A DNA stretch of 64,000 nucleotides from an uncultured Halobacteriovorax sp. (GTDB lineage: Bacteria; Bdellovibrionota; Bacteriovoracia; Bacteriovoracales; Bacteriovoracaceae), in the NCBI GenBank assembly GCA_913061265.1, contig CAJXVS010000002.1, forward strand, positions 1-64,000, written 5' to 3'. Of the stretch, positions 1-64,000 are shown piece by piece (position 1 is the first letter of the stretch; each line of letters opens with the position of its first letter). The notes beneath the pieces were generated by a model, which did not search any database, was not told the DNA's origin, and saw only the letters and a program-made list of their open reading frames with translations. The position numbers were made by a program, and so were the translations under genes.

Positions 1-48
1 TCTACACGTAAGGAGTCGTCGGCAGCGTCAGATGTGTATAAGAGACAG
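1..48. other. Illumina Nextera adapter remnant (sequencing artefact)
   Basis: Positions 16-48 match the Nextera transposase read-1 adapter including the mosaic end that finishes in AGAGACAG. Positions 8-15 read GTAAGGAG, which is the known i5 index S505/N505, and positions 1-7 (TCTACAC) are the end of the P5 flow-cell sequence. The order P5 tail, index, read-1 adapter is exactly that of a library molecule, so these bases are not genomic. Genuine sequence begins at 49. Confidence 0.97.
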
Positions 49-134
49 GTATTCTCAGGCCTAGGAGTATAGGTAGGTTTTTCCGAATTAGTTGAGCGAT
101 GTATTCAATTAATTTTCATGATAAAATTTTAATC

Positions 135-1202
135 ATGTCAGAGACTTACGAAGTTATTTTTACAGGTGGCGGCTCAGGTGGCCATGTCATGCCGACAGTA
201 ACTCTTCTTCACGACCTTAAGGGTAAGTATAGGATTGGTTATATCGGTGGCAAGGGGATTGAGAAGGAATTGATAGGTGCTCTTGACCTACCTTTTCACG
301 AAATCACTACTGGAAAACTTAGGCGATACCTAAGTTTTGAGAACCTTATTGATATGTTTAAGGTGGTTAAGGGAATCTTTGATGCTTTCCTTATCCTTCT
401 TAGAAAATCAAATAGGAAGACCTTGATATTCTCCACAGGGGGCTTTGTAACAGTTCCCGTTGTCTTAGCTGCTTGGATTCTTCAAAGAAGGATCTATGTT
501 CATGAACAAACTACTCAGGTTGGTCTGGCCAATAAGATCGCTAGTAAGTTTGCCAAGAAAGTCTTTGTCTCTTACGAAGATTCACTGAAATACTTCCCAA
601 AAGAAAAAAGCGAAATATCAGGTTATCCCTTGAGAGATTCACTGTTCTCCAATGAGAAAAGTGAGATCCATTATGATGGGTTTTCCATAAATGAAACTAC
701 CAGACCACTTCTTTTTATTACTGGAGGCGGAAATGGATCTAAGTTAGTTAATGATTTGATAAAAGAAAATCTTTCAAAACTAACCGAGAAATACTTTGTC
801 GTTCATCAAGTAGGGAAAGGCTTTATAGGTGAATACGAAGGCTTAAAGACCGATAGATATTATCCCGTAGCCTTTATAGGGCCTGAGATCATAGATCTTT
901 ATAAGTGGGCCGACGTTATCATCTCAAGAGCGGGAGCAGGAACGGTATGCGAACTTGTGGCCTTAAATAAGAGGAGTATCTTTATCCCTTTAAAGATCGC
1001 TCAAAAGAATGAACAATTTCATAACGCTAAAGAGGCTGAAAAAAAGATAGGCTCTTTTGTAGTCTCAGAAGATGATCTTGAAAATTTAGACTTACTCGAA
1101 TTAATAAGTAGATTTGAAACTGAAGAGAAAAGTCCTTTAGTGGCCAATACGGTTAACGGAAAAGACATCTTGATTAAGAAAATATCTGAAGCTATCGATT
1201 AA
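135..1202 (+). CDS. MurG-like UDP-GlcNAc glycosyltransferase (GT28 family)
   Basis: A 355-residue protein with the two-domain layout of MurG-type GT-B enzymes. The N-terminal glycine loop GGGSGGHVMPT lies at residues about 11-21, the second domain opens with FITGGGNGS, and the nucleotide-sugar motif SRAGAGTVCEL lies near residue 265, followed by IPLKIAQKNEQFHNA. MurG itself adds GlcNAc to lipid I on the inner membrane face. This copy may do that or act on another lipid-linked acceptor; no dcw-cluster neighbours are visible that would settle it. An ATG at 99 is in frame, but the ATG at 135 places the first beta strand directly at the N-terminus as in the family. Neither has a good ribosome binding site. 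It ends convergently, overlapping the next gene by 4 bases. Confidence 0.72.
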   Translation: MSETYEVIFTGGGSGGHVMPTVTLLHDLKGKYRIGYIGGKGIEKELIGALDLPFHEITTGKLRRYLSFENLIDMFKVVKGIFDAFLILLRKSNRKTLIFSTGGFVTVPVVLAAWILQRRIYVHEQTTQVGLANKIASKFAKKVFVSYEDSLKYFPKEKSEISGYPLRDSLFSNEKSEIHYDGFSINETTRPLLFITGGGNGSKLVNDLIKENLSKLTEKYFVVHQVGKGFIGEYEGLKTDRYYPVAFIGPEIIDLYKWADVIISRAGAGTVCELVALNKRSIFIPLKIAQKNEQFHNAKEAEKKIGSFVVSEDDLENLDLLELISRFETEEKSPLVANTVNGKDILIKKISEAID

Positions 1203-3109
1203 AAATAATAAAATGTTTTAGCGATCGCGTCCCATGAACCTTTGTAACGCTCATACTTAAGACCGAAATTCAGGTTCTGAAAGGCATGGGCCCTTAATTC
1301 TGAACCATATTTATAAGTTGTTTTATTATTCTCGACGAAAATATTCTTCTTCCAAGAGCCTGAGACATCCCAGCTTAGGATCTTGCCAAGTCTTAATAAG
1401 ATCTTTGCTTCAGGTCCTACTCCTAAGCGGAAACCTCTGTGGCTTAATCTCTTATTAAAATCAAAATCTGTGGCAGCCATAAAGTAAGTTAGAATAGGGC
1501 CAGATTTAAAACTTATGCCAGCAGCTATTTGGGCAGTAGGAGCGAAACAATCTAAGCAGCCTCCATCTTTTATAGTTCTTCCACCAAAGTTTGCTTTCCA
1601 GCTTAAATCTGAAAAGTATTGCTCCATAGGAGTTATTGCGACGACCTTAGCTAAGGAGAATTCATCTACTCTAAAGCTTGAAGAATTTCCTCGCGCCTTA
1701 TTCTCGTGATTATACCTAAATTGAATATTGGCCATCTCCATCGTCGCATTAGGGTTTTGACCCGTTGATAAGTCTAAAAGATCATGCATAGCAAATCTAT
1801 ATTCATACATTGAGTAGAGATCGCTTCGTGAGCTTGCTCCTGCTCCTAAAGCAATTCGTCTGGCCTTATGACCTAGATGAGGCATCTCTTCTCTTGGTGC
1901 AGGCACATTAAGTGGTTTAGATTTTAATCCAAGCTGGGCCCTTGCTACGAGGAACTTATTTTTCATCTTAGTTTCTTTTGAGTCTTCTAAAAGAATCTCT
2001 GCCGCATATTCAAAGTCGATAAAATCAATGGCCGTGTCTAGGACTCTGGCCTTCTTTTCTTTGGGTAAATTTAGCTCGGTCAATTCAAGTTTCTCAGCAA
2101 TCTTATCAAAGGCGGCTCTCTCTTCTTTATCAAGGAGGGATAAGCGGTACTTTAAAACAGTCATCTTTGAAGGCCGGTAAGTTACTTCTTTTAAGAGACC
2201 TGGAGTTTCAGCTATTAGAGCGACGGTATCTGCGGGTATTACAAAGTAGGGAACCCTATCGGTTAAACCAAATTCAGGGTTGGCAACATCAACTAGTCCT
2301 AACATATGGTAGGAGCAATTTTGAGTTAGATAAAAATAACGAAAGTATGTAGTTCCTAGCTCCCACAGGTGAGAGACGACTCGGTCAATTTCTTCAGGTT
2401 TTAAATTTAAATGATAATCCCAAAGGTCTCTTGATTCATAATCGCTGTATTCTCTAATCTTATAAAAGTAGGGCATAGAGGCGAACTCGCCTAAGAAGCC
2501 ACCAGCTAATCCCATGAGTCCGTAGAGAAATGCATTTGCTGTTGTGACATTTGCCGAGTAGTTAGCGGCATAGTCTAGCAGTTCATGCTTTTGTCCCTCT
2601 TTAGGGTCTTCATTCTTACTAAATCTCATCAAAGTATGACCGAAAGCTGAAGCGGGTCTGCTGATAAAGTAACTAGAGAAAACTAGGCTAATGCCTTTTG
2701 CAGCAACTTTCTTTTTAAACTTTAAGAACTTCGGACATTCAACGTCCTTAATCTGGCTGGCTGATTTTAATTTTTCTTTAAGATACAAAAATCGAGAGGG
2801 AAACTTACAAACAGGATGCTCATCTAGTTTTGTCTTATCAACCTTCGTAGTAACAAAGGCTTTAATAGTGGCTTCTAGCTCGAGGTCTGGGTTTTCTTTT
2901 CCTTCTTTAGAAAAATAGAATCCTTCGGAGTCGGCTTCCCCTTCCATTCCACCAATAAGATTGAATCTAAAGTGTAGAAGGTTCTTCCATCCTTTAGATT
3001 CGGAAAGCTGAATGGATCTTGATTCGCTGATAATCTCCTCTAAAGGAGATGCAAATGACACTGAGCATATTAATGCTGAAAAAATGAATAAAAAAAGGCC
3101 TCTGATCAT
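1199..3109 (-). CDS. DUF4105 family secreted/envelope protein
   Basis: A 636-residue protein with a Sec signal peptide (MIRGLFLFIFSALICSVSFA). The central part carries DUF4105 (Lnb N-terminal periplasmic domain) hallmarks: FGHTLMRF near residue 155 and TQNCSYHMLG near residue 262, with a conserved-looking His and Cys that suggest a thiol-hydrolase-type active site. The last 250 residues alternate polar and hydrophobic positions and finish in aromatic residues (TFYYF), as in an outer-membrane beta-barrel; that part is inference. The gene lies 48 bases downstream of the DUF3015 gene on the same strand. Its first codons form the 3' arm and U-tract of a strong hairpin (see 3090-3137). No Shine-Dalgarno sequence is visible before the ATG. 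Confidence 0.75.
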   Translation of the reverse strand: MIRGLFLFIFSALICSVSFASPLEEIISESRSIQLSESKGWKNLLHFRFNLIGGMEGEADSEGFYFSKEGKENPDLELEATIKAFVTTKVDKTKLDEHPVCKFPSRFLYLKEKLKSASQIKDVECPKFLKFKKKVAAKGISLVFSSYFISRPASAFGHTLMRFSKNEDPKEGQKHELLDYAANYSANVTTANAFLYGLMGLAGGFLGEFASMPYFYKIREYSDYESRDLWDYHLNLKPEEIDRVVSHLWELGTTYFRYFYLTQNCSYHMLGLVDVANPEFGLTDRVPYFVIPADTVALIAETPGLLKEVTYRPSKMTVLKYRLSLLDKEERAAFDKIAEKLELTELNLPKEKKARVLDTAIDFIDFEYAAEILLEDSKETKMKNKFLVARAQLGLKSKPLNVPAPREEMPHLGHKARRIALGAGASSRSDLYSMYEYRFAMHDLLDLSTGQNPNATMEMANIQFRYNHENKARGNSSSFRVDEFSLAKVVAITPMEQYFSDLSWKANFGGRTIKDGGCLDCFAPTAQIAAGISFKSGPILTYFMAATDFDFNKRLSHRGFRLGVGPEAKILLRLGKILSWDVSGSWKKNIFVENNKTTYKYGSELRAHAFQNLNFGLKYERYKGSWDAIAKTFYYF

Positions 3110-3137
3110 GCCAATAAATTAGCTAATCAGAGGCCTT
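3090..3137 (-). terminator. Intrinsic-terminator hairpin overlapping the DUF4105 start codon
   Basis: On the minus strand a perfect 12-bp stem is formed by AAGGCCTCTGAT (3137-3126) and ATCAGAGGCCTT (3106-3095), followed by a run of seven T. It lies just after the DUF3015 stop codon and looks like that gene's terminator. The 19-nt loop ends with the ATG of DUF4105 (3109-3107), and the 3' arm and T-run are codons 2-7 of DUF4105. Transcripts covering DUF4105 must therefore read through this structure or start within it. Confidence 0.8.
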
Positions 3138-3157
3138 GTGACAATCAAATCGTTAGA

Positions 3158-3613
3158 TTAGATACAAGCTTTGCTGTTGTCGATAAGCGAAGTAATTTGC
3201 GCGTCAACTTGTGAAGGAGTAGTTCCTTCAGCAAAGATCTTTCCGTAGTTTTGTTGTAAAACAGAACCTACAGCGTCAAGATTTGTACATCCGTACATTC
3301 TTGTAAGTGAAGCAAGTGTATCACCTTCGCCACGAGCAATGTCGTTTGAAAGAGCTACTTTGTTAGCTTCGATAAAAATAACTTGGGCTTGTCCACCAGC
3401 TCCGTCTAACTCACAGTTAGAAGTTCCTGAAGTCATACCAAATGTATTGTTACCAGAAAGACCGTTAGTAGTTCCACCAAGTACTTGATGTACTAGTGAT
3501 GAACCGTCAGTCCAAATTGTTGAACCAAGTCCACAACCTTGTGCTTGGTAAGATGCAGCTGAAACAGTTCCAGCAAAACCTAGAGCGATAACCGCTAATA
3601 GAATCTTCTTCAT
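3158..3613 (-). CDS. DUF3015 family secreted protein
   Basis: A 151-residue protein with signal peptide MKKILLAVIALGFAGTVSA. The mature part matches DUF3015: GCGLGSTIW, an asparagine/glycine-rich stretch ending in GTSNCE, then LARGEGDTLASL-like and YGKIF elements. Function is unknown; family members are exported envelope proteins. The start is the ATG at 3613, because GGAGG lies 5 bases upstream (3619-3623) and the signal peptide begins there; the upstream in-frame ATG at 3625 has no such site. The strong ribosome binding site and following terminator suggest high expression as a single unit. Confidence 0.82.
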   Translation of the reverse strand: MKKILLAVIALGFAGTVSAASYQAQGCGLGSTIWTDGSSLVHQVLGGTTNGLSGNNTFGMTSGTSNCELDGAGGQAQVIFIEANKVALSNDIARGEGDTLASLTRMYGCTNLDAVGSVLQQNYGKIFAEGTTPSQVDAQITSLIDNSKACI

Positions 3614-3760
3614 AAATTCCTCCATGGATAAATATTAGACTCTTGAATATGAAAAATGTTAACAGAGGTCGGCGTCCGTCACAATGGGAATTTAACGTCA
3701 TTTCAATACTTTTTATGTCTACACTGCTATAAAATAAAGAAAAATACTCGGGATAGGTGT

Positions 3761-4126
3761 ATGGCAGCAAATGAAATCTTAGACATTAAGAAGCTTAAAG
3801 AAAAGTTCTCAAAGTTCGCTAATGAGCGTGACTGGGAACAGTTTCATACCCCTAAGAACATCTCTATGGCCTTATCAGTAGAGGCTTCCGAGCTATTAGA
3901 GATCTTTCAATGGCTGAAGACAGGCGATAAGAAAGAGCTCTCTAGTGAGCAATTGAATCAAGTTAAAGAAGAGTTAGCAGATGTCTTATTATACTCAATT
4001 AGGTTAGCTGACTTACTCGATATTAATTTAGAAGAAGCGATACCTGAAAAGATGGAGCAAAATGCTCAAAAATACCCCGTAGAAAAAGCACGGGGTAACT
4101 CTAAGAAATATACGGAATTTACTTAA
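3761..4126 (+). CDS. MazG-like nucleotide pyrophosphohydrolase
   Basis: A 121-residue all-alpha NTP pyrophosphohydrolase of the MazG/dCTPase type. The metal-binding pattern is visible as LSVEASELLEIFQW followed by KEELADVLLYSIRLAD (the ExxE...ExxD arrangement of the family). Such enzymes hydrolyse (d)NTPs, often non-canonical ones, to monophosphates. The ATG at 3761 is chosen; the reading frame is open further upstream but that part looks non-coding. It is divergent from the DUF3015 gene and its end overlaps the convergent downstream gene by 8 bases. Confidence 0.85.
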   Translation: MAANEILDIKKLKEKFSKFANERDWEQFHTPKNISMALSVEASELLEIFQWLKTGDKKELSSEQLNQVKEELADVLLYSIRLADLLDINLEEAIPEKMEQNAQKYPVEKARGNSKKYTEFT

Positions 4127-4664
4127 GGCCTAAGAGCCCGTCTCTTAAGCCTTCGTCTTTTGCATTGATGAACCAAACGGAGAGAAGGTCTTTTGAAAAG
4201 TCTCCACCTTTGATCACACCTTGCTTAAGGTTTGCAAAGTCAACATGAACGTCTTTATCAGTAAAAGTTAAGACCACTTCTTGGTTCTTCTTAACATCAC
4301 CCATTAGGGCATTGAATTCATTTATTCTTGTTTGAATACGAGGGAGGTCTTTAACAGCAGCTTTGAAGGCTTCGTTCCAACCATTAACAAGTTTTTCTTT
4401 TTTAACATCTCTTACAAAGTGCATACGGATATATTTAAGGCTTTTGCTGTTTAAGATCTGATTAGCATCTTTGGATTTTTTCTCTAGAAAGAGTCCGCCA
4501 ACATAGACCTTAACTCTGAGCCATGTGGCTTTTCTGGTCCCAAGGCCGTTAAGAACTAGGTCCTTACCTTTGATTGAAATTGTATCAGGCATAGTCACTT
4601 TATCTTGCGTAGCTGCCTGAAGATTGAGGCTAAAGAGAAACAGGATTGAGACAAGTACTTTCAT
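4119..4664 (-). CDS. Chalcone isomerase-like (CHI-like) secreted protein
   Basis: A 181-residue protein with signal peptide MKVLVSILFLFSLNLQA. The mature part follows the bacterial chalcone-isomerase-like family: LNGLGTRKATWLRVKVYVGGLFL, an IRMHFVRDV strand, and a C-terminal LLSVWF segment. Bacterial members have the plant chalcone isomerase fold but no demonstrated isomerase activity; many are periplasmic. No function is assigned. It is convergent with the pyrophosphohydrolase gene. Confidence 0.78.
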   Translation of the reverse strand: MKVLVSILFLFSLNLQAATQDKVTMPDTISIKGKDLVLNGLGTRKATWLRVKVYVGGLFLEKKSKDANQILNSKSLKYIRMHFVRDVKKEKLVNGWNEAFKAAVKDLPRIQTRINEFNALMGDVKKNQEVVLTFTDKDVHVDFANLKQGVIKGGDFSKDLLSVWFINAKDEGLRDGLLGLK

Positions 4665-4760
4665 AAAATCACCTTTCTATTGGTTTAAATTTGCGAGATG
4701 CTGAGTTTAGCATTAAATTTCTAAGCTAGTTAACGAAGATTTTTGCCGCGGAGCGCTCAG

Positions 4761-6608
4761 TTGATTCAAATCAATAACTTATCGAAGGGTTATGGTGGTC
4801 AAGATATTATAAGTGAAGTGACCTTATCCTTGATGCCTCGAGAGAGAGTGGGTCTTGTCGGAAGGAATGGTTCTGGGAAGTCGACACTTTTTCGTATGAT
4901 CCTAGGAGAAGAACTTCCAGATCTTGGGGATATCGTTATTCCTAAAGGCTATAAGCTCGGAAGCCTTTCTCAGCATATTGAATTCAATCATGAAAATGTC
5001 TTAGATGAATGTTGCTCGGCATTGCCTAAAGGTGAAGAGCATAATGTGTATAAGGCAGAAAAATATTTAATGGGTCTGGGTTTTAGCGAAGAGGATTTCT
5101 TAAGACCTCCTAGTGAATTCTCAGGCGGGTTTCAACTTCGAATAAACTTAATTAAGGCCCTGCTGCAAGAGCCAAACCTTCTACTTTTAGATGAACCAAC
5201 TAACTACCTTGATATTATTTCTTTAAGATGGCTTAGGGGATTCTTAAGAACCTTTCCAGGTGAGATCATTCTAATTACTCATGATAGAGACTTTATGGAT
5301 GAGGTATCAACTCATACGATGGGGATTAATAGAGGGACTATCAAAAAGATTAGTGGTGGAACTCAAAAATTCTATGAGCAAATGATCATGGAAGATGAAA
5401 TCTACGAGCAAACCCGGCAAAACATGGAGAAGAAGAAAAAACACCTCCAAAGCTTTGTTGATAGGTTTAGGGCGAAGGCTTCAAAGGCCACTCAAGCTCA
5501 ATCAAAATTAAAGCAATTAGATAAATTAGGCACCATTGAAAAACTAGATAATGATAAGAACTTCGGTTTTAGTTTTAATTATAAAGATATTCCTTCAAAG
5601 ACAGTTCTTGAAGCTGAAGATCTAAGCTTTTCCTATGGACCAGAATTTCCTACTCTCTTTGAGAATGTTTCTATCAGTCTTAAAAAAGGTGAGAGGCTTG
5701 CCATTATTGGAAAAAATGGAAAAGGTAAGTCCACTCTTTTAAATGTTCTAGGTGAAGAGCTTAAGTCTAATAGCGGAAATATTAGGTTTCATAAAGATGC
5801 TGAGGTTTCTCACTTTGGGCAAACTAATATTCAAAGATTAAGCATGAAGGCCACAGTCGCCGAAGAAGTAGGCTCTGCTAACGATGCTCTTACAAGGACG
5901 GCGGTTAGAAATATTTGCGGCGCTATGATGTTTGAAGGGGACTTAGCTGATAAGAAGATAAGCGTCTTATCTGGTGGCGAGAGAAGCCGGGTCCTTCTTG
6001 GAAAGATCTTAGCGAATAAATCGACAGTTCTTCTTTTGGATGAGCCGACTAACCATTTAGATATGGAGTCCGTTGAGATCTTGATTGATGAAATAGACAG
6101 CTTTCCTGGTTCTGTTATCTTTGTGACTCACTCTGAATTTATGTTGAAACAATTGGCGACTAAGCTTGTTGTTTTTCAAGAAGGTAAGGCAACGATCTTT
6201 GATGGCTCTTACGATGAGTTTCTAGAGAAGATTGGCTGGGATGAAATTGAAGCAGAAACTGAAGACTATGTAGAATCAGCCCCGAAAAAGAAATTGTCCA
6301 AGAAAGACTCTAAACGCCTTCGAGCAGAACTGACCTTAGAGAGGTCTAAAAAAGCGGGACCTTTTAAGAAACAAGTCGATAAATTAGAAGAAAATATTTC
6401 TCTCTCTGAAGATAGGATTAAAGAGCTTGAAGCTGAGCTAGTGGTTGCTAGTGAAAACTCTGATGGGTCGGCGGTGACGGAGTTATCTAAAGAATTAGGA
6501 TCTTTAAATAAGAATATCGAGACTTGGTTCGACGAACTTGAACTTGCTTCAGAAAAATTAGAAGAAGTAATGAATGAATACGATGAGAAGCTCGAAGAGT
6601 TAACTTAA
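4761..6608 (+). CDS. ABC-F family ATPase
   Basis: A 615-residue soluble protein with two ABC cassettes and no membrane segments, as in ribosome-associated ABC-F ATPases. Cassette 1 has Walker A GRNGSGKST near residue 34, signature SGGFQLR near 120 and Walker B LLLLDEPTNYLD near 141. Cassette 2 has GKNGKGKST near 317, LSGGERSR near 403 and VLLLDEPTNHLD near 423. A charged coiled coil fills the last 100 residues, like Uup. The start is taken as TTG at 4761: GGAG lies 7 bases upstream (4750-4753) and the protein then begins MIQINNLSKGYGG like relatives; a TTG at 4743 is in frame but poorly supported. Likely role: ribosome E-site translation factor. Confidence 0.88.
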   Translation: MIQINNLSKGYGGQDIISEVTLSLMPRERVGLVGRNGSGKSTLFRMILGEELPDLGDIVIPKGYKLGSLSQHIEFNHENVLDECCSALPKGEEHNVYKAEKYLMGLGFSEEDFLRPPSEFSGGFQLRINLIKALLQEPNLLLLDEPTNYLDIISLRWLRGFLRTFPGEIILITHDRDFMDEVSTHTMGINRGTIKKISGGTQKFYEQMIMEDEIYEQTRQNMEKKKKHLQSFVDRFRAKASKATQAQSKLKQLDKLGTIEKLDNDKNFGFSFNYKDIPSKTVLEAEDLSFSYGPEFPTLFENVSISLKKGERLAIIGKNGKGKSTLLNVLGEELKSNSGNIRFHKDAEVSHFGQTNIQRLSMKATVAEEVGSANDALTRTAVRNICGAMMFEGDLADKKISVLSGGERSRVLLGKILANKSTVLLLDEPTNHLDMESVEILIDEIDSFPGSVIFVTHSEFMLKQLATKLVVFQEGKATIFDGSYDEFLEKIGWDEIEAETEDYVESAPKKKLSKKDSKRLRAELTLERSKKAGPFKKQVDKLEENISLSEDRIKELEAELVVASENSDGSAVTELSKELGSLNKNIETWFDELELASEKLEEVMNEYDEKLEELT

Positions 6609-7285
6609 GAGGTCTTTTTTCTAGCCAGCCATAATTTAGTTAGTAGAGGAAGAATCCCAAGAAGAGAAAAACTTATTATTAATCTTGGGGAGAAAATCTC
6701 ACTAAGGTTGTTAATTTTTGAGAGCTGGCATCCCGCATTGACATAGACCATAGTTCCTAAAAGCATTCCTAGTTGTGAAACAAAAAAGAAGACACTTGTT
6801 TTGATCTTAGTTAGGCCCATCAATAAATTGATTAAGAAAAAAGGAAAGACCGGAAGCAGCCTTAGAGAAAGAAGGTAGTAAGCGCCTTCTTTTTCTATTC
6901 CTCGGTTAAAGGTCTTTAGTTTATCACCAAATTTATCTTGTATCTTTTCTCTAAAGAAGAAGCGAGCTGTAAGAAAAGCAATGGTCGCTCCAATTGTACT
7001 TGCAAAACTTATGACTAGTAATCCAGTCCCAAACCCAAAAAAGGCACCACCGGCAAGGGTTAGAACGGTAGCCCCTGGTATCGATAATGCCGTAGTGAAG
7101 ATATAGACTAGTGCGTAGAAACTTAAGGTCTGAATCTTATTTGATAGATAGAATTCTTGAAAGCCTGTCTGATTTTCTTTTAGGTATTCCAAGGTTAGAT
7201 AACCTGTCAGTCCATAACTTTTTACAACCCCAAATAGGCTGACGATCAAGATGAAAAGAATGATCTTCGGTAAGTAATTCTTCAT
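6605..7285 (-). CDS. TVP38/TMEM64 (VTT/DedA-like) membrane protein
   Basis: A 226-residue polytopic inner-membrane protein with a VTT domain: IPGATVLTLAGGAFFG, then FGTGLLVISFASTIGATIAF, RLLPVFPFFLINLLMGLT and a final hydrophobic helix before a basic tail. Family members are implicated in lipid scrambling and membrane homeostasis; the substrate here is unknown. It is convergent with the ABC-F gene, overlapping by 4 bases, and lies downstream of the subtilase terminator, so it is probably its own transcript. Confidence 0.82.
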   Translation of the reverse strand: MKNYLPKIILFILIVSLFGVVKSYGLTGYLTLEYLKENQTGFQEFYLSNKIQTLSFYALVYIFTTALSIPGATVLTLAGGAFFGFGTGLLVISFASTIGATIAFLTARFFFREKIQDKFGDKLKTFNRGIEKEGAYYLLSLRLLPVFPFFLINLLMGLTKIKTSVFFFVSQLGMLLGTMVYVNAGCQLSKINNLSEIFSPRLIISFSLLGILPLLTKLWLARKKTS

Positions 7286-7320
7286 TAATGATAAGTGTAC
7301 TCTTCTTTATTTTTGTTACA

Positions 7321-7346
7321 AAAAAGCCCAGCTTATAGCTGGGCCT
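7321..7346 (-). terminator. Rho-independent terminator of the S8 peptidase gene
   Basis: On the minus strand GCCCAGCT, loop ATA, AGCTGGGC (7345-7327) is an 8-bp perfect stem followed by six T (7326-7321). It lies 26 bases after the stop codon of the subtilase gene. Confidence 0.88.
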
Positions 7347-7371
7347 TGATTATTTAGAATTTAAAGTCTGA

Positions 7372-8667
7372 TTAGCGGTTAAGAGCCTGTTGTAGGGCAT
7401 TATAAAGATTGATTCTTCCACCAGTCACAAGCTTGCTAGAGAAACGTCCAACCTTAGTTGTGCTGTCCATAAGAAGGTTCTTAAGCTCAACTGGTCCAAG
7501 AGCCGGGTTGTGGCTTAGGACTTCAGCAGCAACCCCAGCGGCTGCAGGAGAGGCCATAGACGTCCCTGACATGCTTGAGTAGCGGTTGTTTGGTGTTGTT
7601 GAGTAAACGCTTGATCCTGGCGCTGCCAAGTCTACGTTCTTCTTTCCATAATTTGAAAAGTAACTCATCCCGCCTCTATTGCTTGTTGAAGCGATTACCA
7701 TGAGGTGATCATTTTCAAATGAAGCTGGGTAGGTAAGTCTTGAATCAATATTCTGTGAAGAGTTTCCTGAAGCTGCAATCACGAGAACCCCGTAAGTTTC
7801 ACCGATATGCTTGATTGTTTCAGAAACGGCCATTCCACCTTCGTTATGAGCTTTGCCAAATGAGCAGTTAATGATCTTTGCTCCATTTTTAGCAGCGTAA
7901 AGAAAAGACTCGATAACATCAACATCTAGCTCATCACCATTATTTGGAACTGTTCTGATTCCCATGATTCTTACGTTGCTTGCAACGCCAGCAATCCCAA
8001 CATTATTATTTTGAGTAGCGCCGATGATTCCTGAAACATGAGTACCGTGACTATGAGTATCTTTCATATTCCCAGTAGCATTTCCATTAGAATCTCTAGA
8101 GATAGTGTTGATTCCGTGAACATCATCTACATAACCATTTCCGTCATCATCAATATTGTTTCCGGCAATCTCTTTAGTGTTAACCCACATAACTTCTTTT
8201 AGGTCTTCGTGAGTATAATCAACGCCTGTATCAACTACGGCTACGATTACTTCAGAACCTTTAGCATTAATCACTTCTTTATAAGCGCGGTTTACACTCA
8301 TTCCTGTTTTATCATTGAAGTGCCATAACTTTCCAAACTTTGGATCGTTAAACTCACCCGCCATTTTTTCATTAATTTCTAATTCTCTTTCTGCTTGTGG
8401 GAGTTTGTTTCTTCCTGAATAGAAATCTCTTTCTACGTATTCAAAGGCTGGGCTATCTAAGAAGTCAGTCTTTAAGCTCTTAACATCTTCTAAGTGTAAG
8501 ACGTAGAGTTGCTTAAAAAGATGTTGAACTTTCTTTATAGAATGGTGTGAAGGCATTGCTTGACCTTCTTTTAATTTAACGATGATTCTTTTATTGTTGA
8601 ACCTGATTTCATTGGCAGATAGATTAAATGCGCTGATGAAAAACAGCAGAGTAACGATCAACTTCAT
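7372..8667 (-). CDS. Secreted S8 family serine peptidase (subtilase)
   Basis: A 431-residue exported protease. Signal peptide MKLIVTLLFFISAFNLSA is followed by a prodomain of about 110 residues, then the catalytic domain with Asp in VAVVDTGVDYTHED (near residue 145), His in SHGTHVSGIIGA (near 207), the oxyanion Asn in AASGNSSQ and Ser in SGTSMASPAAAG (near 367). The full triad is present, so it should be active outside the cytoplasm. No C-terminal extension is seen. Predatory Bdellovibrionota encode many such proteases. It stands alone with its own terminator. Confidence 0.93.
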   Translation of the reverse strand: MKLIVTLLFFISAFNLSANEIRFNNKRIIVKLKEGQAMPSHHSIKKVQHLFKQLYVLHLEDVKSLKTDFLDSPAFEYVERDFYSGRNKLPQAERELEINEKMAGEFNDPKFGKLWHFNDKTGMSVNRAYKEVINAKGSEVIVAVVDTGVDYTHEDLKEVMWVNTKEIAGNNIDDDGNGYVDDVHGINTISRDSNGNATGNMKDTHSHGTHVSGIIGATQNNNVGIAGVASNVRIMGIRTVPNNGDELDVDVIESFLYAAKNGAKIINCSFGKAHNEGGMAVSETIKHIGETYGVLVIAASGNSSQNIDSRLTYPASFENDHLMVIASTSNRGGMSYFSNYGKKNVDLAAPGSSVYSTTPNNRYSSMSGTSMASPAAAGVAAEVLSHNPALGPVELKNLLMDSTTKVGRFSSKLVTGGRINLYNALQQALNR

Positions 8668-8928
8668 AACAATTCCTTTGTGACTTCGGTTTATTTAATT
8701 AGAGCATCATACGAATGGTGAATTATTCTGAACACTTATCATTCCTTTCACTAGTGCTAGATAATGTCATCGAGACCGAGCATTTGAGTCGGGTTAGTAG
8801 TTAATTAAAAAGATCAGGTAAAGGTTTTAAACTCCTGTAATCAAACAGAGCCTCCTTGGTTTGAGCTTCTCTATGGAAATAGGTACTTTTTAAGTGTAAT
8901 AATTTTGACTGTAACTAGGGAGAGTTTT

Positions 8929-9501
8929 ATGAATTTCTATATTTTTAGGCACGGTCAAACTGATTGGAATGCGAAGCGCAGGATACAAGGTCATACGGAT
9001 ATAGAGCTTAATGAAGAGGGAAGGTCACAAGCGAGAGAGCTAAAAGAGAAGATCGCAGGGCTCGGTATTCAAGAAGTCTTTAGCAGTGATTTAAAAAGAG
9101 CCTTTGAAACAGCTTCGATAGCTTTTCCTAGTTTAAATATTATCAAGAAGGACGATCTCCGTGAGGCTCATTTTGGTAAAGCTGAAGGCAGAATCTTTAC
9201 AGAAGTTATAGAGGAGTTTGGAGAGGATTACTTTAAGACTCATCCAAAATATTGGGATTTGAGAATTGAGGGAAGTGAAACCAAACGAGAATGTATAGAA
9301 AGAGTTTGGACGGCCTTAAATGAAGTTGCAGCCTCGACGTCTTCCACGCATATAGGAATAAGTTCTCATGGAGGTGTCATAAGAAATATTGTTCATTCCC
9401 TTCTTCCTCCTGATTCAGAAAAAGTGGAGATACCCAATTGCTGTGTCTATCATTTAACTTTTACAGATGAGAAGTGGGCCTTAGTAGGATTACTTAAGTA
9501 A
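8929..9501 (+). CDS. Histidine phosphatase family protein
   Basis: A 190-residue phosphoglycerate-mutase-like phosphatase. The catalytic RHGQT is at residues 7-11, ELNEEGRSQA and SSDLKRAFETA follow, and the second His is in SSHGG near residue 146. The likely substrate class is small phosphate esters (GpmB/CobC-like); it cannot be narrowed further. The ATG at 8929 is preferred over an upstream TTG at 8905 because AGGGAGAG (8917-8924) sits just upstream and the protein then starts with the first beta strand. It overlaps the convergent neighbour by 12 bases. Confidence 0.86.
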   Translation: MNFYIFRHGQTDWNAKRRIQGHTDIELNEEGRSQARELKEKIAGLGIQEVFSSDLKRAFETASIAFPSLNIIKKDDLREAHFGKAEGRIFTEVIEEFGEDYFKTHPKYWDLRIEGSETKRECIERVWTALNEVAASTSSTHIGISSHGGVIRNIVHSLLPPDSEKVEIPNCCVYHLTFTDEKWALVGLLK

Positions 9502-10620
9502 TTCAAAGGCCAAGAGCAAGGTTCTTTGGCGTTTATTAAAGTTATCGTCACTCATAATTAAAAGAGTGTGATTGCCATTAGGTAGTTTTGGTCCAAAAGT
9601 CATCGCTTCCATATTATCAAGTTTCTTTTTGCCGTCTGTAAGGAGAGGGACAAAGTCATCTAGATCAGCAACGAGTTCTTTTTTTACTACGCTATAGTTT
9701 CCGTCTTTTAGTGAGCCAACATCAAAGAGTCTTGTCGTGTCTTTTTCAATCGAAACCTTAAAGATCTTTATGGTTTGCTTTCTCTCTTCAGGAACCCAAG
9801 CCCTTTCCATTGTGAGAAAGTATCTTTTATTGAAAGGCAGAATATCGACAAGCCCATTATGACCTCGTGTTACTTGGCCTTTCTCTTTGGTAGGGACGGC
9901 TTCAAGCTTATAAGGAAATTCAGCATCGAAGCTATAGGTCGAGTTCTTTTCTTTATAACGTAGAATTCTAATGACGCCTGGATTGCTAGAAGTGGCCAGG
10001 TCTCCATCTTGAAAAAGAGTATCTTCCGTCGCTGTGAAGAGGTAACTAAAGTCTCTCGTAACACCTACTGATTCAAAAGAGAGGTTGTTCCTAGGGCCTT
10101 TTGTCATCTCACCTTTATGTTCAGGGAGAAATCTATCAGGGAGGTCAATCCAATTTGAATAGCTTCCGTCTCTATTGAAGATAGCTAACCAAGGGGCAAT
10201 CCTAGGAGAAGGTCTATTGTCACCTTCAGAAGAAATGACGACTCTATTGTTAGAAACAAAACTAAGGGCCTCAAAGTCTACTTCACCTTTGGGAAAGCTT
10301 CTTCCATTAGCGGATTTTAGGACTGTTGATTTTAAGATCTTAAGGTCTACGAAACTTGGTTCAATAATGAGTTTGAATTCATAGAACCTAGCTGGGGCGC
10401 GAGAACTTCTATCATCACTAACACCTAATAAGCTGTCAGTCTTAGGGTCATAGCTAATTCCGCTAATCCCCCCAAAAGGAATGCCATTGAAAGTTGTTTC
10501 TATAGGAAAGGCTTTATCACCAATAAACCTAAGGGTAGTTGTTCCGAGTCCACTAATATTGGATCCTGTTGCGCATGAGTTGAGTAACAGGATCAATAGT
10601 AGTGGATAGAACTTAAGCAT
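9490..10620 (-). CDS. Esterase-like activity of phytase family lipoprotein
   Basis: A 376-residue protein starting MLKFYPLLLILLLNSCATG, a lipoprotein signal peptide with the lipidated Cys near residue 16. The body matches the phytase-like beta-propeller family (GGISGISYDPKTDSLLGVSDDR near the N-terminus, VDFEALSF, and MEAMTFGP...LLIMSDDNF at the end). The catalytic role of the family is poorly defined. The start at 10620 is supported by GGAAGA just upstream. It begins one base after the pckA stop codon on the same strand, so it is probably co-transcribed with pckA. Confidence 0.8.
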   Translation of the reverse strand: MLKFYPLLLILLLNSCATGSNISGLGTTTLRFIGDKAFPIETTFNGIPFGGISGISYDPKTDSLLGVSDDRSSRAPARFYEFKLIIEPSFVDLKILKSTVLKSANGRSFPKGEVDFEALSFVSNNRVVISSEGDNRPSPRIAPWLAIFNRDGSYSNWIDLPDRFLPEHKGEMTKGPRNNLSFESVGVTRDFSYLFTATEDTLFQDGDLATSSNPGVIRILRYKEKNSTYSFDAEFPYKLEAVPTKEKGQVTRGHNGLVDILPFNKRYFLTMERAWVPEERKQTIKIFKVSIEKDTTRLFDVGSLKDGNYSVVKKELVADLDDFVPLLTDGKKKLDNMEAMTFGPKLPNGNHTLLIMSDDNFNKRQRTLLLAFELLK

Positions 10621-10621
10621 T

Positions 10622-12214
10622 TTATCTTCCGTGTATAGGTGAGCCTTGAAGGTTATCAGTATAAAAACTTCCAAAGTCTTTCATTTGCTTATGAAAACTC
10701 TCAGCAAGTTCTTTAGCCTTTTTGTCGTAAGCCTCTTTATCTTCCCATCCTTCTTTAGGATGAAGAAAAGACGTCGGAACCTTTCTTACTGCGTGAGGAA
10801 TATCAAATCCAAAGATTTCATCTCTATCAAATGGAGTGATGTTAAGAACATTTTTTTGGATCGTTCTTACAATTTGTCTCGTAATAAGAAGTGGGAACCT
10901 TTGTCCAACACCGTATGAACCACCAGTCCAACCAGTATTGATAAGCCATACTTTGATATTATGTCGGTCTAGGTATTCTCCTAGAAGCTTAGCGTATTCA
11001 CTTGGGTGTCTAAGCATGAAAGGAGCTCCAAAACAGGGAGAAAAAGTCGCCATTGGCTCTTTAACTCCGATTTCAGTTCCTGCTAATTTCGCCGTATAAC
11101 CTAGAACAAAATAAAACATGGCCTGTTCTTTCGTAAGTTTCGCAACTGGAGGAAGAACGCCAAATGCATCTGCTGTTAAGAAAAAGATATGGCTTGGGAC
11201 TTTCCCGTTTGACGTTTCTTTTAGCTCGTCAATAAAATCGAGAGGGTAAGAAGAACGACCATTCTCAGTTAATGAATTATTGAAAAAATCGGGCTCTCCC
11301 GTCTTGTCAGTTAAGACAACATTTTCAAGCATTGATCCAAATCTATTTGAAGCTGCCCAAATCTCCGGTTCACCTTGAGCTGAGAGCTTAAAGGTTTTGG
11401 CATAACAGCCACCTTCAAAATTGAAGACACCATTGTCACTCATTCCATGCTCATCGTCCCCAATAAGAAGCGTTCCCTCATCAGTTGAAAGAGTTGTTTT
11501 ACCAGTTCCTGATAGGCCAAAGAAAACACCTGTCTCACCATTGGTAAGCTCATTAGCTCCGGCATGCATAGGTAGGATTCCCGCTTCAGGTAAGATGTAG
11601 TTTAAAACACTGAACATGGATTTCTTAATTTCACCTGCGTAAAGTGTCCCCACAATGATTGTTACATTTGTATCAAAGCAAGTTGTAATAATAGTAGGGT
11701 TCTTAGCACCGTATTTCTTTGGATCAATCTCCATCTCTGGAGCATGAAGGATAAGAAAGTCTTTATCGTTAAGCTCTCTCATTCTGTGACGGAAAAGGTA
11801 CTTACTAAAGAGTGAATGCTGTGGATGACTAGTTACAAGTCTAACTCCAACATTATGGGCTTCGTGAGCACCAACTGAACGTTCAGTAATATAGAGGTCG
11901 CGGTCCTTATTTAAATATTCGAGAACATCTTGTCTTAGAGATTCAAATTGTTCTGCCGATTGCTCGTTCAGACCATTTTCCCACCAGATTGAATCAGCAG
12001 TTCTTGGAGACTTAACAACATACTTATCAGCAGCTGATCTACCGGTATGCTTACCAGTTTCAACAACCATGGCACCATGTTTTGTCAGTTTTCCATAACC
12101 AAGCTTTACTGCTCTTTCAATAAGAGTGTTAAGAGGCGAGTCTTTATAGATCTTGTTCTTTGGTTCACGATCAATTCTGATTCCAGCGTTTTCATAAAAT
12201 TCTTTGTCTAGCAT
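10622..12214 (-). CDS. pckA: Phosphoenolpyruvate carboxykinase (ATP)
   Basis: A 530-residue ATP-type PEPCK, the usual family length. It interconverts oxaloacetate plus ATP with phosphoenolpyruvate plus CO2, the entry step of gluconeogenesis from TCA intermediates. The P-loop GLSGTGKTTLSTDE is near residue 230, followed by LIGDDEHGMSDNGVFNFEGG with metal and substrate residues, and the N-terminal substrate loop TGRSAADKYVV. An AGGAG lies 7 bases before the ATG. Together with the malic enzyme at 25.8 kb it fits a metabolism fed on amino acids and organic acids. Confidence 0.97.
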   Translation of the reverse strand: MLDKEFYENAGIRIDREPKNKIYKDSPLNTLIERAVKLGYGKLTKHGAMVVETGKHTGRSAADKYVVKSPRTADSIWWENGLNEQSAEQFESLRQDVLEYLNKDRDLYITERSVGAHEAHNVGVRLVTSHPQHSLFSKYLFRHRMRELNDKDFLILHAPEMEIDPKKYGAKNPTIITTCFDTNVTIIVGTLYAGEIKKSMFSVLNYILPEAGILPMHAGANELTNGETGVFFGLSGTGKTTLSTDEGTLLIGDDEHGMSDNGVFNFEGGCYAKTFKLSAQGEPEIWAASNRFGSMLENVVLTDKTGEPDFFNNSLTENGRSSYPLDFIDELKETSNGKVPSHIFFLTADAFGVLPPVAKLTKEQAMFYFVLGYTAKLAGTEIGVKEPMATFSPCFGAPFMLRHPSEYAKLLGEYLDRHNIKVWLINTGWTGGSYGVGQRFPLLITRQIVRTIQKNVLNITPFDRDEIFGFDIPHAVRKVPTSFLHPKEGWEDKEAYDKKAKELAESFHKQMKDFGSFYTDNLQGSPIHGR

Positions 12215-12317
12215 ATCCAGTCTCCTGATGCGATGCGTATGTTAAGGATAAAGTTTGCCTAACTCTACTGCTATAAAGAGAAAAAATAAAATGCTAAATG
12301 GCCTAAATCTCAACCAA

Positions 12318-12347
12318 TTGACATGCTTACGTGACATAAAATAGTAT
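12318..12347 (+). promoter_or_regulatory. Sigma-70-type promoter for tRNA-Leu
   Basis: TTGACA (12318-12323), an 18-base spacer and TAGTAT (12342-12347) lie 13 bases upstream of the tRNA 5' end, a good housekeeping promoter in the expected position. Confidence 0.75.
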
Positions 12348-12360
12348 GGGCATTCACTCG

Positions 12361-12446
12361 GCCGGGGTGGCGAAATGGTAGACGCAGCGGATTCAAAATC
12401 CGCCGGTGGCAACACCGTGGGGGTTCAAGTCCCCCCTCCGGCACCA
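12361..12446 (+). tRNA. tRNA-Leu (anticodon CAA)
   Basis: An 86-nt class II tRNA. The acceptor GCCGGGG pairs with CTCCGGC (one G.U), the anticodon stem GCGGA/TCCGC encloses TTCAAAA giving anticodon CAA, there is a long variable arm, and the T-arm is GGGGGTTCAAGTCCCCCC. The CCA end is encoded (12444-12446). It reads UUG codons. Confidence 0.96.
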
Positions 12447-12560
12447 CAACCTGCATTAAATTGCAGAGCAATTTAACGCAGAGTTGTCGCACAGGCATGA
12501 GGAAGCGCCGACGCCGGAACGAGCGCCCGAAGTGACCCGCGGAGTATCTCTGCAAAAAGC
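12447..12560. other. GC-rich, palindrome-rich non-coding stretch after tRNA-Leu
   Basis: Between the tRNA and the next gene (185 bases) lies sequence much richer in G+C than its surroundings. A hairpin at 12451-12481 has arms CTGCATTAAATTGC and GCAATTTAACGCAG (13 of 14 paired, 3-nt loop). GCAGAG at 12478-12483 can instead pair with CTCTGC at 12548-12553, enclosing a GC-rich core with several GCGC/CGCC segments. The 84-codon frame open on the opposite strand runs through the tRNA and is judged spurious. It may be part of the tRNA transcript, a structured RNA or a decayed mobile element. Confidence 0.45.
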
Positions 12561-12631
12561 CCAAATCAGTTCATTTATGACACAGAAAACTGCCACTACG
12601 TGTCAGACTAAATCTCCTATAGAATACTCAT

Positions 12632-14011
12632 ATGCGCATCCTCTATGCAGAAGATAACGAAGAGATTCGGGAAATTCTAACCTTACGATTCAAATCACTC
12701 ACCAAGGGTGAAGTTATCACATGTGATAACGGGCAAGAGGCCATAGGCGTTCTTGAAGGCGGGGTTAATGTTGATCTGATTGTCTCTGATCACTTTATGG
12801 ATGGCGGGACAGGTTTAGATCTTTATCTCTTTGTTAAAAGAATGAAGTTAGATATCCCCTTTATTCTCATGACCGGTGCTGAAGATATTCATGAATTAGG
12901 CTTCGGTGATTTTCTTGAAGATAATCCTTTAAATAAACTAATACCTAAACCACCTAAGATGCCCCTCCTTAAAGAAGCTATCCTTAGTGTTATGAGCAGC
13001 AGTGAAGAAGAGCCTGATGGCCTACCGCAATCAGAGAATGGTCATGTACCTATTCGTTTAAAGATTCTTTACCGAGCTGACTTTGCTCCAACTGATATCT
13101 ATATCAAAATCCGAGATGGTCACTTTGTTAAGATTTATAATTCTGAAGATGAGCTTAGCGAAGAAGATATCGCTAAGTATGAAAGAAAGAATATTGAAAC
13201 TATGTATATAAAAGAAGAGGAACTTAATAAGTTTCTTGAACCTTATATGATCATCTTGATGAAGGTCTTCGCTGAGGAAGTCGAGCAAGAGCCAAACCGA
13301 ATCTATGAAAAACAACTTGAGGCTCAAGAAATCATTCACTCTCAATTAAAGTCATCAGGCTTAACTGAAGAGGCGATGGAGCTGGCCAAGTCACTTGTTG
13401 AAAACAATATGAAGATGGGGGAGCAATCGCCAAAGATTGGAACCTTAATAAAGCAGATGATGGGAAAGGCAGACTTTCTTTATGAGCATAGTTTGATGAC
13501 TGCTTATATCTCGGGGCTTATTTTATCTGACCTGACTTGGGATTCTCAAGACACGCAGTTTAAGATCTATCTCGCTAGTATGTTTCACGACATGAGCTTA
13601 GATGGCTCTTCTGCTATGAAAGATATGGAACTCAATGGGATCATTTCTGGAAAGCATTCAGATAATGATATTGAACGCTTCTTAAATCACCCCTTAGAGA
13701 GCTCAAACTTCATCCACGAATTTAGAGAAATACCCCCTGATACAAATGTTATTATTGCTCAACATCATGAGCTTCCTGAAGGAAAAGGCTTTCCTAAGAA
13801 ACTTCTATCGGCGAGGACTTTTCCACTAAGCCGAGTCTTTATCGTCTCCCATTTCTTGGTGGATTATATTTATAAAGAAGGTTTTAACATAGTCACGGTT
13901 AAGAAGTGCTTAACGCATATGAAGCAAATCTTTCATGAGCCTACTTATGAAAAGATATTAATCTCCGTACTCAAGATCTTTAAATTAGAATTCTCTGGAA
14001 AGAAAGAGTAG
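12632..14011 (+). CDS. Response regulator with HD-GYP-like output domain
   Basis: A 459-residue protein. Residues 1-120 form a receiver domain with acidic cluster EDNEE and phosphoacceptor Asp53 in DLIVSDHFM. A linker of about 150 residues follows. The C-terminal HD domain carries FHDMS near residue 318 and QHHELPEGKGFPKKL near residue 377, close to the HHxxxDGxGYP pattern of c-di-GMP phosphodiesterases but with GFP for GYP and no Asp before the Gly. Likely a signalling output that may degrade or only bind c-di-GMP. No partner kinase is adjacent. No clear ribosome binding site precedes the ATG. Confidence 0.82.
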   Translation: MRILYAEDNEEIREILTLRFKSLTKGEVITCDNGQEAIGVLEGGVNVDLIVSDHFMDGGTGLDLYLFVKRMKLDIPFILMTGAEDIHELGFGDFLEDNPLNKLIPKPPKMPLLKEAILSVMSSSEEEPDGLPQSENGHVPIRLKILYRADFAPTDIYIKIRDGHFVKIYNSEDELSEEDIAKYERKNIETMYIKEEELNKFLEPYMIILMKVFAEEVEQEPNRIYEKQLEAQEIIHSQLKSSGLTEEAMELAKSLVENNMKMGEQSPKIGTLIKQMMGKADFLYEHSLMTAYISGLILSDLTWDSQDTQFKIYLASMFHDMSLDGSSAMKDMELNGIISGKHSDNDIERFLNHPLESSNFIHEFREIPPDTNVIIAQHHELPEGKGFPKKLLSARTFPLSRVFIVSHFLVDYIYKEGFNIVTVKKCLTHMKQIFHEPTYEKILISVLKIFKLEFSGKKE

Positions 14012-14013
14012 AC

Positions 14014-14985
14014 CTATTCGAGCTTTAGTAACTCAAGGGCCTCTTTTGTTGTAAAGCGATAGAAGTCTTCACCAAGATAGGGATCAATCCCTTTATTGTC
14101 GATGATACAAGCAAACTTAATATAATCGAGTAAGTAACGAGGAAACTTCCAAAAAGGAAAGTTGAGAAGCTTAACCGTTTGCTCTAAAAATAAAAGAGGA
14201 ACTGGAATACTTGGCTGACCGATAACCTTTCTGGCTTCTTTGATAGAGATGACTTCATTTGGAGCAACATTATAGATTCCAGTTGGTACTTTTTCTAAAG
14301 ACCGTATAACCACACTCGCCATATCGTATTCATGAATGAATTGGAACATAGGATTAAAGTCAGCCCCAATAGGTGCGTATGGGCTGGTTAAATACAAGCA
14401 CATTGAGTTTCTAATATTTGGACCAATAATTGAACAAGGTCTTAGCACTACTGTTTCAATGTCTGTTTGATTCTTCCACATCCAGTTCGTTGAAAAGAGA
14501 TCCATCTCAACCACATCTCTTAACTCTGGATACTTTATACTAGCTCTAAGAGGAGCTTCTTCGTCAATAAAGACTGGGTTATCGGAGAGGGCACCGTAAA
14601 CATGATAGGTGCTTACGATAATACTTTTCTTGACGCCAAAACGAAGGGCCAAGTCCATGATCCTTTTAGTTCCCATAACATTGAGGTCAAGCCTCTTTTC
14701 TAGGTTACCCATGGGGTTCGCATCGGCATGGCTCATTCTTCCTAAATGTAGGACGGCATCAAATTGTTTCTCGCGAAAGATCCTCTCGAAATTTCCACGG
14801 GTGTACTTCATCTGAACAGTTTTTATATTTTCAGTTTGTATCTCTAGTTTTACCGGGCGTGAGTCAACTCCTGTTATACTAAGCTCAGGGTATTTCTTTG
14901 AAAGAAGGCCGGCGGTTATCTTAGCGAGACCACCAGCAATTCCAATAATAAGAACTGAAGAAATATTTTTCATCTCAATAGTCAC
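14014..14985 (-). CDS. NAD-dependent epimerase/dehydratase family protein (extended SDR)
   Basis: A 323-residue Rossmann protein with dinucleotide loop IGIAGGLAKITAGLL near the N-terminus and STYHVYG at the Ser-containing active-site strand. The usual catalytic YxxxK reads YPELR, so the Lys is replaced by Arg. The GTG start (14985) overlaps the TGA of the upstream acyltransferase gene, with GGAAG 7 bases upstream; an internal ATG at 14973 is possible. Its substrate is unknown. Coupling with a lipid acyltransferase suggests a role in lipid or surface glycolipid metabolism. Confidence 0.75.
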   Translation of the reverse strand: MTIEMKNISSVLIIGIAGGLAKITAGLLSKKYPELSITGVDSRPVKLEIQTENIKTVQMKYTRGNFERIFREKQFDAVLHLGRMSHADANPMGNLEKRLDLNVMGTKRIMDLALRFGVKKSIIVSTYHVYGALSDNPVFIDEEAPLRASIKYPELRDVVEMDLFSTNWMWKNQTDIETVVLRPCSIIGPNIRNSMCLYLTSPYAPIGADFNPMFQFIHEYDMASVVIRSLEKVPTGIYNVAPNEVISIKEARKVIGQPSIPVPLLFLEQTVKLLNFPFWKFPRYLLDYIKFACIIDNKGIDPYLGEDFYRFTTKEALELLKLE

Positions 14986-15836
14986 TTTTTATCTTCCTTT
15001 TTAACATTGGCCCAAAAGGATCTTCTATTCTTTAGGCCTTCTTCGGTAAGTCTTTTTACTTCTGCTTCGATGGCCTTAATGTGAATATCTATCTCGGCAT
15101 CACTTGATTCCGGAGTTAATTCTGAGGGGGCCTCGTAGGGTTTCCCTATGATTATATCAACAGGTGAAGGCAAGGGAACCAATAAAGGCGTTAGCGGTAA
15201 GGCCGGTAGTCCTAAGAATCTTGCTATTTTCCTTGGATGATAAACGAATGGGTAGAACTCTTCAGCTCCTACAACAGCAATGGGAAGTATCTTTGTTCCC
15301 GTCGAAAGGGCAATCCTAAAAAAACCACGGGTAAACTTTTGCAGCTTATAAAAATCAGCGGTGTTCTTTGCAACACCTCGAACGCCTTCAGGAAAAACGA
15401 GAACAGATTGCTTAGCTTCTAAAAGATTTATGCAGTTCTGTCTGTCTCCGAGAACAGCTCCTCCCTCTGAGGCCCATGTCCCAAAGAAAGGAAGACCAGT
15501 AACAAACCTCTCGACCATGGGTCTCAAGATTCTTGCGGGTTTTACTTCTAGAGAAAAAGCGATGCAGATTAGCATCCCATCAATAGCTATTTGTCCTGAA
15601 TGATTTGATGTAACGAGGTAGGGTTCATCGCCTACGTTTTCTTGCCCAAAGACACGAACCTTAAAATAGTTGCGGTAAAAGGGCCAAATCATCTCCATGT
15701 TCTTGCGTGCTTTTTTTAGACTTAATCCCCAAGGATCTTCACCAGCGGGATAGATTGTTTGTAGGTGTTCAAAGATCTTATCGATCTCTTCTTTTGGTGG
15801 TTTAACTTGGAGCTTTTCACTCAAAAATTCGAACAT
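14982..15836 (-). CDS. Lysophospholipid acyltransferase family protein (PlsC-like)
   Basis: A 284-residue acyltransferase. The active-site block is SNHSGQIAIDGML (His and Asp separated by six residues rather than four, as in the MGAT-like branch), the glycerophosphate block is VFPEGVRG, and a later block includes KILPIAVVGAEEFYP. The likely reaction is transfer of an acyl chain to a lysophospholipid or related acceptor at the membrane. Its TGA overlaps the GTG start of the SDR gene, so the two are translated together. Confidence 0.82.
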   Translation of the reverse strand: MFEFLSEKLQVKPPKEEIDKIFEHLQTIYPAGEDPWGLSLKKARKNMEMIWPFYRNYFKVRVFGQENVGDEPYLVTSNHSGQIAIDGMLICIAFSLEVKPARILRPMVERFVTGLPFFGTWASEGGAVLGDRQNCINLLEAKQSVLVFPEGVRGVAKNTADFYKLQKFTRGFFRIALSTGTKILPIAVVGAEEFYPFVYHPRKIARFLGLPALPLTPLLVPLPSPVDIIIGKPYEAPSELTPESSDAEIDIHIKAIEAEVKRLTEEGLKNRRSFWANVKKEDKK

Positions 15837-15943
15837 AAGATACCGTGATTATTAGATTTATTTATATTCTATCATTTTAAGCCTGCTTCACAAGAAACGG
15901 CAGAATAGGTTATACTTTGATTACTATTTACCGGAGTATTTTT

Positions 15944-16288
15944 ATGCAGAAACAACATGGTTGGCAGTCACGATTTCAAGAGATTCTTCAAACCTGCCAA
16001 GATGAAGTAAAGCGAACAACAGAGATTGGAAAGAAGATGTTAACAGCGTCGAGAACCAATACAAGTTTGCACGAGGCCTACGAAGAGCTAGGTCACCTCG
16101 CAGCTAAATCAATAGCGAACGGTGATCTTAAATGGGAAGATTCAAAGGTGAATGAGATTCTTGCCACGATAAAAGAGTGTGAAAAAGACTTAGAGTCTAT
16201 TGAAGAAGAGGTGAATAAAATTAAATTCTCAGCAGGTCCTGTTGATATCTCAAAAGAAAAACCTACTGATCCTCCTCGAGAAGAGTAG
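15944..16288 (+). CDS. Small alpha-helical protein of unknown function
   Basis: A 114-residue soluble protein, highly charged and predicted almost all helical (LHEAYEELGHLAAKSI, then a coiled-coil-like IKECEKDLESIEEEVNKIK), with a short proline-rich tail. No family is recognised. The ATG at 15944 is supported by GGAG at 15933-15936, 7 bases upstream; the frame is open upstream to 15917. It overlaps the convergent engB gene by 26 bases. Confidence 0.7.
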   Translation: MQKQHGWQSRFQEILQTCQDEVKRTTEIGKKMLTASRTNTSLHEAYEELGHLAAKSIANGDLKWEDSKVNEILATIKECEKDLESIEEEVNKIKFSAGPVDISKEKPTDPPREE

Positions 16289-16925
16289 CGTGCTCTAGAT
16301 AATTAGTGAGGGCATCTTCTAAAGTAGGGACCCCTTTACTTTTCTCAGCAGAAACAAAATGAATCTGTTTGAAAAATGGAGTCGCCTTAAAGATTCCAGG
16401 TTTTTGTTTTTCAAGTATGGATCTATCTTTTTGAGTCTTAAGCTTATCAATCTTATTAAAGACTAAAAAAGAATCATGATCAAAATGAATAATGAAATCT
16501 TGAAAATCTAAATCTGCACTTTGTTGCGGGTGCCTTGAATCTTGAAGGTTCAGAAGAAGAACTGACTTTGGCATCTTTTCAAAGAATAGGCCCATAAGAG
16601 CTTCCCATCTTTCAGACATCAATCTGTTAACATCTGCATGACCATAACCAGGAAGATCAAAAAGAAAGAAGGGCTTCTCATCTTCTGTTTGTCCTTCAAG
16701 CTTAAACTCAAAGATATTAACTTCACGAGTTCGCCCAGGAGTCTTTGAAGTCCTTGCTGTCTTTTTTCCAAAGAGGCAATTGATCAAGCTAGACTTTCCC
16801 ACATTAGAGCGTCCAACAAAAGCCAGACCAATGGCATCCTTATGAGAATCTAGCCACTCTTCTAATTGAGCTGGTTGGCTTATTCCCATTTTAAACTCTG
16901 GACTACCTTTTTTGATCTTTGCCAT
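16263..16925 (-). CDS. engB: Ribosome biogenesis GTP-binding protein EngB/YsxC
   Basis: A 220-residue TRAFAC GTPase for large-subunit assembly. G1 is GRSNVGKSS, G2 the TSKTPGRT segment, G3 DLPGYG, G4 NKIDK and G5 SAEKSKG, in the order and spacing of EngB. Length agrees with the family. It is normally essential. The gene is convergent with the small helical protein gene, sharing 26 bases. Confidence 0.93.
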   Translation of the reverse strand: MAKIKKGSPEFKMGISQPAQLEEWLDSHKDAIGLAFVGRSNVGKSSLINCLFGKKTARTSKTPGRTREVNIFEFKLEGQTEDEKPFFLFDLPGYGHADVNRLMSERWEALMGLFFEKMPKSVLLLNLQDSRHPQQSADLDFQDFIIHFDHDSFLVFNKIDKLKTQKDRSILEKQKPGIFKATPFFKQIHFVSAEKSKGVPTLEDALTNYLEHATLLEEDQ

Positions 16926-16997
16926 TTATATCTCCGGTCTAATAGGGACCATTTCGTCTTCTGATAATCCACGGACCTTACTAAACTATTGAAACCT

Positions 16998-17026
16998 TTG
17001 ACCATAGTTAGGCATGAAAATTGATA
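16998..17026 (+). promoter_or_regulatory. Candidate promoter of the sigma-54 activator gene
   Basis: TTGACC (16998-17003), a 17-base spacer and TTGATA (17021-17026) lie 37 bases upstream of the chosen ATG. The overlap with an in-frame TTG at 17021 argues against that TTG as start codon. Confidence 0.4.
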
Positions 17027-17062
17027 ATAACTTCAGGGTCTCAAAAAGGAGAAGTAAAGAAT

Positions 17063-18358
17063 ATGGAAATGGCAGATTGTAGATACATTAGTGATTTTGG
17101 CAGCTTACGGCTTCATAAGTCAGGTTTAAGGCTTGGGGACAAGATCGCCATCAGTCCCTTTAATGGGCCAAAACAAGAGGTGACTCTAACTAGGCTTTCC
17201 TACCGCTTAAGACGAGGAGAGAGTTATAAGTACTCTGGGGAGAAGAGTGAGATTCTTATCCCTTTTGTTTCAAAGCTCTTTACTGAGTATCAGCTTCGTT
17301 TATGTTCAAAAGATTCTGAGACAAGTGTTGATGAATCGGGGAGGTATCTCCTTAAATCAATAGGGATCAATCCCTTTAAATTAAATGGAAACTATACCTT
17401 CGAAGCCTTTCTTGAATACGGAGATATTGTCGAATTGGAGTATTCAAGACTTGAAATCAAAAAGAAACATTCAGCAAAAGAATCATCGGTACTTCCTCTA
17501 AATAAGAAGATTATTGAAAGTGAATTAAGTGTTCTCATAGAGGGAGAGACGGGAACAGGAAAGAGTAGACTCGCTCGAAACCTGCACGACTCAAGCTTAA
17601 AGAATGGGCCCTTTGTACATATCAATATTTCTTCTTACGCCTCCACTCTTATTGAATCGGAATTATTTGGGCATATCAAAGGAGCCTTTACAGGAGCCGT
17701 AAATAATAAGATGGGCGCCTTTGCTGAAGCTAATAGAGGAACCCTCTTTATTGATGAAATCGACTCACTACCTCTAGGGATACAGACCAAGCTCCTTCTT
17801 TTCTTAGACAATAAAAAGATCAGGCCCGTAGGTGCTGAAAGGGATCAGCAGCTCGATGTTCGTTTGATCTTTTCAAGTGGTAAGGAATTGAAGAACCTCG
17901 TAAAAGAAGGAAAGATGCGCTCTGATTTTTATTACCGCCTTATCACCGGGGGACGGATAAAGATGCCCTCATTAAGAAAGAACAAGAAACTAGTGACTCA
18001 GTTATTAAAGGAGTTTGAAATTGATGAAGGACTCTATATCACTCCTCAGCTAAAAGATTTTTATCGATCTCACTCATGGCCTGGGAATATTAGGCAACTC
18101 TTAGGTCATCTTAAACAAAAACAAGTTCTATCCGGTGGCGAGAAAATTGATCATTGCTCTCTTGACGATGAACTATCTTTAAATGTCATTGAAGAAGAAG
18201 TTCTTGAAATGGATTCAGAAGTGAGAAAGCTTGAAGAGGTTAAGAGTTTATATGTCATGAAAATTTACAATAGATTCGGGAATAATATTAAGCGGTCGGC
18301 AAAGCTTTTAGGAGTCTCACCAAATACAGTGAGGAGTGTGGTTCGGTTCTCGAACTAG
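17063..18358 (+). CDS. Sigma-54-dependent transcriptional regulator
   Basis: A 431-residue activator. The N-terminal 140 residues have a beta-rich, FHA-like appearance without receiver motifs. The AAA+ domain has Walker A GETGTGKSRLA near residue 161, the sigma-54 contact loop GAFTGA near residue 208, and Walker B GTLFIDEIDSL. A Fis-type helix-turn-helix (NNIKRSAKLLGVSPNTVRSVVRF) ends the protein. It should open RNAP-sigma54 promoters; signal input is probably phosphothreonine or protein binding rather than Asp phosphorylation. GGAG lies 11 bases before the ATG. Its 3' end overlaps the convergent FliL-like gene by 4 bases. Confidence 0.87.
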   Translation: MEMADCRYISDFGSLRLHKSGLRLGDKIAISPFNGPKQEVTLTRLSYRLRRGESYKYSGEKSEILIPFVSKLFTEYQLRLCSKDSETSVDESGRYLLKSIGINPFKLNGNYTFEAFLEYGDIVELEYSRLEIKKKHSAKESSVLPLNKKIIESELSVLIEGETGTGKSRLARNLHDSSLKNGPFVHINISSYASTLIESELFGHIKGAFTGAVNNKMGAFAEANRGTLFIDEIDSLPLGIQTKLLLFLDNKKIRPVGAERDQQLDVRLIFSSGKELKNLVKEGKMRSDFYYRLITGGRIKMPSLRKNKKLVTQLLKEFEIDEGLYITPQLKDFYRSHSWPGNIRQLLGHLKQKQVLSGGEKIDHCSLDDELSLNVIEEEVLEMDSEVRKLEEVKSLYVMKIYNRFGNNIKRSAKLLGVSPNTVRSVVRFSN

Positions 18359-19200
18359 CCTGTCATGATGCTATGGATATAGATCTCTTGAATGCTGCCT
18401 TCAATCTTTAAGTCATCGAGAAGAACTTGCATTTCTTTTTTAATCTTCTCTTTGATAACCCTCTTTCCATCATCTTGAAGAGGGAAGTCTGGGAGTATTT
18501 GTTCAATTGAAGTATTCAACTTGTCTTTGAGAAGATGACCATTTTCAAAGAAGTATTCTTTAATATAACGATTTGAAGAAACAAAAGTGAAGTCGATAAG
18601 AAGCTTCTTTCCTGATGCAGGAGTTCTTCCCCCAGTGTAAATGGGAATAGAAACATTTCTTACACGAAGTTCTCTTTCTTGCTTTTTATAATACTCAGGG
18701 CGATCTATGTTGGAAGTATCTACTTCAGCTATGATCTCACTGGCGGGTCCTCTCGCTTTTTCACTTATATTTTGAACTTCTTTATAGATAACAATTGATG
18801 AGAGCCCACCAACAGTAGTCATTGAAACCATGGCCAATAAGGTTGTTGGTTTCAAAGCAATATACCAATCTCTTAAGCGGCCAAGTAATGGGCTAAGGAT
18901 GAGCATGAGGGCCATGAATAATTTTTTTAGTTTTAAGTCTTTGCGGTCTATATGCTTGAAGAAGTTAACTATCTTTCCAAGTATTGTTGTTATCTTTAGT
19001 GAAATGGCGTCGTACTTAGACTTGAAGCCTAGGGCCTTCTTTTGAACTGAACTGAGGTCGAGTAGGGGTTTGCCCTTTCTTTTATTGATTGATTTCTTAA
19101 CTGAAGTTGGAGTGATCTTAGAGACGAAGGCTTGAAGAAAGTTTAATAAACTTCCTATGAGCAAATTGAGTTTTTCTTCTAATTTTTCCCAAGCTTTCAA
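18355..19200 (-). CDS. Membrane protein with FliL-like C-terminal domain
   Basis: A 281-residue protein with a long, very basic cytoplasmic N-terminal part (about 110 residues), one transmembrane helix (TTLLAMVSMTTVGGLSSIVIY) and an exported domain of about 140 residues. The last 100 residues resemble FliL: a beta strand pair, then PLQDDGKRVIKEKIKKEMQVLLDD and a final IQEIYIHSIM strand. FliL family proteins sit around the flagellar stator. No flagellar genes are adjacent, so the stator link is inference, and the extended N-terminus is unusual. Confidence 0.5.
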   Translation of the reverse strand: MKAWEKLEEKLNLLIGSLLNFLQAFVSKITPTSVKKSINKRKGKPLLDLSSVQKKALGFKSKYDAISLKITTILGKIVNFFKHIDRKDLKLKKLFMALMLILSPLLGRLRDWYIALKPTTLLAMVSMTTVGGLSSIVIYKEVQNISEKARGPASEIIAEVDTSNIDRPEYYKKQERELRVRNVSIPIYTGGRTPASGKKLLIDFTFVSSNRYIKEYFFENGHLLKDKLNTSIEQILPDFPLQDDGKRVIKEKIKKEMQVLLDDLKIEGSIQEIYIHSIMTG

Positions 19201-19412
19201 AAGACCTCCGGTCCTTGTTACTTATCGGATTCTCTAGGGAAAACCTGATTAATATACTAATAATAGAGGCATTTCCTCGGTTTACTGAGGCTAAAGGGCA
19301 TAAAACTCCATATTTTGCCCATCTAGGGCCTTTTTTCAATGCCCGAGGCTTAAGCACCGATGAGCTAGATGCCTATTGAAATGGGCTATTTAGGAAAAAA
19401 TTGGAGATTTTC

Positions 19413-20069
19413 ATGAAGATACTACTTTTTATATTTTTGCTCGGCTTCTCTGGATGCGCCTCTCTTTTTCAAGAACGGACATTTATTAAGGAGATGGATA
19501 GGCAATCTGATGGAACTTGGGTACCTCACGAAGATTTTCATGTTGTTCCTGGAGACGAGCAAGACGGCTATAGAAGCAGAGAGCAGATCGCAGCTAGAAC
19601 TCCAGATGGAAATAGAGAAAACAGCTTTAATGATAACTTAGAGCGAGAACTTTCAATGAAAGAGAAGCTTCTAACAGTGGAGCAATATGCTGAATACGCT
19701 GAACTTAAACCAGACTTAGAGACTACAAGTGAGAAGATTTATTTCTTAAGCTTAAGTGTTGATGATAGAGATGATTACTTAAGTTCGAGACAAATTGGAA
19801 AATACGCTAGAAGGGTCACCACAAAAAATGTGAGAAGAGGCTATAGAGCGCCAGCTAGTTCTCCCGTTAGAAACTCATTTAGAAGTTCTAGAGATATCCA
19901 TCAAGGCATGGAAAAAGATGATGTCAGAAGTACTTGGGGTAGACCTACTCGCGTTGATGTAGCCGGTCATCCAGGCAATCAAAATGAGCGCTGGACCTTC
20001 TATGAAAACGGAAAGGTTAAGCAGGTTTTCTTTGAAGGCGGAGTTGTTCAGGGTTGGTCTTTAGAGTAA
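19413..20069 (+). CDS. Lipoprotein with BamE/SmpA-like C-terminal domain
   Basis: A 218-residue lipoprotein: MKILLFIFLLGFSGCASLF gives a lipobox FSGC. The middle is charged and low in hydrophobicity. The last 60 residues (IHQGMEKDDVRSTWGRP then NERWTFYENGKVKQVFF) resemble the BamE-like fold found in many small envelope lipoproteins. The ATG at 19413 is preferred to the TTG at 19401 because GGAG at 19403-19406 is 6 bases upstream. The preceding 212 bases (19201-19412) hold several short inverted repeats (for example CATCTAG/CTAGATG at 19320-19326 and 19365-19371) but no gene. Confidence 0.7.
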   Translation: MKILLFIFLLGFSGCASLFQERTFIKEMDRQSDGTWVPHEDFHVVPGDEQDGYRSREQIAARTPDGNRENSFNDNLERELSMKEKLLTVEQYAEYAELKPDLETTSEKIYFLSLSVDDRDDYLSSRQIGKYARRVTTKNVRRGYRAPASSPVRNSFRSSRDIHQGMEKDDVRSTWGRPTRVDVAGHPGNQNERWTFYENGKVKQVFFEGGVVQGWSLE

Positions 20070-20124
20070 TTCAAATTTATCGTAAAATTAGCACCTTTTC
20101 ATAGCGTCAATTTCCTTAAGGACA

Positions 20125-20153
20125 TTGTTTTCTGCTTATTTATCTACTATTCT
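20125..20153 (+). promoter_or_regulatory. Candidate promoter of the accA-yicC-gmk-spoT operon
   Basis: TTGTTT (20125-20130), a 17-base spacer and TATTCT (20148-20153) stand 60 bases upstream of accA in the only non-coding gap before the operon. Confidence 0.45.
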
Positions 20154-20212
20154 CAGCCAAATTTTTAAAAGCGCTATAAAGAGGATGACGCTATTCGTCG
20201 AAGGTGATTACT

Positions 20213-21181
20213 ATGAGTGAGTTACAGGATAACTATACCCTAGAATTTGAAAAGCCCGTGAAGGATCTAGAAGATCAGATTCGCGAACTAGAAAATAAAG
20301 GCCAGATCGATCTCTCTAAAGAAATCAAAGCTCTTCAGAAAAAAGTAAATGTCTTGATCAAAGATATCTACGAGAACTTATCTCCTTGGGAAAAGGTTCA
20401 ACTCTCAAGACATCCAAACCGTCCTCATTCATTAGATTATATAAAAGCTATTGCTCCAGACTTTCATGAAGTGGCGGGAGACCGCCACTTTGCAAACGAT
20501 CCCGCGGTCATCGCAGGCTTTGCTCATATTGGAAAACAAAAAGTGGCCATCGTAGGAATTCAAAAGGGTCGTAAGACTAAAGAGAAGGTTCTTCGTAACT
20601 TTGGTATGCCAAGACCTGAAGGCTATAGAAAGGCCTTAAGGGTTATGCAAATGGCCAGCCGCTTTGGAGTACCTATCATTTCTTTAGTCGACACTCCCGG
20701 TGCTTATCCCGGAATTGGAGCAGAGGAAAGAGGTCAGTCTTCAGCCATTGCTGAGAACTTAGCTGAAATGTTTGATATTAAAAGTCCGATTCTCTCTATT
20801 GTTATTGGAGAAGGCGGATCTGGCGGGGCTCTAGGCATTGCCATTGCTGATAAAGTTTTAATGATGGAATACTCTGTCTACTCTGTGATCTCTCCAGAGT
20901 CTTGCGCTTCAATTCTTTGGGCCGATCCTAAGAAAGCAGAAGTGGCAGCAAACTCTCTGCAAATCGGACCAAGCAAAGCACTGGAGCTTGGCGTGGTTGA
21001 TGGTATAATAGTTGAACCAACAGGCGGAGCTCATAAAGATACTTCTAAGACTTTCGAATTTGTTGCTAAGGCAATAGAGTCGGAGATTAAAAGCTTACTC
21101 AAACTTGACCCTAATGAATTAATGGAAAAAAGATTTGATAAATTTAGACAGATGGGAAATCAAACCATCTTCTCTGAATAA
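20213..21181 (+). CDS. accA: Acetyl-CoA carboxylase carboxyltransferase subunit alpha
   Basis: A 322-residue alpha subunit of carboxyltransferase, which with AccD transfers CO2 from carboxybiotin to acetyl-CoA in fatty acid synthesis. Typical segments are SRHPNRPHSLDYI, FGMPRPEGYRKALR, DTPGAYPGIGAEERGQ and IGEGGSGGALGI (oxyanion glycines). The ATG at 20213 follows AAGGTGA at 20201-20207; the GTG at 20204 lies inside that site. It is the first gene of a tight four-gene operon. Confidence 0.96.
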   Translation: MSELQDNYTLEFEKPVKDLEDQIRELENKGQIDLSKEIKALQKKVNVLIKDIYENLSPWEKVQLSRHPNRPHSLDYIKAIAPDFHEVAGDRHFANDPAVIAGFAHIGKQKVAIVGIQKGRKTKEKVLRNFGMPRPEGYRKALRVMQMASRFGVPIISLVDTPGAYPGIGAEERGQSSAIAENLAEMFDIKSPILSIVIGEGGSGGALGIAIADKVLMMEYSVYSVISPESCASILWADPKKAEVAANSLQIGPSKALELGVVDGIIVEPTGGAHKDTSKTFEFVAKAIESEIKSLLKLDPNELMEKRFDKFRQMGNQTIFSE

Positions 21182-21192
21182 AAGGAATATTT

Positions 21193-22065
21193 GTGATCTA
21201 TTCAATGACAGGATTTGGACGAGGTGAAGGTACGACAGGTGATTATACAGTTACCGTCGAGCTAAAATCAGTTAACCACCGCTTTAAAGACACTCGTTTT
21301 AAGATGTCTTCAATCTTTAATTCTGTTGAAATAGACATGAAGAAAAAAATTGGAGAGAAGTTTGGTCGTGGTAGTTTTGATATCTTTATCAATTATAAAA
21401 GAAGCGAATCAAATTCTAAGTTCTCAGACATAGATAATGCAAAGGTTGATGATTTCTTAAAGATGATGAAGTCCATGACTGATCCTCATGGAGTTGCACT
21501 AAATGTTGATGCCACTTCTTTTTTAAGAAATGAATTCTATAAAGACCAAGACTTGAGTAAAGATAAATCCCTAATGGAAGCTACATGGAAGGCCTTTGAA
21601 GCCGCTGTAGAGAGCTTAGCCGCCAGTAGATCAAGTGAAGGTGAGAAGCTTATAAAGATCTTAAAAGATCATAGAACTACTTATGATAAGCACTATCAAT
21701 ATATTTGTGGAATGGCAGATAGTTTTCAAGCAAGTGTAGAAGAGAAGTTAAAGAAGAGGTTCTCTGAACTCTCTAGTGAACTTAATATTGATGAACCTCG
21801 TTTTATGCAAGAGGTTGTTTACTATCTTGAAAAATTAGATGTTCATGAAGAGATCAATCGAATTCAGGCTCACCTTGAAAAACTAGACTCGATCCTTGAA
21901 AAAGGTGGGGAAGTGGGAAGACAGATTGATTTTCTTATTCAAGAGCTCAATAGAGAAACCAATACAATAGGATCAAAATCAAACCTAAAAGATATTTCTG
22001 ATTCTGTCGTGCAAATGAAAGTTCAGCTTGAAAAAATTAGAGAGCAAGGGTTGAACCTGGAATAA
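21193..22065 (+). CDS. YicC/YloC family endoribonuclease
   Basis: A 290-residue protein with the family opening IYSMTGFGRGEG and VELKSVNHRFKD, and the diagnostic C-terminal half QEVVYYLEKLDVHEEINRIQ followed by FLIQELNRETNTIGSKS. YicC proteins are endoribonucleases that act on small RNAs and other transcripts. The start is GTG at 21193 with AAAGGAA 5-6 bases upstream. It lies 11 bases after accA and one base before gmk. Confidence 0.93.
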   Translation: MIYSMTGFGRGEGTTGDYTVTVELKSVNHRFKDTRFKMSSIFNSVEIDMKKKIGEKFGRGSFDIFINYKRSESNSKFSDIDNAKVDDFLKMMKSMTDPHGVALNVDATSFLRNEFYKDQDLSKDKSLMEATWKAFEAAVESLAASRSSEGEKLIKILKDHRTTYDKHYQYICGMADSFQASVEEKLKKRFSELSSELNIDEPRFMQEVVYYLEKLDVHEEINRIQAHLEKLDSILEKGGEVGRQIDFLIQELNRETNTIGSKSNLKDISDSVVQMKVQLEKIREQGLNLE

Positions 22066-22066
22066 T

Positions 22067-22639
22067 ATGGAAACAAAAGAAGGCAAGATCATCATTATCG
22101 TTGCTCCCTCGGGATCTGGTAAATCAACTCTAATTGAAAAAGTTAAAGAGGATTTTAAGAACCTAGAGTGGTCGGTTAGTTTTACGACGAGACCTCAGCG
22201 AGCGGGTGAAGTGGATGGAGTTGCTTATAATTTTATTCCTAAAGAAGAATTCATCACTCGAAAGGATCAAGATGAATTCTTAGAATGGGCCATGGTTCAT
22301 CAGAACTATTATGGCACTTCAAAGAAATTTGTTGAGAGCAAGTTAGCCGAGGGTATTAATATCCTATTCGACCTTGATGTTCAGGGCGTGGATAGCTTTA
22401 AGGAATATTTTGCTGATAAGGCAAAGGCCATATTCATCGCACCCCCATCAATAGAGGCTTTGAAGGATCGGCTGCTAAGTAGGGGGACAGATAATCTAGA
22501 AGTGATTAATGTTAGGCTCGAAAACGCTCGATTAGAACTACTCAGGAAAGATGATTATGATTACTGTGTCGTCAACGACGATATTGATAGAGCATATGAC
22601 GAGCTTAAGGCCGTTATTAAAGAAATCTTGGAGAGTTAG
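22067..22639 (+). CDS. gmk: Guanylate kinase
   Basis: A 190-residue kinase converting GMP to GDP. P-loop APSGSGKSTL at residues 13-22, the GMP-binding SFTTRPQRAGEVDGVAYNF, and the lid region LLSRGTDNLEVINVRL. Length is normal. It is directly followed, with no spacer, by the TTG start of the (p)ppGpp synthetase gene, so guanine nucleotide supply and alarmone synthesis are translated together. Confidence 0.95.
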   Translation: METKEGKIIIIVAPSGSGKSTLIEKVKEDFKNLEWSVSFTTRPQRAGEVDGVAYNFIPKEEFITRKDQDEFLEWAMVHQNYYGTSKKFVESKLAEGINILFDLDVQGVDSFKEYFADKAKAIFIAPPSIEALKDRLLSRGTDNLEVINVRLENARLELLRKDDYDYCVVNDDIDRAYDELKAVIKEILES

Positions 22640-24820
22640 TTGTATCAGTCTTTAGATTTTTCACATGAAAGAGATCTAAATATCGATGACCTTTGTCGTC
22701 GACTGGAATCCTATTATCCTGATGCAGACTTTACCATGCTTAGAAAAGCATACTCCTTCGCGGAAAAGGCCCACACCGGTCAAAAAAGAAGCTCCGGAGA
22801 AGATTATATAATCCATCCTATTAACGTAGCAGGAACTCTTATTAAGCTTAAGCTTGATATGGATTCAATTGTGGCGGGACTTCTTCATGATGTTGTTGAA
22901 GATTGTGGGATCCTTCCTGAAGAAATTGAAAAAGAGTTCTCAAAAAATATTGCCCAAATTGTTGTAGGGCTTACCAAAATATCAAAAATTAAATTTAAAA
23001 CAAAAGAAGAGTCGCAGGCAGAGAACTTTCGAAAGATGGTTGTGGCCATGGCAAAAGATCTTCGCGTTATCATTGTAAAGCTCGCGGATCGTATGCATAA
23101 TATGAGAACTCTTCAGTATGTTAACGAAGAGAAGCAAAAGAAGATCGCTAAAGAAACCCTCGATATTTATGTTCCTCTAGCTAGTCGTTTGGGTATTAAC
23201 TCCGTTAAGGCTGAACTAGAAGATCTATGTTTAAGGTTCTTGCATCCTGATATCTATTACCGTCTTGCTGAAAAAGTAACGATGAAAAAATCAGAGCGTG
23301 ATACATACATCAAGGATGTTATCGAGCATATTCAAGAGAAGCTCTTAGAGTACTCATTGAAAGCAGATGTGAAAGGTAGGCCGAAGCACTTTTATTCTAT
23401 CTATAAAAAAATGATTGCTAGAGGCGTAGACTTTGAACAAATTCAAGATGTCTTAGCTTTTAGATTAAACGTTAGTAATATCACTGAATGTTATAAGGCT
23501 CTTGGTATTATTCACTCTTCAATGACTCCTATCCCTGGACGATTTAAAGACTATATTGCCATTCCTAAAGTGAATAATTATCAGTCCCTTCATACAACTG
23601 TCATTGGACCTAAAGCGAATCGAATAGAGATTCAAATTAGAACCCATGATATGGATGAAGTTGCAGAGACTGGTGTTGCTGCTCACTGGAAATATAAAGA
23701 AGGGATGGCCAGTGGCGAAGCAAGGCTTGATTGGGTTCAAGAGCTTCTAGAATTTAATCAGAATGTTGAAAACAATAATGAATTTATGGCCGCCATTAAG
23801 AGTGATCTTGATGTTGGTGGAGTTTTTGTCTTTACCCCTACTGGGGACGTAAGAGAACTTCGCTATGGGGCGACTCCTCTTGATTTTGCTTACGCCGTTC
23901 ATACGGAAGTAGGAAATAAATGTGTTGGAGCTAAGATCAATGGAAAGATTGTTCCTCTTAAGTACACCCTAAAATCAGGGGATACAGTAGAGATCATGAC
24001 TTCAAAGACCCAGACACCTTCTAAGGACTGGCTTGCCATTGTTCGCTCTAGTCGGGCGAAGTCTAAGATTAAGCAGCACCTTCTCAAGATTGAGCGTGAT
24101 GAAAATAAAGAACTTGGAAGAGAAGTACTAGAGAAGGCTTTTCGCGTCTTTGGAACTTCCTTAAAGTCAGTTATCAAATCAGGTGAGTTTGCTAAGGCCT
24201 GTGTTGAGTTTAGTGTTTCTAATGAAGATGATATGTACATTCAAGTTGGCTCTGGTCGCTATAGTCCAAAAGATGTGATCCAAGCTATTCCTAGTCTTAA
24301 GAAAGAAGAAGATTCTGATTCTAAGATTGATGAACTAGATACTTATACAAAGAAAGTCACTTCAACAGCGCGTAAGAAATCCAATAAAGATAATGCCGTG
24401 ATTGTTGATGGTATGGATGACTTGATGGTTCGTATGGCCCGTTGTTGTAACCCAATTCCAGGAGATGGCATTGTTGGCTATATAACGAGAGGTAGAGGGA
24501 TTACAGTTCATACCGCGGTTTGTGATCGTATTGATGCTGGAGATATCGGTAGAAATATTGATGTTGACTGGAATACAGAGTTTAGCTTTAAGCATCCTGT
24601 GAATATTCGAGTCATTACTCACGATAAGCCAGGAATCCTCTCGTCGATTTCTAAGAGTATTACTAGCATCGTTAATATTCGTTCTGCCTTGGCTAAATCT
24701 CTTCCTGATAGGAAAGGGTCCTTTATCTTTGAGATCGAAGTTAAAGACTATAGTGAATTATTAAAAGTAACAGGAATGATTGAAGCTCACGAAGAAGTTA
24801 TTTCAGTAACTCGGGTCTAA
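22640..24820 (+). CDS. spoT: Bifunctional (p)ppGpp synthetase/hydrolase (Rel/SpoT)
   Basis: A 726-residue long RSH protein. The hydrolase HD domain shows LLHDVVEDC and ADRMHNMRTL, consistent with an active hydrolase. The synthetase domain shows GRPKHFYSIYKKM and GRFKDYIAIPKVNNYQSLHTTV. TGS (FVFTPTGDVRELRYGATPLDFAYAV), the zinc-finger-type segment with RCCNPIPGD, and a C-terminal ACT domain (DKPGILSSIS) follow. It governs the stringent response. The start is TTG immediately after the gmk stop codon, with GGAGAG overlapping the gmk end. The rpoZ gene, commonly between gmk and spoT, is absent here. The 3' end overlaps the convergent ydcF-like gene by 23 bases. Confidence 0.95.
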   Translation: MYQSLDFSHERDLNIDDLCRRLESYYPDADFTMLRKAYSFAEKAHTGQKRSSGEDYIIHPINVAGTLIKLKLDMDSIVAGLLHDVVEDCGILPEEIEKEFSKNIAQIVVGLTKISKIKFKTKEESQAENFRKMVVAMAKDLRVIIVKLADRMHNMRTLQYVNEEKQKKIAKETLDIYVPLASRLGINSVKAELEDLCLRFLHPDIYYRLAEKVTMKKSERDTYIKDVIEHIQEKLLEYSLKADVKGRPKHFYSIYKKMIARGVDFEQIQDVLAFRLNVSNITECYKALGIIHSSMTPIPGRFKDYIAIPKVNNYQSLHTTVIGPKANRIEIQIRTHDMDEVAETGVAAHWKYKEGMASGEARLDWVQELLEFNQNVENNNEFMAAIKSDLDVGGVFVFTPTGDVRELRYGATPLDFAYAVHTEVGNKCVGAKINGKIVPLKYTLKSGDTVEIMTSKTQTPSKDWLAIVRSSRAKSKIKQHLLKIERDENKELGREVLEKAFRVFGTSLKSVIKSGEFAKACVEFSVSNEDDMYIQVGSGRYSPKDVIQAIPSLKKEEDSDSKIDELDTYTKKVTSTARKKSNKDNAVIVDGMDDLMVRMARCCNPIPGDGIVGYITRGRGITVHTAVCDRIDAGDIGRNIDVDWNTEFSFKHPVNIRVITHDKPGILSSISKSITSIVNIRSALAKSLPDRKGSFIFEIEVKDYSELLKVTGMIEAHEEVISVTRV

Positions 24821-25469
24821 CTCTACTATTTTCTTGAGAATCCCAAAAAACCAAAAATCCATAAGTTCGAAGCAGTTTAAAGACTTCTTTATAAAGAATC
24901 TTTAAGTTCCTCCAATTATCATAAGAAGTCTTAATTCCACTATAGTGAATATCAAAGACTTCGCCAGGTTGTACGATACTGCTCATGATGAGCTTGATAC
25001 GCATAATATGATAGTCATGTGAGACAATAAGAATATTCTTATAAACTTTATTTTCTCGAAGGTAACGAAGAGTTGAGATGCAGTTCTCTAATGTGTTCCT
25101 AGCCAAATAGTCAATTTGAAGCATGTCAGGGTTGATCTTCTCTTCTACGTGAAGAGGAGTCAGTAAGGTATCGACATTATTCTTAGAGTAAACACCAGTG
25201 ATAAAGATATGAGATTGTTTATAGTCTTCAGCTAATTGGAGGGCGTAAGGGATTCTTCCTGTGTCTCCAGTGAAGACAACAATAAGATCGGGAGGTCTAT
25301 TATAAAATCTTTCATGAGCCGCCTTACTTGAGTTTTCAGAAACTAAAATAAAGAGGACAGAGAGGATTGAATAAAGGAGAAAACCAATAGCAAGTATAAA
25401 GGAGATGTTCTTCAGGTAACGCTGTAGCCTGGTTTGTTTTGTCTCGAATATATACTTGCTACTGAACAT
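24798..25469 (-). CDS. YdcF/ElyC/SanA family (DUF218) membrane-anchored protein
   Basis: A 223-residue protein with one N-terminal transmembrane helix (NISFILAIGFLLYSILSVLFILV) and a periplasmic DUF218 domain: DLIVVFTGDTGRIPYAL, HIFITGVYSK, ARNTLENCISTLRYL and NILIVSHDYHIMRIKLI. E. coli ElyC and SanA affect envelope integrity and cell-wall lipid carrier use, but the biochemistry is unsettled. The ATG follows the ridA stop directly, so both are in one operon. Confidence 0.85.
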   Translation of the reverse strand: MFSSKYIFETKQTRLQRYLKNISFILAIGFLLYSILSVLFILVSENSSKAAHERFYNRPPDLIVVFTGDTGRIPYALQLAEDYKQSHIFITGVYSKNNVDTLLTPLHVEEKINPDMLQIDYLARNTLENCISTLRYLRENKVYKNILIVSHDYHIMRIKLIMSSIVQPGEVFDIHYSGIKTSYDNWRNLKILYKEVFKLLRTYGFLVFWDSQENSRVRPELLK

Positions 25470-25847
25470 CTATTTAGCTGCTATTACTTCAATTTCGATA
25501 ACAGCTCCCTTTGGTAAGGCCGGGACTTCTACGCAGCTTCTCGCTGGATAGGGAGCTTCAAAATACTCTTCATAAGCTTTATTAACTAAACCAAAGTTTC
25601 CAAGATCAGTGATAAAGATCGAAGTCTTTATAATATTAGTTCGAGTAATATTTTGTGATTCTAGCAGGCCATCAATGTTCTTTAAGATTCTATCAAGCTG
25701 AGCTTCACAGCCAGTAGCTAGTTCCATAGTGGCAGGATCTAGACCAATCTGACCTGAGAAATAGAAGACGCCGTTATATTCAACGCCTTGAGAATAAGTT
25801 CCAACCGCAGCTGGGGCTTTTTCAGTGCTTATAATCTTCTTTTCCAT
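25470..25847 (-). CDS. RidA family reactive-imine deaminase
   Basis: A 125-residue YjgF/RidA protein. Motifs: EKAPAAVGTYSQGVEYNGVFYFSGQIGLDP, the substrate-binding Arg in PARSCVEV, and ALPKGAVIEIEVIA at the end. Family members hydrolyse reactive enamines/imines from PLP enzymes to 2-oxoacids and ammonia. Its start overlaps the malic enzyme stop as TAATG, and it is followed without a gap by the YdcF-like gene. Confidence 0.94.
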   Translation of the reverse strand: MEKKIISTEKAPAAVGTYSQGVEYNGVFYFSGQIGLDPATMELATGCEAQLDRILKNIDGLLESQNITRTNIIKTSIFITDLGNFGLVNKAYEEYFEAPYPARSCVEVPALPKGAVIEIEVIAAK

Positions 25848-28156
25848 TATTTCTTTCCTTTTGATCTAGCTCGCTCTTGTTCCTCTGAAAGTAGCGCTGT
25901 CAGAGTACAATTGTTTACGATTTCTGAAACAGGTGATGTTCTCTGAATGATATTGACTGTGGCGTTCATAGGAACCAGTAAAGGTCCAACGGCCGTACAG
26001 TCCGCTAGTTGAGAGAGAAGCTTATAGGAAATATTGGCTGAGTTAAGATCTGGAAAAATTAAAATATCGGTTTCCCCACCTTCTAGATCTGTAAAATCAA
26101 AAAGCTTATTTAAAATATTTCTATTAACTGCGACGTCAGCTTGAAGTTCACCGTCCACTCTCATTTTGGGAAAGGCTTCTTTTGTCAGTTGGACAGCCTT
26201 TTTAACTTTCTTAGCTTCTGGGGAAGAGTTTGATCCAAAGTTTGAGAAGCTTAAGAAGGCAACTCTTGGATTTCTTTTCATGACATGCTTATAAAGCTCA
26301 ACTGCAGCTCCGGCGATATCTTTCATTTGTTCTGGAGTTGGATCGATATTGGCAGTACAGTCAGCAAGGAAGATCACTCTGTGCTTAAAGACCATAACAA
26401 AAATACCAGCCGCTGTATTATGATTTTTAGTTCCGATAGTTCTCATAATCGGCATAAAACAATCTGGGTAACTAAGAGTAGGTCCAGCCATAAATGTATG
26501 GGCTAGGCCCTTTTTCACCATCATGGAGCCAAAGTAATTCTCTTGAATCATGGCATCTTCTGCGTGGTAGATACTTATTCCATCACGCTTTCTTGATTGG
26601 TGATAATCGGTATAAAACTCATTAAAATACTTACTTTTATTAGGTTGAATAATTTCAAGATCATTAAGTTCTTCTAAACCAAGTTTTTTCATCTTTATTT
26701 TAATAAGATCTTCATCACCGAGAAGAATGGGTTCTATTTTGTTTTCATCTCGCAATATTTTTACGGCATTTAGGATCCTCGTATTAGATCCTTCAGCAAA
26801 AATCATCTTCACTTTTCGACCATTATTATTAACGTGGTTTTTAAGACGGTCTCTAATTTGCTTCATAAAAGGAGCACTTGTTCCAAGGCGGTCTTCAAGA
26901 CTTGAAGCATAGCCTGTGAAATTCTCAATCTTTAATCTAGCGACTCCTGAATCGATAGCGGCTTTTGCTACTGCTGGAGTTACCCTCGTTAAGACTCGAG
27001 TATCAAATGGCTTTGGAATAAGATAATTCTTTCCGAAAGAAAAATCTTCTCCACCGTATGCAATCTTTACTTCTTCAGTGACTTCTTCTTTAGCAAGATT
27101 AGCTAAAGCGTAAACAGCTGCTAGTTTCATTTCTTTATTGATGGCCGTGGCCCTAACATCTAAAGCGCCTCTGAAAATAAAAGGGAAGCCTAAAACGTTG
27201 TTCACTTGATTGGGAAAATCAGATCTTCCCGTCGCCATGATAGCGTCATCTCTTACTTCAAACACTTCGTGTGGATAAATTTCTGGATCTGGATTGGCCA
27301 TCGCAAAGATGATCGGAGTCTTTGCCATTGCCTTAACCATATCTTTAGTCAGAACACCTCTTGCACTACAGCCGATAAAAGCGTCAGCGTCTTTAAGAGC
27401 GTCACCTAAAGTTCTTCTGTCAGTATCGGCAGCAAACTCAACTTTATAAGGATTCATCCCTTCTTTACGATCTTTATAGATAACCCCTTTAGAGTCACAC
27501 ATAATAAAGTTTTCTCGCTTAACACCCATTTCAAAGAAAAGGTTAGCGCATGCGATTGAAGCAGCTCCCGCACCACTGAAGACAACTTTTAAGTCTCCAA
27601 TCTTTTTCCCGCTGATTTCAACTGCATTGATAAAAGCAGCTGAAGCGATAATGGCGGTACCATGTTGATCATCATGGAAAACCGGAATATTCATAGCTTC
27701 AACTAATTGTCTTTCAATCTCAAAACATTCAGGAGCTTTAATATCTTCTAGATTAATTCCACCAAAGGTAGGTTCCATGGCCTTAACAGTTCTTACCATG
27801 CCTTCAATTGTTGGTTCATTCACTTCAATATCAAAGACGTCGATATCAGCGAAACGTTTGAAAAGATTTCCCTTTCCTTCCATGACTGGTTTTGAAGCCG
27901 CGGCCCCAATATTACCAAGTCCTAAAACGGCAGTACCGTTAGAGATAACTCCAACTAAGTTTCCTCTTGAAGTATATCTATATGAATCTTCTTCGTTGTC
28001 TGCGATCTTTAAACAAGGAACGGCCACACCTGGTGTGTAAGCTAACGCCAAGTCTTTTGAACTTTCCATTGGCTTAGTAGGAACGACTTCAATCTTTCCT
28101 GGTCTGATGCCTTCATGATAATCTAATGCTCTTTTTTCTTCTTCGTAAGTACTCAC
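25847..28156 (-). CDS. maeB: NADP-dependent malic enzyme with phosphotransacetylase-like domain
   Basis: A 769-residue MaeB-type fusion. Residues 1-420 are malic enzyme (ALAYTPGVAVPC, FHDDQHGTAIIASAA metal/substrate block, and the nucleotide loop FSGAGAAS). Residues from about 430 resemble phosphate acetyltransferase (GPTLSYPDCFMPIMRTIG, FADCTANIDPTPEQ-like LADCTANIDPTPEQ). The second domain in this family is regulatory rather than catalytic. It makes pyruvate, CO2 and NADPH from malate. The GTG start is preceded by AAAGGA. It leads the operon with ridA and the YdcF-like gene. Confidence 0.95.
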   Translation of the reverse strand: MSTYEEEKRALDYHEGIRPGKIEVVPTKPMESSKDLALAYTPGVAVPCLKIADNEEDSYRYTSRGNLVGVISNGTAVLGLGNIGAAASKPVMEGKGNLFKRFADIDVFDIEVNEPTIEGMVRTVKAMEPTFGGINLEDIKAPECFEIERQLVEAMNIPVFHDDQHGTAIIASAAFINAVEISGKKIGDLKVVFSGAGAASIACANLFFEMGVKRENFIMCDSKGVIYKDRKEGMNPYKVEFAADTDRRTLGDALKDADAFIGCSARGVLTKDMVKAMAKTPIIFAMANPDPEIYPHEVFEVRDDAIMATGRSDFPNQVNNVLGFPFIFRGALDVRATAINKEMKLAAVYALANLAKEEVTEEVKIAYGGEDFSFGKNYLIPKPFDTRVLTRVTPAVAKAAIDSGVARLKIENFTGYASSLEDRLGTSAPFMKQIRDRLKNHVNNNGRKVKMIFAEGSNTRILNAVKILRDENKIEPILLGDEDLIKIKMKKLGLEELNDLEIIQPNKSKYFNEFYTDYHQSRKRDGISIYHAEDAMIQENYFGSMMVKKGLAHTFMAGPTLSYPDCFMPIMRTIGTKNHNTAAGIFVMVFKHRVIFLADCTANIDPTPEQMKDIAGAAVELYKHVMKRNPRVAFLSFSNFGSNSSPEAKKVKKAVQLTKEAFPKMRVDGELQADVAVNRNILNKLFDFTDLEGGETDILIFPDLNSANISYKLLSQLADCTAVGPLLVPMNATVNIIQRTSPVSEIVNNCTLTALLSEEQERARSKGKK

Positions 28157-28235
28157 AAAAATCCTTTGGTTGCCCTAAAAAATATCCCTATAGATTAGGA
28201 CAAAACCAAAGCTATTGTCACAAACTTGCCTTGCG

Positions 28236-29660
28236 TTAATCCCTTTTAAATTGAGGAATAAATGGTGCGATGACCAAGGCAAAGGTTGTGCAAAGAATAC
28301 CGGCATAGAGTTCGTCGATATTGGCCCAAAATCCAGAATGTGTTGCGTTGCGCCAGTAAGTTGTTCCGACAACTCCGAATAAGCAGGCAAAGACAAATTG
28401 CTTATCTTTGATCTTACCTGGAAAGGCATAGCCATAAAGAACGGGAAGAAGAAGACAAGCTGCTGAATAAGAGCCAAGGGTCTTCCAAACAGTCTTAATA
28501 TTTCCGTCAAAGACTAAGGCCATGATAACGGCGATGATTCCTACAGAGGCCACACCAATATGATGAAGGATGGGCTTTCCTCTGTGTTTCTTTGGTACAA
28601 GGTCATAACTGACTGTTGTACCAGCTAGGAAAAGGTAACTATCAAGAGTTGATAAAATAGTGGCCAAGATCCCTGCTAAAACAAATCCCCTTACTCCGGG
28701 AGGAAGGATTTGAAGAGCATAAGTTAAATAAGCATTTTGGCTCTCAGCTTCTGGTATGACCGCTCTAGCGTACATAGCTCCAAAGGTCGTACAGATATCA
28801 AAACAGAACCAAATAAAGGTTGAGATAAGGATTCCTTTCTTGGCCACAGCTGGAGATTTTGCCGCAAAACATCTTTGGTAAAAATTGGGGTCGACTAGAG
28901 TGGATAAGGCAATAAAGCCCCAAACAAGAGTGGTCGAAATGGGGTAGCCCCCCGTTGGGCTAAAGTGATTCTTTGGTAGATTTTCTTGAAGAAAGCTTAA
29001 GCCTCCAAAGTTTGTATAAGAGAGCACTAGGATAAGAAGAACCCCAAGACACATAACAAAGAATTGAATCAAATCGGAAAAAACAACAGCACGAAAGCCG
29101 CCCATCATTGAGTAGCCGATAACGATAAGAACGCCACCAAGCATATTTAGCCAAAGCTCACCTCCAAAGAGGAGTTGTCCAAAAAGCCCAAGACTAATTG
29201 TATAGGCGATAGGAAGAACATTGAAAAAATTAAAGATCCCGCTTAAGAAGGCTGAGCGTGGCCCGAACATCTTTCCAATCAAATCAGGAAGAGTGACGGC
29301 CTTGAAGGGAGTAATCTTATTGATGATAAGGAGGGCAAAGGCGATATAGGCGATATACCAAAAAAGTCCTTGAGTGATAAAATTGTAGATTCCTGATTCA
29401 AAGGCAATCTTAGTGACTCCAAAGATCCCGCCATACCAAGTGGCAACAAGAGTCGCTATAAAAAGAGGAAGGGTGAGTTGCCGTCCCATGAGAAGGAGGT
29501 CGAGAAAGTTCTCTGATTCGTTTTCTGTATTTACTTCCTTCGACTTTTTATACTGGCCGTATAGAACTGAGGCTACGGTTACGACGAGTACCAATAAAAA
29601 AACCACCCAATCAAGGGTGGTTAATACTTCTGCAAATTCAATTTGAGGCTTAATAGACAT
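28236..29660 (-). CDS. Sodium:solute symporter family transporter under TPP riboswitch control
   Basis: A 474-residue polytopic membrane protein of the SSS family (about 12-13 helices), with first helix DWVVFLLVLVVTVASVLYG, then ATWYGGIFGVTKIAFESGIYN, GGFRAVVFSDLIQFFVM and GILATILSTLDSYLFLAGT, the last being the typical SSS sodium-site region. A TPP riboswitch lies directly upstream, so the cargo is most probably thiamin or a thiamin precursor; SSS transporters in thiamin regulons have been called ThiV in comparative genomics. The ATG has AGGAG 5 bases upstream. Codons about 13-22 form a perfect terminator-like hairpin (29596-29622). Confidence 0.9.
   Translation of the reverse strand: MSIKPQIEFAEVLTTLDWVVFLLVLVVTVASVLYGQYKKSKEVNTENESENFLDLLLMGRQLTLPLFIATLVATWYGGIFGVTKIAFESGIYNFITQGLFWYIAYIAFALLIINKITPFKAVTLPDLIGKMFGPRSAFLSGIFNFFNVLPIAYTISLGLFGQLLFGGELWLNMLGGVLIVIGYSMMGGFRAVVFSDLIQFFVMCLGVLLILVLSYTNFGGLSFLQENLPKNHFSPTGGYPISTTLVWGFIALSTLVDPNFYQRCFAAKSPAVAKKGILISTFIWFCFDICTTFGAMYARAVIPEAESQNAYLTYALQILPPGVRGFVLAGILATILSTLDSYLFLAGTTVSYDLVPKKHRGKPILHHIGVASVGIIAVIMALVFDGNIKTVWKTLGSYSAACLLLPVLYGYAFPGKIKDKQFVFACLFGVVGTTYWRNATHSGFWANIDELYAGILCTTFALVIAPFIPQFKRD
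29596..29622 (-). terminator. Intragenic terminator-like hairpin downstream of the TPP riboswitch
   Basis: On the minus strand AACCACCC (29622-29615), a 6-nt loop and GGGTGGTT (29608-29601) make a perfect 8-bp stem followed by seven T (29602-29596). It begins 38 bases inside the symporter coding sequence and encodes part of the first transmembrane helix. Its form and its place after a riboswitch suggest an attenuator; selection on the helix sequence alone could also give it. Confidence 0.55.
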
Positions 29661-29752
29661 TCTCTCTCCTTACGGTAGCCTTAACTACTTCAAGTTCAAA
29701 GGGTCGTGTTTCCACCTCTCAGCCTTTTTGGCTCCCCTGATATTTAATGTCT
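29655..29752 (-). ncRNA. TPP riboswitch (THI element)
   Basis: The minus strand reads CAGGGGAGCC, a GCC/GGC P3 hairpin, GGCTGAGA, a small GTG-GAAA-CAC hairpin, ACCCTTTGAACTTGA, a GTAG/CTAC P5 hairpin and CGTAAGGAGA. These are the conserved blocks of the thi-box in the right order and spacing; CTT/AAG in P4 replaces the usual CCT/AGG by covariation. The AAGG of P4 is part of the symporter Shine-Dalgarno sequence. AGACATT (29752-29746) is an exact inverted repeat of AATGTCT (29661-29655), which contains the start codon, so an extended P1 could also hide the AUG. Confidence 0.93.
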
Positions 29753-29779
29753 TATAAGTTAACACTAATTAAAGAACAA
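29751..29779 (-). promoter_or_regulatory. Candidate promoter of the riboswitch transcript
   Basis: On the minus strand TTGTTC, a 17-base spacer and TATAAG (29756-29751) stand just before the thi-box. A start about 7 bases downstream would begin the RNA at the first conserved helix and exclude the AGACATT arm described for an extended P1, so the two readings compete. Confidence 0.4.
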
Positions 29780-29780
29780 G

Positions 29781-30170
29781 TTAATTTAAACCTCCTCCAA
29801 AGTTCGAAGAAAGTTCAATCTCTACTCCATTTGGGTCAGTGATGTAAGCTGACTTACTCTTTGGATAGTCGATAACACCGCCGTAACCAAGTTCTATCCC
29901 TTTATCTTTAAGTAAATCGATTGATTCATCAAAGTTCTCTAGGTTAAAACCAAGGTGATTCAACTGGTTCTCTTCGAGTTCGTCATGACTACTTTGGTAG
30001 AGCGCCATGTAAAGGACTCCTGACTTCCCAATGATCTTGTAAGGGTTTCCTTTACTTCCAAATCCTTCTTCTTTGACTTCAAATCCAAAGAGTTCTTGGT
30101 ACCACTTCACAGTATCTTCTAGGTTCTTAACATTAAAATTTAAATGATCGATTCCTTTTAAATTAAGCAT
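29781..30170 (-). CDS. VOC family protein (glyoxalase/dioxygenase fold)
   Basis: A 129-residue vicinal-oxygen-chelate protein with two beta-alpha-beta-beta-beta modules: GIDHLNFNVKNLEDTVKWYQELFGF at the start (metal-ligand His in DHLNF), NQLNHLGFNLEN in the middle and ITDPNGVEIELSSN at the end with the metal-ligand Glu. The reaction is unknown; relatives include lyases and thiol-dependent resistance enzymes. Its ribosome binding site GGAGG is the last two codons of the small upstream gene, so the pair is translationally linked. It is divergent from an oxyR-like regulator. Confidence 0.85.
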   Translation of the reverse strand: MLNLKGIDHLNFNVKNLEDTVKWYQELFGFEVKEEGFGSKGNPYKIIGKSGVLYMALYQSSHDELEENQLNHLGFNLENFDESIDLLKDKGIELGYGGVIDYPKSKSAYITDPNGVEIELSSNFGGGLN

Positions 30171-30174
30171 ATCT

Positions 30175-30306
30175 TTATCCTCCGTAGTAAGCGTTGCTTA
30201 CTTTTCTTAGGTTTACTCTTTTTCTACACTCAAGCTGCTGATAAGCTTTTTCGGCCTCTAGGCTTGGTTTAACGAGATTCTTTATGATTTGTCTTAGAGC
30301 TTTCAT
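30175..30306 (-). CDS. Small 43-residue basic protein upstream of VOC gene
   Basis: ATG at 30306, 43 codons, stop at 30175-30177. The start is preceded by AAAGGAGGAGCC, a near-perfect ribosome binding site. The product begins MKALRQIIKN, is rich in Lys/Arg, has one Cys (QLECRKR) and ends SNAYYGG. No family is recognised. The final GGAGGA codons double as the ribosome binding site of the VOC gene four bases further on. It and VOC form a unit divergent from the oxyR-like gene, so it may be a peroxide-stress gene. Confidence 0.72.
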   Translation of the reverse strand: MKALRQIIKNLVKPSLEAEKAYQQLECRKRVNLRKVSNAYYGG

Positions 30307-30391
30307 GGCTCCTCCTTTTGTTGATACTAATATCGCCCAATATGTGATATAAATATATTCGATTGTCTTTATATAACGATAGGAAAAATCT

Positions 30392-31327
30392 ATGACACTG
30401 ACACAGCTTGAATACGTCCTAGCCGTGGAGAAATACCGCCATTTTAAGAAAGCCGCTGAATCATGCTTTGTGACTCAGCCTACCCTCTCAATGCAGCTTC
30501 AAAAGCTTGAGGAAGAACTTGATATCATCATCTTTGACCGCTCTAAAAGTCCAGTGCTAGTGACCTCTGAGGGGGCTAGCTTTATTGATCAGGCGCGAGT
30601 TGTTCACCGTGAATATATAAGGCTTCTTGATTTAGCGAAGTCTAATGAGGGCTCGATCTCAGGGAGTTTTCATCTTGGGGTGATCCCAACTCTTACTCCT
30701 TATATCGTTCCTTTATTTGTAGAGGACTTTCAAAAGAAATACCCAGAAGTCGAACTGACCATAGAAGAGATGAAAACAGAGGATATTGTCCTTGCTCTTA
30801 GTAAAGATGAGATCGATGGAGGATTATTAGTGACGCCTTTAAATGAGCAGGGCCTAATAGAGAGAGTTCTCTACTATGAGAACTTCCATATCTTCTTGAA
30901 TCCTGATCACAAACTTCTTAAGAAAAAGAAGATCAAAGAAAGCGATCTTGATCCCGGCGAAGTCTGGCTCCTGAATGAGGGGCACTGCTTTCGTAGTCAG
31001 GTTCTAAAAGTATGTGGCTTAAAGAAGAACCGTAGGCAAAGCCTCTTTGAATCAGGGAGTCTTGAAACTCTTAGGAATATGGTGATGAAGACCTCCGGTT
31101 ATACCATCATCCCCGAGATGTCCTTAGAAGGATTACCTCCCATTCAAAAAAGACTGACAAGAGAGTTCGCTAAGCCCATACCAACAAGAGAAGTCTCACT
31201 GGTTTATGGGAGAAGTTTTCATAAAGAAGCGATAGTTGAGGCCCTTGAAGAGTCAATCATCTCTAGCCTGCCTAAAGGAGTAAGCTCTCTAAAGAGCAAA
31301 GATTTACAGGTTGTCGATATTGAATGA
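30392..31327 (+). CDS. oxyR: OxyR-like LysR family transcriptional regulator
   Basis: A 311-residue LysR protein. The N-terminal helix-turn-helix is LTQLEYVLAVEKYRHFKKAA with VTQPTLSMQLQKLEEEL. The effector domain contains EGHCFRSQVLKVC, with Cys199 and Cys208 at the same positions and spacing as the redox pair of E. coli OxyR. It should therefore sense hydrogen peroxide by forming that disulfide and activate antioxidant genes. It is divergently transcribed from the 43-codon gene and VOC gene across an AT-rich 85-bp gap that probably holds its operator. Confidence 0.9.
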   Translation: MTLTQLEYVLAVEKYRHFKKAAESCFVTQPTLSMQLQKLEEELDIIIFDRSKSPVLVTSEGASFIDQARVVHREYIRLLDLAKSNEGSISGSFHLGVIPTLTPYIVPLFVEDFQKKYPEVELTIEEMKTEDIVLALSKDEIDGGLLVTPLNEQGLIERVLYYENFHIFLNPDHKLLKKKKIKESDLDPGEVWLLNEGHCFRSQVLKVCGLKKNRRQSLFESGSLETLRNMVMKTSGYTIIPEMSLEGLPPIQKRLTREFAKPIPTREVSLVYGRSFHKEAIVEALEESIISSLPKGVSSLKSKDLQVVDIE

Positions 31328-31905
31328 TGGGATATAATAAGCTTATGTTGAAATACCTATTTCTCTTTTTGTTCCTAAGCACTTCATCATTCTCTAAAGA
31401 GGTGAAGCAGGAGCTTTTATATTTAAAAGTCTTTAAGAACTTTAAATCCTTTAAAGAAGTTAAAATAAAAGATGGCATTAGTGAGTTTAAAACAAATAAG
31501 ACATTGCTAGAGGCCTTTGATGATAAGAAAAGAATCGGCTTCATTAGAGAAGTAACTACCTCAACCGGTTGTAACGATGGTTGCCTCCCGGTCATCTTTA
31601 CTCTTTTTTATAATCATAAAGGCGAGTTTCTTAGACTCCTCTCAAGAGAGGGATTAACAAAGAAAGATCACGAAGAGTTTGAAGATATTGATTATATTCA
31701 GCTTGAATCTATCCTTAGAAAGAACCCTTCTGTGTTTAAGAAAGTCATTCATCCAACCAATATGGTGGACGCCATTACAAGAGCCACTTTAAAGGTTTTT
31801 CAACCTCACATTATAGCGAGAGCCGCCTATACCACCTTAAGAGTTAATCTTTATAATCAAGAAACACTTCAGTTTCTCTTTAAAAAGTACAAATTTCCTA
31901 AGTAA
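31324..31905 (+). CDS. Secreted protein of unknown function
   Basis: A 193-residue product (186 if the ATG at 31345 is used) with signal peptide MLKYLFLFLFLSTSSFS. The mature part has a two-Cys motif STGCNDGCLPV near the middle and a basic, mostly helical C-terminus. No family is recognised. The first ATG overlaps the oxyR-like stop codon as ATGA, so it is probably co-transcribed with it and may be a periplasmic redox or metal-related partner; that role is inference from the position and the CxxxC pattern. Confidence 0.65.
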   Translation: MMGYNKLMLKYLFLFLFLSTSSFSKEVKQELLYLKVFKNFKSFKEVKIKDGISEFKTNKTLLEAFDDKKRIGFIREVTTSTGCNDGCLPVIFTLFYNHKGEFLRLLSREGLTKKDHEEFEDIDYIQLESILRKNPSVFKKVIHPTNMVDAITRATLKVFQPHIIARAAYTTLRVNLYNQETLQFLFKKYKFPK

Positions 31906-32043
31906 ACCGATGTCACTTTGATACCGCTCTAGCTTACATTTTATTTCTTCTCTGAAGGGAATTCTCTAAGTTAACGAAATCCTTTAAGAAATTAGAGATA
32001 GAAAGTGTCAGCATTTAGGGCGTAGTAATTTAGTCAACTACGT

Positions 32044-32091
32044 TATAATTTATCGTCATTGAAACTATTCCATTCGGAAAAAGTAGTTTCA
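32044..32091 (+). promoter_or_regulatory. -10 element and 5' leader hairpin of the serine protease gene
   Basis: A perfect -10 hexamer TATAAT lies at 32044-32049; no good -35 is seen at the expected distance. About 10 bases downstream TGAAACTA (32060-32067) and TAGTTTCA (32084-32091) form a perfect 8-bp stem enclosing TTCC/GGAA, so the mRNA would begin with a stable hairpin. A second repeat, CGTAGT/ACTACG, lies at 32021-32042. Confidence 0.4.
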
Positions 32092-32122
32092 TGCAAGCTG
32101 TAGAGAGGGAAGGAGTCCTAAA

Positions 32123-33631
32123 ATGCCAAAGTTCAAAACGCCAAAATACCCAAAAATTCTTTTGTTAACTATGTTCGCGCTAATCTTTTCTGCCTGTGGA
32201 AAACAGGGATCAGGAGAGCCAGGAAGTGCAACAGCTTCATCAATTATTGTGGGTGAATTAGGATGGAAAGAAATTTCATCTCTTTCATCAAGCAGTTCAA
32301 TCCGTCAGGCCGGAAAATCAGTAGCCGATATTGATCTTCCTGCTATGGGATCTAGGTGTACTGGTTTCTTAATCAGTGAAAATATCTTAATGACGAATCA
32401 TCATTGTATTCCAACATCATCACACGCTAGAGGAGTCACAGCGGTTTTTAATCATGTAAAAGGAGTTTCAAAAAGCTCACATAGAAAATTTGATTGTTCT
32501 ACTTTTATTGGTAATAACTCTAAACTCGATTACGCACTCTTAAAGTGTAATGGATTTCCAGGAAGAACTTATGGATTTGTAGAGCTTGATGATTCTCAAA
32601 TGAATAGAGGGGACGACATCTATATTGTTCAACAAAACTGTGACTATTACACAGATAGAGGTTGTGACTTTACCAAGAAGTATAGCCTAGGTTCGATTTC
32701 AAATATAGCTGAGGAGTATACGCATAATGCTGATACTCTTGGAGGATCTTCAGGATCTCCAGTCTTTGATAAAGAATCAAATACTGTTATCGCCATTCAT
32801 CATGCTGGCCTAGGTAATAATGGAATGGGAAGAGGGGTAGAGAACTACGCGGTTCCTATGTCAAAGATTGTTCCTCATATCCTTACTAACTTTCCATCTG
32901 TTGATATTGGAGATGTTAGTGGTGACGATGGGGACGATGATGATGATACTCAAACAGGTGATGAGCCAAACGATTCAAGAGCTAAAGCAACAGTCCTAAG
33001 CGGTAGTAGCTTAACTTCAAGAAGCGCTGAGATCTCAACAAGTAGTGATGTCGATTATTATTCAGTAAAGGTTCCCTCTGGATCAAAAGTATCTGTTTCA
33101 ATTAGCTTTAGTCATTCTAAAGGGGATCTTGATCTTAAAGTACTAAGCTCTACAGGAAGCACTCTTGGAAAAAGCGCGAGTACTTCTAATACTGAGAAAG
33201 TTGATCTTAGTTCTTCTTCTGGGAAGGTTTACTTTCAAGTCTTTGGTTATAATGGAGCAAAAGGTGAATATAAACTTAGCTTTAAGGTTACGAAAAAAGC
33301 AGTATCGACAAGCAACGACACTAAAGAGGGAGCGACTAAGATCAGCCTTCCTTATTCAAGAAGCTCACTTAGTATAGGGACAAGTAAAGACCTTGATCAC
33401 TATACTTTTTCAATCACTAGAACAAAGCAAGTAACAGCCTCAATCAGCTTTACTCATTCAAGTGGAGACCTAGAGCTCTATCTAATGAGTTCAACAGGAA
33501 AGGTTGTTGCTAAGAGTACTAGCACCAAGAGTCTAGAGAAAATCACCAAGACCCTCTCGCCTGGAAAGTACTATGTTCTTGTCTTTGGATATAAAGGAGC
33601 AAAAGGAAAATACAGTTTAAAAGTTAATTAA
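32123..33631 (+). CDS. Trypsin-like serine protease lipoprotein with two PPC domains
   Basis: A 502-residue lipoprotein (lipobox FSAC at about residues 22-25). A chymotrypsin-fold domain carries His94 in TNHHC, Asp136 in KLDYALL and Ser210 in GGSSGSPVF, so the triad is complete. An acidic linker (GDDGDDDDD) leads into two bacterial pre-peptidase C-terminal domains, each with a DVDYYSV or DLDHYTF strand, SFSHSKGDLDL or SFTHSSGDLEL, and a terminal FGYNGAKGEYKL or FGYKGAKGKYSL. It is probably a cell-surface protease. The start follows AAGGAGT. It ends at a hairpin at 33643-33670. Confidence 0.92.
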   Translation: MPKFKTPKYPKILLLTMFALIFSACGKQGSGEPGSATASSIIVGELGWKEISSLSSSSSIRQAGKSVADIDLPAMGSRCTGFLISENILMTNHHCIPTSSHARGVTAVFNHVKGVSKSSHRKFDCSTFIGNNSKLDYALLKCNGFPGRTYGFVELDDSQMNRGDDIYIVQQNCDYYTDRGCDFTKKYSLGSISNIAEEYTHNADTLGGSSGSPVFDKESNTVIAIHHAGLGNNGMGRGVENYAVPMSKIVPHILTNFPSVDIGDVSGDDGDDDDDTQTGDEPNDSRAKATVLSGSSLTSRSAEISTSSDVDYYSVKVPSGSKVSVSISFSHSKGDLDLKVLSSTGSTLGKSASTSNTEKVDLSSSSGKVYFQVFGYNGAKGEYKLSFKVTKKAVSTSNDTKEGATKISLPYSRSSLSIGTSKDLDHYTFSITRTKQVTASISFTHSSGDLELYLMSSTGKVVAKSTSTKSLEKITKTLSPGKYYVLVFGYKGAKGKYSLKVN

Positions 33632-34620
33632 GCACTAAGACTCAGGCTGCTTGAACGAGCAGCCTGTTTTATAAATTCTTCAGATCTACGTTCAGACCAA
33701 TAGTGATCCCCTTTAAAACAAACAAAGCCTACATGACCACCAGATTTTGGTACCTCTAAATAAAGGTTCGGATTATTGCGAGCTATCTTTTCGGGGTAAC
33801 AATTATTGCTTAAGAACGGATCATTTTCCGCATTAAGAATTAAAGTAGGAACTTTGATATTTGGCAGAAGTTTATAAGAGCTTGCATGAGCATAATAATC
33901 TTCAGCTTTTTTAAATCCATTAGCAGGAGCTGTATAGAGATCATCGAATTGTTTAAAGTTTCGGGCCTTCTTAATAGCATTCACATCTAAATTGGGAATT
34001 CCCATGAGTTCATGTTTTTCGATTAACTTCTTTCTCATCGTTGAAAGAAAGGATTCGGTATAAACCTTACCAAAATGCCAATTCCCGAGATTTGATAAAG
34101 CCTCACCGATATCGGTTGGCGCTGAAATAAGGATGGCACTTGAGATCTCTGAAGGAATATTACTTCCCTTATCACCTAAGTAATAAGCGGTTAGGTTTCC
34201 ACCAAAAGAGAATCCAATAAGAGAGACCTTTCGGTAACCCATCCTGATACACCAATTAATAACTAATTCTAGGTCTTGATAATCCGAGGCGCTGTAGAAC
34301 CATCTTTGTTTATTAAGAACCCCACTACATGAGCGGTAGTTCCAAGCAACAACGTCATAATCCTCAGAGCTTAGGCTCTTGGCCATTCCTGTTACATAAG
34401 GATTAACTGAGGAGCCTTCGAGGCCATGAGATAAAATAACAACATGTTCATTATCGTTAAGAACAACATCGGCGTCGATAAAGTCATCATCAGGAGTATC
34501 GATCCTGACTCTTTGAGTTTCAAGGCCTTCGACCTTACGAAAAAGAACGGGATAGATGGTTTGGATATGTCCATTTTGGAAAAGCTTCGGGGCTATATAA
34601 GATGATTTTAAAATGGGCAT
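33628..34620 (-). CDS. YheT family alpha/beta hydrolase
   Basis: A 330-residue YheT/ABHD1-type hydrolase (COG0429). The N-terminus NGHIQTIYPVLFR is typical, followed by HGLEGSSVNPYV, WNYRSCSG, the nucleophile elbow GFSFGGN, the acid region NAENDPFL and the final His in SGGHVGF. Natural substrates are not established; relatives are lipid or polyhydroxyalkanoate esterases. Its stop codon region overlaps the end of the protease gene by 4 bases. Confidence 0.88.
   Translation of the reverse strand: MPILKSSYIAPKLFQNGHIQTIYPVLFRKVEGLETQRVRIDTPDDDFIDADVVLNDNEHVVILSHGLEGSSVNPYVTGMAKSLSSEDYDVVAWNYRSCSGVLNKQRWFYSASDYQDLELVINWCIRMGYRKVSLIGFSFGGNLTAYYLGDKGSNIPSEISSAILISAPTDIGEALSNLGNWHFGKVYTESFLSTMRKKLIEKHELMGIPNLDVNAIKKARNFKQFDDLYTAPANGFKKAEDYYAHASSYKLLPNIKVPTLILNAENDPFLSNNCYPEKIARNNPNLYLEVPKSGGHVGFVCFKGDHYWSERRSEEFIKQAARSSSLSLSA
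33643..33670 (+). terminator. Terminator after the serine protease gene
   Basis: CAGGCTGC (33643-33650), an 8-nt loop and GCAGCCTG (33659-33666) form a perfect stem followed by TTTT. It lies inside the 3' coding end of the convergent YheT gene. Confidence 0.65.
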
Positions 34621-34696
34621 ATAACTAGCTTCTCCAATTAGGTGACCTATCTTATTTCATATTTTAGCAAAGTTCTAATATTCACCGAAGGTGGAA

Positions 34697-34725
34697 AGAA
34701 TTAACCGAGCCTTATTGTCGGTTAA
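34697..34725 (-). terminator. Terminator overlapping the MerC stop codon
   Basis: On the minus strand TTAACCGA (34725-34718), a 9-nt loop and TCGGTTAA (34708-34701) form a perfect 8-bp stem followed by TTCTTT. The 5' arm contains the stop codon of the merC-like gene. Confidence 0.55.
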
Positions 34726-35198
34726 GGGTGGTGATGGCAGCAGTCGTCAGCTGTTTTGGTGTTTCTATGGATCTTGATATTCATCCAATGCCCCACCATA
34801 AGAATTATTGAGCCTATAATATTGATGATTGTATCGATGTAGTTAAAATGCTCTTTACTGTGGTTATGAAGTCCATCGTGGGCAATTTCCCAGCTATGTC
34901 CTGGGCTAAGAAGGGCGATACCTATAATCAAGATACCAATAGTCCCTAAGACCATAGGCTTTTTATTCTTATGATTTTTATAAAAGCGATAGAAGGTGAA
35001 GTAAGCAACAGGCATGATGAAGATAAAGATCCCAAGGTGTGACCACTTAGAATCAAAATAGCTACCTAACCAAGGGCTTAAAATAATTAAGAATGGTGTG
35101 GCCAAACAATGAATAACGCAGAGAGCTGATAAGAAAATTCCCACCTTATCTAAGGATTGGGTTTGGTTATAGTCTTGTGGGTCGGTTTCGCTGGTCAT
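34722..35198 (-). CDS. MerC domain-containing membrane protein
   Basis: A 158-residue protein with four hydrophobic helices. The first contains LSALCVIHCLATPF, the Cys-His-Cys signature of MerC proteins. The C-terminus ends DDCCHHHP, a likely metal-binding tail, and there is a His-rich loop HDGLHNHSKEH. MerC members move mercury or, more often in free-living bacteria, take part in zinc homeostasis; the metal is unknown here. The start is uncertain: ATG at 35198, or GTG at 35225, with GGGAG between them. Confidence 0.8.
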   Translation of the reverse strand: MTSETDPQDYNQTQSLDKVGIFLSALCVIHCLATPFLIILSPWLGSYFDSKWSHLGIFIFIMPVAYFTFYRFYKNHKNKKPMVLGTIGILIIGIALLSPGHSWEIAHDGLHNHSKEHFNYIDTIINIIGSIILMVGHWMNIKIHRNTKTADDCCHHHP

Positions 35199-35245
35199 GA
35201 ACGAAGAAATTCTCCCTTTTCGCACATATAGTCAATTGAAATAAT

Positions 35246-35878
35246 CTAGCGCAGCTTTTTAAGGGTGAACTCTGGAGTGAGTGCTACTTTGACTCGCCCT
35301 CCCATGTTCTTAGGTGGCTTTGGAATGATTAGTTCTCTAAGAGTTAATCCCTCTGCTGTCTCTACTATGAGCTCAATAGGACCATCGCCTTTCTTGAACA
35401 CTCTTGCCTCTAGGGTGGATCCTTGAAGGACCTTATCTAAATGAACCGCATCACCATTTGGAAGAACGACAACTATATCTCTTAAACTCTCAGGATAATC
35501 ATTTTGTATTTCTAAGCTAATCGTTTTTGTTAGCCAGCTATAGTTATAGATGATTCCTCCGCCGATAACGTAGTTGGCCAGAAGAAGAATAAGTAGGGAG
35601 ATGTATCTTTTCTTTAAACCTGAGTTTTGATTTATCTCAGCTTTGTTCTTGGCCCAAGGAATGAAAAGAAAGAGCAGGCCTAAGAAATTAGCAGGAACAG
35701 TAATAACTAATAAAGAAAAGCCAATGGTTTGAATCTTCCCATCAAGAGGGGAGAGGTCATAGTGAATAAAGTATTGGTAGAGCCAATAAGAATAAATAAG
35801 GATGCCTAAGACTATTGGCACTAAAGCTATAGTTAGGGTCGAGGTCAATCTTCTTGTACTCAATGCTTCGGTTTGCAT
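35246..35878 (-). CDS. Membrane protein of unknown function
   Basis: A 210-residue protein with three hydrophobic helices (residues about 14-33, 45-70 and 87-110) and a C-terminal extracytoplasmic domain of about 100 residues that is beta-rich (DIVVVLPNGDAVHL, PIELIVETAEGLTLREL). This looks like a FixG/FixI-adjacent accessory-type layout but no family is recognised. The ATG at 35878 is preceded by AGAAG and sits in the loop of a perfect hairpin (35861-35901). It lies in a run of minus-strand genes between MerC and DUF2452. Confidence 0.6.
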   Translation of the reverse strand: MQTEALSTRRLTSTLTIALVPIVLGILIYSYWLYQYFIHYDLSPLDGKIQTIGFSLLVITVPANFLGLLFLFIPWAKNKAEINQNSGLKKRYISLLILLLANYVIGGGIIYNYSWLTKTISLEIQNDYPESLRDIVVVLPNGDAVHLDKVLQGSTLEARVFKKGDGPIELIVETAEGLTLRELIIPKPPKNMGGRVKVALTPEFTLKKLR

Positions 35879-35901
35879 TCTTCTATTTTGCCAAAGCATT
35901 G
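35861..35901 (-). promoter_or_regulatory. Hairpin presenting the start codon in its loop
   Basis: On the minus strand CAATGCTTTGG (35901-35891) and CCGAAGCATTG (35871-35861) pair over 11 positions with one G.U. The 19-nt loop holds the weak Shine-Dalgarno AGAAG and the ATG at 35878. It may control or protect translation initiation of the membrane protein. Confidence 0.55.
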
Positions 35902-35927
35902 AGAAAGTTTAAAGAGGTAAGAGAGGC

Positions 35928-36419
35928 CTATGAGCTTTCTTGGTCAAAACGCTCAAGTACCTTCCAAGTATGATCAGATAAGAGCCTAACCTGGGCCAGG
36001 CAGGACTTAAAGCTCTTTGAGTTTCCCCAATCCTTTGGTCCTATGAGGCTTAGAAGTTTCACGCCATCGTCTTTTTCATACAAAAAATACTTCTTGCCTA
36101 TAACAGGCTCGAATTTTATCTCTGCATCATAGACGTAATGAGAGATCTCAACACGGTCTTGTATCTCTTTGGCCTGTTTTGCTAGAGTTCTCATCTGTTC
36201 GAGAATCATATCGAGTCTCTCTTGAGTTTGCTCTTGCATGGCATTCATGGCCCTGCCTTTTATCACCCCTTGTTCTGTGGGAACAACACTAAAACCACCA
36301 ACTGAGTGGGCGTACTCAACTAGACCAGGAAGGTCTACGGTCTTTAATTTCATTTGAGCTAAATCTATATTTTCAATATCTACGGCTCTGCCAATCTTAT
36401 CGTCTTGTTTTTTTGTCAT
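35928..36419 (-). CDS. DUF2452 (C1orf50-like) protein
   Basis: A 163-residue soluble protein. LPGLVEYAHSVGGF, a helical QEQTQERLDMILEQMRTLAKQA, then FEPVIGKKYFLYEKDDG and LSLIGPKDWG follow the DUF2452 family, shared by bacteria and eukaryotes (human C1orf50). Function is unknown. GAGAGG is upstream of the ATG. The 171-bp gap to the next gene upstream (36420-36590) is AT-rich with no gene seen. Confidence 0.78.
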   Translation of the reverse strand: MTKKQDDKIGRAVDIENIDLAQMKLKTVDLPGLVEYAHSVGGFSVVPTEQGVIKGRAMNAMQEQTQERLDMILEQMRTLAKQAKEIQDRVEISHYVYDAEIKFEPVIGKKYFLYEKDDGVKLLSLIGPKDWGNSKSFKSCLAQVRLLSDHTWKVLERFDQESS

Positions 36420-36590
36420 AATAATCCTCTCGAATTTAAGAATAAACTTTAGTTAAGGCTCTTAATTTTTAAAGGGTATTAATTATTTAAAAATAGAAGG
36501 AAGGATCACGCCAGTGTAGGTGCATGAAAGATGAATAGGATTAAGAATAGCTTGATTTTGGCTCTTCATAATTAATTTATAACATAAGTA

Positions 36591-37988
36591 CTAGAGTTGA
36601 TTAAAGGCTTTTTTAAAAGACCTCTTATTATCTTCTTTTAAGGGGTTTATCCAATCGGGATTGCAAAATGTGCAGTCTGAGAGGTTCTCTAGATCATAAT
36701 GCTTCTTGATGATTCTCTGCTTAGTTCTAAAATTCAATGAAACATAGGCCTTAACTCTAATCCTTAGATTCTTCCTCCCTCGCTTAGCATAGTTTCTTTT
36801 AAGAAAGCCTACATAGGAGAGGATCATCTCAGGATGCCCGCCCATGATCCTCCATTGGCGCTTGCTTAAGCGGTTAGAGGCTTTCTCTTCCCATTTGTCA
36901 CCAGTATCTCTATCTAAGAAATAAAAGGTTGGATTGAATACTTTTTTATCTCGAAGCTTCATCCGCCAAGCATAAGAGTGTCCAAGTTCTGTCCAGTGGG
37001 TATCCCCTTTGTAGAAGCGATGCCTAAGTGGCATCAGGCAATTATAGAGAATAAAGAAAGTGATTCCTATCGCTAGAGACTTTTGTTTTTGACTAAGGCT
37101 TGAGGCTCCTTTTAACCGGGAGAGTTTAGGCCTTTTTAATTGGATCTTTTTTATCTTCTCTAAAAACGTTAAAGGAAAATCTGAGGCTAAGAATAAGAAT
37201 GAAATGCCCAAACTAAACCAAGGAAAGATTCCAATCTTAAAAAGAAAGTGATTTGAAATATGAAAAAGGGCCAATGAAATAAGAGCGAAGGGCCTTGTTT
37301 TTTTATAGAGGAGTGCAGGAACTACTAAAAGATCTAAGAGAAGACCTGACCAACTTAAGAAAACAGGAGCTAGCTTATGGCTTAGAATATCTGCTATGAA
37401 AGGAGTGAACTTCTGCGGGTTGATCCATCTATTAAGTGGAACTCCTGAAATCCAATCAGGATCAATCTTAGCGATTCCACCAAAGAAATAAACCACTCCC
37501 ATTTGAAACTTCAAAAGCCAAAGTTCCCAATTTAAAATGGTATCAGACTCTTTCACCGCCCCTCTTCTTAAGTCTAAGGAGAACGATTTATGAGGATTAA
37601 TAAAGATCATGATAAAAGAGATGAGGATTACGAAGTAAAAATGATTTAAGTAATGAGACTTAGATAAGAGAAAGATATAGCTAAAAAGAAAGAAGAAACA
37701 AATACAAGCGATTCTATAAAAAAGGCCTAGGGCAATTAAAATTGAGCAAATACCAATTAGGATCCATACCGTATACATGCCAGCCGGTACCAATGGCTTT
37801 ATCCAGTGAAAGCCGTGGTAGGTGAAGTTGAACTGAGGTTTGATATAATAAGTGTGAATCCAGCCATTACCAAAGTAACGAAGAACCTCCCAAAGCATGA
37901 TGATTCCAAATAGAATACGAAAGTAAACTAGACTAGCAATAGAAGTCGGAGAAAATGCCTGTAGGTAAAATTTTTTGATAGTTTCCAA
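36591..37988 (-). CDS. HTTM domain protein (vitamin K-dependent gamma-carboxylase-like)
   Basis: A 465-residue membrane protein with an N-terminal HTTM domain: SLVYFRILFGIIMLWEVLRYF, YTVWILIGICSILIALGL, SKSHYLNHFYFVILISFIMIF, LLKFQMGVVYFFGGIAKIDPDW and FHISNHFLFKIGIFPW. The QMGVVYFFGGIAK segment aligns with the region of human GGCX bearing the catalytic Lys. The C-terminal 130 residues (RHRFYKGDTHWTELGHSYAWRMKLRDK) also follow GGCX-like proteins. Whether it carboxylates anything or uses a quinol is unknown. It is divergent from the gene at 38017. Confidence 0.85.
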   Translation of the reverse strand: METIKKFYLQAFSPTSIASLVYFRILFGIIMLWEVLRYFGNGWIHTYYIKPQFNFTYHGFHWIKPLVPAGMYTVWILIGICSILIALGLFYRIACICFFFLFSYIFLLSKSHYLNHFYFVILISFIMIFINPHKSFSLDLRRGAVKESDTILNWELWLLKFQMGVVYFFGGIAKIDPDWISGVPLNRWINPQKFTPFIADILSHKLAPVFLSWSGLLLDLLVVPALLYKKTRPFALISLALFHISNHFLFKIGIFPWFSLGISFLFLASDFPLTFLEKIKKIQLKRPKLSRLKGASSLSQKQKSLAIGITFFILYNCLMPLRHRFYKGDTHWTELGHSYAWRMKLRDKKVFNPTFYFLDRDTGDKWEEKASNRLSKRQWRIMGGHPEMILSYVGFLKRNYAKRGRKNLRIRVKAYVSLNFRTKQRIIKKHYDLENLSDCTFCNPDWINPLKEDNKRSFKKAFNQL

Positions 37989-38016
37989 AACAGTTCTATT
38001 TTATCATCAATAGGGT

Positions 38017-38532
38017 ATGAAGATCATTTTATTAATCCTATTTTTAAGTAATTTAAACGTATCGAATGCATCGAGCTTTAAATTATCCGACTCTTTTATT
38101 GAGGAACTCATGTGCTTGCACAATATGGATGAGGGCTATTGCAGAAAATGGATTAGCAAAGGGACGATCACTCTAAAGAAATATAGAAAGATAGAACAAG
38201 GCTGCCTCAATGGAACTCAATTCCTATGCACTTACGTTGTTTACGTTCAAGATAATATGCCAACCCCAATGATGAATGAAATGATTGCCATGGCAGAGTT
38301 TGGTTGTAGGAGTGGGAATGGAGTTCATTGTTTGATTCTTGCCAGTATAGATAAGCTTAAAAGAAGAGAGTATTTGAAAAAAGGTTGTGATTACAACGAG
38401 GCCTTAGCTTGCAAGAGGTTTTCAAAATTAAAGAATATAGACCCTTCAGGAAAAGTGAAATTTAACAAAGAGGCCTTTGAGAAAAGTGTAAAAGACGCTT
38501 TTAATAAGATGCTAAAAGGTTCTAGAAAATAA
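38017..38532 (+). CDS. Secreted Cys-rich Sel1-like repeat protein
   Basis: A 171-residue protein with signal peptide MKIILLILFLSNLNVSNA. Paired cysteines recur at helix-repeat spacing (EQGCLNGTQFLC, EFGCRSGNGVHC, KKGCDYNEALAC), the pattern of Sel1-like Hcp proteins in which each repeat is closed by a disulfide. It is probably a periplasmic protein-binding scaffold. It abuts the convergent mltA gene with no gap. Confidence 0.62.
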   Translation: MKIILLILFLSNLNVSNASSFKLSDSFIEELMCLHNMDEGYCRKWISKGTITLKKYRKIEQGCLNGTQFLCTYVVYVQDNMPTPMMNEMIAMAEFGCRSGNGVHCLILASIDKLKRREYLKKGCDYNEALACKRFSKLKNIDPSGKVKFNKEAFEKSVKDAFNKMLKGSRK

Positions 38533-39717
38533 TTATGGCTTTGGAATAAGAAACCATAATTTTGCACTATGCCTCATGGTTCCTGCATAACGAAGGGCAG
38601 CAGCTCCTTCTCCCCAAAAAAGATCAGCTCTACCTGTAGACTTGATTGCGCCTCCCGTATCCTGAGCTAAAACTAAACGAGAAGTTTCTTCATAACTTGT
38701 AGGAACTTGAACAGACTCATCGGCATAGAAAGGCTTTTGAAAACTTAAGTAGCCAAGAGCACCAAGGGGAAAGAGAGAACTATCAATAGCGAGAGTTCTT
38801 CCCGGAACAACTTCATTGCCAAAAGTTGTTAAGCCTCTCCCTTTAAGATGCTTAAAGAAAACATAACTGGGATTAATCTTGAGAAACTCTAAAAGGTCTT
38901 TTTTGTTAAGCGTGCGGAGATGTTCTTCAATTCTTTGTAAACTCATCTCTTCTCTAGGAATAATATCAAACAAATGTTTCCCGATGCTTTCATAGACCCA
39001 GCCATTTTGACCGGCATAGCCAACTCGGACGCGCTTCTTATTGGCCAGTTCTAAAACACCAGAGCCTTGAATCTGTAAAAAGAAAGAATGAATAGGATCT
39101 AGGTAATAAAGCTCAAGTCCCTGACCAGCGAGTTTCTTTTCAATATCGATCTCTCCTCTCGAATAGTGAGGAACAATTTTCGGAAAAGGAAGGCCCTTCT
39201 TTGTTATCCTGCCGGAGACTTTCTTTCTTTTCGTTTCAAAGTTTGCAATTCCAGGAACGGCAAAGCTAGGCATATCAATCTCCACGAGATCTGGTGGCAG
39301 TTTATAGAGGGGTTGAGAATATTGCTCCGTAGGTCTTAGCCTCGCAGGATAAACAGGTTCGTAATAACTAGTGAGAAGAATCTCTCCCCAAGACTTCTTT
39401 CCATAGACTTCGTGAATGACGAAGTTGTCTTTAATATAGGCCAGAAGTTGATTCTTTTCTTTAATGGGGATCAACTTCTTTAAGGAGAAGGCATAGTCCT
39501 TAGCAAAGATCTTCTTGCCTCCAAAGTTAAGAACTCGAGCAGGTTTTTTTAAAAGGATATTAATATGAAGTTTTAAGCCTTTCTTAAAGTCTTCAAGATT
39601 AAGATCATCCGTAAGCTCTAAGTCTGTTTCGATGGGTCTCATGGCCAAGTTTGGATCTTCGATCTCCATTCTGGCGCAGGAAGTAAAAATGAGTAGTAAG
39701 AGGATTAGAGTTTTCAT
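38533..39717 (-). CDS. mltA: Membrane-bound lytic murein transglycosylase A
   Basis: A 394-residue lipoprotein (lipobox FTSC near residue 14) with the MltA domain (TSYYEPVYPARLRPT, FLQIQGSGVL, VGYAGQNG) and the C-terminal 3D domain with the catalytic Asp in VLAQDTGGAIKSTGRAD. It cleaves peptidoglycan glycan strands to 1,6-anhydromuropeptides from the inner face of the outer membrane. In a predatory lineage such enzymes may also act on prey walls, which cannot be judged here. Confidence 0.95.
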   Translation of the reverse strand: MKTLILLLLIFTSCARMEIEDPNLAMRPIETDLELTDDLNLEDFKKGLKLHINILLKKPARVLNFGGKKIFAKDYAFSLKKLIPIKEKNQLLAYIKDNFVIHEVYGKKSWGEILLTSYYEPVYPARLRPTEQYSQPLYKLPPDLVEIDMPSFAVPGIANFETKRKKVSGRITKKGLPFPKIVPHYSRGEIDIEKKLAGQGLELYYLDPIHSFFLQIQGSGVLELANKKRVRVGYAGQNGWVYESIGKHLFDIIPREEMSLQRIEEHLRTLNKKDLLEFLKINPSYVFFKHLKGRGLTTFGNEVVPGRTLAIDSSLFPLGALGYLSFQKPFYADESVQVPTSYEETSRLVLAQDTGGAIKSTGRADLFWGEGAAALRYAGTMRHSAKLWFLIPKP

Positions 39718-39745
39718 GGAATCATTATAGCCTTAATATAAGAAC

Positions 39746-40303
39746 ATGGAAGAGATGAGTGGCCGATTATTTTTGGGTGTACCGATAAGTGATGAGGTCC
39801 GTAAGAAATTAAAGCAAAATACCTGGCAGTCTTTATCGCGTTATAAAAAAGATAAGATGACTCCCGCTCATAATTGGCATTTTACCTTGGCCTTCATAGG
39901 CCAGCTTCCTCTTAGTAAAAAAATAGAACTCGAATCAAGACTTAAAGAACAAGATTGGGGTGAAGTCTTTAAACTTGGAATCCGTGGCTATGGCGCTTTC
40001 CCAAACCTTGAGGAAGGAAGAGTCCTTTGGGTCGGAGCTGGTAGGGGTACTGATGAGATCACAGGACTAGCAGAGAAGCTTAGGCTTTCCTTGGGAAGTG
40101 ACAATATTTCTTTTGATCAAAAGCCCTTTGTACCTCACCTGACTTTATGTCGAATGAGAGTTCCAAGAAATCTTAAAAGACTTGGGGAAGACTATAAATT
40201 AAAGCAAGAAACTCTCTTTGATGTGGATAAGTTTGTTTTATATGAAAGCTTAGGGGGACCTCAAAGATACAATGAACTTTTAGAGATCCCTTTAAAGAAC
40301 TAA
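39746..40303 (+). CDS. thpR: RNA 2',3'-cyclic phosphodiesterase (LigT/ThpR)
   Basis: A 185-residue 2H phosphoesterase with both catalytic motifs: HFTLAFIG near residue 47 and HLTLCRMR near residue 131. Length and the opening RLFLGVPISDEVRKKL fit the ThpR family, which opens 2',3'-cyclic phosphates on RNA ends. It is divergent from mltA by 28 bases and abuts the convergent next gene. Confidence 0.93.
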   Translation: MEEMSGRLFLGVPISDEVRKKLKQNTWQSLSRYKKDKMTPAHNWHFTLAFIGQLPLSKKIELESRLKEQDWGEVFKLGIRGYGAFPNLEEGRVLWVGAGRGTDEITGLAEKLRLSLGSDNISFDQKPFVPHLTLCRMRVPRNLKRLGEDYKLKQETLFDVDKFVLYESLGGPQRYNELLEIPLKN

Positions 40304-40750
40304 TTATTCAGGACAAATATAAGGCGACTTTAATTCATAAGAAGGAACGCAGTAGTCTTTCCATTCCCCATCTTCATAAGTGCTATAAGCAAAGAACCAA
40401 CGAACAACTTCGTCTCCCACTAAAATAATCTCGTCAGGCATAGCAGCTGGTTGAAAACCATCAATTTCATAACACCAACCATAAGCTCTCATCTTCGTAT
40501 CACTTAAAACTTCAATGGCCTCTAACCCTACTGGTGTTCCTATAACAGAATTAAGTCCACCTACAGATCCGATGTATTCCGTTTTAGAATCCTCTAATGC
40601 TGAGATAGTGATATCACCGGCCGTTAAGTTCTCTCCGGAGATCTTCGCTGAAAGAAAAGATTCCTTCTTGCATGGGCCTTGGAAGTAAACCTCCGCAGCA
40701 AAAAGAGAGGAGTTAAGAAGAAATATACTGATTATTAGGGCTGTTTTCAT
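40304..40750 (-). CDS. Secreted protein of unknown function (possibly DUF4430-like)
   Basis: A 148-residue protein with signal peptide MKTALIISIFLLNSSLFA. Conserved-looking features are QGPCKKESF at the N-terminus, RAYGWCYEIDGFQPAAMPDEIIL and VVRWFFAYSTYEDGEWKDYC; this Trp/Tyr and Cys pattern resembles DUF4430 domains, but the match is by eye only. Four cysteines could form two disulfides. The ATG at 40750 is chosen because the signal peptide begins there; the frame is open to 40786. Confidence 0.62.
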   Translation of the reverse strand: MKTALIISIFLLNSSLFAAEVYFQGPCKKESFLSAKISGENLTAGDITISALEDSKTEYIGSVGGLNSVIGTPVGLEAIEVLSDTKMRAYGWCYEIDGFQPAAMPDEIILVGDEVVRWFFAYSTYEDGEWKDYCVPSYELKSPYICPE

Positions 40751-40822
40751 AGGCGTCTTTTTAGTCCCGCTGGGAGCTATTGTCATCAGGATTCTTTTAA
40801 AAGCACCTTAAGTGATTGGAAT

Positions 40823-40851
40823 TACTTTGTTTTAATCTTTAAAACAAAGTA
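40823..40851. promoter_or_regulatory. Perfect 12-bp inverted repeat in divergent intergenic region
   Basis: TACTTTGTTTTA (40823-40834) and TAAAACAAAGTA (40840-40851) are exact inverted copies 5 bases apart, between divergent genes starting at 40750 and 40887. No T-run follows, so it is more likely an operator or an mRNA leader hairpin than a terminator. Confidence 0.55.
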
Positions 40852-40886
40852 TCTTTATACCGATAAGAAGATTGGAGAGATTAATA

Positions 40887-41717
40887 ATGTTCAGGGCCTT
40901 TATTTTTATCATTTTATTAATGAGTTCGAGTCTTTTTGCTGAAGAGTTTCTCTCTGATATCAAGCTCAAAGAGATTGAAGAAAAAATCATTACTAAGTTA
41001 GATAAAAAGAAATTAGGCGAGGAGAGAGAGTTCTATTTGAACCTCTTAATGGCAAGAGAGCTCTATACTTACGAAAAATACAGCTTTGCAAAGAAGTACT
41101 TTCAAAAAGTGAGGTCCTCAAAGTTTTCAGCTGATAAAACAGAAGCTCTCATTGGGCTGGCCCAAATCTCTTTTCAAGAAAATAATAAAACAGAACTAAA
41201 GAAAGACCTCCTGAATCTAGAGGCCTTTTATAAAAAGAACCCCAAGTTTTCTTCAGGAAGAAATCAGGATCTTATCAAGTACTATAAGTTCATAGGTCTC
41301 AAAGAAAAAAAACATGGAAGAAGTGAGTTTAAGAACCTTAAGAATGAAATCCTTGAATTCAATATTACTGAAGAGAAAAGACGAAACTTTATCATCGAGA
41401 AAAAATATAAAGAAGCTTTTAAGCTGATTGATAATCCGGGAATCAATACATTAAACGTGGGCTATAAGATCGAACACGATCTTCTGAATGTCTTAGTTAA
41501 TAAGAAAATGATCAAGGCTGAGAAGCTACACTGCTTTGAGAAAATGAAGAAGTACCCAAAAGATTGGAGCTATTCGATTCTAATCTGCACTTCCCTTACT
41601 GAGTACTTAAAGAAGGGGAGAGTTTCCTCTAAGAGTCTTCATAATCTAGAACGTTATTTTAAAAAAAGAGCGACGAATAGAAAACATCTTCTTAGTGCAC
41701 TTAAGGGGCTTCAATGA
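40887..41717 (+). CDS. Secreted helical-repeat (TPR-like) protein
   Basis: A 276-residue protein with signal peptide MFRAFIFIILLMSSSLFA followed by an all-helical body; LLMARELYTYEKYSFAKKYFQKV and EALIGLAQISFQENNKTEL look like TPR-type helix pairs. No named family. The ATG at 40887 is preferred to TTG at 40872, with GGAG 9 bases upstream. It overlaps the next gene as ATGA, so the two products are made together. Confidence 0.65.
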   Translation: MFRAFIFIILLMSSSLFAEEFLSDIKLKEIEEKIITKLDKKKLGEEREFYLNLLMARELYTYEKYSFAKKYFQKVRSSKFSADKTEALIGLAQISFQENNKTELKKDLLNLEAFYKKNPKFSSGRNQDLIKYYKFIGLKEKKHGRSEFKNLKNEILEFNITEEKRRNFIIEKKYKEAFKLIDNPGINTLNVGYKIEHDLLNVLVNKKMIKAEKLHCFEKMKKYPKDWSYSILICTSLTEYLKKGRVSSKSLHNLERYFKKRATNRKHLLSALKGLQ

Positions 41718-43027
41718 AAAAGCCTTTAAAGTATTTCTTTCTTCTTTTAACTCTAATCTTAATTTCATGTCAGACATGGGTTGCAACTAAAAATATGGCT
41801 ACCAATATCATCACAGCACCAATAAGTTGGGTGAAATCTGGCTACAATGCCATAACCGGAAACACTTATAAAAGTTATGTAAAAGAAACGGATGAAAAAA
41901 GCGAAGGCTCTTCTGAAATAAAGTTAAAAAGCGATTGCCTTTATAAAGTTGGAGACAAGGTACTTACTGAAGACGCTTTTAATGGGCTCTCTGATGATTT
42001 GAAGAAAGTTGCTGAAGTCGTCTGCTCTTGTAAGGCATGGGGAGATTGTCCTGCGGGTGAAGCTTGTAGCTGCGATACTCTTTGCCCTGATGACCTCTCC
42101 ATTTTTGACCACCCTGATAATAAATCTTTTGATTCAAGTGATGATAACTGTTTGGCCTTTAGAAATAATCCTTATGAAGACGCCTATAGTGATAACCCTA
42201 TGACGGCGGGATATTGCTGGGGACACGCTTCAATGACATCAAAGTTTAATAGGCTTGGTTTCTTTAGGCCGAATCAAGAAGTTCCCTGTGTTAGCGATAA
42301 GACATGTGAAGAGGGAGATGAAAGATGGCTATCTTATTATGAGAAAATTATTTACGATATAAAGCATAATATCCCACGAGAGATTCCCGCTTTTCCAAAC
42401 CTAAAAGATTTCTCTTCAAGTTATCCCTCCCTCGAGCTGGCCCTTGGAAATGCAGTGGCCAATGAATGGGGAGAGAAGTCTATGACCAGACAAGGTGTTG
42501 GACAGGTCCTCCGTGGTGGAAAACCCATGTCGAGTAAGAAGGTTGATAAACTCTTTGAACGGGTTCAAACAAATGAGCGATTTAAACTAAACACTCAGCT
42601 TCTCTTTTCTCCAAAAAATAAAGGCATGTCAGCTCATGTGGTCTTAGCGACAAAAGCTTATATAGAAAATGGAATAAGAATCATTTGTATTAGAGATAGC
42701 AATACCTCCGCATCCATGAGTGTTGATAGGCATGATGGAAAGTGCGCTCCCAATAATCAAATGAGAATTGGCACTGATGATGTCGTGACCTATCCTCCCG
42801 CTATTGCCATGTCTAGGGAGCATAAAGATGTCTCTAAAGAGGAGTTCGATAAGCTGAGATCTGAAGGAAAGAATGGATATAGAACCAGTGAAGGCTATAA
42901 GATTGAGACGGACCCAGGCTCTCCTGAGGTTGGTCAAGTCAAGGTTGCTCATAATGATGCTAATGATTCAGTTAAGCAGCTTCATACTCTAAGATACTTC
43001 TGCCGCGAAAAACGAAAGTGTAAATAA
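41714..43027 (+). CDS. Lipoprotein with papain-like cysteine peptidase signature
   Basis: A 437-residue lipoprotein (lipobox ISC near residue 18). An acidic Cys-rich segment (CSCKAWGDCPAGEACSC) precedes AGYCWGHASM, where Cys168 and the following Trp-Gly resemble the CWGFA/CWAFA active-site helix of papain-like enzymes. His308 in MSAHVVLA and Asp328/Asn330 in IRDSN come at spacings of 140 and about 20 residues, matching the Cys-His-Asn order and distances of papain. No family is recognised with certainty. The gene overlaps the TPR-like gene by 4 bases. Confidence 0.6.
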   Translation: MKKPLKYFFLLLTLILISCQTWVATKNMATNIITAPISWVKSGYNAITGNTYKSYVKETDEKSEGSSEIKLKSDCLYKVGDKVLTEDAFNGLSDDLKKVAEVVCSCKAWGDCPAGEACSCDTLCPDDLSIFDHPDNKSFDSSDDNCLAFRNNPYEDAYSDNPMTAGYCWGHASMTSKFNRLGFFRPNQEVPCVSDKTCEEGDERWLSYYEKIIYDIKHNIPREIPAFPNLKDFSSSYPSLELALGNAVANEWGEKSMTRQGVGQVLRGGKPMSSKKVDKLFERVQTNERFKLNTQLLFSPKNKGMSAHVVLATKAYIENGIRIICIRDSNTSASMSVDRHDGKCAPNNQMRIGTDDVVTYPPAIAMSREHKDVSKEEFDKLRSEGKNGYRTSEGYKIETDPGSPEVGQVKVAHNDANDSVKQLHTLRYFCREKRKCK

Positions 43028-43153
43028 ACTGGTCCTTCTTTGGCCCTAAAAGTTAACAAGTTCCTGTCATTTAATCACAATCCCCTAACATTTGAGTCTT
43101 ATCCAAAATGATACGTTGTAACTGTCCTTCAATACTTTTATCTAAGTAATAGG

Positions 43154-43170
43154 GATCAAATGTTTTGATC
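43154..43170 (+). promoter_or_regulatory. Inverted repeat next to a ribosome binding site
   Basis: GATCAAA (43154-43160), TGT and TTTGATC (43164-43170) make a perfect 7-bp stem directly before the GGGAGAGAGAG that precedes the ATG at 43185. It may be an operator or a translation-control hairpin. Confidence 0.35.
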
Positions 43171-43184
43171 TATGGGAGAGAGAG

Positions 43185-43793
43185 ATGAAGACACTAATAA
43201 AAGCATTCAGTATTGTTTCACTTTTATTTCTAGTTTCATGTGATCCAGATGACATAACTGGGGGAGAGAATATTGAATACCTCCTAGGTCAACCTGAGAT
43301 TGCCGGAACAGGCTGTGAAGAATCTCGAGTGCGAGTTAGTGATGATGGAAAGTCTGTGGAGATGGAAACTGAGTCTTTAACTGTAAGCGCGGGAGCTAGT
43401 TTTAAGAGTCTTGACCGTATCAATTGCTTAGTGGCAGTCCCCATTACTGTTCCCTCTAATTATAAAGTGGCCGTCTTGCCAGCTACCTTTGTAGGTAAGC
43501 ACCTTCTTCAAGAGGGAGCGGTCCTTAAGATAGGATCTGAAAGCTTTCTTGCTGGGCAATCTGGGCAAGAAGCTAGTACTGAGATCATTGGAAAGAAGAA
43601 AGGGGTTTTCTCGCTTGGAACGGAAGAGTTTAAAGATGCTTCTGTCAGTAAGTGTGGAGAAGACTCAACTCTTAGGCTTAATCTTAGAATCTATTTAAGG
43701 TCGAAGAACAAAGAAGCGGCATCTATAGGTAAAATCAAAGGCTTAGCTGAAGGTGAAAACTCGATCTTTAAACTCAAGTTTATTAAATGTTAA
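43185..43793 (+). CDS. Lipoprotein, DUF4360-like
   Basis: A 202-residue lipoprotein (lipobox VSC near residue 19). The mature part (EIAGTGCEESRVRVSDDGKS, FKSLDRINCLVAVPITVP, YKVAVLPATFVGKHLL) follows the pattern of DUF4360 secreted proteins: GxGC at the start, RxNC, then a beta-sandwich. Four cysteines are present. Function is unknown. A good ribosome binding site and its own terminator indicate a single-gene unit. Confidence 0.6.
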   Translation: MKTLIKAFSIVSLLFLVSCDPDDITGGENIEYLLGQPEIAGTGCEESRVRVSDDGKSVEMETESLTVSAGASFKSLDRINCLVAVPITVPSNYKVAVLPATFVGKHLLQEGAVLKIGSESFLAGQSGQEASTEIIGKKKGVFSLGTEEFKDASVSKCGEDSTLRLNLRIYLRSKNKEAASIGKIKGLAEGENSIFKLKFIKC

Positions 43794-43798
43794 TAATC

Positions 43799-43820
43799 TA
43801 AGGGCCTTCAGGCCCTTTTT
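43799..43820 (+). terminator. Rho-independent terminator
   Basis: AGGGCC (43801-43806), TTCA loop and GGCCCT (43811-43816) followed by TTTTT, directly after the DUF4360-like gene. Confidence 0.88.
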
Positions 43821-43889
43821 GTTAAGTTGCTCTAACTACTTACCGATAAATCCCTAGAGATTTTTTTTAATTAAAAAAAGGGGTAGTAG

Positions 43890-45095
43890 ATGAAAAACTT
43901 AATCATGACCATGATGATGTGCTTATCAGTGACACTGATTGCCACACCAGCATTTGCAAAAGACAAAGACAAATCCTTATCAGAGGTTATTTCTGAACTT
44001 GGTGACAGTGCTTATCGAGTAAGAAAGAAGAATTGTAACAGTGGTAACTGCCGTCATATTCCTTATAAGTATGAAACAGAATACTTCTGGTTAAAAAAGT
44101 CAGAGAAGAAAAGACGCCGCGCTAGAAATATTCAAAGAAGAAATGAGTGGCTTCTTCAAAGTGGGCTCTTTCCAACTGATTCAGAAGTTGAAGCTCGTTC
44201 TGTAAAAGTAAAGCAAGCTGAACTTGAAAAAGCCCTTAAGTTAAGTCAGAAGAAATCTGATATGGCCGCAAGAGTTCTCAGAGAAAAAGAAGCTAAGCTA
44301 AAGGCTCTTCAAGAAAAAAGAGATGCCCTAGTTAAGAAGAGAGAAGCAGCTCTAAATAAAACGAGAGACATCTTTAACTCAACTGAAGCTGCAACAGCAG
44401 GTTCTGAAACACTTCTTGAAAGTGGAAAGGGACTTCTTAATGGAAAGGCTCCGCTAAGATCTACTGAAGATGAAGATAAGATTCTTGCAGAGCTAGATAG
44501 CTCTCAAAAAGAGCTACGTTCTGTTATTAAGGACATGAGAGACCTGGGAGCAGAAGTTTCTGAGGTTCAAAGAAAGACAGCTGGAGTTGATCAAGCTTCA
44601 TACGATAAGCTTATTGCTGACGTTGCTGCTGGAGAGAAGGCTTTAGAGCAAACTGTTCAAGAATATGGTGAAGCAGTATCAAGAGTACAACCAGAAAAGC
44701 AAAGAAGGGCCGCAGAGGTTCAACTGATCAATCAAAAGTCTAAGATTCAAGCCGCTCAAGCATTTGCTAAGCAAAAGATCAAAGAACTTGAAAAGAGTAA
44801 GGACTTAGCAGCCTTTGTTTTAAAAGATCTTGATGATGTTAAGAAAGACCTTAAGCTTACAGAGCTTGAAGCAAAGGTATTAAACTCGGAAATTGGAAAT
44901 TCAATTCAGTCTTCAATCCTTGGGCAATACATTCGTCAACAAAACGAGAAGACTCTTCAAGTGGCCCTTCAAGGTGCTTGTGAGACAGCTAAGCTTTGTA
45001 ATCAACACGAGTCTATCAATAACTCACATATTCAGAAAAATATCAGTCCTGTTTATGAAAAATTAAAAGAGCAACTTGGTAGCAAAGAAAAATAG
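43890..45095 (+). CDS. Secreted coiled-coil protein
   Basis: A 401-residue protein with signal peptide MKNLIMTMMMCLSVTLIATPAFA. Residues from about 100 to 340 are long charged heptad helices (for example KQAELEKALKLSQKKSDMAA). Two cysteines (KKNCNSGNC) near the N-terminus and two (GACETAKLC) near the C-terminus could link chains. No family is recognised; a structural periplasmic role is plausible. GGGGTAG precedes the ATG, and a strong terminator follows. Confidence 0.66.
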   Translation: MKNLIMTMMMCLSVTLIATPAFAKDKDKSLSEVISELGDSAYRVRKKNCNSGNCRHIPYKYETEYFWLKKSEKKRRRARNIQRRNEWLLQSGLFPTDSEVEARSVKVKQAELEKALKLSQKKSDMAARVLREKEAKLKALQEKRDALVKKREAALNKTRDIFNSTEAATAGSETLLESGKGLLNGKAPLRSTEDEDKILAELDSSQKELRSVIKDMRDLGAEVSEVQRKTAGVDQASYDKLIADVAAGEKALEQTVQEYGEAVSRVQPEKQRRAAEVQLINQKSKIQAAQAFAKQKIKELEKSKDLAAFVLKDLDDVKKDLKLTELEAKVLNSEIGNSIQSSILGQYIRQQNEKTLQVALQGACETAKLCNQHESINNSHIQKNISPVYEKLKEQLGSKEK

Positions 45096-45100
45096 ATTAT

Positions 45101-45124
45101 AGGGAGGCTAAGCCTCCCTTTTTT
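45101..45124 (+). terminator. Rho-independent terminator
   Basis: AGGGAGGC, TAA loop, GCCTCCCT (45101-45119) then TTTTTT, six bases after the stop codon of the coiled-coil gene. Confidence 0.9.
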
Positions 45125-45266
45125 CTTCCTGGGCAATTTGTCTTATTGTCTTTTTGACACAGTGCAGAGTTTTTTTAATCCCTCTTGAACGATCCAACTA
45201 AATTTATCTGCTTAGAATTGCTTTTTGGGTTGGATATGAGTGTTTTATACTTACAATTAAGAGCTC

Positions 45267-46286
45267 ATGACCTTTTTGAAGAAAAATAAATACTCCTTAG
45301 CCAAGTTTCTTGTCAGTGTTTTTAGAAAACGCCCTTATTGCTTTTCAGTAGTCTTAAGATTGAATGATGACTGCAACTTGAGATGTTCGTATTGTTCAAG
45401 CCCTGAGAACGATCGGGAATTCGACTTTAAGAAATTAATTGAATATTTAGAGAAGTGCCACAGCGAAGGGTGCCGCTATGCTGTTCTTACTGGCGGCGAG
45501 CCTTCGATGTATGGACATATTGATGGCCTACTTGATTGGCTTGAAGAGCATGATTTTTATGTCTGCATGAACACAAATGGTTACTCCATTAGTGATAAAA
45601 AATACAGAGAGAGAATCTCAAGAGTCGATGAGGTTGCTATTTCCCTAGATGGACCCAAGATCCATCATGATCAGTTAAGGGGGAAGGGAAGTCATTTTAA
45701 GGCATTAAAGGCCATTGCTTTTTCAAAAAGGATTGGCCTTAAGGTTTCCATCTCTCCGGTTCTACATAGGTTTAATCTTAGTCCAGAACTTATCGACTAT
45801 TTTGTAAGCTTAAGAAATAATCATGGGCTTCATATTGATTATGGCATTGTTGATCATCGCGGAGATGTCACTAGCTCTGAGACCTCAAGAAGCATCGCTA
45901 TTGATAAGAAAAAGCGGCAAGAGTTCTTTGGCTATTTAAGAAAAGCAAAAAGTAAGCATGGTTTGTATGAAATCTCTAACTTTACGATTGATTATATGGA
46001 GAACCCAACTCCTCAAAAATGTGAATCCTCTAACTTCGTCAGGTTTGTAGATCTTACCGGTGATATCTCTCCTTGCATGCATGTGGCGGGAGAATCTTGG
46101 AGTAAGGTTGGATCAGTTGATCAGTTCTCAAAGAATTATGAAGAAAATTGTATTGATTGCAGTTACTGTTCTTGCAACCCCGTCCTGGTCTTAAATAATT
46201 TCTTAAAGAATAAATACTCCTTACTTCCAATTCTTAGAATGTTCTTCGCTAGAGTTCTTGGAGTTATTCCGAGAGCTCGAAGATGA
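45267..46286 (+). CDS. Radical SAM protein of unknown specificity
   Basis: A 339-residue enzyme. The 4Fe-4S motif is CNLRCSYC with Cys36, Cys40 and Cys43, followed by TGGEPS. The C-terminal part has further cysteines (QKCESSN, SPCMHVAGESW, NCIDCSYCSCNP) resembling a SPASM/twitch-type auxiliary cluster region. A basic, hydrophobic tail may bind membrane. It starts with TTTTGAAGAAAAAT-rich codons and no clear ribosome binding site. The next gene starts within its stop codon (ATGA), so the enzyme is coupled to a GT-C-like membrane protein. The substrate may be a lipid-linked sugar or a peptide. Confidence 0.82.
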   Translation: MTFLKKNKYSLAKFLVSVFRKRPYCFSVVLRLNDDCNLRCSYCSSPENDREFDFKKLIEYLEKCHSEGCRYAVLTGGEPSMYGHIDGLLDWLEEHDFYVCMNTNGYSISDKKYRERISRVDEVAISLDGPKIHHDQLRGKGSHFKALKAIAFSKRIGLKVSISPVLHRFNLSPELIDYFVSLRNNHGLHIDYGIVDHRGDVTSSETSRSIAIDKKKRQEFFGYLRKAKSKHGLYEISNFTIDYMENPTPQKCESSNFVRFVDLTGDISPCMHVAGESWSKVGSVDQFSKNYEENCIDCSYCSCNPVLVLNNFLKNKYSLLPILRMFFARVLGVIPRARR

Positions 46287-48061
46287 AGGCCTTTAGAATC
46301 AAGAAACTGCTGATTCTGTTTGTCCTCTCCCTTTTATTATTTCTAAAAGCGGATGGAGATTTTGGGCATGTGGAATCAGGGATCTACTTTGATTATACCC
46401 AAAGCATTGTAGAGGATGGGGATTTTAATATAGTGAATCAGTTCTTCGATCATGAAGAAAAGAAATATGTAACAAAGAATCATTATTACCCAGACTTTCA
46501 CTCCCACGGAAGTGTGATCTATTGGAGTTACCTCTACTCATTTGCTCACATTATTAATAAAAGTTTTTTACACCTTGGAGGAGAGGCGAGGGATTTGTTT
46601 TTGAATATTTCTCTTTCTTTTAGTTCAGTCTTCTTCTTTTTATTTGGAATGCTCTTATTACCAAAGACTTTAGCCCTCTTTAATAGACGCTTTCCTCGTT
46701 ATTGGTACTTCCTTCTTCCACTCGTAACTCCTTTATACTTTTATACCGTCATCGAGCCGGGTAATGGCTCAATTGTGGCCTTTCCATTGGTTCAAGTCCT
46801 AATTCATATATATTCTTGGTGCCTTAAAGAATTTAGCTATAAGAATATGATGCTTTATGGAGGTTTCTTGGCCTTAGCTTTTATCTCAAAAGTCGACGCA
46901 GTTTTTTATGGGGTTCTGCCCTTCCATGCCTATTTTTACTTTTATAAAGAGAAGCAAATTATAGAAGTCACGAAGAAGATCCTTTCCTTTTTGGGTGTAT
47001 TTGCTCTTATCAATTCTCTTCAGTTAATAAACGATTATATAAAGTACGGGCTTTTTAGCTACGGATATATAGATACAGTCTTTAGTGACTATAATCTCTT
47101 TTGGGAAGTTCTCTTTTCTCCTTATCATGGGATTATTTATTATTCCCCTCTTTATCTATTATCAGTCATAGGATTTATTTTCTTACTGTACAGATTCATA
47201 GGCGAGAATATCTCTAGTTTTAAATCCACTGACTTTTTATTAATCTTTCTAACACTAGTAGGGCTAATCAAGTTGTATATCTTCTCTGGAAGTTATTCCC
47301 ACGGAAGTGGGGTGTTTGGTGGTCGGCAGTTCATGACTGAGATTCCAACTCTCTTAATGTTGGCCATGATTATTTTAGAGAAGATCAAAAAAACCTTTAA
47401 AGCGGTCCTACTTGTCTTCGTTACACTTTGGTCATTGATGGTCTTTTTCAGTTATAACGAAATGTCTCTCAATAGCAGCAACTTTACTCCTTGGGATGTG
47501 GATGCAAATCATTACCTACAAAAGATTGCTCAAGGTGGAGGGAAGTTCCTAGTCTTTTTGAAAGATCTCTTTATTGGATTCAACGAAGTCGAGACAAAGC
47601 TTTCTTATTTTTGGATCTATCCACTGGTCTTTGCCTTAATCTTCTCATTTCTTAGATTTGGTAAGCTAAAAAGATACGCTTGTATCTTCTTTATCTTTTT
47701 CTCTTCTACCTACGCTCTTCAGACAAGCTATAATTACTTTTATGGAAAAAAGAATGTGGCTAAAATGAAAGAAGAAGGGTTCTTTCAAAATGCTTTAGTA
47801 GGAAATGATGTCGCCATGTATTTTTATTATGAAAACATGGGCTCCCTCAATGAACGCTTAGTCTTCTTAAAGGCCAATGGGAATGAGAAGGAATATGAAA
47901 GAGTAAATAAAATTAGAACTCAGTATCATGAAAAGGCGAAATCTCAGATTACTGTTTATCCGGATAGAAGCATTCCTATGTTTAAATACTATAAAGAACT
48001 CGGTACCGAGCATCATATGATTGAAGGAATGAAAGAAGAGGGAATTCCACTTTTAGAATAG
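46283..48061 (+). CDS. Polytopic membrane protein, GT-C glycosyltransferase-like
   Basis: A 592-residue protein with about 11 membrane helices. The first exported loop after helix 1 carries acidic residues (DGDFGHVESGIYFDYTQSIVEDGDFN), as in ArnT/PMT-type GT-C enzymes that use polyprenyl-linked sugars. Further features are HSHGSVIYWSYLYSF, YSHGSGVFGGRQFMTEIPTL and a periplasmic C-terminal segment. The family cannot be named firmly. It overlaps the radical SAM gene by 4 bases, implying a shared pathway, perhaps modification and transfer of a surface glycan. Confidence 0.62.
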   Translation: MKAFRIKKLLILFVLSLLLFLKADGDFGHVESGIYFDYTQSIVEDGDFNIVNQFFDHEEKKYVTKNHYYPDFHSHGSVIYWSYLYSFAHIINKSFLHLGGEARDLFLNISLSFSSVFFFLFGMLLLPKTLALFNRRFPRYWYFLLPLVTPLYFYTVIEPGNGSIVAFPLVQVLIHIYSWCLKEFSYKNMMLYGGFLALAFISKVDAVFYGVLPFHAYFYFYKEKQIIEVTKKILSFLGVFALINSLQLINDYIKYGLFSYGYIDTVFSDYNLFWEVLFSPYHGIIYYSPLYLLSVIGFIFLLYRFIGENISSFKSTDFLLIFLTLVGLIKLYIFSGSYSHGSGVFGGRQFMTEIPTLLMLAMIILEKIKKTFKAVLLVFVTLWSLMVFFSYNEMSLNSSNFTPWDVDANHYLQKIAQGGGKFLVFLKDLFIGFNEVETKLSYFWIYPLVFALIFSFLRFGKLKRYACIFFIFFSSTYALQTSYNYFYGKKNVAKMKEEGFFQNALVGNDVAMYFYYENMGSLNERLVFLKANGNEKEYERVNKIRTQYHEKAKSQITVYPDRSIPMFKYYKELGTEHHMIEGMKEEGIPLLE

Positions 48062-48084
48062 CAAGACAACCATTGCTACATTCC

Positions 48085-48687
48085 TTAGAAATTGTACCCG
48101 ACAGCAATATTGAGAAGAGTTAGATTACCTTCTTTAATGCCATCAATCTTTTGAACCTTGAATACTTCAGTTGAGTAACCAATCCAATCAATACCGACAC
48201 TAAAACCTTTTGAACCAAAGAAATGGTTTCCAAGACTAACACCTACACCATAGTTTTCAAGAACAGGCTCTTTATAAGAAGTCCCCTTTACGCGAAGGAT
48301 CTTTCCTTCGGGAACATTGATTTCATTTTTATTATAGTAAGCGCCGCCACTTACATAAAAACTATCCTTAAAGAAAAACTTATTTGTCACTGAAATCATA
48401 GTCCCAGTTGTTTGAGCTTCTGCGATTTCTTTGACATCTTTATTCTTATGAAAAGAATAGACAGCTTGAAGGAGATTTCTCTCATCAATAAAGCGCCCAA
48501 GCTTTAGTGATTGTTGGACGTAGCCAAAGTAGGCTCCTGTTCCAATAGAGAAATGATTAGGCCCTTTTATTTTTCTCGATGAACTCTTGATCTTTAAATC
48601 AGTCGATAGAGTCGTTTGCTCTGCCCCAAAAGAAGTGATGGCGCTTAGAGAGAGAAGAATAATCATGCTTAATTTTAATGTCTTCAT
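48085..48687 (-). CDS. Outer-membrane beta-barrel-like protein
   Basis: A 200-residue protein with signal peptide MKTLKLSMIILLSLSAITSFG. The mature part has alternating beta-strand patterns (FSIGTGAYFGYVQQSL, FYVSGGAYYN, NYGVGVSLGNHFF, LLNIAVGYNF) and ends in Phe, as needed for BAM insertion. It is probably an 8-stranded barrel. No specific family is named. It is convergent with the GT-C-like gene, 23 bases apart. Confidence 0.65.
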   Translation of the reverse strand: MKTLKLSMIILLSLSAITSFGAEQTTLSTDLKIKSSSRKIKGPNHFSIGTGAYFGYVQQSLKLGRFIDERNLLQAVYSFHKNKDVKEIAEAQTTGTMISVTNKFFFKDSFYVSGGAYYNKNEINVPEGKILRVKGTSYKEPVLENYGVGVSLGNHFFGSKGFSVGIDWIGYSTEVFKVQKIDGIKEGNLTLLNIAVGYNF

Positions 48688-48804
48688 AGATTTACCTTTA
48701 TCAAATATCAGCTCCTATTGTCTCAAAGAGTATGAATTAAAGGGGATTTCGAGAAAAACCTACATAGGGTGTTCATAATCTAACACTCTATTAAGTGTTT
48801 AATA

Positions 48805-49446
48805 TTATTGGATAGGGTGGGCTGTTTTAACCGCTAAGTAATGAAAGTAGGTTCCGCCCATAACAAAGAGGTGCCAGATCATATGGTGAAAGGGAACCTT
48901 CTTCATGGCATAAAAGATGACACCAATTGAGTAGGAGAGCCCGCCGTAGATGATAAACTCAAGACTTCTCGCGGGAATAACGCTCTTCAGATCAGGGGCG
49001 ATAAAAAGAGCTGACCAACCCATGGAGAGATAGAAAAAGAGGGAGAGTTTGCGCCTTTCTTTTTTTCCAAAGATCTTGAAGATTATTCCCCCAAGGGCAA
49101 AGGACCAAATAAAGACACAGAACCAAAGACTCTTCTCAGTATTGAGATTAACCAATAAAAAGGGTGTAAGACTTCCGGCAATCAAAACAAAGATCGCCAT
49201 ATGATCAAGCTTCTTCATATAGAGCTTTCGTTTCTCAATCTTTTCAAAATGATAAAGTGTAGAACAAGTAAACATAGTAAGCATGGCCAAACCAAAGATG
49301 GCATAACTGATGACAGCGATGATTCCAAGGGGAGCGGCCTTCGTGCTTAAGCTAATCAAGACATACAGGGCAAAAAAAACACCTAAGAGGTGAGTGCCTG
49401 CATTTAGTTTTTCTTCAAGTGGTGAGTACTGAAAAGCTTTTTTCAT
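48805..49446 (-). CDS. Hemolysin III/PAQR family membrane protein
   Basis: A 213-residue seven-helix protein. Family motifs are EEKLNAGTHLLGVFFALY, CSTLYHF with the metal Ser/His/Asp set completed by LDHMAIFVLIAGSLTPF, and the C-terminal HHMIWHLFVMGGTYFHYLAV. PAQR-type proteins are predicted metal-dependent hydrolases; bacterial members such as YqfA/TrhA relate to membrane lipid state. It is divergent from the ABC1-domain lipoprotein gene across 194 bases. Confidence 0.92.
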   Translation of the reverse strand: MKKAFQYSPLEEKLNAGTHLLGVFFALYVLISLSTKAAPLGIIAVISYAIFGLAMLTMFTCSTLYHFEKIEKRKLYMKKLDHMAIFVLIAGSLTPFLLVNLNTEKSLWFCVFIWSFALGGIIFKIFGKKERRKLSLFFYLSMGWSALFIAPDLKSVIPARSLEFIIYGGLSYSIGVIFYAMKKVPFHHMIWHLFVMGGTYFHYLAVKTAHPIQ

Positions 49447-49640
49447 ATGTTGATTTTCCTATTTCTTAATCCTATAGAAGGATCAGGCTTATGGGAAAAA
49501 ACTAGAGTAAAGCTTACAGAACTGCTTAATATCACACATTATCTGAGGAAACAGGTCGGTTTCTTCCCGCACTAGATTCCTATGATTTCAGCACCATTTT
49601 CCGATAAGAGAAGAGTATGAAAACTTAAACTGGTGGGAAG

Positions 49641-52214
49641 TTGCAGGTTCGTTTATTTACCATATTTATTCTTTTAATTAGTTCATGTTCGATGAATCAG
49701 TGGAGTATTGGACCCTCAAGCAGAAGAGAGATTTCTTCCCGCGCTCCAGCCAGTAGTGTCAATGACCCTGCTCTCTATGCTCAGGCCCTGGCCTATATGG
49801 AAGAGAGAAGTATTAGCGTGGGCTGTTGTGGTGTAGGTGACTATGTCTCTGCTGCTAGGCAAATCAAAAATGTTCATCAACTAGAAGTTTTAAAGTTTTG
49901 GATGAGTATGGATGGGGGGCGCTATAGTTTACGCTCTTCTAGAGCTTCATGGTGGTTATCTATAAATGTAAGAAGTAGTAACCAGGCCATACTGGCTAAG
50001 AAGGCCATGCATCTTCCTGTCAAAAACTATTCCCATAATAAAGGAAATAGAGAAAGTATTATCGAAGCGTTTAAAGAGATAATCTTTTCTTCAAGTACTT
50101 GGGAGAGAGTCCAGTACACAGAGAAGCTTTTAAACGATGGCTTTGTTCCTTATAAGAGTAAAGAAATTCATGAAAAGATTGTGGGAGCCATTCAAGGTGA
50201 AGAAGGTCTCAGAATTGCTTTTGAATATTATGAAAAAGGAATTTCTTCTGAACTAAATGAACTGATCGAAGAATTAGGGAAAGTCGATGAAGCCGGTGGG
50301 CTTGAAGAGTTCAATAGGAAGATTAATCAATTAGATATAGCTCATGGCAAAAAAGAAAAACGTCTCGTTAATTTTTTCATGCATGAGGTCCCTAAAGAAG
50401 GTAAGCGAGAGGGGAAAATAGAGGGGAAGTTAGTCGATATTATAGAATCTTTTTCACCTTCAAAGTTAAGCCGAATTATGGATCCTCCAACCGATGGGGA
50501 AGGGCTTAGTCCAACAGAAAAATGGCTTGCCAAGAGGATGGCCATTTTTCAAGAGCAAGCTGGAAAGTCGTCAAAGCTCGGATTAAGCGAGAGCTTAGCT
50601 ATGAGGGATAAGATGAGATCTGGCGTTAGGCTGACAGATTCGGAGTATGACAAATTACGAAGTCTTGATAGCGACTCAGCATTTTCTAAAATTTTTTACA
50701 ACGCAGTTGTAAAAGAAAAAAAAGATGAGATATCTGAAATTGATAAGGCCGTAAAAAACTATTTAAACTCAAGCCAACTCAATATCACGCCAGAGCATTA
50801 TAATAAATTCTTCAATCAATTAATTCCTGCTTATGTAGAAGATCTTCCAACTAAAAATAAAGAAAGTATTCTTCACGACTTAATTAAAATTGGACCTGAA
50901 GCTACAGAGAAGCAACAGTTTGAGGCGGTCGTACAAAATAGTGGTCCTGAGTTTCAAAAGCTTTTGCAAATGCTCTCAAGACAAGATGGGTTAGGTGATG
51001 ACTTCGCCGACATCCTAAAAAAACTTGAATCCAATATTAAAGAAACCCCTTTCACAGAAGTTGAAAAATTCTTAATTCAAGAATTTGGCGAACTTTATCC
51101 AAGCCGACTTAAAATTTTAAATAAACATCCTCTAGGAGTAGGGACTATGGCCCAAACTTACAGAGGAGAGATGTTAAACGAAGCTAATATTTGGGAACCA
51201 GTTGCTGTTCGTGTTCTTAAGCCTGAAATAGAAGAGGCTGTTGAGACAGACTATAAGCTTTTACAAAAGCATGTCAGCGACATCGAAGTTATGCCAGAGA
51301 TGAGAGGAACTTTATTTGAGCATTTTGGAAATGTTCTTGAAAGGCTCCATAACACAATTCGAGGTGAGCTTAATACTGGAGAGACGGGGCTTAATCAAAT
51401 TTCTGGTTCAAAGTATTATGGGCCTAGGCCTCACTTAGGAGACTTAAGCGATATAAAATCAATCGTACCCTATACGCCAAAGGTTATCCACTCTGATAAT
51501 AATAAGTCAGGTCTTCTGATTCAAGAATTAGTTAACGGAGAGCCTTTTGAGATTTTTTTCAAAGTTAGACCAGCCGCGACTAAAGTTTCAGTTGTAGAAG
51601 ATATGGCCAAGTTATGGTTGCGAGAGGCCATCTTCATCTCGGGTTTTCATCACGCTGATCTTCATCAGGGAAATATGCTTTTTAAAGAACTAAATAATAA
51701 TAAAATCGAAGTTCAATTTTTAGATTATGGTATGGCCAAAACATTGAACAAGGACGAGCGTAAGGCACTTATTATGCTTGGAAAAGCTCTCAAGGATAAT
51801 AACCTTGAATCCGCCATAAAGATTACTACTTCAAGTATTATAGATTCAAAAAATACCGCGAGTATCAAAAGCATAGCGAGCGAATTCTTTTCTAGCCCCA
51901 ATAGAGAAGTTAAAGAGTTTTTGGAATTTCTCATTTCTAAAAATGTGTTAATCAAAGAAGAACTCGTAAGTTTTAATAGGGGATTATGGCTAATTTCTCA
52001 GCTTCTAGAGAATGCTAAATCATCGATTCTTATCGAAGACCTTCTAGAAGAGATGACAAAGGAGCTTGCAGGAATTGATGCTAAGAACAGGTTCAAGATC
52101 TTCAATAAGACTAAAGACTGGGTCGACCTGACTCCATTTTCTAAAAAAGAGCTTCTAAAACTTGGAAAAGAAAAAGCTGGAAGCTGCTCACAATTAATCA
52201 AAATGATGTTTTAA
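49641..52214 (+). CDS. Predicted lipoprotein with ABC1/UbiB-like kinase domain
   Basis: An 857-residue protein starting MQVRLFTIFILLISSCSMNQ, a lipoprotein signal with Cys16. Residues 17-420 are helical and of no known family. From about residue 435 the ABC1/UbiB/COQ8 domain can be followed: GPEFQKLLQML in place of IKxGQ (Lys440), GVGTMAQTYRG for the Ala-rich loop, VAVRVLKP with Arg524 where VAVKV has Lys, HHADLHQGNM (His671, Asp673), and FLDYGMA with Asp695. ABC1 kinases are normally cytoplasmic or matrix-facing; export would be unusual. The start is TTG at 49641 with GGTGGGAAG just upstream. Confidence 0.72.
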   Translation: MQVRLFTIFILLISSCSMNQWSIGPSSRREISSRAPASSVNDPALYAQALAYMEERSISVGCCGVGDYVSAARQIKNVHQLEVLKFWMSMDGGRYSLRSSRASWWLSINVRSSNQAILAKKAMHLPVKNYSHNKGNRESIIEAFKEIIFSSSTWERVQYTEKLLNDGFVPYKSKEIHEKIVGAIQGEEGLRIAFEYYEKGISSELNELIEELGKVDEAGGLEEFNRKINQLDIAHGKKEKRLVNFFMHEVPKEGKREGKIEGKLVDIIESFSPSKLSRIMDPPTDGEGLSPTEKWLAKRMAIFQEQAGKSSKLGLSESLAMRDKMRSGVRLTDSEYDKLRSLDSDSAFSKIFYNAVVKEKKDEISEIDKAVKNYLNSSQLNITPEHYNKFFNQLIPAYVEDLPTKNKESILHDLIKIGPEATEKQQFEAVVQNSGPEFQKLLQMLSRQDGLGDDFADILKKLESNIKETPFTEVEKFLIQEFGELYPSRLKILNKHPLGVGTMAQTYRGEMLNEANIWEPVAVRVLKPEIEEAVETDYKLLQKHVSDIEVMPEMRGTLFEHFGNVLERLHNTIRGELNTGETGLNQISGSKYYGPRPHLGDLSDIKSIVPYTPKVIHSDNNKSGLLIQELVNGEPFEIFFKVRPAATKVSVVEDMAKLWLREAIFISGFHHADLHQGNMLFKELNNNKIEVQFLDYGMAKTLNKDERKALIMLGKALKDNNLESAIKITTSSIIDSKNTASIKSIASEFFSSPNREVKEFLEFLISKNVLIKEELVSFNRGLWLISQLLENAKSSILIEDLLEEMTKELAGIDAKNRFKIFNKTKDWVDLTPFSKKELLKLGKEKAGSCSQLIKMMF

Positions 52215-52284
52215 ATTCTCCTTCCTTGTGACGCGTTGATCATTAATGGTCATTCTAAGAAGAGTAAAATAGAATCATAACTCG

Positions 52285-54228
52285 ATGAACGCTTTAAAAT
52301 ACCGACATGATGTGGATGGATTAAGGGCCATAGCGGTTCTCTCTGTCCTAATTTTTCATATATCTGAAAAGTTCCTCCCAAATGGATACTTGGGTGTGGA
52401 TATCTTTTTTGTTATCTCTGGATTCGTTGTTACCCGCTCATTATTGAATAAAGGAGACTTTGATAATGGCCTAATTTTCTTTACTAAGTTTATCTCTGCC
52501 CGAATCAAACGACTCTTCCCGGCCCTCTTTCTGATCTTGGTCTTTACCATTTTAATCACCGTGCTCTTTATTCCGGCCGTCGATAACCATCAAAGAGATT
52601 TCTTGAAAACCGGAAGGTACGCATTCTTTGGTTTCTCCAATATGTTTCTTCTAAAGTCGAGTACTGGCTACTTTGGAAACCTATCCGCCATCAATCCTTT
52701 TACCCATACCTGGTCTCTCGGCGTAGAAGAACAATTCTATCTTCTCTACTCCCTTCTTTTTACTTTCAGTTTAAGAGCAGGTTTTAAAAAAAACTTAAAC
52801 CGTTTTAAGTGGCTCCTCTTTATCTTAAGCTCAGCCTCACTCATCGGATTTCTATTCTATAGTCATGAAAATGTAGACTACGCCTTTTATTTGATGCCCC
52901 TTCGTTTTTGGGAACTGGGAATTGGCTGCCTTCTCAATTTCATCTCATTCAAAGCTGATAAGAAACAATCTCTTTTTGCTTGGATCTCTCTCATCTTGAT
53001 GGGATCTCTTTTTTTTATAGGACTCGATAAATCTTATACTCTCAATATTTTAGCAGTGCTTTCAACGGCAACGGCTATCCTTTGCGTCCCTAAGAATACT
53101 TTCTTACAGAACTTTCTTACAACCGCTCCCATGCAATACATAGGAAAACTTTCCTATTCTCTCTATCTTTGGCATTGGCCAATTTTAGTTTTCGCTAAAT
53201 GGAACCTGCCTTTTAACTTCATCACTATTATAAGCCTAGGCCTTATTATTTTTGCTCTCTCTCATTTAACTTTTCATCTTGTAGAGACACCTCTTCGAAA
53301 GAAAGCATGGGGAAAGAAAGATTTTCATACTGTTCTTATAGGCCTTCTTCTGATCGGAGTTTGTCTCGGAGGATTAGATTTAATGGTGAAGAACAGAAAG
53401 AAGCTCTACTTAGGGGATGGCTATAATATCAACACAATGAACTGCGAAAAAGTTGGCGCTGAATTCTTACTCATTGGTGATAGTCACGCTACTGCTTTGA
53501 ATCCTGGAGTCTATAGTGCAACTAAGGGCGATTGCCATTTCGGCCGTCAGCTCTATCTTTTCGGCTTCAACACTTCAAGCCTAACGGATAAGGTTCTAAA
53601 GAAGCCCCTCAGAACCGTTCTTTTTCAAGACCCGGAACCTCTCAAGAATTATATAAGAAACAATTCCCCAAAGAAGGTCGTCATCTCTCATTACCTAAAA
53701 ATGGCCTTCTCAGACCCGGCCCTTTCTCATAAGAGCAGTGATTGGTTAGTAGGGAATTATAAAACCCATGATGGGCAGGTCATTAATAATAGAGCAGAGG
53801 CCCTAGAGTATTTTACAAAAAGAATTGAAGACCTAGCAAAAACTTTTCCAAAGGTCTTATTCTCAATCATCCTCCCGCTTCCCGATTTTAACTGGGTAAG
53901 CGCAGGGGGCGTTCGCCAAGGCGCCTGTCAAAAAGAATGGTTCAGGCCTTATCCAAAAGAGCTCCCAAGATGCCAAAGCTTTCTTAAGCCAGCTTTAGAA
54001 AAAGTAAGCTCTATCAAAGAAGTTAATTCTAAAACCTATTCAAGTTTAGAGAAGCTCTCTAGTCGCTTCCCCAACATCTACCTCGCGAATCCTCTACCAA
54101 TCCTGTGCGAAGGAGAAACATGCTCAACTCAGATCAAAGGAGTTGGCGTCGCTTACAGAGACGATGATCATTTGAATGTGAACGGGGCGGTTTTTCTTAT
54201 GGAAGGGCTTGGGGATTTGTATAAATAA
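52285..54228 (+). CDS. OafA/YrhL-type acyltransferase with SGNH domain
   Basis: A 647-residue fusion. Residues 1-370 are the acyltransferase-3 membrane domain, beginning YRHDVDGLRAIAVLSVLIFH and GYLGVDIFFVISGFV, with HTWSLGVEEQFYLLY. A periplasmic SGNH domain follows with GDSHAT near residue 398 and DDDHLN near residue 632. This architecture O-acetylates surface polysaccharide, LPS or peptidoglycan: the membrane part passes acetyl groups to the SGNH part. The target glycan is unknown; the GT-C-like protein upstream may belong to the same surface system. Confidence 0.93.
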   Translation: MNALKYRHDVDGLRAIAVLSVLIFHISEKFLPNGYLGVDIFFVISGFVVTRSLLNKGDFDNGLIFFTKFISARIKRLFPALFLILVFTILITVLFIPAVDNHQRDFLKTGRYAFFGFSNMFLLKSSTGYFGNLSAINPFTHTWSLGVEEQFYLLYSLLFTFSLRAGFKKNLNRFKWLLFILSSASLIGFLFYSHENVDYAFYLMPLRFWELGIGCLLNFISFKADKKQSLFAWISLILMGSLFFIGLDKSYTLNILAVLSTATAILCVPKNTFLQNFLTTAPMQYIGKLSYSLYLWHWPILVFAKWNLPFNFITIISLGLIIFALSHLTFHLVETPLRKKAWGKKDFHTVLIGLLLIGVCLGGLDLMVKNRKKLYLGDGYNINTMNCEKVGAEFLLIGDSHATALNPGVYSATKGDCHFGRQLYLFGFNTSSLTDKVLKKPLRTVLFQDPEPLKNYIRNNSPKKVVISHYLKMAFSDPALSHKSSDWLVGNYKTHDGQVINNRAEALEYFTKRIEDLAKTFPKVLFSIILPLPDFNWVSAGGVRQGACQKEWFRPYPKELPRCQSFLKPALEKVSSIKEVNSKTYSSLEKLSSRFPNIYLANPLPILCEGETCSTQIKGVGVAYRDDDHLNVNGAVFLMEGLGDLYK

Positions 54229-54239
54229 AAATGTGAGTG

Positions 54240-55007
54240 CTACTCTTCTACGACGATCAAAGACCACATCTTTTTTGAGCCCTTAGCATTTTTAATCCTA
54301 AGCGAATTCTTGTTATCAAAGTACTCTTGGCCAGAGTCTCGAATGAATTTATTAGCGGTCTCTAAGCTCTTACACTTTAAAATAATATTCTTAAAATAAT
54401 TAACTGAACCTTTTTTTATAAAGAGGTAGGTGCCATCACTAAGTCTTGTCTTTTCTTTGAGTTTTTTTCCAAGAAGAGTTTCTAAATAAAGATGTGCCTT
54501 ATCAGTCAAGACTAGATCAAGACCATAGATACCATAAACAGTGTTTGCATGTTTAGGAGCCAGCTTTGCTTTCTTCTTCCTAGAAGAATGTTCTTCATAC
54601 TCAGTAAACCAAGTATAGATGTTTCTCATGGGCGGGTTTAAAAGAGTGATCATATTCCAGCCAGGGAGCTTATCTGTGCTGTTCTTTTTCCAGTCGTAGT
54701 TCTTATGAAAAAAATGAGCTTTTAGTTTCTTAGAAATCTTCTTATAAAAGCTCTCAAGGTTTTCTTTATAGCCAAGAGATAATCCCGCAGCGTTGAAAGA
54801 CTTCCCACCTTTACCTACCCTGACAAATTCTAAATAAGCCTTTCCGCGATTAGTATTTCCCTCTAATTCAATAAAGCGGCAATGGGCCTTGCCTGGATGC
54901 TCAACTTTCATATCACTTAAGGTAAAACCAAGCTTTCCGAGTCTTTTAAAAAAATGGTGGTTAGGGTCTTCGTTGAATGCGTGGTCGAAAAAAATCTTTT
55001 TGAACAT
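54240..55007 (-). CDS. VOC/glyoxalase-like domain protein
   Basis: A 255-residue protein. The start FFDHAFNEDPNHHFF followed by LGFTLSDMKVEHPGKAHCRFIEL and AYLEFVRV resembles the glyoxalase-like PF13468 group, with His and Glu as possible metal ligands; a second half from residue about 150 (YGIYGLDLVL) may repeat the fold. The reaction is unknown. The ATG at 55007 is chosen because it starts the first strand; no good ribosome binding site is seen. Before the tRNA-Glu insertion this gene would have lain directly after the tRNA terminator. Confidence 0.62.
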   Translation of the reverse strand: MFKKIFFDHAFNEDPNHHFFKRLGKLGFTLSDMKVEHPGKAHCRFIELEGNTNRGKAYLEFVRVGKGGKSFNAAGLSLGYKENLESFYKKISKKLKAHFFHKNYDWKKNSTDKLPGWNMITLLNPPMRNIYTWFTEYEEHSSRKKKAKLAPKHANTVYGIYGLDLVLTDKAHLYLETLLGKKLKEKTRLSDGTYLFIKKGSVNYFKNIILKCKSLETANKFIRDSGQEYFDNKNSLRIKNAKGSKKMWSLIVVEE

Positions 55008-55023
55008 GAAATGATTATAACCG

Positions 55024-55086
55024 AAGGCAAAAAAAAAGCCCCACAAACGTGAGGCTTTATTTTAAATTGGTACTCCCAAGGGGATT
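55024..55086. repeat. 63-bp repeat, distal copy (attachment-site duplication)
   Basis: Identical over all 63 bases to 56364-56426. It contains the terminator hairpin (55035-55058) and, at 55068-55086, the last 19 bases of tRNA-Glu including CCA. The rest of the tRNA is missing here. The two copies bound 1.28 kb of unrelated sequence, as left by site-specific integration into the 3' end of a tRNA gene. Confidence 0.9.
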
Positions 55087-55160
55087 ATCAGCAACAGATT
55101 ACTAACCATCCAGAACTATTAGCTTTTTCAGGAATATCAACAGTTTGCCCCTGTTTTCGT

Positions 55161-55222
55161 TTCATCTCAGTTCATCATATTTCATCTGATTTCAGGTGTG
55201 GCCGTGAGCAAAGTGTGAGCAA
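55161..55222. repeat. 10-bp phased TTCATC repeats and GTGAGCAA pair at element end
   Basis: TTCATC occurs at 55161, 55171 and 55181 and TTCA again at 55191, exactly one helical turn apart. GTGAGCAA occurs at 55204 and 55215. They lie 75-135 bases inside the element boundary, where tyrosine recombinase arm sites or excisionase sites are usually found. No integrase gene remains. The rest of 55087-55285 has no gene I can support. Confidence 0.5.
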
Positions 55223-55285
55223 CTAGTAGATATGAAGTTGATGATTAGTTGCTAACACTCTTCGATAAAGGACATTGTTAGGGAA

Positions 55286-55921
55286 TTATCTTAAACTTGA
55301 TATATATGTTTCAATGTCATTTAAAAGTTTCCTTAACTGGCGAAGTTGTAGATTATGTGTCTTTATGGGCTCAGGTATTTCGGTTTCGATAGTTTCTAGT
55401 AAGTTTATAAATGATCTCAATTTACTAGAGTACTTCAAGTAACAAAAATTAATCATAGGAACTTTATCGTCTAAGTCATATTCCTTTAAAAGATCTAAGA
55501 AGTATGAGAAATGAAAAATAAAGGTGATAATTAAGTTAAAATTGAAAATGAAACCTTTAGGGTCAAGTTTTGCTGCATAAGCTAGTCTTTGTATAGCAAG
55601 TTCGCCCTCATAGGTTTTAGTAATTCCATTCCGGTCTCTGAACGAAATAGTTGTACTCTTCGTAATTTCGTAAATTTCCCGATTGATCAAATCAATTTTG
55701 CTTCTTATTCTGTTTTCAGAATTGATTTGGTTTTGTTCATATATAGTAAAGGAGGCAATTAGTAATGATATAAAGGCTGCAAGCCCTGAAACAATGGTAG
55801 CGGCTTCGACGAAACTCAAGCTATTTTGAGAGTAGGCTATCCCAAGGAAAAGAGTCATTAGAAATATACTGAGGAATGCCACTGTTGTTAGATCTTTTGA
55901 ACTTAGGCGTATTTTATTCAT
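55286..55921 (-). CDS. Membrane protein carried by the tRNA-Glu element
   Basis: A 211-residue protein with two adjacent N-terminal transmembrane helices (TTVAFLSIFLMTLFLGIAY and EAATIVSGLAAFISLLIASF) followed by a cytoplasmic helical domain of about 140 residues. This layout resembles putative phage abortive-infection membrane proteins, but the similarity is by general form only and no family is claimed. The ATG at 55921 is supported by GGAG at 55930-55933, 8 bases upstream; an ATG at 55969 is in frame. Codon use looks more AT-rich than the neighbours. It is the only sizeable gene inside the repeat-bounded element. Confidence 0.62.
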   Translation of the reverse strand: MNKIRLSSKDLTTVAFLSIFLMTLFLGIAYSQNSLSFVEAATIVSGLAAFISLLIASFTIYEQNQINSENRIRSKIDLINREIYEITKSTTISFRDRNGITKTYEGELAIQRLAYAAKLDPKGFIFNFNLIITFIFHFSYFLDLLKEYDLDDKVPMINFCYLKYSSKLRSFINLLETIETEIPEPIKTHNLQLRQLRKLLNDIETYISSLR

Positions 55922-56000
55922 CGATAAATCTCCAATTCTCAATAAATTTCTTATGAAATATTCTACCATGCAATATCGTTTATTGAGGTAGAATTAGTTT

Positions 56001-56087
56001 ATGGAAGTGAAATTACTTAAATTTTGGCAAGCAGGTGTTTCAAGCTCCGAAGTAGGAGAAGCTGTCTCTAAAGTAGCTGATGAATAA
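56001..56087 (+). CDS. Possible 28-codon ORF in the element
   Basis: ATG at 56001 preceded by GAGGTAG, 28 codons ending SKVADE, stop at 56085-56087, then a hairpin (56089-56110). It might be a remnant of a small DNA-binding protein or not coding at all. The rest of 55970-56407 holds hairpins and repeats only. Confidence 0.25.
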   Translation: MEVKLLKFWQAGVSSSEVGEAVSKVADE

Positions 56088-56088
56088 A

Positions 56089-56110
56089 AAAAGGGTACGT
56101 GATACCTTTT
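56089..56110 (+). terminator. Weak hairpin after the small ORF
   Basis: AAAAGGGTA and TACCTTTT pair with one bulged G around CGTGA. It could be a weak bidirectional terminator. The AAAAAAGGGTAC part recurs at 56346-56357. Confidence 0.3.
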
Positions 56111-56226
56111 CAAAAGAAGACCACTCAAAGGTGAAAAACATTAAGTAAAATGCGATGAATAAGTGCATTTAAGAGTTGGGTTAAATATATTCTCAGAAAA
56201 ATCAGTTCAGAATTGGATTGAAGTTT

Positions 56227-56274
56227 CTGGTGTGGGGGCTTTCCCTGCAAGTTAAGCCAATTCCACCACACCAG
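56227..56274. other. Two-stage inverted repeat (possible structured RNA or site)
   Basis: CTGGTGTGG (56227-56235) and CCACACCAG (56266-56274) are exact inverted copies enclosing GGCTT (56237-56241) and AAGCC (56254-56258). Together they would form a long stem with an internal loop. It is within the tRNA-Glu element; function unknown. Confidence 0.4.
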
Positions 56275-56338
56275 TTTCTTAATTATAGTTCATAAAATAT
56301 TTGAAACTCAATGGCTTTTTCGTTTTAGCAAGTGACCA

Positions 56339-56366
56339 GGTACCTAAAAAAGGGTACCTAAAAAAG
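56339..56366. repeat. Two tandem copies of a 14-bp unit with GGTACC
   Basis: GGTACCTAAAAAAG is repeated exactly at 56339-56352 and 56353-56366, abutting the attachment repeat. The preceding GTGACCA makes it look like a partial REP-type palindrome. Confidence 0.7.
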
Positions 56367-56426
56367 GCAAAAAAAAAGCCCCACAAACGTGAGGCTTTAT
56401 TTTAAATTGGTACTCCCAAGGGGATT
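56364..56426. repeat. 63-bp repeat, tRNA-proximal copy (attachment-site duplication)
   Basis: Identical to 55024-55086. This copy is continuous with the intact tRNA-Glu gene; identity stops at 56427 inside the T-arm. Confidence 0.9.
56369..56398 (-). terminator. Terminator of the tRNA-Lys/tRNA-Glu operon
   Basis: On the minus strand AAAGCCTCAC, GTTT loop, GTGGGGCTTT (one G.U) forms a 10-bp stem followed by nine T (56377-56369), ten bases after the tRNA CCA. Confidence 0.92.
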
Positions 56427-56485
56427 CGAACCCCTGTTACCGCCGTGAAAAGGCGGTGTCCTAGACCAGGCTAGACGATGGGAGC
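56408..56485 (-). tRNA. tRNA-Glu (anticodon TTC)
   Basis: A 78-nt tRNA. Acceptor GCTCCCA/TGGGAGT, anticodon stem CCGCC/GGCGG enclosing TTTTCAC gives anticodon TTC, T-arm AGGGGTTCGAATCCCCT, CCA encoded. It is the target of the integration event described at 55024-56426 and remains intact. Confidence 0.96.
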
Positions 56486-56581
56486 ATTATTTGGACTACT
56501 TCTTGAGATTAACTAGTAACTTCAAGAGCTAGTCCAAAAATGGTTTGCTCGCAAAAGCTAGTACCAATTTGGTGTTTTTAA

Positions 56582-56658
56582 TGGTGAACCCTCTGTGACT
56601 CGAACACAGGACCCTCTCCTTAAAAGGGAGATGCTCTAACCAACTGAGCTAAGGGTCC
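56582..56658 (-). tRNA. tRNA-Lys (anticodon TTT)
   Basis: A 77-nt tRNA. Acceptor GGACCCT/AGGGTTC, D-arm with AGCTCAGTTGGTTAGAGC, anticodon stem TCTCC/GGAGA enclosing CTTTTAA gives TTT, T-arm TGTGTTCGAGTCACA, CCA encoded. It is first in a two-tRNA operon with tRNA-Glu, 96 bases apart. Confidence 0.96.
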
Positions 56659-56678
56659 ACATTTAAAACGTAAGATGG

Positions 56679-56707
56679 AATTTAATGTCCCTCGCCTTTT
56701 TTGTCAA
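56679..56707 (-). promoter_or_regulatory. Promoter of the tRNA-Lys/tRNA-Glu operon
   Basis: On the minus strand TTGACA (56707-56702), a 17-base spacer and TAAATT (56684-56679) precede tRNA-Lys by 20 bases. Confidence 0.7.
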
Positions 56708-56788
56708 TTTGAAATGTAAGCAATTTAGACAGTTATTGAGAAAAAATCTTGCGCATCGAGTGATAGCTTACTAGATTGGCACCTCAAA

Positions 56789-58102
56789 ATGGAAAATGAG
56801 AACGAAAACACATTAATTGGGGAATCTAAGCGGGTAGCTGTTCATACTTTGGGCTGCCGATTGAATTTCTCTGAAACTGGCTCAATCTCTCAGGGATTCG
56901 TCGATAGAGGCTATGAGATAGTCCCATTTGGCGAAGAGGCCGAAGTCGTTTTCATCAATACTTGCACTGTAACTGACGATGCAGACTCATCTTGTAGGGC
57001 CCTTATCCGTAAGGCGCACCGATCTTCTCCTGAAGGGAAGATTGTTGTAGCTGGCTGTTATGCTCAGATGGACCCAAAGACAATTAGTGGAATGCAGGGC
57101 GTTGACTTGGTTCTAGGAACTTCAGAGAAATATAAAGTCTTTGATTATCTTGGTGAAGAAGAAGAACAAGTGGTTGCTGTTGATAAGAGTAATCTTTTTT
57201 GGGGCGCTTCGACGACTCCTGCCGATAATCATACGAGAGCTTTTCTAAAGATTCAGGATGGCTGCAATTATGTTTGTAGCTTTTGTATCATCCCTCAAGC
57301 TAGGGGCCGCTCTCGGACTATCACAGTGGCTGAGGCCGTTTCTCAGGCAAAAGACTTAGTTGGTAATGGATTTAAAGAGATCGTCCTTACAGGCGTTAAT
57401 ATCGGCGAGTATGAATCGACTAGTGGTGAGAAGTTAACGGATCTTGTTAAACAAATATTAGACATTGATGGGTTAGAGCGCATGAGGCTCTCCTCGGTGG
57501 AGCCCAATACGATTACTGATGAGCTTCTTGATACTTTAGAGGCCTCACCAAAATTTATGGATCATTTTCATATCCCACTTCAAAGTGGTGATGATGAGAT
57601 CCTTAAGTTGATGAAAAGAAAATATGACGTGAACTTTTATAAGGACGTGATCAATAAGATTTTGGCTCGCTTTCCTAATGCCGCCATTGGCGCGGATATG
57701 ATTGTTGGCTTTCCAGGTGAGACTGAGGAGCAGTTTAAGGCGACTTATAACTTGGCCAAAGAGCTACCTATCACTCATTTTCACGTTTTTCCTTATAGTA
57801 AGAGAAAAGGAACTATTGCTTCTCGCTCTGAGAATCATATTCACCAAGCGGTGAAGAAAGAGAGAAGCCGTGCCTTAAATATGTTCGGAGAGGCCAAACT
57901 CGCCATGCTAAGTGAAGATATGGTGGGAACTTCTACTGAGGTCCTTTTTGAGAGAAGAAATAAAGAAGGCTTCTTCGGCGGTTACTCAACAAACTTTGTG
58001 AAGGTCTTTGTTAAGACTGAGTCAGAATTAAATAATGAGATCAGACGCGTGCACCTTACTAGCTTTAGAGATGGAAAACTCTATGGCGAACTTATTCAAT
58101 AA
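56789..58102 (+). CDS. mtaB: tRNA t6A37 methylthiotransferase MtaB
   Basis: A 437-residue radical SAM methylthiotransferase that turns t6A37 into ms2t6A37 in tRNAs reading ANN codons. The N-terminal domain has VHTLGCRLNFSETG, INTCTVTDDAD and VAGCYAQMDP, whose three Cys bind the auxiliary cluster. The radical SAM motif is GCNYVCSFCIIPQARGRSRT. A C-terminal TRAM-like region follows. It stands close to two tRNA genes on the other strand, which is probably coincidental. No strong ribosome binding site precedes the ATG. Confidence 0.95.
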   Translation: MENENENTLIGESKRVAVHTLGCRLNFSETGSISQGFVDRGYEIVPFGEEAEVVFINTCTVTDDADSSCRALIRKAHRSSPEGKIVVAGCYAQMDPKTISGMQGVDLVLGTSEKYKVFDYLGEEEEQVVAVDKSNLFWGASTTPADNHTRAFLKIQDGCNYVCSFCIIPQARGRSRTITVAEAVSQAKDLVGNGFKEIVLTGVNIGEYESTSGEKLTDLVKQILDIDGLERMRLSSVEPNTITDELLDTLEASPKFMDHFHIPLQSGDDEILKLMKRKYDVNFYKDVINKILARFPNAAIGADMIVGFPGETEEQFKATYNLAKELPITHFHVFPYSKRKGTIASRSENHIHQAVKKERSRALNMFGEAKLAMLSEDMVGTSTEVLFERRNKEGFFGGYSTNFVKVFVKTESELNNEIRRVHLTSFRDGKLYGELIQ

Positions 58103-58247
58103 TCTAGACATGTCCCAAATTAAATTCATTTCTTAAAGACTAGTCCTAAATAAATCGGTTTTTTTTGAATATGCTTATTAATTATTAAATAAGTGCTCCA
58201 TCAAAGAATTATAGCTCACTGAGCCTAACTACTTTAAGGAGTAAAAA

Positions 58248-58643
58248 ATGAAAAAATTGATTCTAGCTGCTGCCATCGTTATTTCTTCAATCGCAGGTGC
58301 TGACACTGGTCACGTCCATTTTCAAAAAGCGTCAACTTATGTTCATCCTGTTTATAACAAGACACTTTGTTTTGACGGTGAAAACTTCAACGCACGTGTG
58401 AATAAATGTCTTCGTTTTAGTGGGCGTGATAACGACACTTGTACAAGATGGGGAAAGAAGACAATTACTCAGCCAATGGAAAGCACAAGAAAAGTATGTG
58501 TTGATGATGGTGGAAGAGGACAATGTAGAGATTTCGAAACTGTATCTTATGTTCAATCACGTACTCGTATCGTTAATTACTACGGTCCACGTGGAAACAG
58601 AGTTATCAGAACTGAAAAAGTAAGAGTTCCAAGCTGCATGTAA
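58248..58643 (+). CDS. Small secreted basic protein
   Basis: A 131-residue protein with signal peptide MKKLILAAAIVISSIAGA. The mature part is basic with six cysteines (KTLCFDG, VNKCLRF, DTCTRWGKK, RKVCVDD, GQCRDF, VPSCM), so disulfides are likely. No family is recognised. It shows a similar plan to the product at 59649 (cysteines, Arg/Lys-rich, ending VPSCM versus MPECK). A strong terminator follows. Confidence 0.65.
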   Translation: MKKLILAAAIVISSIAGADTGHVHFQKASTYVHPVYNKTLCFDGENFNARVNKCLRFSGRDNDTCTRWGKKTITQPMESTRKVCVDDGGRGQCRDFETVSYVQSRTRIVNYYGPRGNRVIRTEKVRVPSCM

Positions 58644-58670
58644 GCCTGGTTTGTTTTTAGAATGTATAGG

Positions 58671-58697
58671 GGGGAGGGACTTGTTCCTCCCTTTCTT
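58671..58697 (+). terminator. Rho-independent terminator
   Basis: GGGAGGGA (58672-58679), loop CTTG, TTCCTCCC (58684-58691, one G.U) then TTTCTT, after the small secreted protein gene. Confidence 0.75.
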
Positions 58698-58812
58698 ATG
58701 ACGAATTGGCTTATTGTAAGTACCTAAAATTTAGAGAAATTTCCTCCTAAGCTTTGATAAGACGAATCCTTTTGAAGAAGTTTGTTCAAAGAGTAAGAGA
58801 GGAGGGGGGACT

Positions 58813-58851
58813 ATGATAAACCGATATTCAACTCTATTATGGATAAGATGA
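58813..58851 (+). CDS. Possible 12-codon leader peptide
   Basis: ATG at 58813 follows an exceptionally strong purine tract (GAGGAGGGGGGA) and encodes MINRYSTLLWIR before TGA at 58849-58851. The next codon is the ATG of the downstream gene, in the same frame. It could be a leader peptide for coupled initiation or an N-terminus cut by a nonsense codon. Confidence 0.4.
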   Translation: MINRYSTLLWIR

Positions 58852-59652
58852 ATGGAAAAAGTTGAAGCGAAGAGAGTTAGTTCTCAGGATCTTTCAATTG
58901 TCGATCAGGTTGCCCTAGATTTAGCGACCTACCTAGAGAACTATCCCAATATTAGTTTTGCCTTGAAAATATTATCCAAAGACTCAGGTCTTAGTGAAAA
59001 AACCTTAAGAAGGCTTATCAATAAAGAGAATAATCCTTCTTACCAAACAATTTTTAAACTCTATATGGCCTTTCTTGATACTGAAGACGAAAGTGAAGTC
59101 TTAAAGAACTGCCCTAAAGTCATCCGAGAAAAACTCGATAGAGTGAATCCTGAAAAGATTAGAAAAGCTGTCCCGAAAGCTTATAACTTTCATGAGCTAA
59201 TCAATTCTCACCCCGTCATATCAGAGATCTATGTCTTAGCGGGAATCGAAGATGTATCAGTCTCAAATATCGTCTATAGGTTCGGTCAATATGGTGCCGA
59301 TTGCCTAGCTAAGTTAGAGAAGCTTCAGATTGTCTCTAAGGTTGGAAGAGGAAAGTATAGGCTCGCCGAAAAGCAGCCCCAATTAAATGGCGCCATCTTA
59401 AAAGAGATAGGGCTTAGGTTTATTGATCGCTATTTAAAAGATGAAGAGTCTGATCTTGAGGGATCAAACTTTATTGGCTTCTTTGCTGAAGGCCTTAATA
59501 TCGAAGGGAAAAGAAGATGGTTAGAGATTGATCAAGCTTCCTTCTTAGAAAAAGTTAATGTGGCCAATGATGAAAAATATAAAGGCAATGAACTAATGTT
59601 TAGTTTTCAGGGAACAGATAATATCTCTGAAGCTAGGATGGATTTAAAATGA
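58852..59652 (+). CDS. Putative DNA-binding protein with helix-turn-helix
   Basis: A 266-residue soluble protein. The N-terminal part has a helix-turn-helix of XRE-like form (FALKILSKDSGLSEKTLRRLINKENNPSYQTIFKLYMAF). A later segment (SVSNIVYRFGQYGADCLAKLEKLQIVSKVGRGKYRL) looks like a winged helix. No family is named. It ends in an ATGA overlap with a secreted-protein gene, a pairing of regulator and exported product seen in Bdellovibrionota with TIGR02147-like proteins, which it faintly resembles. Confidence 0.62.
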   Translation: MEKVEAKRVSSQDLSIVDQVALDLATYLENYPNISFALKILSKDSGLSEKTLRRLINKENNPSYQTIFKLYMAFLDTEDESEVLKNCPKVIREKLDRVNPEKIRKAVPKAYNFHELINSHPVISEIYVLAGIEDVSVSNIVYRFGQYGADCLAKLEKLQIVSKVGRGKYRLAEKQPQLNGAILKEIGLRFIDRYLKDEESDLEGSNFIGFFAEGLNIEGKRRWLEIDQASFLEKVNVANDEKYKGNELMFSFQGTDNISEARMDLK

Positions 59653-60149
59653 AAATACTAATTCTCATGATGATTCTTTTCTCTCAAAGCGCTTTCTCAG
59701 GAATTGGCGGCTCTGCCGGTGGACCTGGGACTACGAGTTGGGCCCCTAGGGCTGAGCGAGGGACGACCTTTGATTGGCCAGTGGTTCGCTCTAGTGAAAG
59801 ACATGTCTTTGAGATTCATAAGCTTTGCATCAAAGATGATAAAACTTTAGGGACTATTAGAAAGTTTAAAAAGTATAAACTCGATTTTAACAGAAGAAAC
59901 CTTGTTGAATTGAAAGTTAAGAAACGTTATTCAAAGCAGATGGATAGAGTCTTTGATCATAAGAATTGCTCGATCTCAAGTGATCCTAAGTGTGACTTTG
60001 TTAATCAGTACGTTGAAAAAGAAGTGAAGGTTCCTGTTTACAGAGGGAAGCCTAGAATGACCCGCGATGGTGAAGAGCCGATGAAAGAATTTATCAAGCG
60101 GTCAGACTTTAAGAAGTTTAAGACTTTTGAAATGCCTGAGTGTAAATAG
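59649..60149 (+). CDS. Secreted protein of unknown function
   Basis: A 166-residue protein with signal peptide MKILILMMILFSQSAFS. The mature part is very basic, with four cysteines (HKLCIKDD, HKNCSISSDPKCDF, MPECK at the C-terminus). It is translationally coupled to the helix-turn-helix gene by ATGA. The cysteine placement and final VPVYRG/MPEC segments recall the protein at 58248, so both may belong to one small family. Confidence 0.62.
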   Translation: MKILILMMILFSQSAFSGIGGSAGGPGTTSWAPRAERGTTFDWPVVRSSERHVFEIHKLCIKDDKTLGTIRKFKKYKLDFNRRNLVELKVKKRYSKQMDRVFDHKNCSISSDPKCDFVNQYVEKEVKVPVYRGKPRMTRDGEEPMKEFIKRSDFKKFKTFEMPECK

Positions 60150-60154
60150 ATTAA

Positions 60155-60177
60155 AAGAAGGTGCCTCTAAGGCACCT
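60155..60177 (-). terminator. Terminator overlapping a stop codon
   Basis: On the minus strand AGGTGCC, TTAGA loop, GGCACCT (60177-60159) is followed by TCTTTT. The stem begins within the TAG of the lipoprotein gene. Confidence 0.65.
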
Positions 60178-60601
60178 ATTCGGTCAAGCTTGTTGAATAA
60201 GCTTGGTTGCCTCTTCTATCTCTAAACTTTAAAAGTGATTGAGAACCATCTTTTCTCGTGATGGTAAAAGTGTAGTTCATTTCAACATCAAAAGTTAGGA
60301 TCTTTCTTTCGGCCACTAGCTTAAGCACACCATTTTCATATTGAAAGGTTCCTTCGCCTTCTCCAAGGTTTGGAAGGTTATAAAAGAACTTTCCATCACT
60401 ATAAAGTGCAATCTCGATAGGATAATCATTGTTCACAATTCTCTTATCAAGACTTAGGTTGGGCTGATTTGGTTTTGGTTTTTGATTAATGAACTGAGTG
60501 TAGTCAGCTTCATCTTTTTCAAAAAGAATCAATTCACTCTTTTTCTTTCCACAGCTTATGAAAAGAAAAAGAGAAAGGATTATAACGCTTAAATATTTCA
60601 A
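60176..60601 (-). CDS. Small lipoprotein of unknown function
   Basis: A 141-residue lipoprotein (lipobox FISC near residue 17). The mature part is a charged N-terminal tether followed by a small beta-rich domain (YPIEIALYSDGKFFYNLPNLGEGEGTF is one such stretch, quoted here only by its ends). The TTG start overlaps the purA TGA, so it is the last gene of the serA-purA operon. No family is recognised. Confidence 0.66.
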   Translation of the reverse strand: MKYLSVIILSLFLFISCGKKKSELILFEKDEADYTQFINQKPKPNQPNLSLDKRIVNNDYPIEIALYSDGKFFYNLPNLGEGEGTFQYENGVLKLVAERKILTFDVEMNYTFTITRKDGSQSLLKFRDRRGNQAYSTSLTE

Positions 60602-61872
60602 TTAAAGTACTCCTTCTTAAACTTAATTTCAGATCTCTCTGGCCCGTAAGCAAGAATTCCAACTGGGATCTCGATAAACTTTTCAATAGTATCGATATAA
60701 GTTTTTAAAGTGTCACTTAAGACGTCAGTTTCAAAGGTATCTTTAAAACACTCCATATCTACATAGATAGGCTCCACTTGAGCAAGGTCAATTCCAGGAT
60801 AAGCGCAATCGATGATTTCGCCCTTGTACTTATAACTAGTACAAATCTTGAGGCTATCTATATGACAGAGAACATCGAGTTTTGTCAGTGCAATCGAAGT
60901 CATATTAGAGGCTTTTACGGTGTACTTAAGAAGTGGGAGGTCTAGCCAGCCACAACGTCTTTTTCTTCCTGTTGTTGCGCCAAACTCGCCGCCGACAGTC
61001 TGAATTTTTTCTCCTACATCATCAAAGAGTTCTGTAGGAAAAGGGCCTTCGCCAACACGAGTTGTATAAGCCTTTGTGATGCCTAAGACTTCTTGAATCT
61101 GTTGACCAGGAAGTCCAGCACCTGTGTAGATTCCACCAGCACTAGTGCTTGAAGAAGTAACAAATGGGTAGGATCCGTAATCAATATCTAAAAGAACTCC
61201 TTGAGCTCCTTCATAGAGAATTTTTTTGTTTGCTCTAAGAGCATGATCAATAAAGCTAAAGGTATCAGTTAAGTAAGGAGCGACGTTCTTTCCAAGTTTG
61301 AAAAGGTGTTCTGCTTCTTCTTCAACACTTGGAAAGTTTGAATCATAAAGATGCTTGAAAAGTATTTCTTTTTCTTGAAGATTATCTGTTAGCTTTTGAA
61401 TAAGAACGTCTTTATCAAGAAGGTCTTTAAGTTTTAATCCTTTACGAGAAACCTTATCTTCGTAAGCAGGACCAATTCCTTTACCTGTTGTTCCAATCTT
61501 TACTCGTCCATTGCTTTCTCTTAGGCCATCGAGGAGCTTATTGTAAGTCGTGATAACGGCGCAGTTCTCAGAGATCTTTAAGTTCTTAGGAGAAATTTCA
61601 ACCCCAGAGTTTCTGATGTCTTCAAGTTCAACTTGAAAAGCTTCAGGGTCAAAGACAACTCCATGACCTACGACTGATGTACAGTGTGAGTGGAGAATTC
61701 CCGAAGGGATTAAGTGAAGAACAATCTTTTTGTCTCCGACGATAATCGTGTGACCTGCATTGTTTCCGCCTTGATAGCGAACGACAACATCACATTTTTG
61801 TCCGAGTAGATCAGTAATTTTTCCTTTTCCTTCGTCTCCCCATTGGGATCCGACAATAGCTAGTGATTGCAT
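60598..61872 (-). CDS. purA: Adenylosuccinate synthetase
   Basis: A 424-residue enzyme joining IMP and aspartate with GTP in AMP synthesis. Motifs: GSQWGDEGKGKITDLL (P-loop), QGGNNAGHTI, GTTGKGIGPAYEDK, EGAQGVLLDIDYGSYPFVTSS and TTGRKRRCGWLDL. Length is normal. The ATG overlaps the preceding dehydrogenase stop by one base (TAATG). Confidence 0.97.
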   Translation of the reverse strand: MQSLAIVGSQWGDEGKGKITDLLGQKCDVVVRYQGGNNAGHTIIVGDKKIVLHLIPSGILHSHCTSVVGHGVVFDPEAFQVELEDIRNSGVEISPKNLKISENCAVITTYNKLLDGLRESNGRVKIGTTGKGIGPAYEDKVSRKGLKLKDLLDKDVLIQKLTDNLQEKEILFKHLYDSNFPSVEEEAEHLFKLGKNVAPYLTDTFSFIDHALRANKKILYEGAQGVLLDIDYGSYPFVTSSSTSAGGIYTGAGLPGQQIQEVLGITKAYTTRVGEGPFPTELFDDVGEKIQTVGGEFGATTGRKRRCGWLDLPLLKYTVKASNMTSIALTKLDVLCHIDSLKICTSYKYKGEIIDCAYPGIDLAQVEPIYVDMECFKDTFETDVLSDTLKTYIDTIEKFIEIPVGILAYGPERSEIKFKKEYFN

Positions 61873-62819
61873 TAGGCTTTTACCTCGTTTAACAAGTTAC
61901 TATTAGTTAAGAATTCTTTTAATTGATTGACGACCATCTCGCCGACTCTTACTTGAGCTTCTTCAGTAGAAGCGCCTAAGTGAGGAGTCATGACTAGATT
62001 ATCTAATTTTCTAAGAGGAGAGTCCTCTGGAAGGGGCTCATTTGCGAAAACATCGAAACCTGCGCCTCTTATCTTTTTATTCTTGAGGATATCAAGAAGG
62101 GCCTCTTCATCAACGATACCGCCACGGCTAGCATTAATAAGAACCGCATCACTTCTCATTTTCTCTAAAAGTGTTCTATTAACCATTCCCTTAGTCACGT
62201 CCATTAAGGGAGTATGAAGAGAGATGATTTCACATTCTTCAAAAAGCTTCTCTAATGATTCAGCTTTTCTTGCATAAGGAAGATCTGATTTTTCTACAAA
62301 AGGGTCAAAGAAAACTAGGTCTGGTTCAAAGCCAGCTAATCTCTTTGCAAAGATCTGCCCGATTCTTCCGAAACCTACAACGCCAACTTTCTTATTAGAA
62401 AGTTCAACGCCTACAAACTTTGATTTATCCCAACCGCCATTCGCCATTGTAGAATGGGCCCAGGCAGTTTTTCTAAGAACTGTCATGGCCAAAGCTACTG
62501 CATGTTCAGCCGCGGAATTATTATTGGCGCCAGGTGTATTTGAAACCTTTACGTTCTTTTGAGCACAAGCAACTTTATCTATATTATCTGTCCCTTCACC
62601 AGCACGAATAACGTACTTTAAGTTTGGCGCCAATTCTAAAAGATCAGGAGTCACTGTTGTGGCTGATCTAATAACGAGGGCATCAGTAGTGGGGAGTAGT
62701 TTTTTAAGTTCTTCTTGGGAAATTTTTGGTTCTGGGTGAACATTAAATTCATCCATGCTTCTAAGTGAAGCAAACAAATTCTTGTCGAACCCATCGGCAA
62801 TAACGATTGAGGGTTTCAT
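61872..62819 (-). CDS. serA: D-3-phosphoglycerate dehydrogenase-like 2-hydroxyacid dehydrogenase
   Basis: A 315-residue D-2-hydroxyacid dehydrogenase. VIRAGEGTDNID is the substrate loop, GVVGFGRIGQIFAKRL the NAD loop, INASRGGIVDEEAL and HLGASTEEAQ carry the catalytic Arg/Glu/His region. The wording RAGEGTDNID and ASTEEAQ is typical of SerA; the C-terminal ACT domain is absent, giving a short form. It probably starts serine synthesis. It leads an operon with purA. Confidence 0.82.
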   Translation of the reverse strand: MKPSIVIADGFDKNLFASLRSMDEFNVHPEPKISQEELKKLLPTTDALVIRSATTVTPDLLELAPNLKYVIRAGEGTDNIDKVACAQKNVKVSNTPGANNNSAAEHAVALAMTVLRKTAWAHSTMANGGWDKSKFVGVELSNKKVGVVGFGRIGQIFAKRLAGFEPDLVFFDPFVEKSDLPYARKAESLEKLFEECEIISLHTPLMDVTKGMVNRTLLEKMRSDAVLINASRGGIVDEEALLDILKNKKIRGAGFDVFANEPLPEDSPLRKLDNLVMTPHLGASTEEAQVRVGEMVVNQLKEFLTNSNLLNEVKA

Positions 62820-62900
62820 TTTTATCTCCAGAGATTTACGATAGATAATACCGTGGGTGATACTAGCCCTATTTTTCTAGCTTATAAAGGTATAATACTT

Positions 62901-63536
62901 ATGTCAGATGATATTAGGACCTCGCAGTTTTTCGAGCCCCATGACCAACTTCTTATTCAGCAAGTCAAAGAATGGGGAGAGATCATTACCAACTTTGAAA
63001 CCCGTAATAAATACCAAATCTTAAGTCCTAGTGGCGGTGAGTTAGGCTTTATGGCAGAGCAAGGGAAGGGGATCGGGGCAACATTAGTTAGGATGTTCTT
63101 ACGGACGCATCGCCCAATGAAAGTGACGGTTTGGTGCTCGGAGCGTAAAGAACTTTTAAGTTTAGAGAGGCCATTCTTTTGGTTCTTTTCAGACTTAACT
63201 GTAAGAGATAGCGCCGGGAAGATTCTCGGTCATGTTTATCGAAAATTTGGAATCATTCATAAAAAATATGATCTTTGTAATGATAAAGATCAAATCTTTG
63301 CTCGGGTGAATACTCCTATATGGAGGCTTTGGACTTTTAAAATCTTAGATAGTTCTGACAGAGAGATTGGTACAGTTTCTAAGAATTGGGGAGGCCTTTT
63401 AAAAGAGATCTTCACTGATGCTGATCGCTTTCAAGTTAGTTTTAAGGGGAGGTCCTGGTTAGAAAAGGCAGTGATTTTCTCTGCTGCCATTAGTATTGAT
63501 ATGGATTTCTTTGACGACAATCAAAGAAACAATTAA
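62901..63536 (+). CDS. Phospholipid scramblase-like (LURP-one-related) protein
   Basis: A 211-residue protein with the tubby-like scramblase fold: an opening LLIQQVKEWGEIITNFETRNKY, repeated strand pairs with arginines (RPMKVTVW, SLERPFFWFFSDLTVRD), HVYRKFGIIHKKYDL and a hydrophobic C-terminal helix (AVIFSAAISIDMDFF). Bacterial members have no proven scrambling activity. The ATG at 62901 begins MSDDIR and is preferred to one at 62853. A strong terminator follows. Confidence 0.8.
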   Translation: MSDDIRTSQFFEPHDQLLIQQVKEWGEIITNFETRNKYQILSPSGGELGFMAEQGKGIGATLVRMFLRTHRPMKVTVWCSERKELLSLERPFFWFFSDLTVRDSAGKILGHVYRKFGIIHKKYDLCNDKDQIFARVNTPIWRLWTFKILDSSDREIGTVSKNWGGLLKEIFTDADRFQVSFKGRSWLEKAVIFSAAISIDMDFFDDNQRNN

Positions 63537-63545
63537 CTCCAGTAT

Positions 63546-63580
63546 TTGAACCCCTTTATTGAAAAGGGGTTCAAGCTTTT
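63546..63580 (+). terminator. Rho-independent terminator
   Basis: TTGAACCCCTT, a short loop and AAGGGGTTCAA (63546-63574) then GCTTTTC, after the scramblase-like gene. Confidence 0.85.
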
Positions 63581-63671
63581 CTTAAGTAGAAATAAATAAA
63601 AATTAGTCTTTTTAAATACTCTATTATTCTTATTGCAGCTAATTCTCCCCCTGATATAATTATAAGTACTT

Positions 63672-64000
63672 ATGAAAACAAAATTATCTACAGTCCTGAT
63701 ACTTCTTTTTGCTTCAACTTCGTTATTCGCTCAGCGGATAGATGTGGAGCAAGTTAAGAAGATGCAAATTGAGAAGAAAGAGCGTAGCGCTGCAGATGAA
63801 GCAGAACAACGAAAGCGTGCTGCGGAAAAACTTGAACAAGCAAAACTTCGTGAGGCCATTGGTCTTGGGAGGATCAGATATTGTACCCTTCTTCCTTTTG
63901 AATATAAGAAAGACCAAGAGCTTGTAGATAATACTCTTTTCTCTGTAGAGAAGTTTCTTGTAAAAAATACTGTTTGTCGTTTTCATACTGATAATGAACT
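63672..64000 (+). CDS. Secreted coiled-coil protein, cut by the window end
   Basis: ATG at 63672 opens a frame that is still open at 64000 (109 codons seen). Signal peptide MKTKLSTVLILLFASTSLFA is followed by a charged helix with repeated EQxKRAAEKLEQAK-type heptads, then a segment with RYCTLLPFEY and NTVCRF. No family is recognised from this part. Confidence 0.7.
   Translation, partial: MKTKLSTVLILLFASTSLFAQRIDVEQVKKMQIEKKERSAADEAEQRKRAAEKLEQAKLREAIGLGRIRYCTLLPFEYKKDQELVDNTLFSVEKFLVKNTVCRFHTDNE

Follow-up and report, generated by a model that had tools for sequence, protein, structure and literature searches.

An integrase-less one-gene insert at tRNA-Glu of an uncultured Halobacteriovorax sp. 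and its place in a family of tRNA-Glu-specific elements

We describe a short insert, bounded by an exact repeat, at the 3' end of a tRNA-Glu gene in a 64,000-nucleotide stretch of an uncultured Halobacteriovorax sp. genome (contig CAJXVS010000002.1, positions 1 to 64,000, hereafter the window). The insert belongs to a family of tRNA-Glu-specific elements in Bacteriovoracaceae/Halobacteriovoraceae, and on balance we favour the view that it is a one-gene module lacking an integrase, for whose insertion a helper would have supplied the integrase in trans. In this manner an apparently trivial scar is explained as a member of a recurrent class, i.e. integrase-less modules that are stacked at one tRNA gene.

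Attachment sites and target gene

The repeat search found exactly two copies of a 63-nt direct repeat in the window, 100% identical and spaced 1,340 bp apart. The first copy (55024..55086) is the distal attachment site, containing a terminator and the core GGTACTCCCAAGGGG (55069-55083), and the second copy (56364..56426) is the tRNA-side attachment site, made up of the terminator and the 3' end of tRNA-Glu. The target gene, an intact tRNA-Glu(UUC) on the minus strand, was placed by ARAGORN at 56408..56485 and is adjoined by a tRNA-Lys gene. The right copy of the repeat runs into this intact gene, whereas of the tRNA the left copy retains just the final 19 bases, together with the terminator. 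The preliminary description of this DNA had reported both an insert of about 1.34 kb bounded by an exact repeat and the unequal continuation of the two copies, and both points are confirmed by the repeat search and the ARAGORN placement.

The core TTGGTACTCCCAAGGGG has only two sites in the 64 kb at 0 mismatches, both within the 63-bp copies, while about 0.1 matches would be expected by chance at up to 3 mismatches. The core is invariant or nearly so across the 16 distal ends included in the element comparison. A second attachment site further left in the 64-kb window was looked for with the core and none was found.

The distal arm is shared with elements in other genera

The distal attachment arm, about 155 bp counted from the core (55069..55223, plus strand), is common to modules in other genera. 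It contains four TTTCAT-type repeats with a spacing of 10 bp (at 55160, 55170, 55180 and 55190; 55160..55195, plus strand), which are putative binding sites for the recombinase or an accessory protein, and a GTGAGCA / GTGTGAGCA pair that constitutes the type-specific arm motif (55204..55221, plus strand). The TTTCAT array has the best score in the window on either strand, and the repeat pattern occurs a single time in the organism's own genome. In several other genera of the family, elements at the same tRNA have this layout too, TTTCAT repeats followed by the GTGAGCA pair, with a similar spacing from the core.

Compared with the distal ends of nine modules from three relatives (G067, G115 and G116), the window arm shows 71-79% identity over 155-163 bp, and the matches stop where the differing cargo starts. 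The identity to the integrase-bearing relative G021 is 75% over 197 bp, with the GTGAGCA motif in both and no proximal copy of it in the window. A scan of the genome collection with the arm pattern returned mostly simple-repeat matches, plus three Bacteriovoracaceae/Halobacteriovoraceae records. Since the distal arm is shared with elements elsewhere and is single in its own genome, the insert is best seen as the product of a recombinase, and a local duplication is unlikely.

Cognate integrases in relatives and in the own genome

Tyrosine recombinases of one family are located just 3' of tRNA-Glu in nine relatives (G012, G013, G016, G017, G019, G021, G024, G112 and G114). These proteins (PF00589) are about 400 aa long, the members read at full length having 388-451 aa, and in both elements that were checked by Pfam the integrase is preceded by an HTH_17 gene. 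Members of the family also adjoin other tRNA genes elsewhere. The earlier reading of the repeat as a signature of tyrosine-recombinase integration is thus borne out, as the same core, the distal arm and a cognate integrase are found by the same tRNA in several relatives.

A type-specific motif pair is present at both ends of the integrase-bearing elements. The end motifs match better within than between these elements (6 elements, permutation p = 0.003), the same test gives p = 0.001 for all 23 sets of ends and p = 0.055, just short of significance, for the integrase-less modules alone, and all three values come from a simple best-14-mer score devised here and from modules that, where related, are not independent.

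No integrase was found in the insert with the integrases of three relatives as queries (E <= 10). The only match to the family in the own genome is a 113-aa C-terminal fragment at a different site (C1:551.7 kb), where arm repeats are followed by the fragment within about 200 bp (G000:C1:551.5-552.0 kb, L100:6517-7035). This locus at about 551.5 kb looks like a true deletion remnant, left by a second, decayed element. As the genome is 99.75% complete and holds only this fragment, we conclude that it has no intact helper. Searching for an integrase elsewhere, as had been proposed for this locus, revealed the cognate family at tRNA-Glu in relatives, the own genome yielding the 113-aa fragment only. 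Viral contigs did not yield the family and so lend no support to a phage helper.

Integrase-less modules are common at tRNA-Glu

Modules that are bounded by attachment sites and have no integrase are common at tRNA-Glu in the relatives, with sizes of 0.7-6.6 kb. Two genomes have arrays of them between the tRNA and the chromosome: G067 contains four head-to-tail modules (1,544, 3,625, 1,922 and 1,548 bp) and G115 contains six (1,442, 2,327, 704, 1,931, 1,165 and 3,056 bp). These modules gave no match to the integrase family, and Pfam, applied to nearly all of their ORFs with 90 aa or more, detected no recombinase domain, the G067 acetyltransferase being judged via its G115 homologue. Among their cargo the arrays carry acetyltransferase genes, a globin gene accompanied by an Rrf2 regulator, and genes for a sensor kinase, a sigma-factor-like protein and a hydrolase. 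Single inserts without an integrase are also present in G035, G116, G121, G152, G153 and L131, Pfam having covered part of the genes in the first three.

The relationships between modules are informative with regard to their mobility. Two adjacent modules of G067 have 155-bp arms that are 99.4% identical and cargo that is unrelated. Between G067 and G115, the four-fold sites of module C are 87.4% identical, while the core gene next to it reaches 42.1%. Similarly, a module of 1.9 kb that carries BrnT/BrnA and two further genes has four-fold-site identities of 50-86% between L131 and G152, as against 33-35% for neighbouring core genes, and its left flanks differ between the two. That the cargo of these modules is more alike than the core genes points to a transfer later than the split of the species. 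Judging from these sequence comparisons, two module types appear to have moved horizontally without an integrase of their own. The modules may also have been transferred by homologous recombination on the conserved tRNA side, or they may have travelled along with a neighbouring element.

The cargo gene

The sole credible gene of the insert is a 227-aa orphan ORF on the minus strand (55286..55969). Its probable start is the ATG at 55921, which has a GGAGA ribosome-binding site ahead of it and gives a protein of 211 aa. As read from the sequence, the product has two apparent N-terminal membrane segments followed by a helical part, so it would be an orphan membrane protein. The codon score of the ORF is positive, yet lower than that of host genes. 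Nothing credible was found for the protein in Pfam, PADLOC, NCBIfam, GTDB contigs, IMG/VR, phages or plasmids, and the gene is absent among the 96 genomes of relatives that were searched. A single-sequence structure model had a mean pLDDT of 49 and was set aside. On the insert, every Rfam match was under the curated score of its family. The DNA between the 63-bp copies is essentially single copy, dispersed repeats apart. With one credible ORF and no integrase found, the content of the insert is as the preliminary description had stated.

The tRNA-side end and the origin of the insert

We propose that a circular module with core and arms would have been inserted at the 3' end of tRNA-Glu by a tyrosine recombinase acting in trans. 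A crossover presumably inside the shared core would restore the tRNA, and the 3' end that was displaced would come to lie, with the terminator, on the distal side. By arm sequence, the closest candidate for the helper is a G021-type integrase with its HTH_17 partner, and the window module itself would never have carried an integrase.

The insert has both cores and the distal arm, while no proximal arm motif could be located: the best candidate for GTGAGCA at the tRNA-side end matches in 7/9 bases. An exact proximal copy is present in three other modules of the window's arm type, and the remainder are without it. At the place of the arm motif in complete modules, the window has a dispersed repeat (56220..56350) consisting of a hairpin CTGGTGTGG..CCACACCAG and GCAAGTGACCAGGTACCT, which occupies the tRNA-side end. 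Another dispersed-repeat copy of the own genome, of the GGTACGTGATACC type, was located at 56074..56110. The sequence AAGTRACCAGGTACC has 27 exact copies in the own genome (G000) and 0 in the control; this repeat is of a genus type, frequently occurs in pairs or after a hairpin (CTGGTGTGG..CCACACCAG) whose loop varies, and similar copies are found in G001. Separately, a repeat of about 230 bp occurs in modules that lack the arm motif, in G115 (L210: 4567, 8580, 12380), G116 and module B of G067, mostly near the tRNA-side end like the dispersed repeat of the window.

A decayed state would also fit the insert, because the tRNA-side GTGAGCA motif is missing and host dispersed repeats are there instead. 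The strongest rival of the proposed insertion in trans, which we consider less likely, is a deletion remnant. A full element would have lost its tRNA-side part, i.e. integrase, HTH_17 gene and proximal arm, the gap being colonised later by dispersed repeats, with one cargo gene and the distal arm left over. Clear cases of this kind do exist. The remnants in G008 and G133b have kept C-terminal pieces of the integrase near the tRNA-side end, and the own genome has the locus at C1:551.5 kb. However, unlike these recognised remnants, the insert has no trace of an integrase at E <= 10, the exact 63-bp repeat does not suggest a long decay, and nine other modules of the same arm type gave no match to the integrase family. 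In the favoured reading, the inserted satellite would have suffered damage at its tRNA-side end at a later time. The window module is probably stranded now, with no intact helper in the genome and the tRNA-side arm motif gone.

The preliminary description had left the choice between remnant and satellite open. The satellite is now supported by the integrase-less arrays of the relatives and by the transfer of two modules, and the remnant keeps the lower probability given above. The same description took the exact repeat as a sign of a recent event. A recent insertion is plausible and the repeat is consistent with it, but the argument is weakened by G133b, in which an identical core and terminator stand between two cores, by the resemblance of both window copies to the G001 terminator, and by the dispersed repeats at the tRNA-side end.

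A further possibility, which we regard as highly improbable, is that the distal attachment site and arm stem from an older and larger island, the DNA in between being mostly native chromosome with a native gene. The roughly 290 bp on the tRNA side that contain host dispersed repeats, the native look of the tRNA-side terminator and the similarity of the left-flank gene to element cargo would agree with such an origin; in the integrase-bearing relatives, however, the element is invariably flanked by the distal core/arm on one side and the tRNA on the other, as the 1.34 kb is here, and the gene is missing from the relatives searched and has a codon score under that of host genes. Scarcely credible, finally, is a local tandem duplication of the tRNA-Glu 3' end without any recombinase, which had been named as a result that would overturn the integration view: both window copies have the same terminator, resembling that of G001 to which it is homologous, and duplicated tRNA-Glu genes are found in G004 and G011, but beside the distal copy stands a conserved arm that recurs at this position in the elements of many relatives and has one occurrence in the own genome, and what lies between the copies is, dispersed repeats aside, essentially single copy.

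Comparison with known systems

It is instructive to compare the insert with other integrated elements. Like Islander-type tRNA islands of tyrosine recombinases (PMC4383910), it lies at a tRNA 3' end, with the tRNA restored, a displaced fragment at the far end and a direct repeat of the tRNA 3' end at both sides, but it has no integrase gene, cognate or otherwise, inside. CIMEs have lost their integration and transfer genes, have kept attL and attR, and undergo accretion with ICEs or IMEs (PMC5704250). The modules described here resemble CIMEs and tandem accretion of the ICESt1 type in Streptococcus in that recombination and transfer genes are missing (as in the window insert), the units stand in tandem at one site and attachment sites are kept, the window insert having both cores and the distal arm. 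On the other hand, CIMEs have been characterised as ICEs or IMEs that have decayed, whereas the modules at tRNA-Glu often have just one or two genes, form arrays of up to six and, in two types, have evidence of horizontal transfer with no integrase of their own. As for an origin by decay, the insert contains no integrase relics and larger integrase-bearing elements are present in relatives.

The ssrA islands of Dehalococcoides are likewise arranged in tandem at one RNA gene and bounded by short repeats of its 3' end; 15 of them are without an integration module and were suggested to be cis-mobilizable (PMC3146451). They differ in that a CcrB-like serine recombinase and tmRNA are involved there, whereas here the recombinases are tyrosine recombinases of one family, the target is tRNA-Glu and the ends have paired arm motifs. 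A Halobacteriovorax marinus genome comparison reports a mobile-element hot spot, with no modules of this kind in the passages searched (PMC5760749). Overall, the window module is probably a CIME-like, trans-mobilised member of a recurrent family.

Integron cassettes are small gene units without an integrase that form arrays, with a tyrosine recombinase acting on them in trans. The outline is alike, but the core at tRNA-Glu is tRNA sequence with flanking arms, and no integron integrase was identified. We tentatively speculate, at somewhat less than even chances, that Bacteriovoracaceae maintain an integron-like gene collection in which type-specific helper recombinases line up cassettes at tRNA-Glu, the cassettes spreading between species as satellites. 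Each cassette might then consist of an arm, one or two genes, a terminator and the tRNA core, and helpers might recognise the paired terminal motifs, a notion that we hold just as tentatively. If the modules are indeed moved in trans, predatory bacteria would have a cassette-like way of acquiring single genes outside integrons, the acquired genes being an apparent orphan membrane protein here and an acetyltransferase, toxin-antitoxin, globin or sensor kinase elsewhere. The arm motifs would then predict which integrase serves which module, and through them the spread and persistence of units without recombination genes would become directly testable.

Flanking DNA and related loci

The gene on the left flank (54240..55010, minus strand, 256 aa) has a homologue with about 35% identity among the cargo that the integrase-bearing tRNA-Glu element carries in G017. 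Because of this resemblance, the gene could be part of an older insertion on the left. A 268-aa version of the ORF enters the repeat only through a mechanical TTG start, and translation more likely begins at the ATG near 55010.

In G001, which belongs to the same genus, no distal end was found within 17 kb of the locus, so that G001 provides no clean empty site. The comparison of the tRNA-Glu locus among relatives, suggested earlier as a check, thus revealed larger integrase-bearing insertions but no clean empty site in the genus. Between the window (49446-56408) and G001, the interval from the haemolysin III gene to tRNA-Glu is unrelated, a variable region of about 6-7 kb.

Other arrangements were seen at or near tRNA-Glu in further genomes. 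In G024, two core-plus-arm ends lie 3.2 kb apart and about 60 kb from tRNA-Glu (G024:C6:307281-310611, L168), suggesting a very long accretion island. In G004, the tRNA-Glu gene is present in two complete copies, separated by 985 bp in which a cation-efflux-like gene lies (L046, 3016-4085). In G011, two tRNA-Glu copies are 12.6 kb apart (L043, 2757-15565), each with a partial core about 184 bp upstream; this pair is without TTTCAT arms and is probably of a different origin.
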